A DNA stretch of 20,058 nucleotides. Origin: a virus. The notes under the pieces are model-generated. The model did not search any database, had not been told where the DNA came from, and saw nothing but the letters and a program-made list of their open reading frames with translations. Positions 1 through 20,058 of the stretch are shown in pieces. The stretch spans positions 1 to 20,058 of IMG/VR virus record IMGVR_UViG_3300032285_001287; one strand, given 5' to 3'. The translations under genes and the position numbers were made by a program. Numbering within the stretch: position 1 is the stretch's first letter; each line of letters opens with the position of its first letter.

Positions 1-468
1 CCTACGAACAGCGTTGGCCTTGTCTGCACCTTTTTCATCTGTTGAGCGACCCATAATCAGGTCCACCGCTTCATCCATCTGTTTAAGTTGCTTCCTGTCA
101 GCTTCGATATTCTCTTTGGCAGTTTTAATTTTCTCATCGTATATCGCAATCTTACTTTGAACATCACCACTTACTAGATTTTGATCATTGTGTGCTTTTG
201 AAAGGAATCCAAAGATACCCATTGATGTAATGAGCATTAATACAATGACTGCAACGGTCATGTAGTATTTCATAAAACGTGGAGCACGTTCCCAATTTGC
301 CTTAAGCCAACTAGCGCATACTAGTTTGCCAACTTCTAAGGCAGATCCCATAATGATGATCGGAATTACTGCCGCAGAAAATATTGCGGTTAAACCTACT
401 ACAGAATAGTAGATTGCAACCGCAGATATTGTTAAGCCAGTAAGAAGTAGGAGCCAGGCTAAAATCAT
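1..468 (-). CDS. Membrane/coiled-coil protein, C-terminus outside window
   Basis: Open frame of 156 codons running off the left edge. The ATG at 468 directly follows an in-frame TGA, so the start is firm. Residues 1-45 are very hydrophobic (two likely membrane helices, beginning MILAWLLLLTGL), and a third hydrophobic segment lies near residues 70-88 (MTVAVIVLMLITSMGIFGF). From about residue 95 the chain becomes charged and helical (IYDEKIKTAKENIEADRKQL), typical of a coiled coil. Proteins with this plan are common in marine T4-like phages, where they are usually labelled only as coil-containing proteins. It starts 12 bp after the preceding virion-like gene and is probably co-transcribed with it. 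No enzymatic motif is visible. The function is unknown and the C-terminus cannot be judged. Confidence 0.8.
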   Translation of the reverse strand, partial: MILAWLLLLTGLTISAVAIYYSVVGLTAIFSAAVIPIIIMGSALEVGKLVCASWLKANWERAPRFMKYYMTVAVIVLMLITSMGIFGFLSKAHNDQNLVSGDVQSKIAIYDEKIKTAKENIEADRKQLKQMDEAVDLIMGRSTDEKGADKANAVRR

Positions 469-480
469 TCAGTTATCTTT

Positions 481-1062
481 TTAATCAAATAAAGTTGATT
501 CGTCAATTAATGTAACCGACACGGTGCCAAATGTCTGTGCGGCTGTCATTCCAGTTGTTGTAACTGAGATCGATAACTGGTCGTCACCAGGTAATGATGG
601 ATCGTACACACGAGCAATAGCTGTGGTTGTGTCACGGATACCTTGAGCAATAGCATTACGGATAGCAAGAGCAGTTGTGGTAATTGCTGTTGAACCGTCA
701 ATGGCTGTGCCAGTTACTGATATGAATAGTGGACGCTCGTAATTTACTGTAAACTGTAAACTAGTTGCTTGTGCGTCACCGTTAGCTTCAGTGATAGTAA
801 TATCACGTACTTGGCAATCAGCTAGGCCTGTTAAACGATTAACTACATTGCGGAAACGCATATTTCCTCTAGCACGGGCTTTACCCTTAGCTAGTGTAGT
901 TGGCAAGTTAGCAGTTGAAAAACTGTCTGAACTATTTGGTGTAACACCGCCGTTATCGTCACCGTCGGCTGTTGGGTAATATGTACCACTACTCATTGTA
1001 ATGATAACTTTGTACATTTCAGCTTGTAGCTGATTTGCGTCATTTTGAAATCCTGATGGCAT
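481..1062 (-). CDS. Putative virion structural protein (193 aa)
   Basis: Encodes a 193-aa acidic protein rich in Thr, Ser, Ala and Gly, beginning MPSGFQNDANQLQ, with no signal peptide or membrane helix. The composition (long Thr/Ser/Val strands in the second half, such as LSISVTTTGMTAAQTFGTVS) suggests a beta-rich structural protein, and I do not recognise a catalytic motif. A good ribosome site (TAGGAG, 6-7 nt before ATG) and a T4-type late element at 1085-1092 fit late, abundant expression. Its opening MPS-x-F resembles the 150-aa protein at 16998-17450, which also has a late element and a strong ribosome site. That similarity is too short to prove homology. The virion role is inferred from context and composition. 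Confidence 0.72.
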   Translation of the reverse strand: MPSGFQNDANQLQAEMYKVIITMSSGTYYPTADGDDNGGVTPNSSDSFSTANLPTTLAKGKARARGNMRFRNVVNRLTGLADCQVRDITITEANGDAQATSLQFTVNYERPLFISVTGTAIDGSTAITTTALAIRNAIAQGIRDTTTAIARVYDPSLPGDDQLSISVTTTGMTAAQTFGTVSVTLIDESTLFD

Positions 1063-1084
1063 ATTATGCTCCTAAGTTATCTAA

Positions 1085-1092
1085 TATTTATT
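1085..1092 (-). promoter_or_regulatory. T4-type late promoter element (AATAAATA)
   Basis: On the minus strand this reads AATAAATA, one base off the T4 late consensus TATAAATA, and lies 23 bp before the start at 1062. It overlaps the TAA stop (1090-1088) of the preceding gene. The same arrangement recurs at several junctions in the window, which raises confidence. Confidence 0.55.
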
Positions 1093-1423
1093 TAAAAACG
1101 ATGAGCGCCAGCAGGGATGCTTGACAGAAAAAGCCAAACCCGATTGTAACTATGTTTAAAAGGTCTTTTTGGATGGTTGCTTTGATAAAAAAGCAAAACA
1201 AACCAACCCAGCTAAACAGCACCATATCAACCGGTGGCATTTTTTCAGTCAATCCGGTTAGTACTGCTAGCATTGTAGGAATTGTGGCTAGGTGTAGGAG
1301 AATAACTGCTACCCAGCCAATTGTTTCTGCGCTTACCTGAGGTGCATGTTCTTTAATGTTTTTAACCCAAAGATCTAAATTGAATAGATCGTAGGCAAAC
1401 TTTTTAACTGTTTCTGCGTTCAT
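1088..1423 (-). CDS. Small three-helix membrane protein, candidate holin
   Basis: 111-aa protein starting MNAETVKKFAYD. The frame is open further upstream, but this ATG is preceded by GAGGA at 7 nt and the longer reading would overlap the preceding gene. Residues 1-30 are amphipathic and charged. Three hydrophobic segments follow, near residues 34-56, 62-82 and 87-110, the last ending LLALIVFK. Size and topology match class I holins, but no specific holin family is recognisable. It lies 8 bp after the SleB-type cell-wall hydrolase gene, the usual position of a holin partner. The holin call rests on topology plus neighbourhood, and it could be another small phage membrane protein. Confidence 0.7.
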   Translation of the reverse strand: MNAETVKKFAYDLFNLDLWVKNIKEHAPQVSAETIGWVAVILLHLATIPTMLAVLTGLTEKMPPVDMVLFSWVGLFCFFIKATIQKDLLNIVTIGFGFFCQASLLALIVFK

Positions 1424-1431
1424 TGAAATCC

Positions 1432-1962
1432 TCATTTGTAAAACACGTGGTGACCAAGTTTTGCTATCTTTTCTCGGTTCCACTTGGGGTTAATGTAATC
1501 AGCATGATAATACAGGGCTTTCTTCACGCTGTCAATACGGAATCCTTCCAATAGCACTTTCTTTGCTACTTCCATAGATTCGACGTATACAGGACCGTTC
1601 ATCGGTTTCTTCAATGAAGCGGAATCGCAGTACCAGCTGAACTGGCAAAGGACTTTTTCGTATACTATATTTTTTTGGTAGACTACTTGACAGATGTCAG
1701 ATGGGAATTGACCACTTTCTGCTCTGTTTATAGTAACCTGGGCAACTGCTACTTTACCTTCAAAAGGTTCGTAGCCTGCTTCGTGATAAATGTTACGGGC
1801 TAGACAGTCTAACTGACGTTGTCTTAATTCTGCTGTAACTGGGCTCACTTGTGCGCGAGCTTCTTTTAATACTGTAAGTTTGTGGTTGACCACGTTATAA
1901 CTTACAAAAGACACCGTTAATAATATTAACGAGTATAAAACAAATTTGATAATGCGTATCAT
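1432..1962 (-). CDS. SleB-type cell-wall hydrolase, membrane-anchored (candidate endolysin)
   Basis: 176-aa protein with an N-terminal hydrophobic anchor (residues 4-25) and a C-terminal SleB/Hydrolase_2 domain. Visible family features are CLARNIYHEA near residues 53-62 with the likely catalytic Glu61, the segment EGKVAVAQVTINRA, CQFSWYCD near 106-113, and the closing ALYYHADYINPKW and GHHVFYK. Enzymes of this family cleave the glycan strand of peptidoglycan. The ATG at 1962 has a strong ribosome site (AAAGGAG, 6-7 nt upstream). The frame stays open to a GTG at 2133, adding 57 residues; that start has only GAGG at 10 nt, but a longer form cannot be excluded. The uncleaved hydrophobic N-terminus followed by a periplasmic-type domain resembles signal-anchor endolysins. 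The next gene is a candidate holin. Confidence 0.85.
   Translation of the reverse strand: MIRIIKFVLYSLILLTVSFVSYNVVNHKLTVLKEARAQVSPVTAELRQRQLDCLARNIYHEAGYEPFEGKVAVAQVTINRAESGQFPSDICQVVYQKNIVYEKVLCQFSWYCDSASLKKPMNGPVYVESMEVAKKVLLEGFRIDSVKKALYYHADYINPKWNREKIAKLGHHVFYK
1507..1535 (-). promoter_or_regulatory. Possible internal sigma70 promoter inside the sleB-like gene
   Basis: Minus-strand TTGACA (1535-1530), exactly 17 bp, then TATTAT (1512-1507), a 6/6 and 5/6 match. It lies inside the hydrolase coding region and would start RNA near 1500, about 75 nt before the candidate holin start at 1423. Because the bases also encode conserved residues, a chance match is possible. Confidence 0.35.
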
Positions 1963-2136
1963 TTTTTTCTCCTTTACGCTGGATGAGGTATCGCTAGTAC
2001 CATCAATTAAAGATATTTGGCTGTTTCCGTTTCTCCCTTTAAAAATAGCCGTCGTGTTCCCAAAACCTTTTTGGGACAATAAGTAATTATCCTCTGTGTT
2101 TAGAGGAAAAGTACTATGTTTATACTTAGTCACAGT

Positions 2137-2526
2137 CTAACGCCTCATTTTAGAAATGTCAACTGCTTCTTCGTCACTAAAAACCGGCACTGCGTTGCTT
2201 TTATGCATGGTTGCAATGCCTTTTACCTTGGTTCCAGTATATACTTTTGGTGCTGAAATAGTACAGGGAGCACCAGTAAATGGCAGGCTTGGATGCTTGA
2301 CATCTGTGCCATACCTAGTATAAGACTTGCTGATATCTGGTTTATACGTTTCGGTAGTCAGTGCTCGTTTACGTTTACGGTCCTCTTGTTCTATACCGTG
2401 CCGTTTGAGCATTTCTTCCCAACTTTCTTTAGCTTCTCTTGCCTTGCGAGCATGTTCTGCTGAAGCGAATTTCTTTTTGCCTTTCTTTTTGCCAGTGGTG
2501 CTTAACCACGGACCTTCCAAATGCAT
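2137..2526 (-). CDS. Basic conserved phage protein of unknown function
   Basis: 129-aa protein beginning MHLEGPWLSTTGKKKGKKKF, a Lys-rich N-terminus I associate with conserved uncharacterised proteins of aquatic tailed phages. Residues 8-60 are strongly basic and helical, suggesting nucleic-acid binding, and the C-terminal half is more neutral and probably loosely structured. GGAG lies 12 nt before the ATG at 2526 and 6 nt before an in-frame TTG at 2532, so initiation at TTG (two extra residues) is a real alternative. The gene lies behind a consensus sigma70 promoter at 2565-2593, so it is probably expressed early. It ends 4 bp before the GTG that could extend the SleB-type protein. No catalytic motif is seen. 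Confidence 0.78.
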   Translation of the reverse strand: MHLEGPWLSTTGKKKGKKKFASAEHARKAREAKESWEEMLKRHGIEQEDRKRKRALTTETYKPDISKSYTRYGTDVKHPSLPFTGAPCTISAPKVYTGTKVKGIATMHKSNAVPVFSDEEAVDISKMRR

Positions 2527-2556
2527 ACTCAATTTTTTCTCCAAAAGTTATAACAT

Positions 2557-2579
2557 AAGCTACTATTATACAGTAGCTT
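2557..2579. repeat. 8-bp inverted repeat over a -10 box
   Basis: AAGCTACT (2557-2564) and AGTAGCTT (2572-2579) are perfect inverted copies around a 7-bp spacer containing nearly all of the -10 hexamer of the promoter at 2565-2593. Position and symmetry suggest an operator for a dimeric regulator. It is unlikely to act as an RNA hairpin because half of it lies upstream of the expected start of transcription. Confidence 0.6.
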
Positions 2580-2593
2580 TGGTTAAATGTCAA
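2565..2593 (-). promoter_or_regulatory. Consensus sigma70 (early) promoter
   Basis: Minus-strand TTGACA (2593-2588), exactly 17 bp, TATAAT (2570-2565): a 12/12 consensus match in the 73-bp gap between iscA and the basic-protein gene. Expected start of RNA is near 2558, about 32 nt before the ATG at 2526. It would drive the basic protein and perhaps the hydrolase and membrane-protein genes. Confidence 0.85.
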
Positions 2594-2599
2594 GTGGTT

Positions 2600-2926
2600 T
2601 TATACTCGGAAAGATTCGCCGCAACCACAGCGATCTTTTTCATTTGGATTAGTAAAATCAAATCCTTCATTGAGCCCATTGCGAACCCAATCTATAGTCA
2701 ATCCATCTAGATAGACTAGGCTTTTGGCATCTACTAACAAGACAAAATCCTGATGTCCGAAATTAGTTACTCCAACTTCTGCCTCATACTTGTCTACATA
2801 TTCAATAGTGTAGGCCAATCCGCTACATCCGGTAGTTTTAACGCCTACCCGAATTCCAACACCTTTGCCTCGTTTGGCTAAATTTTGTTTAATTTTAGCT
2901 TGGGCTGTGTCTGTTACGGTAATCAT
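2600..2926 (-). CDS. iscA: A-type iron-sulfur carrier (IscA-like)
   Basis: 108-aa protein, the usual length for IscA, with all three cluster-binding cysteines: Cys34 in TTGCSGLAY, and Cys100 and Cys102 in the C-terminal CGCGESF. A-type carriers receive iron or Fe-S clusters and deliver them to target proteins in the cytoplasm. The start overlaps the end of iscU by 32 bp and AAGG lies about 10 nt upstream, so the two are translationally linked. Phage-borne iron-sulfur assembly genes are known from marine viromes. Here the pair stands without iscS, hscA/B or ferredoxin in the window, so host partners would be needed. Specific client proteins are unknown. Confidence 0.93.
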   Translation of the reverse strand: MITVTDTAQAKIKQNLAKRGKGVGIRVGVKTTGCSGLAYTIEYVDKYEAEVGVTNFGHQDFVLLVDAKSLVYLDGLTIDWVRNGLNEGFDFTNPNEKDRCGCGESFRV

Positions 2927-3278
2927 CTATAGCCGCCTTGATGGCATCTTCTGCAAGTATTGAACAGTGGATCTTAACTGGTGGAAGCGCAAGCTCTTCA
3001 GCAATTTCGCTATTCTTAATCTCTGACGCGGCGTCAAGTGTTTTACCTTTAACCCATTCTGTGACCAGCGAGCTTGAAGCAATCGCACTACCGCAACCAT
3101 ATGTCTTGAATCTTGCATCTGTGATGATACCATCTTCTACCTTTATTTGTAGTTTCATTACATCGCCGCAAGCAGGAGCACCAACCATACCAGTACCAAT
3201 AGTAGGATCATCTTTTGGAAAAGATCCAACGTTTCTCGGGTTTTCGTAGTGGTCAATGACCTTATCTGAGTATGCCAT
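2895..3278 (-). CDS. iscU: Iron-sulfur cluster scaffold IscU
   Basis: 127-aa protein matching IscU over its full length (MAYSDKVIDHYENPRNVGSF at the N-terminus). The three cluster ligands are present: Cys37 in PACGD with the neighbouring Asp39, Cys62 in YGCGSAIASS and Cys105 in HCSILAEDA. The LPPVK loop (98-102) that the chaperone HscA recognises is intact, so the phage protein should plug into the host Isc machinery. IscU builds [2Fe-2S] and [4Fe-4S] clusters from sulfur supplied by IscS. The start follows the preceding stop by a single base and has no obvious ribosome site, suggesting coupling to the secreted-protein gene upstream. The C-terminus (DYRNRHSPS) overlaps iscA and differs from cellular IscU tails. 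Confidence 0.95.
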   Translation of the reverse strand: MAYSDKVIDHYENPRNVGSFPKDDPTIGTGMVGAPACGDVMKLQIKVEDGIITDARFKTYGCGSAIASSSLVTEWVKGKTLDAASEIKNSEIAEELALPPVKIHCSILAEDAIKAAIDDYRNRHSPS

Positions 3279-3279
3279 T

Positions 3280-3624
3280 TCAATTTGGTACTGCTACAAT
3301 TTTACGTACACCAGTTTGCGGATCAACCATTTCTTGCCAGTGGTATCCAAATGGTGCTTGTTGAACATAGGGCTGTGGTTGTTGTACATACACTGGTTGC
3401 TGTTGTACAATAACTGGAGCTGGTTCATAATATCGTGGACGACTTAGTTCGTATCCAACTATCCCGCCAATTAAAGCAGGTGCTACCCAATTACTACTGT
3501 AGCAACACCCACCGCGATAATGACGGAATCCCTCGTGTGCTTGAGCACCTGGGCTATAAGCAAATAACGCACTCATTGCCAAAATGCTGGCAAATACTGA
3601 ACTGATAATTAACTTGCTTTTCAT
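3280..3624 (-). CDS. Secreted Gln/Pro-rich small protein
   Basis: 114-aa protein with a clear Sec signal peptide: a basic start (MKSKL), a hydrophobic core to about residue 23, and a signal-peptidase site after AQA at residue 29, before HEG. The mature part has a double Cys (GGCCYSS), a short Gly-rich hydrophobic stretch (APALIGGIVGYELS) and a Gln/Pro/Val/Tyr-rich segment (about residues 70-92), ending GYHWQEMVDPQTGVRKIVAVPN. Proteobacterial chromosomes encode many small surface proteins of this style, and phages rarely do. The start has AAGGAG at 7 nt, just downstream of a 5-bp hairpin and a late promoter element. It precedes iscU by one base. Function unknown. Envelope modification or superinfection interference are guesses. 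Confidence 0.82.
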   Translation of the reverse strand: MKSKLIISSVFASILAMSALFAYSPGAQAHEGFRHYRGGCCYSSNWVAPALIGGIVGYELSRPRYYEPAPVIVQQQPVYVQQPQPYVQQAPFGYHWQEMVDPQTGVRKIVAVPN

Positions 3625-3636
3625 ACTATTCTCCTT

Positions 3637-3655
3637 GGCGTAATTATATAACGCC
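3637..3655 (-). promoter_or_regulatory. Leader hairpin just upstream of ribosome site
   Basis: On the minus strand GGCGT and ACGCC pair (5 bp, 9-nt loop) and the ribosome site AAGGAG follows immediately. With transcription from the late element at 3665-3671 the hairpin would sit near the 5' end of the mRNA, where such structures often protect against decay. Confidence 0.45.
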
Positions 3656-3664
3656 TTAGACTAA

Positions 3665-3671
3665 TATTTAG
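3665..3671 (-). promoter_or_regulatory. T4-type late promoter element (CTAAATA)
   Basis: Minus-strand CTAAATA followed by TTAG, 41 bp before the secreted-protein start at 3624 and just after the stop of the Hc1-like gene. CTAAATA recurs at 4958-4964 and 17944-17950 in equivalent positions. Confidence 0.5.
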
Positions 3672-3676
3672 TTGAC

Positions 3677-3871
3677 TTATTTTGCTTCTTTGCGAGCGTT
3701 CTTAACTGCTGTAACATCGTTGCGTGTTTCTTTGCACAACTTAGCCAAGTCTTGACAATGTTTACGTACACGAGTTCCTGCGGCACCAACTTCTTTGTCA
3801 TAAAACTTTTCAAAGTCTGCTTCCATTGCTTCGATGATTGCTGTGAATTCTGCGAATTTATTTGTGGCCAT
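3677..3871 (-). CDS. Hc1-like (histone H1-like) DNA-binding protein
   Basis: 64-aa protein, MATNKFAEFTAIIEAMEADF at the N-terminus, then GAAGTRVRKHCQDLAKLCKETR and a Lys-rich tail. The AAGTRVRK core with flanking amphipathic helices is the hallmark of the Hc1/histone H1-like family, small nucleoid proteins that condense DNA in Chlamydia and occur in other bacteria and some viruses. It is at the short end for the family and lacks a long Lys/Ala tail. A strong ribosome site (AAAGGAG at 6 nt) and a sigma70-type promoter at 3899-3927 suggest early, abundant expression. Possible roles are host-nucleoid remodelling or handling of phage DNA; the sequence does not choose between them. Confidence 0.75.
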   Translation of the reverse strand: MATNKFAEFTAIIEAMEADFEKFYDKEVGAAGTRVRKHCQDLAKLCKETRNDVTAVKNARKEAK

Positions 3872-3898
3872 TTGATTCTCCTTTAAATGTGCTACTGT

Positions 3899-3927
3899 AA
3901 TTTAGCATTTTAAGGGGCCGCTGTCAA
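3899..3927 (-). promoter_or_regulatory. Sigma70-type promoter before the Hc1-like gene
   Basis: Minus-strand TTGACA (3927-3922), exactly 17 bp, TAAATT (3904-3899; 4/6). Expected RNA start near 3892, 21 nt before the ATG at 3871. TGCTA/TAGCA forms a short dyad across the -10 box, in the same place as the longer dyad at 2557-2579. Confidence 0.6.
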
Positions 3928-3937
3928 TGGTTATTGA

Positions 3938-4201
3938 TTAGGTTCCACCTTCGCCAATAAAAACATCTTGGCTACCCGAACTAATTACAGATCCGTCCGA
4001 AAGTGCATCTGTTACACGGGCGGCTTTGTTGTTTTCAGATGTTACTGTGAGAGAACCCCTGGTGACTACTGCTCCACGTCCAGTTGCTGACGTTACATAT
4101 CCCAAAGGTTGGCTGTTGACAAACACCGTCTTTGATCCGGATGTTAGTAGATGCCCGTGTGCGGCATCTAAATTTACTCGAGCGGCTCCTAGTGCGGCCA
4201 T
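3938..4201 (-). CDS. PAAR-domain protein, baseplate spike tip (gp5.4-like)
   Basis: 87-aa protein with the PAAR pattern: AARVNLDAAHGHLLTSGSK, then VFVNSQPLGYVTSATGRG, and the closing SSGSQDVFIGEGG. PAAR proteins form the metal-bound cone at the very tip of contractile tail spikes (gp5.4 in T4) and help pierce the host envelope. The His at residue 15 in AHGHLLTSG is a candidate zinc ligand. The length is normal for a stand-alone PAAR protein with no effector extension. Its start shares a base with the preceding stop (TAATG at 4203-4199), so it is translationally coupled to the 244-aa gene, which may be a virion partner. Transcription is likely from the late element at 4958-4964. Confidence 0.87.
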   Translation of the reverse strand: MAALGAARVNLDAAHGHLLTSGSKTVFVNSQPLGYVTSATGRGAVVTRGSLTVTSENNKAARVTDALSDGSVISSGSQDVFIGEGGT

Positions 4202-4935
4202 TATTCCGTTGTAGGAGTTGCCTGCACACTGGTATCTCGTGGATTCAAAGCCTTGTTAGCAGTTTGTTGTGCAGTGACCAATGTTTGATTAGCTGTCTGG
4301 CTAGCCCCGAATATCGCTGTAGCGCCTGATTTAATAGATGCGACAAATGGAGTATAATACGGTCCAACAGCACTAGATTGCAACAGGTTGTTGGCATAGG
4401 TTACACCATTACTAATAGCATTAGTAGCCGCAGTTGTTACTAATCCTGTGGCACCTACAGACAGTTGCAAACTACTGGTTTCTCTTAATGTCTCTGTTAT
4501 TCGGTCCGTTAGTTTTTGGCTTGGAACTTCGATTGCTGTCAAACCAGCGGCCTGACGAGAAGTATTTGTAGTAGTTTGTTGGAACTGATTATTTTTAATT
4601 TGATCACCTAGGGCTATTTGACTAGTGATCAGTTGATTGGTCATTGTGCCATTTAACTGTCCAATCGCCTGCGATTGTGCCAAAGTTGATTGTGCCAACG
4701 TAGTATTTAATGTATCAAGTTTAGCCATCAAATCTACTAAGAGAGAGTTTAATGTACCAAGGTTACTAGCACCTGCTGAATTAACAGCTCCAATCGTATC
4801 GGGAACATACCCTGGACCAAACGCCGCAACTATAGCCGCAATTAGTGCGGCATTGTTTAAGTTCAACGAGGTGCCTAACGCTGATATTTGTCCAGCAATT
4901 AATGGAGCATCTAGTACGTATTGTTCAACAGCCAT
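4201..4935 (-). CDS. Putative virion protein coupled to PAAR gene (244 aa)
   Basis: 244-aa protein rich in Ala, Thr, Asn, Gln and Leu, with no membrane anchor typical of a transporter and no catalytic motif. Residues 1-45 are hydrophobic and Ala-rich (IAAIVAAFGPGY). Residues 60-140 look like a long helical/coiled-coil stretch with heptad-like Leu/Ile/Gln spacing (LAQSTLAQSQAIGQLNGTMT), and residues 150-230 are again Ala/Thr-rich. It starts at an ATG 23 bp after a CTAAATA late element and ends in TAATG with the PAAR gene. A tail or baseplate component, or a chaperone for the tip protein, is the simplest reading of that coupling, but the family is not recognised. Confidence 0.75.
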   Translation of the reverse strand: MAVEQYVLDAPLIAGQISALGTSLNLNNAALIAAIVAAFGPGYVPDTIGAVNSAGASNLGTLNSLLVDLMAKLDTLNTTLAQSTLAQSQAIGQLNGTMTNQLITSQIALGDQIKNNQFQQTTTNTSRQAAGLTAIEVPSQKLTDRITETLRETSSLQLSVGATGLVTTAATNAISNGVTYANNLLQSSAVGPYYTPFVASIKSGATAIFGASQTANQTLVTAQQTANKALNPRDTSVQATPTTE

Positions 4936-4956
4936 AGCATAATATCCTATATGTTA

Positions 4957-5250
4957 TTATTTAGCCAGCTTAATTCCGGTAGTTTGTTGAATGTATGTAT
5001 CAGCGGCATCTTTCATAGTAGGAGCCAATACCATAATCGAGTGACGATTAATAGTAACTTGTGCATCCGGATCTGTAGTAAACAAGAATGGTACTAGACC
5101 AACACCTTCTTTAGTTGCGGTTAGGCACAGGGGTTTAGTAACAGTAACTCCTAATGGATTTTCTTCTACTAGTTTAGCAACAATTTCTTCGCCGGCAGTT
5201 GTTTTAATTGTTACAACTTCGCCAGGTGTTATACCTTTATTAATTAACAT
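4957..5250 (-). CDS. Small conserved phage protein, possibly Sm-like barrel
   Basis: 97-aa protein starting MLINKGITPGEVVTIKTTAG. The frame is open further upstream, but this ATG has AAAGG 6 nt before it and follows the glutaredoxin stop by one base. Residues 9-75 alternate short beta strands with turns (EVVTIKTTAGEEIVAKLVEE, then PLGVTVTKP and GVGLVPFLF), and the tail is helical. Similar small proteins are widespread in marine T4-like phages without assigned function. The strand pattern resembles an Sm/Hfq-type barrel, which is my inference only. As the last gene of the nrd-grx operon it may be co-expressed early with nucleotide metabolism. Its stop lies beside the next late element. Confidence 0.78.
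   Translation of the reverse strand: MLINKGITPGEVVTIKTTAGEEIVAKLVEENPLGVTVTKPLCLTATKEGVGLVPFLFTTDPDAQVTINRHSIMVLAPTMKDAADTYIQQTTGIKLAK
4958..4964 (-). promoter_or_regulatory. T4-type late promoter element (CTAAATA)
   Basis: Minus-strand CTAAATA, 22 bp before the start at 4935. It overlaps the last codons and stop of the 97-aa gene and would drive the 244-aa gene and the PAAR gene. Confidence 0.55.
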
Positions 5251-5251
5251 A

Positions 5252-5479
5252 TTATACCTTTTCGAAATATTTCTTGAGTTCTGTGAACCCACCTATGTAA
5301 TTATCGTCTAAAAATATTTGAGGTACAGTTCTGGCTGTTGGTACTGCTTCTAGTAGTTGTTCTTTGGTCCAATCTTTGCTTACATTTCGTTCTTCAAATT
5401 CAATGCCCTTCATCTTGAGAAGATTTTTGGCTTGGTCGCAAAACGGACACTGATTCTTACTCCATACAATAGCTTTCAT
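5252..5479 (-). CDS. Glutaredoxin
   Basis: 75-aa glutaredoxin with the redox pair Cys11-Pro-Phe-Cys14 near the N-terminus, the cis-proline motif TVPQIF (Pro53) and the GG-containing glutathione-binding turn YIGGF. The length is normal for phage glutaredoxins. It would supply electrons to ribonucleotide reductase by re-reducing the C-terminal Cys pair of NrdA, as T4 NrdC does. It lies 8 bp after nrdB with its own ribosome site (AAGGA, 5 nt before ATG), and the next gene follows with one base between. The CPFC centre is closer to T4 NrdC-like and NrdH-like proteins than to classical CPYC glutaredoxin 1. I leave the symbol open between nrdC and grxC. Confidence 0.92.
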   Translation of the reverse strand: MKAIVWSKNQCPFCDQAKNLLKMKGIEFEERNVSKDWTKEQLLEAVPTARTVPQIFLDDNYIGGFTELKKYFEKV

Positions 5480-5487
5480 GTGTTTCC

Positions 5488-6588
5488 TTATAGTGCTGGT
5501 AATTCATCATAGTCAATGGCATCACTCATAACACCAATGACGTAGTTTGTACTTTCGCTTTCTTGTAGGGCAGTTTGCTTCTTGCTTGTGTCGCTATGCT
5601 TGTTGAACCAAGGAATAGGAGTTGACTTTGGCGCAGGATTGTTGTATTTGATTCCAATGGCCTTGAGTGCGTCAAACGCTGTATAGTCTACAAACTCTCG
5701 TAGAATATTTGCGTTCAATCCGATAACAGGTCCCTTTTGGAACAAATAATCTGCCCATTCTTTTTCTTCACGAATTACATCCATATACAAATTATATACT
5801 TCTTGTTCACACTCTGCTTTTACTTCGGCAAATCGAGGATCTTCTTTAACCACTTGATTGATTAAAAAAGCCGTCCATCCTTTGTGTAGTAGTTCGTCTT
5901 GTAGGATTAGGCTAATGATATTGCCGTTACCAATGAAGATCTTATTTTCTACCATTGCAAGAGATGTTGCAAAACTAACCATGAATCTAAAGGCTTCGAG
6001 GGCGTAACTAGCATGTAAAGCCATGTAGATAGCTTTGATGTGTGTTTTTTCATTAATTTTCTCGCCTGCTTCTTTGCGACAGTTGATTGTGTGTAACGCA
6101 TCGTAGTAGTCGCCAACGGTGCTTGCCATTTCTACAATCTCTTTAGTATCATGTATAGTGTTGAATACTTCCTTAGGCACATTGTAGATGTTACGGATGA
6201 TGTGACTGTAACTACGACTGTGAATATTTGTTTCAAAGAATGTCCAGTTGTAGACTAGGGCTTCTAGTTCTGGCAGACTTACTACTGGAGTAAAGATTTG
6301 ACTAGGGCCGCGGCCTTGCAAACTGTCCAGTGCTGTTTGACGTAGCAAGTTACTGGTAAAGATATGTTTAACTGCCTCGCTAGCATCTTTAAAGTCATTA
6401 GCGTCTTTGCTTAGACTAATCTCTTCTGGTACCCAAAAGAAACCACGTGCTGTTTTTTCAAAGTCAGCAATCTTATTATACTTTACTTCTTCAAATCGTT
6501 GTATAGTTACAGGGCCTGCTGGGTCTAGAAACATCTTACGATTAAGATAGTCTGTCTTTGTGTGTAAATTATATTGTGCTTGGCTCAT
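5488..6588 (-). CDS. nrdB: Ribonucleotide reductase class I small subunit
   Basis: 366-aa radical-generating subunit. The frame is open to 6621, but the ATG at 6588 (MSQAQYNLHTK) has AGGA at 9 nt and forms TAATG with the aldolase stop. Metal and radical residues by comparison with E. coli: Asp88 (LDSLQGR), Glu119 and His123 in ETNIHSRSY, Tyr127 as the radical tyrosine, Glu198 (LEAFRF), Glu232 and His235 (DELLH). In E. coli the first motif is ETIH, so here there is one extra residue (Asn121) between the two ligands. The rest aligns without change around it. The acidic C-terminus (AIDYDELPAL) should dock to NrdA. It makes dNTP precursors with NrdA and is fed by the adjacent glutaredoxin. Confidence 0.95.
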   Translation of the reverse strand: MSQAQYNLHTKTDYLNRKMFLDPAGPVTIQRFEEVKYNKIADFEKTARGFFWVPEEISLSKDANDFKDASEAVKHIFTSNLLRQTALDSLQGRGPSQIFTPVVSLPELEALVYNWTFFETNIHSRSYSHIIRNIYNVPKEVFNTIHDTKEIVEMASTVGDYYDALHTINCRKEAGEKINEKTHIKAIYMALHASYALEAFRFMVSFATSLAMVENKIFIGNGNIISLILQDELLHKGWTAFLINQVVKEDPRFAEVKAECEQEVYNLYMDVIREEKEWADYLFQKGPVIGLNANILREFVDYTAFDALKAIGIKYNNPAPKSTPIPWFNKHSDTSKKQTALQESESTNYVIGVMSDAIDYDELPAL

Positions 6589-7244
6589 TAATATTTTCCT
6601 GATGCAAGTACTATCTTGCAAATATGTTCTAATCTTTCTATGTGTTCATAGGCACGCCACGGGCTTGTATCAATAGCAACTACTCCGTGTCCTTTGATGC
6701 CTACGATGTCATAGGCAATATTGCCCATGCTGTCTAATTTTAGTTTTTCAAAGCATTGGTCAGCAAGCTCTTGACTAATAGGAGGTACATCACCTACGTT
6801 AGGTGCTACCTTTGTGTAGCGATTGAGTTCTGGAAACTGATCACTAATAGTACTAAGGTCAATGCCGGCATGCATGGCCGCAATACAGTAAGTAGGATGA
6901 ACGTGTACAACTACACGAACCTCACCACTGTGTTGTCCCATTTCTTTTTGTAGACCAAAGTGTAATGGAATCTCTCCACTGGGCTTTAGATTGGCGCTGA
7001 TATCAGTGTATTCCATGTCTTGCCAGTTGTAACCAAATACACCGGTACCGACTCCACTATTAATCCATTTGCCAATCTGTATCTTTTTAAACTGATCAGG
7101 TTGTAGTGTTTGTTTACGCACACCACTTGGGGTAATGTAAAAGTGATTGCGGTCGTGATGGCGAATACTTACATTACCATCACGGCTGGTAATCCAATTA
7201 CGCTTGTACGCATCAACTAGTATATCACAAATAGTTTCTAACAT
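6588..7244 (-). CDS. Class II aldolase/adducin-family protein
   Basis: 218-aa protein of the L-fuculose-phosphate aldolase fold. Visible are the substrate loop NVSIRHHDRNHFYITPSG (residues 24-41), the catalytic acid in KPSGEIPLHF, the metal pair His-x-His in VVVHVHPTY, and a third histidine in IKGHGVVAI. All zinc ligands and the catalytic Glu expected in FucA are therefore present, so it is probably active. Family members cleave or epimerise sugar phosphates or dehydrate methylthioribulose phosphate, and the substrate cannot be read from the sequence. It lies between nrdA and nrdB with TAATG overlaps on both sides, so all three are made together. Such an insertion in an nrd operon is unusual and suggests a link to nucleotide or pentose supply. 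Confidence 0.88.
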   Translation of the reverse strand: MLETICDILVDAYKRNWITSRDGNVSIRHHDRNHFYITPSGVRKQTLQPDQFKKIQIGKWINSGVGTGVFGYNWQDMEYTDISANLKPSGEIPLHFGLQKEMGQHSGEVRVVVHVHPTYCIAAMHAGIDLSTISDQFPELNRYTKVAPNVGDVPPISQELADQCFEKLKLDSMGNIAYDIVGIKGHGVVAIDTSPWRAYEHIERLEHICKIVLASGKY

Positions 7245-9586
7245 TATAGTTTACATGCCTCGCAATCATCTTCAAGTTCATTATGGTATCCATTTATCTG
7301 TACCCCATTGACTTGAGTTTGTTCCGGAGTCTGTTCTTCGACCTGCTTGCTACCTGCCTTGTTGATTAGACTGTAGTAGAATGTCTTTAAACCCCATAGC
7401 TGAGCCTGCATTAAGTTCTTAGCAATCAGTGTAGTTGGTACTTTACGATCTGGGAAGTGCGCAGGATTGTAAAATGTATTTGTACTAATTGATTGGTCAA
7501 CGTAGGCCGCAAGTACTGCGGCTGTTTTAATATAGCCGACACAGTCTTTTTGATCCCACATCATTTGATACTTGTTCTTGAGTTTTGCATACTCTGGAAC
7601 TACCTGTGTAAATGATCCTGCCTTTGATTCCTTAGTACTGATAAGGCTCATAGGCATTTCAATACCATTAGTACTGTTAATAACAACACTTGAACTTTCT
7701 ACTGGAGCAATGGCCATAAGTGTAGCGTTGCGAACACCGTACTGTTTCATATTAGTGCGTAGTGTTTCCCAATCTAGTTCCGGGGTAAAGTCTGCTAGTT
7801 CGTTAGCACCTTTAGCTCGTAGCTCCCACGGAAACATACCCTGACCGTATCGTGTGTGTGAGCTATGCTGACAAGCGCCACGCTCTCGGGCCAACTCAAC
7901 TGTTGCTTCCGTTAAGTAGAATGCCTGATGCTCCATCCAAGATTTAACATCTTGAAGTGCATCCTTCTCGCCATAGCGTAAGCCACGCTTGGCATGCCAG
8001 TAGGCTAGATTAGTAACACCGATGCCTAGTGGTTGTATCTCATCATTGCTTAACTTAGATTGAATGGATAAGAAATCTTGGTAATCAAGTATGTTGCATA
8101 GACTACGCTGTAAAATACGGCAAGCACGGCGCATGTCTTCTGGATTACGGAATGCTCCCCAGTTGATCGAGCCGAGTGTGCAAAGAGCAATGCGGCCGTC
8201 CACATCATCAAGACGCTTAAAAGATTTAGTAGGTAAAAGTATTTCACAGCAAAGATTACTCTGGTAAATGGTGTGATACTCTGGATCAAAAGGTCCTTGA
8301 TTTTGTACATTATCAATGAATACTAGATAGATGCGTCCTGTGTCAGTACGTTCTTTTAATATGCCGCCTTTGAATACATCTTCGGCATTCATAGTTTTCT
8401 TGCGTAGGTCTTTACGCTTTTCATATTTTACATACAGCTCTTCGAAAAGTTGTGTATTCTTGTAGAAAGCTTCATATAGATCTGGTACTTCGTTTGGATC
8501 AAAGAATGTTATATTTTCTTTGTTCTTGAAACGACGCCAAAAGAACGAACTAAGAACAACACCGTAGTCCATATGGCGGACACGAGTCTCTTCCGTTCCT
8601 TGATTATTTTTAAGCACAATAAGATCATCAAACTGATGATGCCAGATAGGGTAAAAAACTGTAGCACTAGCATTACGAATGCCTCCTTGACTGCATGAAC
8701 GTAAATCGCCGAACCATTTCTTTAAGAAAGGTATCATACCAGTGTGCATGATTTCGCCACCGCGAATTGGGGAGCCCAATGGGCGTAGTCGACCGATTTC
8801 CAATCCAATCCCCGCACGTTTACTGGCATACTTGGCCATCATTTCACCAGAGGCAAAAATGGAATCCAAATCATCATCACTACGAATAAGGACGCAACTA
8901 CTAAACTGCTTAGTAGGAGTTCCAAGACCAGCCAAAACGGGAGTAGCAAGAGTAAACAGGCCATCTGAAGCACAGTTATAATACTCTTTAATATAACGCA
9001 TCCTAGCCGCATTAGGCTCTTCTTTATGGAATACTGTAGCGGCTGCCACCATGTATCTAATTTGAGGAGTTTCATAAATTTCCTTTGTCGCACGATTGCG
9101 TACCAAATATTTTTCAATTAACTGCTCAATGGCCGCATATGAATAAGTCTCATCTTTTTCGTGATCTAGCATTGCGTCCATTTTGTTCCAGTCATCCTCT
9201 GTGTACCACTCAAGAAGCTCTGGTGTGTAAAGACCAACTTCGACATTTTTCTTTACAATCGTGTAGAGGTGGGGAACCTCGTATTGTCCATATACATCCT
9301 TACGGAGCATGCTCAGTCGCTGTTTGCCAGCTACATATTGATAATTGGTGTGTCCGACATCTGGATTGTGTTCAACGTCGATAAGGTCCACTATGGCTCT
9401 TAAGGTGATTCCGTCGATCTCAGTAGTGGTGATGCCATCGTAAAAATGTAATTGAGCTTTGATCTCAATCATCGACTGACTTACATCAGCTATACCCTGA
9501 CAAACTTTTGAAACTTGCGCTTGCCACTTTTCGATGTTTAAAGGTTCTTTGTTGCCACTTCTTTTGATTACTGTAATTTTGTTCAT
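7244..9586 (-). CDS. nrdA: Ribonucleotide reductase class I large subunit
   Basis: 780-aa catalytic subunit of normal length, uninterrupted by intein or frameshift. Residues 1-90 form the ATP-cone (ITVIKRSGNKEPLNIEKW), which senses ATP/dATP. Active-site residues are complete: Cys231 (FSSCVLI), Asn444-Leu-Cys446-Cys-Glu448 (NLCCEILLP), Cys469 (ALCTLGS), the radical-transfer pair Tyr737-Tyr738 (KTFYYS), and the C-terminal Cys775-x-x-Cys778 (CEACKL) that shuttles electrons from glutaredoxin. It reduces ribonucleoside diphosphates to deoxy forms. It heads the operon, with a consensus early promoter at 9749-9777, a 155-nt leader holding repeats, and a late-type TATAAATA at 9637-9644. The ribosome site (AAGAGA) is weak. 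Confidence 0.97.
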   Translation of the reverse strand: MNKITVIKRSGNKEPLNIEKWQAQVSKVCQGIADVSQSMIEIKAQLHFYDGITTTEIDGITLRAIVDLIDVEHNPDVGHTNYQYVAGKQRLSMLRKDVYGQYEVPHLYTIVKKNVEVGLYTPELLEWYTEDDWNKMDAMLDHEKDETYSYAAIEQLIEKYLVRNRATKEIYETPQIRYMVAAATVFHKEEPNAARMRYIKEYYNCASDGLFTLATPVLAGLGTPTKQFSSCVLIRSDDDLDSIFASGEMMAKYASKRAGIGLEIGRLRPLGSPIRGGEIMHTGMIPFLKKWFGDLRSCSQGGIRNASATVFYPIWHHQFDDLIVLKNNQGTEETRVRHMDYGVVLSSFFWRRFKNKENITFFDPNEVPDLYEAFYKNTQLFEELYVKYEKRKDLRKKTMNAEDVFKGGILKERTDTGRIYLVFIDNVQNQGPFDPEYHTIYQSNLCCEILLPTKSFKRLDDVDGRIALCTLGSINWGAFRNPEDMRRACRILQRSLCNILDYQDFLSIQSKLSNDEIQPLGIGVTNLAYWHAKRGLRYGEKDALQDVKSWMEHQAFYLTEATVELARERGACQHSSHTRYGQGMFPWELRAKGANELADFTPELDWETLRTNMKQYGVRNATLMAIAPVESSSVVINSTNGIEMPMSLISTKESKAGSFTQVVPEYAKLKNKYQMMWDQKDCVGYIKTAAVLAAYVDQSISTNTFYNPAHFPDRKVPTTLIAKNLMQAQLWGLKTFYYSLINKAGSKQVEEQTPEQTQVNGVQINGYHNELEDDCEACKL

Positions 9587-9636
9587 TCTCTTCGCTATTT
9601 CGTGTGTTGTTTTAACTGTTGTTGGGGTCTAGGAAG

Positions 9637-9644
9637 TATTTATA
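9637..9644 (-). promoter_or_regulatory. Perfect T4-type late element (TATAAATA) before nrdA
   Basis: Minus-strand TATAAATA, all eight consensus bases, 50 bp before the nrdA ATG. Together with the early promoter at 9749-9777 it suggests that the nrd operon is transcribed in two phases. Confidence 0.6.
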
Positions 9645-9683
9645 GGAGACCAAAAAATGTTAAAAACCTTTTGACTCTCAATG

Positions 9684-9703
9684 CTGTAGACACCTGTAGA
9701 CAC
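9684..9703. repeat. Tandem 10-bp direct repeat in nrdA leader
   Basis: Two adjacent identical copies of CTGTAGACAC (9684-9693 and 9694-9703), or GTGTCTACAG on the transcribed strand, inside the untranslated leader between the early promoter and nrdA. One helical turn apart, they could be a protein-binding site on DNA or RNA. They do not match the NrdR box I know. Confidence 0.65.
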
Positions 9704-9712
9704 GAAATTTAT

Positions 9713-9752
9713 TAATATTGATTCTTTTTTATCTCATCTTTAATCAATATTA
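9713..9752. repeat. 11-bp inverted repeat at nrdA early promoter
   Basis: TAATATTGATT (9713-9723) and AATCAATATTA (9742-9752) are perfect inverted copies with an 18-bp spacer. The right arm overlaps the -10 box and expected start of the early promoter; the left arm is just downstream. The geometry fits an operator pair better than an RNA hairpin. The 204-bp gap 9587-9790 holds no other gene that I can see. Confidence 0.6.
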
Positions 9753-9777
9753 TATGCGCACTTTTGACTGCTGTCAA
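9749..9777 (-). promoter_or_regulatory. Consensus sigma70 (early) promoter of the nrd operon
   Basis: Minus-strand TTGACA (9777-9772), exactly 17 bp, TATAAT (9754-9749): a 12/12 match. Expected RNA start is near 9742, leaving a leader of about 155 nt before nrdA. It should drive nrdA, the aldolase, nrdB, glutaredoxin and the 97-aa gene. Confidence 0.88.
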
Positions 9778-9790
9778 CAGGAATGAATGA

Positions 9791-11695
9791 TTATACCGAA
9801 GTAACTACACTATAAGTTAAGTAACCGGTATCGCTAGGCACGGTATTGGTATAATTTATAATAATGGATCCCGGAAGTTGACCCGGTGCCCCAGTGAATG
9901 CCGCGCCAGTGGTGTCTAGAAATGTCGCACTAAAATCAAGTCCAAGTGCTTTGGCTTCAGAAACGTCAGCGCCAGCAAATTCAAACTCGTCTGCTAATTG
10001 AACTTTGGCATTGTCAATGTCGGATGCGATTTTGATAATGCCTTCTCTAGTAAATGAGTTGGTATTGCTTTTATAAAAATATTTTATATTAAAATTAATA
10101 GAATATTGGCTAAGTCCTGTTGCTCCTGTAGACACAGGCAGTGCAAAAGCAAATGTTTTATTAGTAGTAACAGGTCCGATTAAAATTGATTTCAAACCCT
10201 GGAGGTCATATGTTGCATGCCCACCAACTTCTGCAACATATGGTGTTGATAAACTAGAATTTGAACCTAAATCAGTTGGCCTATCAGAGTATAGATTTAT
10301 ACAACTGTTCCCGGCAGATCCAAACCATATTTGTGGATAACGGACTCCTGCGGCATTGCCTGCACCGTCACAGCCAACATTGTCTAGCTTACAATCTTTA
10401 ACAGTATTGTTGTTTCCCAATCCAATATAGATGGCCTGTTTCTTTATGTTATAAAATTTTGAATTACTAATCAATACTTGTCTAGGTCCGTATAGTCTAC
10501 CAACAGTAGTGCCATCGCCTCCTAACAAATAAAATCCATAGTTACTGTTCTCTACTAGGCAGTCTGAAAATGTGTTATCACGAATATCATACTGTGTATA
10601 GGTAGCATAGGTGAAACCTTCAAACTGTAAATTTTTAAATAGATTCTTTTCACAAGTTACTAGTGAACTAAAAGATGAAAATTTGATCCCGATGCTTTGT
10701 GGTCTAATTACAAGATTGTAATTGCCTTTAAAAGAAATATTTTCAAAGATACTGTTTCTTACAGCATCTAAACTCATACCAGTATTCGCACCAGTCGTTG
10801 TCTCAATAGTCAACCCGCTCATGCTAATATATCGAGGTTGGTTAGTTGATAATGTGGTACCGATTACACTAGGATGACCGATAGTTGAAGTGTCATTTAC
10901 AAACCTAATTGCTGGAGTATCTGATACTATTGAAAAACTTTGATTGGTCAGCGCAGAACTTACAGTAGCAGACATTGAAAGACTTACACCTGGTGTAACA
11001 GATATCACAGTTGCAGTTGAATTGATACCGTTTCCAATAACCACTGACCCAATCATGTCAGCAGTAGCTTGACTAGTATACATGATATATGATCCGTTTG
11101 CCACACTTCCAGTTATAGTAACTGTTGGATTATAACTAATTTTGGTTTTTTCAATGCCAGCACCTTGTATAGTTGCATAGCTGGGAATATACAATGGTTT
11201 TTTAGTAACATATACACCAGGTGGCATGTAAAGCACTACTCTTTTTGTAGTACCTGCACTGGTATTTGCATTAGCTGGGGTAGTAGTGTTTAAAAATAAT
11301 TGATCAATTGCTCGTTGTAGTGCAACTGAGTCATCAGTAGAACCATCACCTTTAGCATCAAAGTCTTTTACTGATACAGTATCTTCTAAACGTACCTGTA
11401 GTAATCTTGATGTAGGATTATTAGCATCTTGCCCAGTGACCACTGTAACGTCATTGGACTTGTAGATATAACTAATAACATTAAGGATATTGCCCTGAGA
11501 ACTTAGGTCATTAACTGTTAGGATTTTTGTATTGCCAACGCCCGGACTGCCCTCGCTAACTGCACCGTTACCTATGTAAAGTTCTTGAGAGTCAATGGCC
11601 CATGCTAATTCACCACTAGCTAACTGAGGCAACCCTGTTCCTGAGCCAATTTGCCCGCGACGTACTTGAATTCTGCTTATTTGAACGACAGCCAT
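9791..11695 (-). CDS. Tail fibre/tailspike with Mtd-like N-terminus and beta-helix
   Basis: 634-aa protein. Residues 1-50 (VQISRIQVRRGQ, LASGELAWAIDSQELYIGNG) match the virion-anchoring N-terminus seen in major tropism determinant and hyaluronidase-like phage proteins. Residues about 105-190 carry the pectate-lyase-superfamily signature (VSVKDFDAKGDGSTDDSVAL, then VVLYMPPGVYVTKKPLYIPS and the TIQGAG turn), followed by many short strands with Asn/Ser/Gly turns up to about residue 480, a right-handed beta-helix. The C-terminal 150 residues look like a separate tip domain. Such proteins bind or cleave host surface polysaccharide. A good ribosome site (GAGGA at 8 nt) and a late element at 11717-11723 fit virion expression. 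The catalytic residues cannot be assigned. Confidence 0.87.
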   Translation of the reverse strand: MAVVQISRIQVRRGQIGSGTGLPQLASGELAWAIDSQELYIGNGAVSEGSPGVGNTKILTVNDLSSQGNILNVISYIYKSNDVTVVTGQDANNPTSRLLQVRLEDTVSVKDFDAKGDGSTDDSVALQRAIDQLFLNTTTPANANTSAGTTKRVVLYMPPGVYVTKKPLYIPSYATIQGAGIEKTKISYNPTVTITGSVANGSYIMYTSQATADMIGSVVIGNGINSTATVISVTPGVSLSMSATVSSALTNQSFSIVSDTPAIRFVNDTSTIGHPSVIGTTLSTNQPRYISMSGLTIETTTGANTGMSLDAVRNSIFENISFKGNYNLVIRPQSIGIKFSSFSSLVTCEKNLFKNLQFEGFTYATYTQYDIRDNTFSDCLVENSNYGFYLLGGDGTTVGRLYGPRQVLISNSKFYNIKKQAIYIGLGNNNTVKDCKLDNVGCDGAGNAAGVRYPQIWFGSAGNSCINLYSDRPTDLGSNSSLSTPYVAEVGGHATYDLQGLKSILIGPVTTNKTFAFALPVSTGATGLSQYSINFNIKYFYKSNTNSFTREGIIKIASDIDNAKVQLADEFEFAGADVSEAKALGLDFSATFLDTTGAAFTGAPGQLPGSIIINYTNTVPSDTGYLTYSVVTSV

Positions 11696-11716
11696 GAAAA
11701 ATATCCTCTTATGGAA

Positions 11717-11723
11717 TATTTAT
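11717..11723 (-). promoter_or_regulatory. T4-type late promoter element (ATAAATA)
   Basis: Minus-strand GATAAATA followed by TTCC, 21 bp before the tail-fibre start at 11695, touching the TGA stop of the exonuclease gene. 7/8 match to the late consensus. Confidence 0.6.
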
Positions 11724-12442
11724 CAGTTCTGTTTATAGTACTGTTCCACGCGATCCCACCATTTAGCTTCCCAATAGCTAAAATCTTCGGGTTTTAAGAT
11801 AAATTCCTGATATGTAGGTTCTTCAACAACAACTAATTGCTCGTTCATCTTAGGGCTAACACACATTAGAACTACACCCTTGCGAATGTTAGTTCCGTGT
11901 ATTTCGTTGTGTGCTAGAGCATAAGCTGTCAGTTGTAAGTAGTAGTCTTCAATCCACTCTTCTTTCTTAGGCTTGTTAGTTTGTTTGTAGTCTAGGATGC
12001 TTTCATCGTTTAAATGAAGTCCGCACCCATCAGTAGTTCCCGCATATAGACCTGGGTAATACAAGGGTACTTCAACACCCCAAATTTCGTTTACATTAAC
12101 GAGACCTTGTGCAATAACATGCTTGGCCATTATGTGGCTTTGTTTGCTGTAGGGATTTGTTCCGGGTTCGCTAACTACACCAGTTTTAACATAGTCTTCT
12201 AAGAACTTGTGCATCCTTGTACCGCGACCTGCGGCTTCAGTTACAATTTCTTTAGCTTTGGCTTCTCCTACACGTTTCTTCCATGCGTTGAGAGCATCTA
12301 TCTTGTCTTGGCTTTTGGTTTTATCTAAGATAGTAGTAACGGATGGAACTCGAGAACCATCCGGTGTAACGTATAATCTACGTCCTGCTACACTTTCTCT
12401 GTTTATTGGTGTGTAGTCAAACCGTTCTTTGAGTAGAGTCAT
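11723..12442 (-). CDS. PD-(D/E)XK exonuclease, MGME1-like
   Basis: 239-aa nuclease of the RecB-like PD-(D/E)XK superfamily. Motifs in order: VPSVTTIL near 32-39, GTRMHKFLEDYV at 74-85 (motif with His78), GTTDGCG with Asp138, ILDYKQT with Asp151 and Lys153, and the QLTAYALA helix with Gln170 and Tyr174. The pattern resembles the single-strand exonuclease MGME1 and many phage relatives. The likely role is trimming DNA ends or flaps during phage replication, recombination or packaging. The start (MTLLKERFDYTPINRE) fits relatives, but it lies 6 nt after the -10 box of a strong sigma70 promoter and has no ribosome site, so its mRNA may be leaderless. Confidence 0.85.
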   Translation of the reverse strand: MTLLKERFDYTPINRESVAGRRLYVTPDGSRVPSVTTILDKTKSQDKIDALNAWKKRVGEAKAKEIVTEAAGRGTRMHKFLEDYVKTGVVSEPGTNPYSKQSHIMAKHVIAQGLVNVNEIWGVEVPLYYPGLYAGTTDGCGLHLNDESILDYKQTNKPKKEEWIEDYYLQLTAYALAHNEIHGTNIRKGVVLMCVSPKMNEQLVVVEEPTYQEFILKPEDFSYWEAKWWDRVEQYYKQN

Positions 12443-12448
12443 AGGGCT

Positions 12449-12477
12449 AGTATAACTGAAAACCCCTAGGTTGTCAA
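12449..12477 (-). promoter_or_regulatory. Sigma70 (early) promoter abutting the exonuclease start
   Basis: Minus-strand TTGACA (12477-12472), exactly 17 bp, TATACT (12454-12449): an 11/12 match. Only AGCCCT separates the -10 box from the ATG at 12442, so transcription should begin at or within a base or two of the start codon. Confidence 0.8.
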
Positions 12478-12480
12478 CGG

Positions 12481-12789
12481 TTATTTAAACTTTTTATTAG
12501 CTCGATCAGCCGTTCTGTCAAGTTCACTTTGATCTTCTGGCTCTTGTCCCACTTCCGGCGAATGCTCGGCTGTTTTTAAAACAAGTCCATCTCCGTTGAA
12601 TTTATCAACTAGACGCTTTAGCTCAGGATCTGTTTCCCAACGTTTGGCAAATGCTGTATAGGAGTCGTAGTCAGTTACACCTAGTGTAGGTTCTTGTTCT
12701 TTGGCTAGTATTTGATTTAAGGCCTTCCAAGTAAAGCTAGATGTTACTCCCTCTGGACCTTGATTGTTTGCTGTGGACTGTTGACCCAT
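12481..12789 (-). CDS. Hypothetical protein (102 aa)
   Basis: 102-aa acidic, hydrophilic protein starting MGQQSTANNQGPEG, with a helical centre (ALNQILAKEQ, YTAFAKRWETDPELKRLVDKF) and a charged disordered C-terminus. A TTG at 12804 would add five residues. No ribosome site is evident, and the ATG is buried in the right arm of a 10-bp inverted repeat. It follows the 349-aa protein gene by 32 bp and is probably co-transcribed from the late element at 13898-13905. No family recognised; short size and neighbours suggest an accessory or virion-internal role. The start is the least certain part of this call. Confidence 0.65.
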   Translation of the reverse strand: MGQQSTANNQGPEGVTSSFTWKALNQILAKEQEPTLGVTDYDSYTAFAKRWETDPELKRLVDKFNGDGLVLKTAEHSPEVGQEPEDQSELDRTADRANKKFK

Positions 12790-12812
12790 TAGTATTCTAA
12801 CCAATGGGTCAA
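12781..12812 (-). repeat. 10-bp inverted repeat enclosing a start codon
   Basis: TTGACCCATT (12781-12790) and AATGGGTCAA (12803-12812) are perfect inverted copies with a 12-bp spacer. In the minus-strand mRNA the ATG of the 102-aa gene lies inside the 3' arm, so a folded stem would hide the start codon. The sequence has no T-run on that strand, so it is not a terminator. Confidence 0.65.
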
Positions 12813-12821
12813 AGTTTTCAT

Positions 12822-13871
12822 TTAGTTTTTTTTTGAAGATGCTAGTAAAATGCCTAGTCTACGGCTGTAGTCAATTGATTCTCTTTTTTCGCGACTAGCC
12901 TCTGGTGCTGGTGGTGTGCCTGCTTCAGCGCCTGGTTCTTCGCCTGGCATTGGTTCTTCGCCTGGCATTGGTTCTTCGCCTGGCATTGGTTCTGTTGGAG
13001 GTAAAGCACCTGCTTCTGGACCTGCGCCCATCATAGGAGCTTGTTGTCCTGATACAACTGCTAGGCCTGTGCTAAGTCCTTGACGACTTGATTCTAATGC
13101 TGTGTAAATTGCCTCTAGTGCTGGCTTAACAGCTTGTTCATATTTCTGAGCAACGTCACTGCCCTGATTTTCTCTTATAGAGTCTAATAATTCTAATAGT
13201 TGCTCTGCTTTCATTTGAGCAACGTCTTCGAGCCAACTTGTAATTTGATCAACCATATCTTTAGTTGACATGATGTTATGTGCTTTATCTTCTTCGCCTT
13301 CTGCTAGATATACGATGTGACGTGCTACATTTTCTTTTAAATCATAACGTGTGGTTAATTCAGCCTTTAGTTCTTCTTGATCTGATTCGCCTACTGTGAT
13401 GCGATTGATAGCTGATTCGATCCAACTTGATGGAACGCTGTGTTGTTCGGCTTTTTTACGTAGTAATGATGTATATGTGTCCATGCTTTCAGTTTTCTTT
13501 TTAGTTTTGCCGCCCTTTTGGTCTTTGCCTAAACGGCCAGCAACAACATCTCCACGTGTTACTTTGTCGTATGGAGGATAATTGTTAGCTAGGTTGCCGT
13601 CGCCCTTGCCTTCACTCATTTCACGCTCTAGGATCTCTTGATTAATTACATCAAGAAACAATTTTGTCTTTTGATAGTCTGGACTTTCATGCATTGCATC
13701 GAAGCTTTCCTCTAGTTCAAACTGACTAATCTTAGTGCGTAGTTTGTTGCGAGCATCTTCTAGCTGTGCGTCGTTAAACTGTTCAAGTTTGATTTGATAG
13801 CCAAAGGTCTTAGCTAGGCTTTCGTTAAGCTGTTTAGCTGTAATTGGCTTTGATAATTCTCTAATTTGCAT
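12822..13871 (-). CDS. Putative virion/scaffold-like protein with Pro-Glu repeats (349 aa)
   Basis: 349-aa hydrophilic, mostly helical protein starting MQIRELSKPITAKQLNE, with ribosome site AGGAAG at 5 nt. Residues 1-85 and 190-270 are charged helices. Residues about 285-330 are Pro/Glu/Gly-rich and contain three copies of EPMPGE. The end (RRLGILLASSKKN) is basic. No catalytic motif. Strong acidity, helices and a low-complexity tail recall scaffold or internal head proteins, but the family is not recognised. The first residues, M-Q-I-R-E, match a tag shared with neighbouring proteins. It lies behind a perfect late element (13898-13905), so expression with virion genes is likely. Confidence 0.75.
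   Translation of the reverse strand: MQIRELSKPITAKQLNESLAKTFGYQIKLEQFNDAQLEDARNKLRTKISQFELEESFDAMHESPDYQKTKLFLDVINQEILEREMSEGKGDGNLANNYPPYDKVTRGDVVAGRLGKDQKGGKTKKKTESMDTYTSLLRKKAEQHSVPSSWIESAINRITVGESDQEELKAELTTRYDLKENVARHIVYLAEGEEDKAHNIMSTKDMVDQITSWLEDVAQMKAEQLLELLDSIRENQGSDVAQKYEQAVKPALEAIYTALESSRQGLSTGLAVVSGQQAPMMGAGPEAGALPPTEPMPGEEPMPGEEPMPGEEPGAEAGTPPAPEASREKRESIDYSRRLGILLASSKKN
12943..12993. repeat. 18-bp tandem repeat in coding sequence
   Basis: CCTGGCATTGGTTCTTCG occurs at 12943-12960 and 12961-12978, with a partial third copy at 12979-12993. Each unit encodes one EPMPGE hexapeptide. Perfect identity between copies suggests recent slippage and probable length variation among relatives. 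Confidence 0.85.
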
Positions 13872-13897
13872 GATGGCTTCCTAAGCGTTCTATATCG

Positions 13898-13905
13898 TAT
13901 TTATA
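13898..13905 (-). promoter_or_regulatory. Perfect T4-type late promoter (TATAAATA)
   Basis: All eight late-consensus bases on the minus strand, 26 bp before the start at 13871. The TAA within it (13903-13901) is also the stop codon of the preceding gene. Confidence 0.7.
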
Positions 13906-14389
13906 CAAAACTCCACTTAAACATTGTGGAAATTTTATCCTTATAGTATCCAGCTAGAAAGTCGCTGTGTTCTAATCGGGTCAACAATATCAAGTATCGA
14001 TTGTACTCTTTGGCGGTTTTAATGTTATTTCTAAAGACCAGCGAGTCACAAAAGTTTGCCCAGTACTTGTTGTCTAGGTCTTTGATTTCAAAAAACTTTT
14101 CTAAATTAGCATTAGCGTATGCTTTTGCGGCCATTAGCGCACAGGTTTTTAAATAAAACTGATCGATAATGTCCCTGCTCTTGAGATTATAAACACCCCA
14201 ATTACCAGTTTTGATTTCTTTAACTAAAAAGTCTTTGTAAACAATACTACCGTTTGGTTGTACAGCCAGGGGCATTTTTTTGTTTAGCTCTACTTCAAAA
14301 TGCTGGGCAAGTTCACCAATTACTTTAGGTTGAACTCCGGGCTTTTTAGCAGAAGTCTTTTTAGGTTTTGATTTAGAATGTTTTTTCAT
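13901..14389 (-). CDS. Hypothetical protein (162 aa)
   Basis: 162-aa protein with a very basic N-terminus (KKHSKSKPKKTSAKK, residues 2-16) followed by a compact mixed domain: VYKDFLVKEIKTGNWGVYNL (about 49-68), helical ALMAAKAYANANLEKF, and a Leu/Tyr-rich helical end. The basic tail suggests contact with DNA or RNA. The ATG at 14389 overlaps the preceding gene by 17 bp and has no clear ribosome site, so translation is probably coupled; a TTG two codons upstream is possible. No motif identifies a family. Similar uncharacterised proteins occur near nucleotidyltransferase and virion genes in marine myoviruses, to my recollection. Confidence 0.7.
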   Translation of the reverse strand: MKKHSKSKPKKTSAKKPGVQPKVIGELAQHFEVELNKKMPLAVQPNGSIVYKDFLVKEIKTGNWGVYNLKSRDIIDQFYLKTCALMAAKAYANANLEKFFEIKDLDNKYWANFCDSLVFRNNIKTAKEYNRYLILLTRLEHSDFLAGYYKDKISTMFKWSFV

Positions 14390-14579
14390 TTGCAACTACA
14401 GTCGGATCTTTGTGTCCTACTTTAGTTACCAGACTTTTGCGAATCAAGGCCTGAACTTTGAATTGATCTTGTTCGTCAAGGTGAGCTAGCTTCATAGGCT
14501 TCTCTAACTTCTTTAAAAGTTTAGCCTCTTCGTTGGTCATCCAAATATGGAATTCACCTACTAGCTCGTTGATTTTCAT
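14373..14579 (-). CDS. Small hypothetical protein (68 aa)
   Basis: 68-aa charged helical protein beginning MKINELVGEFHIWMTNEEAK, with a segment (QDQFKVQALIRKSLVTKVG) that could form a small helix-turn-helix, although I cannot confirm one. It starts in an ATGA overlap with the preceding gene and ends inside the next, so it belongs to a tightly coupled gene string. Its first five residues, M-K-I-N-E, are identical to those of the adjacent 273-aa protein. Function unknown. Confidence 0.7.
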   Translation of the reverse strand: MKINELVGEFHIWMTNEEAKLLKKLEKPMKLAHLDEQDQFKVQALIRKSLVTKVGHKDPTVVANEKTF

Positions 14580-15397
14580 TTTAGACCAGCAATAGTTAGC
14601 ATTTTGTAAAGAGGATCATTTTCGTTAAATGTACTCTTTACTGGATCACGTTGTGCTCTAGTAAATTTCTTGTCTATTAATTGGTTGATTAGCGCATCAG
14701 TTTTGTCGCCACCATCTGGTCCACCGATGTCGTGATTTTCTGGGTTAGCCACAAGATCCGGGTCAGCTTCTTCTAGACCTACATAGTCTAGTCCTCTGCT
14801 AATTACTCCGTGCTGTTGCAGGTATTCGGGGCTATAGGCCTTGTCACCAAATACACCTAACATACGTGTTAATAATGCTGGATTATTTTTGGCCATATTA
14901 GCTTCCCATTCTTTTGGGGGAAGTTGTGGAATTGCTCCGCCTGTTGCACTCTTAGGAACTTGTCCAGATTTTACAGCATCCATACGTGCTTGTATTTGTG
15001 CTTTTTCCCAAGGCTCGCGAGCCTGTTGCATCATTTGAGTTAAAGCATTAATATACTGTGCAGGAAGGTCGCCACCTGCCGTCGGTTCTTCTGTTTGCAT
15101 AGTATTAGGAGTAGAACCCATAGTTTGACCAGGCTGGCCAGCATTGGATTGATTCATTGCTATTTTAGAATAAGATCCATCTGGGTTCACTTGTATTTGA
15201 TTTTGATTTACAATTTCGCCTGTGCCTGTTTGAGGATTGCCGATGGTTACTGTACCTTTGCTAGTGTCCTGGCCAATGATCTGCTGTTGCTGTCCAGTAG
15301 GTGCGTTAGTAGTGCCACTTGGGCCAGGTAGTGGTTTAAGTGGGGCGCCAGTCTTAAACTGAATTGGTTGTTGTCCGGTAACTTCGTTGATTTTCAT
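14576..15397 (-). CDS. Gln/Gly/Pro-rich putative virion protein (273 aa)
   Basis: 273-aa protein starting MKINEVTGQQPIQFK. Residues 10-110 are low-complexity, rich in Gln, Gly, Pro, Thr and Asn and probably disordered. Residues 112-170 are helical (QYINALTQMMQQAREPWEKA), and the C-terminal third has charged helices ending DPLYKMLTIAGLK. The start is well supported: GAGGA 6-7 nt upstream and a TAATG junction with the nucleotidyltransferase gene. No enzymatic motif. It has the M-K-I-N-E start shared with the 68-aa neighbour. A structural or packaged-protein role is inferred from composition and context only. Confidence 0.75.
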   Translation of the reverse strand: MKINEVTGQQPIQFKTGAPLKPLPGPSGTTNAPTGQQQQIIGQDTSKGTVTIGNPQTGTGEIVNQNQIQVNPDGSYSKIAMNQSNAGQPGQTMGSTPNTMQTEEPTAGGDLPAQYINALTQMMQQAREPWEKAQIQARMDAVKSGQVPKSATGGAIPQLPPKEWEANMAKNNPALLTRMLGVFGDKAYSPEYLQQHGVISRGLDYVGLEEADPDLVANPENHDIGGPDGGDKTDALINQLIDKKFTRAQRDPVKSTFNENDPLYKMLTIAGLK

Positions 15398-16086
15398 TAT
15401 TCTTCCTCAAGGCTTAATTTAGCACTTTCTAATTTGTTAATGTATTTACGCAATTTGTCTATCTGCCCTCTAGCTCTGAGTAACTTGAACGCTAGATTTT
15501 CTACACTAGATTCGCCATTAGATTCTAGGCCAGCTTTGCGTAGTCTACGCAATTCTTCCATAGTACCTTTGGCACGATCTAAGTTATCACTGCGCAGAGC
15601 TTGGTTAATTTTACCAGCGTAGTTACGGGCTTTACTCTTAATGTCTTTGGGATCTACCTTAGGTTGTTCAGCACTGGGCTCACTGATCCAGCGATTGTAT
15701 TTTACACTATAGATTCCGGCTGAGTGATGTGTTTGTTTGCTGTCCTGCACATATAGTTCTACTGGGATATCATTTATAGTAATATCATAGGTGCTGTTGT
15801 ATTGATTCTTTTTAGCTGAAAATAGTTCTTCCTGTGCATCTGCATTTTTTACTATGAGATGAAGATCGAGATCGGAGTACTGCGAATAGTTGTAGCCAGC
15901 GTTGCTACCACTAACAGTGATATCTTCTATTTGTAAATTAGGAACGTTTAGGAATTCTTGAAAGTGATCTGCTATTTGTAGCAGTTTACGACGTACTTCG
16001 GGAATTAAAATGCGATCATCCCAGAGATTGGGATTAAGTGTTTTGTGATGTACAACAGGATCGATTGATAGTTCTTGAAATTGCAT
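15397..16086 (-). CDS. Nucleotidyltransferase-fold protein
   Basis: 229-aa protein with the polymerase-beta-type nucleotidyltransferase signature: VSGSNAGYNYSQYSDLDLHL at residues 58-77, giving Gly60-Ser61 and metal-binding Asp72 and Asp74, with Glu110 (IPVELYV) as a plausible third acid. The C-terminal 80 residues are a long charged helix or coiled coil ending KLSLEEE. Enzymes of this fold add nucleotides to proteins, RNA or small molecules, and the target here is unknown. Marine T4-like phages commonly carry such proteins among virion genes. The start MQFQEL resembles the M-K-I-N-E tag of the next genes. The ATG lies four bases after a TTAAATA element and has no ribosome site. Confidence 0.82.
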   Translation of the reverse strand: MQFQELSIDPVVHHKTLNPNLWDDRILIPEVRRKLLQIADHFQEFLNVPNLQIEDITVSGSNAGYNYSQYSDLDLHLIVKNADAQEELFSAKKNQYNSTYDITINDIPVELYVQDSKQTHHSAGIYSVKYNRWISEPSAEQPKVDPKDIKSKARNYAGKINQALRSDNLDRAKGTMEELRRLRKAGLESNGESSVENLAFKLLRARGQIDKLRKYINKLESAKLSLEEE

Positions 16087-16090
16087 TCAG

Positions 16091-16097
16091 TATTTAA
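16091..16097 (-). promoter_or_regulatory. Late-like element (TTAAATA) abutting a start codon
   Basis: Minus-strand CAGTTAAATACT, with TTAAATA at 16097-16091 and the ATG beginning at 16086. The same 12-mer with identical spacing precedes the ATG at 16909. Flanking ATTCAGT/ACTGAAT (16085-16091 and 16097-16103) are inverted copies. Confidence 0.45.
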
Positions 16098-16102
16098 CTG
16101 AA

Positions 16103-16402
16103 TTACAGGCCAATCAACTTAATTAGATCTTTGATACTTGAAGTTTGTAGCCAACCTGCGCCTGCGGCAAATGCCAATGCAATCATACCGTATCGCATCC
16201 ATTTGTCTTTAACTGTTTGGAGATCTTTAACTTTGCCAGCTAGCTCATTGTGTTGGCTAGTAGACTCATCGCGCATTGTTTTGAGAGTATCGATTATAGA
16301 TGTATGGTTAGCAGTAATGTCTTGTTTAACATCATCCAGCTTTTCATTAAAATTATCTACTTTAGTTTCTAGTACGCTTACACGCTCTGCTACAGTTGCC
16401 AT
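16103..16402 (-). CDS. Coiled-coil protein with C-terminal membrane helix (XhlA-like)
   Basis: 99-aa protein starting MATVAERVSVLETKVDNFNE; the ATG has GGAG 9 nt upstream. Residues 4-65 are heptad-like and highly charged, then a membrane helix follows at about 74-88 (MIALAFAAGAGWL) and a short tail. The layout and the opening VAERVSVLETKV resemble the XhlA/haemolysin-XhlA family, which assists phage lysis in Bacillus. An alternative is a small structural or membrane-docking protein. It is far from the SleB-type hydrolase, so any lysis role is uncertain. The late element at 16502-16508 lies about 100 bp upstream, giving a long leader in the 102-bp gap (16403-16504). Confidence 0.72.
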   Translation of the reverse strand: MATVAERVSVLETKVDNFNEKLDDVKQDITANHTSIIDTLKTMRDESTSQHNELAGKVKDLQTVKDKWMRYGMIALAFAAGAGWLQTSSIKDLIKLIGL

Positions 16403-16501
16403 CTTTGGGCTCTCCAATGTTATAAGTCAAGTGCTCGCTCCGAGCCATGTGCCTAATTTATGATTGAATGCCTAATGTGTACTATAAAGAGCCTATGATT
16501 A

Positions 16502-16508
16502 TATTTAT
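16502..16508 (-). promoter_or_regulatory. T4-type late promoter element (ATAAATA)
   Basis: Minus-strand CATAAATATAAT, 7/8 to the late consensus. The TAA within it (16507-16505) is also the stop codon of the 134-aa gene. It would drive the coiled-coil membrane protein gene. Confidence 0.55.
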
Positions 16509-16909
16509 GTTTTAAGATGAAAAACAATGTTCTCACCAGGTGTGTAGCTGTTAAAAACTGCATACTGTTGTTCCATGGCTTCCCCGAGCCCTGCAATATA
16601 AGGGACCAAATGAAAATCTTCTTTCAACAGGGCCACGGGGTCTCCATCTTTTTCATACAAGTAGTCACGATCTGTGTAGAAATCAAAACGCCACACACGT
16701 ATGATGTCATCGGTGTTAAAACCTACAACACGACCTCCTACTTCAACCATTTCTGGTTTAGAGTAGTGTGTAAGAATAGATCTGATACCTATAGTTTGCA
16801 AGACTGTTTGAAAGTTTTGCTCCCTCCAACGATCAGATTCTCTGCCAGGCTCGTGCCTAGTTTGTCCGGTATTAGTGATATCTATTAGAGTGTATAACTT
16901 GTATTCCAT
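16505..16909 (-). CDS. Conserved phage protein of unknown function (134 aa)
   Basis: 134-aa protein starting MEYKLYTLIDITNTGQTRHE, which I recognise as the opening of a conserved but uncharacterised protein in marine T4-like phages. That supports the start even though no ribosome site precedes it. Mixed alpha/beta: strands near 2-10 and 56-78 (GGRVVGFNT, RVWRFDFYT), the motif DGDPVALLKEDFHLVPYI at about 88-105, and the ending NIVFHLKT. No catalytic motif or membrane segment. The ATG lies four bases downstream of a TTAAATA element, so a leaderless late transcript is likely. A terminator at 16944-16966 isolates it from the gene upstream. Confidence 0.8.
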   Translation of the reverse strand: MEYKLYTLIDITNTGQTRHEPGRESDRWREQNFQTVLQTIGIRSILTHYSKPEMVEVGGRVVGFNTDDIIRVWRFDFYTDRDYLYEKDGDPVALLKEDFHLVPYIAGLGEAMEQQYAVFNSYTPGENIVFHLKT

Positions 16910-16913
16910 GAAG

Positions 16914-16920
16914 TATTTAA
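16914..16920 (-). promoter_or_regulatory. Late-like element (TTAAATA) abutting a start codon
   Basis: Minus-strand CAGTTAAATACT with TTAAATA at 16920-16914 and the ATG at 16909. It lies just downstream of an intrinsic terminator, so the 134-aa gene needs its own promoter here. It overlaps a perfect 16-bp palindrome, TTAACTGATCAGTTAA (16917-16932). Confidence 0.5.
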
Positions 16921-16943
16921 CTGATCAGTTAACTACGGCCAAC

Positions 16944-16966
16944 AAAAAAGGACCTTGCGGTCCTTT
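16944..16966 (-). terminator. Rho-independent terminator with GCAA tetraloop
   Basis: Minus-strand AAAGGACC, loop GCAA, GGTCCTTT (16966-16947), running into further T residues (16946-16944). An 8-bp perfect stem with a stable GNRA loop and a six-T tract. It ends the transcript of the 150-aa gene, whose stop is 32 bp upstream. Confidence 0.9.
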
Positions 16967-16997
16967 AATGCTTCCCATCCCTGAGAATTTAAAACTA

Positions 16998-17450
16998 TTA
17001 GATAGTTGTGCCGATTGTTGGTGTTACGTTAGAAATTGTAACTGAAGCTGAAGCGTTTAATGAGTTAGCGATAGCGGCTTCTGCTAGACCCCAACCACCG
17101 TTAGCGTTGTTACCGCTGTCAGCGTCTTGTGCTGTGTCATCGCTTACTAGAGCAACGAAACCACCAGCTACTGGAACGAAGGCTGCATAAATTTCTGCGT
17201 ATACTTGTAGTGTACGAACTGCTTTTGAGTACAAGCTGTTTGACTCTGTATATGAACCAGTTGAGCCGTCTGAGCTCTTAGTCATATCGTTTGTACCGCC
17301 TGATACTGCAACTTTGATCAAACGTACATTACGTGTACCAAAGTTTGTAAAGTTTAAACCTGTGTTATAGGTTTGTTGTGGAACCATGCGGCCGTAGTTG
17401 GCTGCAACGTTAATACCTGTATTTGAATCTGCACCGAATAATGATGGCAT
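16998..17450 (-). CDS. Putative abundant virion protein (150 aa)
   Basis: 150-aa protein starting MPSLFGADSNTGINVAAN, rich in Gly, Ala, Ser, Asn and Thr, with beta-prone segments (NVRLIKVAVSGG, LQVYAEIYAAFVPVAGGFVAL) and an Ala/Ser/Thr end (SASVTISNVTPTIGTTI). No catalytic motif. It is a stand-alone transcription unit with a late element at 17518-17524, two leader hairpins, a strong ribosome site (GAGGAG at 7-8 nt) and a strong terminator. That equipment is typical of a highly expressed late gene such as a decoration, head or tail protein. The opening resembles the 193-aa protein at 481-1062, which may be a distant paralogue. Confidence 0.76.
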   Translation of the reverse strand: MPSLFGADSNTGINVAANYGRMVPQQTYNTGLNFTNFGTRNVRLIKVAVSGGTNDMTKSSDGSTGSYTESNSLYSKAVRTLQVYAEIYAAFVPVAGGFVALVSDDTAQDADSGNNANGGWGLAEAAIANSLNASASVTISNVTPTIGTTI

Positions 17451-17475
17451 AATATTTCTCCTCTTTTACCATACT

Positions 17476-17507
17476 GCTACACTCTGTAGCGACCTTTCTA
17501 AAAGGCC
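17476..17507 (-). promoter_or_regulatory. Two tandem leader hairpins
   Basis: On the minus strand, GGCCTTT-TAG-AAAGGTC (17507-17491, one G-U pair) is followed directly by GCTACA-GAG-TGTAGC (17490-17476). Both lie between the late element at 17518-17524 and the ribosome site of the 150-aa gene, so they form the 5' leader of its mRNA. Likely mRNA stabilisers. Confidence 0.6.
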
Positions 17508-17517
17508 TTTGTATTAT

Positions 17518-17524
17518 TATTTAT
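17518..17524 (-). promoter_or_regulatory. T4-type late promoter element (ATAAATA)
   Basis: Minus-strand AATAAATA followed by ATAATA, 68 bp before the start at 17450 and downstream of the terminator at 17533-17560. 7/8 match to the late consensus. Confidence 0.55.
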
Positions 17525-17532
17525 TCCTAGCC

Positions 17533-17560
17533 AAAAAAAATGGGCTCATATGGCCCATTT
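17533..17560 (-). terminator. Rho-independent terminator
   Basis: Minus-strand AAATGGGC, loop CATATGA, GCCCATTT (17560-17538) followed by more T residues to 17533, giving an eight-T tract. It ends the 89-aa gene, whose stop is 18 bp upstream. Confidence 0.9.
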
Positions 17561-17578
17561 CCTATAGATATTTTCAAA

Positions 17579-17848
17579 CTAAATCATGCCGTTATCTGGA
17601 TTTTTTGATTCTTGTATGCGTTTAATACCACGCTTGTACTTGGTTGCGTCGCCTGCTTTGATACTGTTGATAAACCTGCGCTCTAGTTCGGCGGCGGTTT
17701 CGATATCATAGTTTTCTCGTATCAATTCTAACAAATTGATAGCACTTTGTATAATGTTAGAGCCTCGACTTTCTAAAACTAGCTCAGTGTCTCGGCTTAG
17801 ACTAACATCCGTTAGCCCTTGTAATATTGAGCGGGTGCTTTTACGCAT
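17579..17848 (-). CDS. Conserved phage protein of unknown function (89 aa)
   Basis: 89-aa charged, helical protein: MRKSTRSILQGLTDVSLSRD, then VLESRGSNIIQSAINLLELI, ELERRFINSIKAGDATKYKRGIKRI and a short tail. I associate this pattern with a small conserved protein of marine T4-like phages that has no known role. It is a single-gene unit: a TTGATT-N17-TATAAT promoter 30 bp upstream and a terminator 18 bp after the stop, so it is likely early. The ribosome site (AGAAAG) is modest. No catalytic or DNA-binding motif is certain, although the basic second half could bind nucleic acid. Confidence 0.8.
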   Translation of the reverse strand: MRKSTRSILQGLTDVSLSRDTELVLESRGSNIIQSAINLLELIRENYDIETAAELERRFINSIKAGDATKYKRGIKRIQESKNPDNGMI

Positions 17849-17877
17849 ATTCTTTCTCTTGTTGACTTATTTATTTT

Positions 17878-17906
17878 ATTATACAAGGTTCGAATTGGTA
17901 AATCAA
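17878..17906 (-). promoter_or_regulatory. Sigma70 (early) promoter of the 89-aa gene
   Basis: Minus-strand TTGATT (17906-17901), exactly 17 bp, TATAAT (17883-17878): a 10/12 match. Expected RNA start near 17871, 23 nt before the ATG. It lies in the 152-bp divergent region 17849-18000, which also holds a plus-strand late-type element and no gene. Confidence 0.78.
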
Positions 17907-17943
17907 GAGCTACGGATTTAATATTGTTGTAATCTTGCTAATG

Positions 17944-17950
17944 CTAAATA
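17944..17950 (+). promoter_or_regulatory. T4-type late promoter element, plus strand (CTAAATA)
   Basis: GCTAAATACT on the plus strand, 50 bp before the start at 18001; the core equals the minus-strand elements at 3665 and 4958. It would drive the three tiny genes and perhaps the cupin and hydrolase. Confidence 0.45.
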
Positions 17951-18000
17951 CTCAGTAGAAACCATGAGTAACTACACACATTTTACACAGAGGACACAAA

Positions 18001-18186
18001 ATGAAAACTTTATCAAACAAAATGCTAGCTCTTATCGAGAGACTAGCGGAGATGTTTCCTAAGCAAGGTTACCAATCACGCTTAGAGCAGTATATCAATA
18101 GTAAAAATCCAAAAAATGCCGCAGAAGTAGACTACTGGCAACGTCAATACAACAGCGAAGCACAATACTGGGGGCGCGGACTATGA
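18001..18186 (+). CDS. Small DUF3563-like protein (61 aa)
   Basis: 61-aa protein starting MKTLSNKMLALIERLAEMF, with ribosome site GAGGA at 7 nt. The first half is an amphipathic helix. The second half (LEQYINSKNPKNAAEVDYWQ) resembles the C-terminal motif of DUF3563, a family of very small proteobacterial proteins of unknown function. It heads the plus-strand block and overlaps the next gene by 4 bp (ATGA). No cysteine or catalytic residue pattern is visible. The family assignment is tentative. Confidence 0.7.
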   Translation: MKTLSNKMLALIERLAEMFPKQGYQSRLEQYINSKNPKNAAEVDYWQRQYNSEAQYWGRGL

Positions 18187-18302
18187 AATCAGTATTAAAA
18201 GCTGTTTGGTCTGTACTACTATCAGTCGGTCAAGCACGTCACGCATCATTCCTAGCTCGCCAAGGAAAAGTCGATGAGGCTAAAGCACTTTATGGCAAGT
18301 GA
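18183..18302 (+). CDS. Very small protein (39 aa)
   Basis: 39 codons plus TGA, beginning MKSVLKAVWSVLLSVGQARH and ending DEAKALYGK. It starts in an ATGA overlap with the 61-aa gene and ends 11 bp into the next, so translation is linked on both sides. The N-terminal helix is amphipathic to hydrophobic and the rest is charged, resembling the small helical companions of DUF3563-type genes in Proteobacteria. Its reality rests on the tight overlap and plausible composition. Function unknown. Confidence 0.6.
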   Translation: MKSVLKAVWSVLLSVGQARHASFLARQGKVDEAKALYGK

Positions 18303-18402
18303 AATAGTAGAAGCTGTAACTGCATTTGAAGCAAAATATGGCGAAAAAGTAGCCGCTTGGGCTATTGTAGCCATAGTTGCTTATTTGTTTATTACACGAT
18401 AA
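18292..18402 (+). CDS. Very small single-pass membrane protein (36 aa)
   Basis: 36 codons plus TAA: a charged amphipathic start (MASEIVEAVTAFEAKYGEK) followed by one membrane helix (VAAWAIVAIVAYLFI, residues 20-34) and a basic end. It overlaps the 39-aa gene by 11 bp in another frame. No separate ribosome site is clear, so translation probably depends on coupling. Small phage membrane proteins of this kind can regulate host membrane proteins or lysis, but nothing here indicates which. Confidence 0.6.
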   Translation: MASEIVEAVTAFEAKYGEKVAAWAIVAIVAYLFITR

Positions 18403-18418
18403 TTTTGCGCCGCAAGGT

Positions 18419-18425
18419 GTAAATA
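18419..18425 (+). promoter_or_regulatory. Possible late-type element before the cupin (GTAAATA)
   Basis: GTGTAAATACAC on the plus strand (core GTAAATA), 25 bp before the cupin ATG. It is weaker than the other late elements, and its GTGT/ACAC symmetry could equally be incidental. Confidence 0.3.
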
Positions 18426-18450
18426 CACAGACAGAGAAGGAGTCTTCTAG

Positions 18451-18879
18451 ATGACTACGAAATTTTCACACGTCAAAGGTTCTGAAGTAGAGTTTAAAGG
18501 TGGCGGTCTGCGCGACTTTTTTCTTTACAAAGACCTAGGCGTAGCAGATGCAACACACGGGCGTGTGCTTGCTCATATTACCAAAGCTAACTTACCACCA
18601 GAAAATTCAGGTGGCACAGGATGGCATATTCACGTGGCTGAGTTCCAAATCGTTTACATGTTAAAGGGTTGGGCCAAGTTCATGTATGAAGACAAAATCC
18701 ACCTAGTTGAAGCAGGCGACTGCGTACAGCAACGTCCAGGCATTGTACACTACTTGTATGACTATAGCCCAGACATGGAGTATTTGGAAATCATTACACC
18801 AGCTGACTATGGTACAGAACCAGCAGAAGGCCCTTGTGCTATTCCAGATCCACAACCCTGGCATCAAATAGAAGACTGA
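18451..18879 (+). CDS. Cupin-domain protein
   Basis: 142-aa single-domain cupin, start supported by AAGGAG at 8 nt. Metal-binding motif 1 is GTGWHIHVAEF (His59, His61, Glu64), and motif 2 is VEAGDCVQQRPGIVHYL with His100. Between them is the strand LKGWAKFMYED. The full sequence looks like bacterial stand-alone cupins, so it is probably acquired from a host. The fold serves dioxygenases, isomerases and sugar or ligand-binding proteins, and the substrate cannot be told. It is followed one base later by an alpha/beta hydrolase gene, suggesting a two-gene accessory unit that acts on a common small molecule. Cytoplasmic, no signal peptide. Confidence 0.88.
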   Translation: MTTKFSHVKGSEVEFKGGGLRDFFLYKDLGVADATHGRVLAHITKANLPPENSGGTGWHIHVAEFQIVYMLKGWAKFMYEDKIHLVEAGDCVQQRPGIVHYLYDYSPDMEYLEIITPADYGTEPAEGPCAIPDPQPWHQIED

Positions 18880-18880
18880 T

Positions 18881-19456
18881 ATGACGTTAGTTTATATTCA
18901 CGGCGCTAGTGCGACCAGTGATAGCTTTAACTACATTAGAAGCAAAATAGGTTCCGGCATAGATATTAACTACGATAGTCGTAATGGATTTGAAAACAAT
19001 CTAGCAGAAATTATCGAACAGTTAAAAGACGTTGAAGACATGGCGTTTGTTGCACACAGCTTAGGTGGCATATACTCATTGCACATTGCCAATGCCATGC
19101 CCAATCAAGTAGTTGGTGCTGTTACTCTAAGTACACCCTACGGTGGTGCCGAAGTAGCAGAGTATGCCAAATACTTCTTACCGTTTAGTCGTCTAATGCG
19201 CGACATTGGTCCAAACTCGTGGGCTTTTAAACAAGCAGACAAGATTAAAATCCAGCATCCTTGGACCAATGTTGTTACAGTACGTGGACAAAGCCCTTTT
19301 ATGCTGGCACACAATGACGGTGTAGTCACTATTGCCAGTCAAAAGCATCACGAAGATATGGAACTAGTAGAAGTAGACTACAACCACTATGAGGTTGTAT
19401 TGGCAGAACCTGTAGTTAAGATCATTAAAGAACGAGTTAAAAAGTTCAAGAAATAG
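18881..19456 (+). CDS. Alpha/beta hydrolase (esterase/lipase-like)
   Basis: 191-aa alpha/beta hydrolase: oxyanion motif YIHGAS (His7-Gly8), nucleophile elbow AHSLGG with Ser60, candidate acid Asp146 (HNDGVV) and catalytic His169 (DYNHYEVV). STPYGGAEVAEYA at about 84-96 resembles the lid region of PGAP1/lipase-type enzymes. The triad is complete, so activity on an ester or thioester is likely, but the substrate is unknown. No signal peptide. The start follows the cupin stop by one base with no strong ribosome site, indicating coupling. Its TAG stop directly adjoins the next promoter. Possible roles are lipid or polyester turnover, which would fit the nearby phasin-like gene; this is inference. 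Confidence 0.88.
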   Translation: MTLVYIHGASATSDSFNYIRSKIGSGIDINYDSRNGFENNLAEIIEQLKDVEDMAFVAHSLGGIYSLHIANAMPNQVVGAVTLSTPYGGAEVAEYAKYFLPFSRLMRDIGPNSWAFKQADKIKIQHPWTNVVTVRGQSPFMLAHNDGVVTIASQKHHEDMELVEVDYNHYEVVLAEPVVKIIKERVKKFKK

Positions 19457-19485
19457 TTGTTTTTATTCGTAAAGGCATATATAAT
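19457..19485 (+). promoter_or_regulatory. Sigma70-type promoter before the phasin-like gene
   Basis: TTGTTT (19457-19462), exactly 17 bp, TATAAT (19480-19485) on the plus strand: 10/12 with a perfect -10 box. Expected RNA start near 19492, about 55 nt before the ATG at 19547. Confidence 0.6.
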
Positions 19486-19489
19486 AATA

Positions 19490-19517
19490 CTAACAATGAA
19501 ATAGAAGTAGTTGTTAG
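19490..19517 (+). repeat. Inverted repeat at mRNA 5' end
   Basis: CTAACAA (19490-19496) and TTGTTAG (19511-19517) are perfect inverted copies with a 14-nt loop. They begin at the predicted transcription start, so the mRNA of the phasin-like gene may carry a 5' hairpin. Confidence 0.45.
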
Positions 19518-19546
19518 AAACACAAACATACACACAGGAGATTATT

Positions 19547-19762
19547 ATGTTTACATTTGAATCAATCATCGACACCGTTAAGGGTGCTCAAACTCAGTTC
19601 GTAGAAACCTACGTAACAGATAAGAAAGTAAAAGCTGAAGTTGTTAAACTAATCGAAGCACAGGCTACTTTCACAAAAACCACTTACACTAACACATTGG
19701 AACTGGCTCAAACAGCAGTTAAGAATTTCAATGAAGTAGTTTATTCTAAGAAGGCATCTTAA
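19547..19762 (+). CDS. Phasin-like small helical protein (71 aa)
   Basis: 71-aa protein starting MFTFESIIDTVKGAQTQFVE; this ATG has AGGAG 6-7 nt upstream, so a longer reading from 19511 is not needed. It is all-helical and amphipathic, with LIEAQATFTKTTYTNTLELAQTAVK resembling the core of phasin-family proteins, which coat polyhydroxyalkanoate granules. Without a database comparison the match is by pattern only, and small helical phage proteins can mimic it. It has its own promoter, and the next gene follows after one base, so the two form a small unit. Role in infection unknown. Confidence 0.72.
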   Translation: MFTFESIIDTVKGAQTQFVETYVTDKKVKAEVVKLIEAQATFTKTTYTNTLELAQTAVKNFNEVVYSKKAS

Positions 19763-19763
19763 T

Positions 19764-20030
19764 ATGTCAGAATTTACACCAAAATTACCAGAAGTTAAGT
19801 TCAACAAGAACGGATATGAAATCCGTGCAGACGTTCTAGCACTTGCTAAAGAACATGTTGAACAAGAATTCAAGTACAAGTACATGGGCTGGGAAGTTAC
19901 AGCCAAGCGTGATGAGAAGACAGGACAACTTGTTAGCTCAGTAGCAATGCCAGAGTTCCCAGGTATGGATAAAGTACTTGAGGCAGCTGAAAAGTTCTAT
20001 GGTTTCGTAAATAGCGGAACTAAGAAGTAA
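19764..20030 (+). CDS. Conserved phage protein of unknown function (88 aa)
   Basis: 88-aa protein starting MSEFTPKLPEVKFNKNGYEI. It reads as an N-terminal helix (ADVLALAKEHVEQEFKYKY), a short strand pair (GWEVTAKRDEKTGQLVSSVA) and a C-terminal helix (KVLEAAEKFYGFVNSGTKK). I recall similar proteins in marine T4-like phages, often beside phasin-like genes, without known function. The start is one base after the preceding stop (TAATATG), indicating coupling. No catalytic motif. The last 28 bases of the window hold no feature I can identify. Confidence 0.78.
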   Translation: MSEFTPKLPEVKFNKNGYEIRADVLALAKEHVEQEFKYKYMGWEVTAKRDEKTGQLVSSVAMPEFPGMDKVLEAAEKFYGFVNSGTKK

Positions 20031-20058
20031 GCATAGCTTGTTCGCCAGAATAGCGTAA

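Follow-up and report, generated by a model that had tools for sequence, protein, structure and literature searches.

Why should the products of four neighbouring genes of a phage begin with nearly the same short peptide when they are otherwise unrelated? The question is raised by the window, the whole stretch of 20,058 bases analysed here, the source of which is a giant T4-like virus of bacteria. A preliminary description had noted these shared N-termini and proposed that they are T4-style capsid-targeting peptides, cut after I-x-E at residue 5. All four minus-strand ORFs were confirmed with the N-termini described (Table 1), and the ATG and N-terminus are the same across related loci in each of the four families, so that the start sites are backed by homologues. 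The bodies are mutually dissimilar, as described, since clustering places each protein in a cluster of its own. About 0.05 starts of the form M[KQ][IF]xE are expected among the 33 genes called in the window and four were seen, with a Poisson P (≥4) of about 3e-7 for a motif that was picked post hoc. Tail fibre-like genes (9791-11695) lie near the cluster.

Table 1. Features of the leader-gene cluster, in coordinates of the window
Feature	Position	Strand	Evidence or remark
Nucleotidyltransferase-fold protein, 229 aa, leader MQFQEL	15397..16086	-	GSNAGYNYSQYSDLDLH active-site motif with D72, D74, E110
Leader codons MQFQEL of nucleotidyltransferase	16069..16086	-	E5 in 20/20 distinct sequences, residues 2-3 variable
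Pro/Gln-rich protein, 273 aa, leader MKINEV	14576..15397	-	ORF; same position in relatives
Leader codons MKINEV of 273-aa protein	15380..15397	-	ORF start
68-aa protein, leader MKINEL	14373..14579	-	resembles winged-helix weakly
Leader codons MKINEL of 68-aa protein	14562..14579	-	K2, E5, L6 invariant in 20/20 distinct sequences; codons 5, 6 change synonymously
Intervening gene of the same cluster, without leader (MKKHSKSK...)	13901..14395	-	ORF and related loci
T4-type late promoter element, TATAAATA	13898..13905	-	26 nt upstream of MQIREL gene
Virion protein, 349 aa, leader MQIREL	12822..13871	-	phrog_14154 virion structural protein, E 2.2e-7
Leader codons MQIREL of 349-aa protein	13854..13871	-	kept in 19/19 distinct sequences, I/L at 3, L/F at 6
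Candidate prohead-protease site, Leu15-Asn16-Glu17 then Ser	13821..13829	-	L15, N16, E17 invariant, S or N next, in 19 sequences

It is as a peptide that the leader is conserved; the lineage is enriched in it, and many unrelated bodies carry it. Its start was found conserved in 37 related loci. Codons 3, 5 and 6 vary synonymously (ATC/ATT/ATA, GAA/GAG and five Leu codons, respectively) while the residues stay, indicating selection on the peptide. In the 68-aa family (alignment A2), M1, K2 and E5 are invariant and an insertion of 0-18 residues follows in relatives, the leader staying at the extreme N-terminus while these residues come or go. The retention of the leader beside a variable linker and changing codons supports a portable peptide leader. 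Written out, forms of this peptide are MKINELVGE and MQIRELSKPITAKQLNE. Some relatives of the nucleotidyltransferase, starting MYAQETQSEF or MNALEF, are without the strict motif. A conserved start could also reflect a signal in the nucleic acid, either a translation start context or the binding site of a regulator, as the start codon is part of the shared string and the nucleotidyltransferase start lies inside a conserved inverted repeat; the maintenance of residues under synonymous change, however, largely refutes this explanation, which we find scarcely credible.

Because the window's own record is only a fragment of 20,058 bases, genome-wide enrichment was counted in three related contigs of 191-356 kb, and the motif exceeded expectation in each. 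The strict motif was observed 3, 2 and 3 times against 0.54, 0.30 and 0.58 expected, and the core motif, M-(K/R/N/Q)-hydrophobic-x-(E/D)-hydrophobic, 11, 9 and 19 times against 2.3, 1.1 and 2.2, a 4-9 times excess in large contigs that are related to one another, so that the enrichments are not fully independent. The 43 carriers of the core motif, those of the window included, form 24 body clusters, among them a tail lysozyme with LysM, a GH19 hydrolase, an M23 peptidase and a cytidyltransferase. A late-like promoter is commoner for carriers (9/40) than for other genes (66/961; p 0.002); the late promoter element lies about 26-34 nt upstream of the MQIREL gene in the window and in 18/18 homologous loci examined. 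Sites of the type (L/I)xE↓small, most frequent in these genomes at residues 9-10 and 15-17, accompany the leader (13/33 vs 82/876; p 8e-6).

Chance or composition as the source of the leader was ruled out by column shuffles. These bear on the proposal that the shared start has nothing to do with targeting and reflects common ancestry or N-terminal composition among the virion genes of a lineage. It would fit the general over-representation of Lys at residue 2 and of Ile near the start in these genomes, as well as the virion association of leaderless counterparts in phages CBB and GAP32; but shuffles that keep composition yield far fewer cases, the bodies are unrelated and linker indels spare the leader, and we regard it as improbable. 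The core motif was not enriched in T4, P-SSM4, HTVC008M or Molly_1, nor in CBB (5 vs 2.8 expected), and was barely over shuffle in S-CRM01, Syn33 and S-CREM2 (2 genes in the last), indicating that it is mainly a property of the window's lineage.

The nucleotidyltransferase and MQIREL families consist of virion proteins, as published proteome data on homologues show. Purified virions contained S-CREM2 ORF156, a homologue of the nucleotidyltransferase (6 peptides), and CBB_298, a homologue of the MQIREL protein (E 7.6e-8; 10 peptides); this evidence is at the level of families, covers two of the four window proteins and concerns whole virions. Among S-CREM2 genes, 4/4 homologues of motif carriers (ORF156, ORF154, ORF137 and ORF208) were detected by MS as compared with 9/31 other genes (p 0.014). 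As a control, ORFs of S-CREM2 with a leader of the T4-internal-protein type made up 5/50 detected genes and 0/168 others (p 5e-4). Both groups were allowed any in-frame start close to the 5' end, because the simple gene caller puts some starts in the wrong place and had missed two S-CREM2 ORFs that MS detected. Since the T4-type leader picked only MS-detected virion proteins in S-CREM2, prediction of cargo from the leader appears workable. CBB gp298 starts MSKQFSKMMES and gp296 MRSVDTKN; the closest counterparts for which virion status has been annotated or measured, those of CBB and GAP32, lack the leader, indicating that it is dispensable for virion association in that lineage.

Work on the capsid-targeting sequence of T4 has dealt with three small internal proteins. 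In IPII and IPIII (MKTYQEFIAE↓A) it resembles the window's leader in being a free N-terminal leader on otherwise unrelated proteins, with two hydrophobic residues at i and i+3 around Glu, and in belonging, as in the window's lineage, to a phage with T4-type late genes, a gp21-type protease and gp23. The targeting residues of T4 are 4 and 7 (PMC9026906), whereas in most members of the present set they would be residues 3 and 6 around E/D5, one residue earlier. Also unlike T4, most of the window proteins are without an (L/I)xE cut at the end of the leader, and the leader, putative in function, is found on many more bodies in the window's lineage. The propeptide of T4 gp24 (MAKINELLRE↓S) contains KINEL, exactly as the MKINEL protein of the window does, and gp21 removes it from a protein of the head; gp24 itself is a shell vertex protein and is cut at LRE. 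Enzymes in purified virions are also known from cyanophages (S-CREM2 ORF6, 14, 154 and 156; S-SM1 T4-GC190). The leaders of ORF6, 14 and 154 are T4-like, of the IP type (MKDFDSFLEE, MKRFDAFLTE and MKNFSSFLTE), and ORF156 itself starts MKKLISELK; these phages belong to another family and have other hosts.

Our best reading is that the shared start is a lineage-specific variant of the T4 capsid-targeting sequence on late, virion-packaged proteins, from which we infer head packaging and injection. It is probable, in our judgement, that phage proteins made late are guided into the particle by this short leader, the most likely mechanism being attachment to the core of the prohead, as for the T4 internal proteins. 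The leader would dock in the core of the prohead, and the proteins bearing it would sit in the head and then pass into the host. An alternative destination is the tail or baseplate, the leader then acting as a docking peptide for virion-associated proteins outside the head. The cluster lies close to the tail fibre-like genes, and three leader-bearing proteins of the related contig G003 are cell-wall hydrolases, an activity common in tails; against this, gp21-type sites stand at residues 9-10 and 15-17 behind many leaders, and in T4 similar starts belong to proteins of the head, namely gp24 and the internal proteins. For the MS-detected S-CREM2 enzymes with T4-type leaders, moreover, the authors proposed a location inside the capsid (PMC10665884), and we consider docking to the tail unlikely. 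In the literature searched, the capsid-targeting sequence is hardly tied to T4-like phages of the open sea or lakes, and is linked with cyanophages in only one review.

For packaging in the T4 style, the portable leader, the virion proteins (ORF156 and CBB_298), the gp21-type protease and a gp23 with its own cleavage site are all in agreement with the preliminary description; the cut after I-x-E at residue 5 did not stand, as many orthologues carry D or Q there (MQIRDL, found in five further loci of the MQIREL family, MKVSDL, MKVKQVVGE and MKIKDILGE). Such a cut would match the T4 prohead-protease rule, (L/I)-x-E (PMC9026906), with a gp21-type protease in the lineage and, in T4 Alt, a propeptide given as only 7 residues (PMC9026906). 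However, Asp at P1 stopped the processing of a mutant T4 capsid-targeting sequence (PMC9026906), and the KINEL of T4 gp24 lies within a 10-residue propeptide that is cut at LRE, not INE (PMC9958956). Residue 3 is moreover often V, F, A or L in the nucleotidyltransferases, and the residue-5 cut was rejected as very improbable.

A conserved candidate (L/I)-x-E site downstream, LNE↓S/N at residues 15-17, occurs only in the MQIREL family; orthologue alignments of the other three window families show no conserved one. Cleavage by a gp21-type protease is likely only where such a site exists, which in the MQIREL protein is LNE↓S at residue 17; the remaining three proteins may retain the leader or be cut elsewhere. 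A prohead protease of the gp21 type was found in G003, a long syntenic relative (PF03420, E 6.5e-27), whose gp23 carries an LLE↓S site. In a search of 20 related records, gp21 and gp23 were found only in G003, the other contigs being too incomplete to reveal the protease; contigs G001 and G002 and the related loci gave no tblastn hit to the head proteins of G003, and the 20,058 bases of the window hold neither a capsid gene nor a protease gene. The capsid and protease of the window phage are presumed, from the sequence of G003, to be of the same kind.

One of the four proteins had been described as a nucleotidyltransferase, and this identity was borne out by the motif hG[GS]x(9-13)DhDh, by a third acidic residue and by the fold. 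In the profile (alignment A1), G60, S61, D72 and D74 are nearly invariant and V109 and E110 invariant, and Pfam matches are weak (NTP_transf_2 and MTPAP-like). The AlphaFold model (pLDDT 87.6) matches NTase-fold structures (best Foldseek E 1.4e-5), its palm region (model residues about 17-140) aligning to minimal NTases, AadA and CD-NTases with Z 5.4-7.6; CD-NTase, aminoglycoside adenylyltransferase and MNT antitoxin are tied within about 1 Z, and the protein is placed in no subfamily. By sequence and predicted structure the protein belongs to the polymerase-beta-type nucleotidyltransferase superfamily, and it is apparently an active enzyme. A "hypothetical" protein already known from virions thereby gains an identity. 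T4 delivers the ADP-ribosyltransferase Alt at infection. That this jumbo-phage lineage uses one class of leader to bring a large set of unrelated proteins into the particle, some 10-20 per genome perhaps, including this catalytically intact nucleotidyltransferase injected to modify host protein or RNA as Alt does, is possible but doubtful. If leaders of this type label the cargo of T4-like and jumbo phages in general, injected early proteins could be listed from sequence alone, among them host-takeover enzymes, anti-defence proteins and cell-wall enzymes.

Jumbo myoviruses of the Rak2/GAP32/CBB type (Mimasvirus) have a gp23 about 68% identical to that of G003, and the order of CBB gp292-gp303 is partly that of the window, with homologues of 17579-17848 and 12822-13871 followed by an exonuclease and NrdA. 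In contrast to the window's lineage, the CBB-type counterparts are without the leader and the motif is not enriched; a search of CBB and Phosso for the nucleotidyltransferase, run without a positive control, found none. Profile searches gave no link of the 273-aa, 162-aa and 107-aa neighbours to CBB gp295, gp297 and gp299, and the 273-aa protein has no sequence match to gp295, the CBB counterpart of GAP32_290. For the 68-aa protein (model pLDDT 78.5, weak wHTH matches), tblastn gave no match in either the phage collection or the genome contigs. Its best match in the CBB proteome is gp296 (E 0.013; hhalign E 2e-4), a probable counterpart on the basis of this weak profile match and the same place; the probable GAP32 counterpart is annotated as virion structural. 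At the position of the 273-aa protein, relatives start MKINEVT, MKVKQVVGE, MKIKDILGE or MKIKDIVEH, and its positional equivalent GAP32_290 is likewise annotated as virion structural.

The four proteins singled out in the preliminary description for a common M-(K/Q)-(I/F)-x-E start are encoded by real open reading frames on the minus strand with the N-termini claimed, adjacent to each other except that one leaderless gene separates the last two. The window is a viral fragment of 20,058 bases, and the order of the four families together with their N-termini is kept in many of 37 related loci detected in viral contigs. Three of these loci sit in long contigs, which were taken whole (G001, 266 kb; G002, 191 kb; G003, 356 kb). 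A prohead protease, sought as a counterpart of T4 gp21, is present in G003 (Peptidase_S77), as is a gp23-type capsid protein that shares 68-72% identity with its equivalents in Rak2/GAP32/CBB-type jumbo myoviruses and in Sinorhizobium phage Phosso. Therefore, the window most likely originates from a jumbo T4-like myovirus, being placed by synteny and not by its own capsid gene.

The start M[KQ][IF]xE was observed 4 times in 33 genes against 0.05 expected, with positions taken as independent and the motif chosen after the fact. A more general core, M[KRNQ]-hydrophobic-x-[ED]-hydrophobic, was enriched in the three long contigs as the earlier proposal implied (11, 9 and 19 proteins against 2.3, 1.1 and 2.2 in column shuffles). 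The 43 carriers in these contigs and the window fell into 24 clusters by their remaining sequence, in agreement with the description of the bodies as unrelated. In the family of the 68-residue protein, M1, K2 and E5 are invariant despite insertions of up to 18 residues directly after, and codons 3, 5 and 6 differ in nucleotide sequence without any change of residue. The shared start is a peptide that is conserved at the free N-terminus. The core was not enriched in T4, P-SSM4, HTVC008M, Molly_1 or CBB, and was just above the shuffle in S-CRM01 (5 genes), Syn33 (2 genes) and S-CREM2 (2 genes). Four neighbouring genes of G003 (332020-335350, locus L080) carry MRFTEF, MRAKDF or MRAKEF leaders, three of them encoding cell-wall hydrolases (tail lysozyme with LysM, GH19 and M23 peptidase). 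A second leader class in G001-G003, MNFxELxxKIxxIDE/G or A (slash, known or candidate cleavage position), has an (L/I)xE site at residue 15, for instance in G003 genes 28467-29267 and 162221-163849.

T4 gp21 cleaves after (L/I)-x-E (PMC9026906), and trimming had been proposed after I-x-E at residue 5. This position was not supported: relatives have D or Q in place of E5 (MQIRDL, MKVSDL, MKVKQVVGE), and residue 3 of the nucleotidyltransferases is F, V, L or A. In T4 gp24, MAKINELLRE/S, the 10 removed residues include KINEL and the cut falls at LRE (PMC9958956). For gp23 itself, the predicted cut is LLE/S. In G001-G003, sites of the form (L/I)xE with A, G, S, N or D as the next residue are concentrated at residues 9-10 (12 and 11 proteins; background, 3.1 per position) and again at residues 15-17 (7, 9 and 11 proteins), and are associated with the leader (13/33 against 82/876, p 8e-6), as in MKVKEILTE/G, MRATEFITE/G, MRVIDILNE/S and MNFRELINKLDHINE/A. 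Of the four window proteins, only the MQIREL protein has a conserved candidate site, in which LNE occupies residues 15-17 and the next residue is invariably Ser or Asn.

Upstream of the MQIREL gene, at a distance of about 26-34 nt, the window has the T4 late promoter element TATAAATA, as does each of the 18 homologous loci inspected (18/18), and late-like elements within 60 nt of the gene are more frequent for leader carriers (9/40) than for others (66/961, p 0.002). The inverted repeat at the nucleotidyltransferase start reads ATTCTGTTAAATACAGAAT or ATACTGTTAAATACAGTAT in relatives, its arms showing paired changes around a late-promoter-like TTAAATA; the version with a 6-bp stem occurs in G001 and G002 only at this start.

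Homologues of the window proteins have been detected in virions. That of the nucleotidyltransferase in cyanophage S-CREM2 is ORF156 (126012-126725; 35% identity, E 7e-33), labelled hypothetical and identified by 6 unique peptides in CsCl-purified virions, together with ORF155 and cytidylyltransferase ORF154 just upstream (PMC10665884, Table 3). The MQIREL protein corresponds to gp298 of jumbo myovirus CBB (profile E 7.6e-8, top match in the CBB proteome), for which 10 virion peptides were reported, and the window gene 17579-17848 to CBB gp292, detected by one peptide (PMC5259590, Table 4 for CBB_298); the order gp292, gp298, exonuclease, NrdA is common to CBB and the window. The counterpart of the 68-residue protein is CBB gp296/GAP32_291, by position and a weak profile match, while GAP32_290 occupies the place of the 273-residue protein; both GAP32 products are annotated as virion structural proteins, a weaker line because it is based partly on position and annotation. 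By these three lines the proteins do reach the particle at the family level. The proposed packaging held as far as virion association of homologues (ORF156 and CBB_298 in proteomes). Caution about a targeting role comes mainly from CBB and GAP32, whose counterparts are virion-associated yet lack this leader.

In S-CREM2, the T4 internal-protein start pattern was found in 5 of 50 MS-detected genes and 0 of 168 others (p 5e-4), all five ORFs bearing it being detected. Among the five are a SAM hydrolase (MKDFDSFLEE), an APH-like kinase (MKRFDAFLTE) and a cytidylyltransferase (MKNFSSFLTE), proposed to reside inside the capsid in PMC10665884, where the leader is unmentioned. The cytidylyltransferase orthologue T4-GC190, starting MKKFSAFLTE/A in Syn33, belongs to the virion proteins of S-SM1 (PMC3037559). 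Among genes of the window's lineage with S-CREM2 homologues, the homologues of leader carriers were MS-detected in 4/4 cases and the others in 9/31 (p 0.014; small numbers). The genes for the SAM hydrolase, the APH-like kinase and the cytidylyltransferase are located at L150-L158 of OR473000.1, and ORF12, an MS-detected 'CRISPR-Cas9 nuclease', has RFASFMAEA close to its annotated start.

The four proteins are best explained as late proteins, packaged in the virion, that carry a lineage-specific variant of the T4 capsid-targeting leader. Peptide-level conservation, enrichment and portability of the leader were observed here, as was the association of homologues with virions. The leader would dock proteins to the prohead core, its bearers would be placed in the head, and they might then be injected.

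The assignment of one leader protein as a nucleotidyltransferase was supported: the motif G-S...D-x-D plus a third acidic residue is kept (G60 S61, D72, D74, E110), and the palm region of a confident model (pLDDT 87.6; below 50 for leader residues 1-4) matches nucleotidyltransferase structures, with similar scores for minimal nucleotidyltransferases, AadA-type adenylyltransferases and CD-NTases. The homologue in Maribacter phage Molly_1 starts MNLKTLVETDKSVDDIL, akin to a leader class within that phage (MKTTELKSLIES, MKTDLINLLES and others). From this observation, the enzyme seems to carry the leader type of its own phage even where the phages are unrelated. In Molly_1 (NC_062751.1, L136-L142) at least five small proteins (positions 13131, 17676, 17921, 49762 and 97898) share an N-terminus of a different form, Kx(0-2) before LIES, LVES or LLES and then a helix of Ser-Val-x-x-Ile type, which the start of the nucleotidyltransferase homologue resembles.

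Features of the window
Feature	Position	Strand	Remark
MQFQEL ORF	15397-16086	-	nucleotidyltransferase
MKINEV ORF	14576-15397	-	273 aa
MKINEL ORF	14373-14579	-	68 aa
MQIREL ORF	12822-13871	-	349 aa
Inverted repeat ATTCAGTTAAATACTGAAT	16085-16103	-	ends in nucleotidyltransferase start codon
Segment GDGNLANNYPPYDKVTRGDVVAGRLGKD of MQIREL protein	13518-13622	-	absent from 18 aligned relatives
PMPGEE in-frame repeats, C-terminal, MQIREL protein	12916-13040	-	
IscU-like and IscA-like iron-sulphur assembly genes, overlapping	2600-3278	-	named by eye
Cell wall hydrolase (Hydrolase_2)	1432-2133	-	E 4e-25
PAAR-like spike-tip protein	3938-4201	-	by eye

The segment GDGNLANNYPPYDKVTRGDVVAGRLGKD shows 73-80% identity over about 30 residues to the cyanophage 'cytidyltransferase' Syn33_183 and is probably a small mobile segment.
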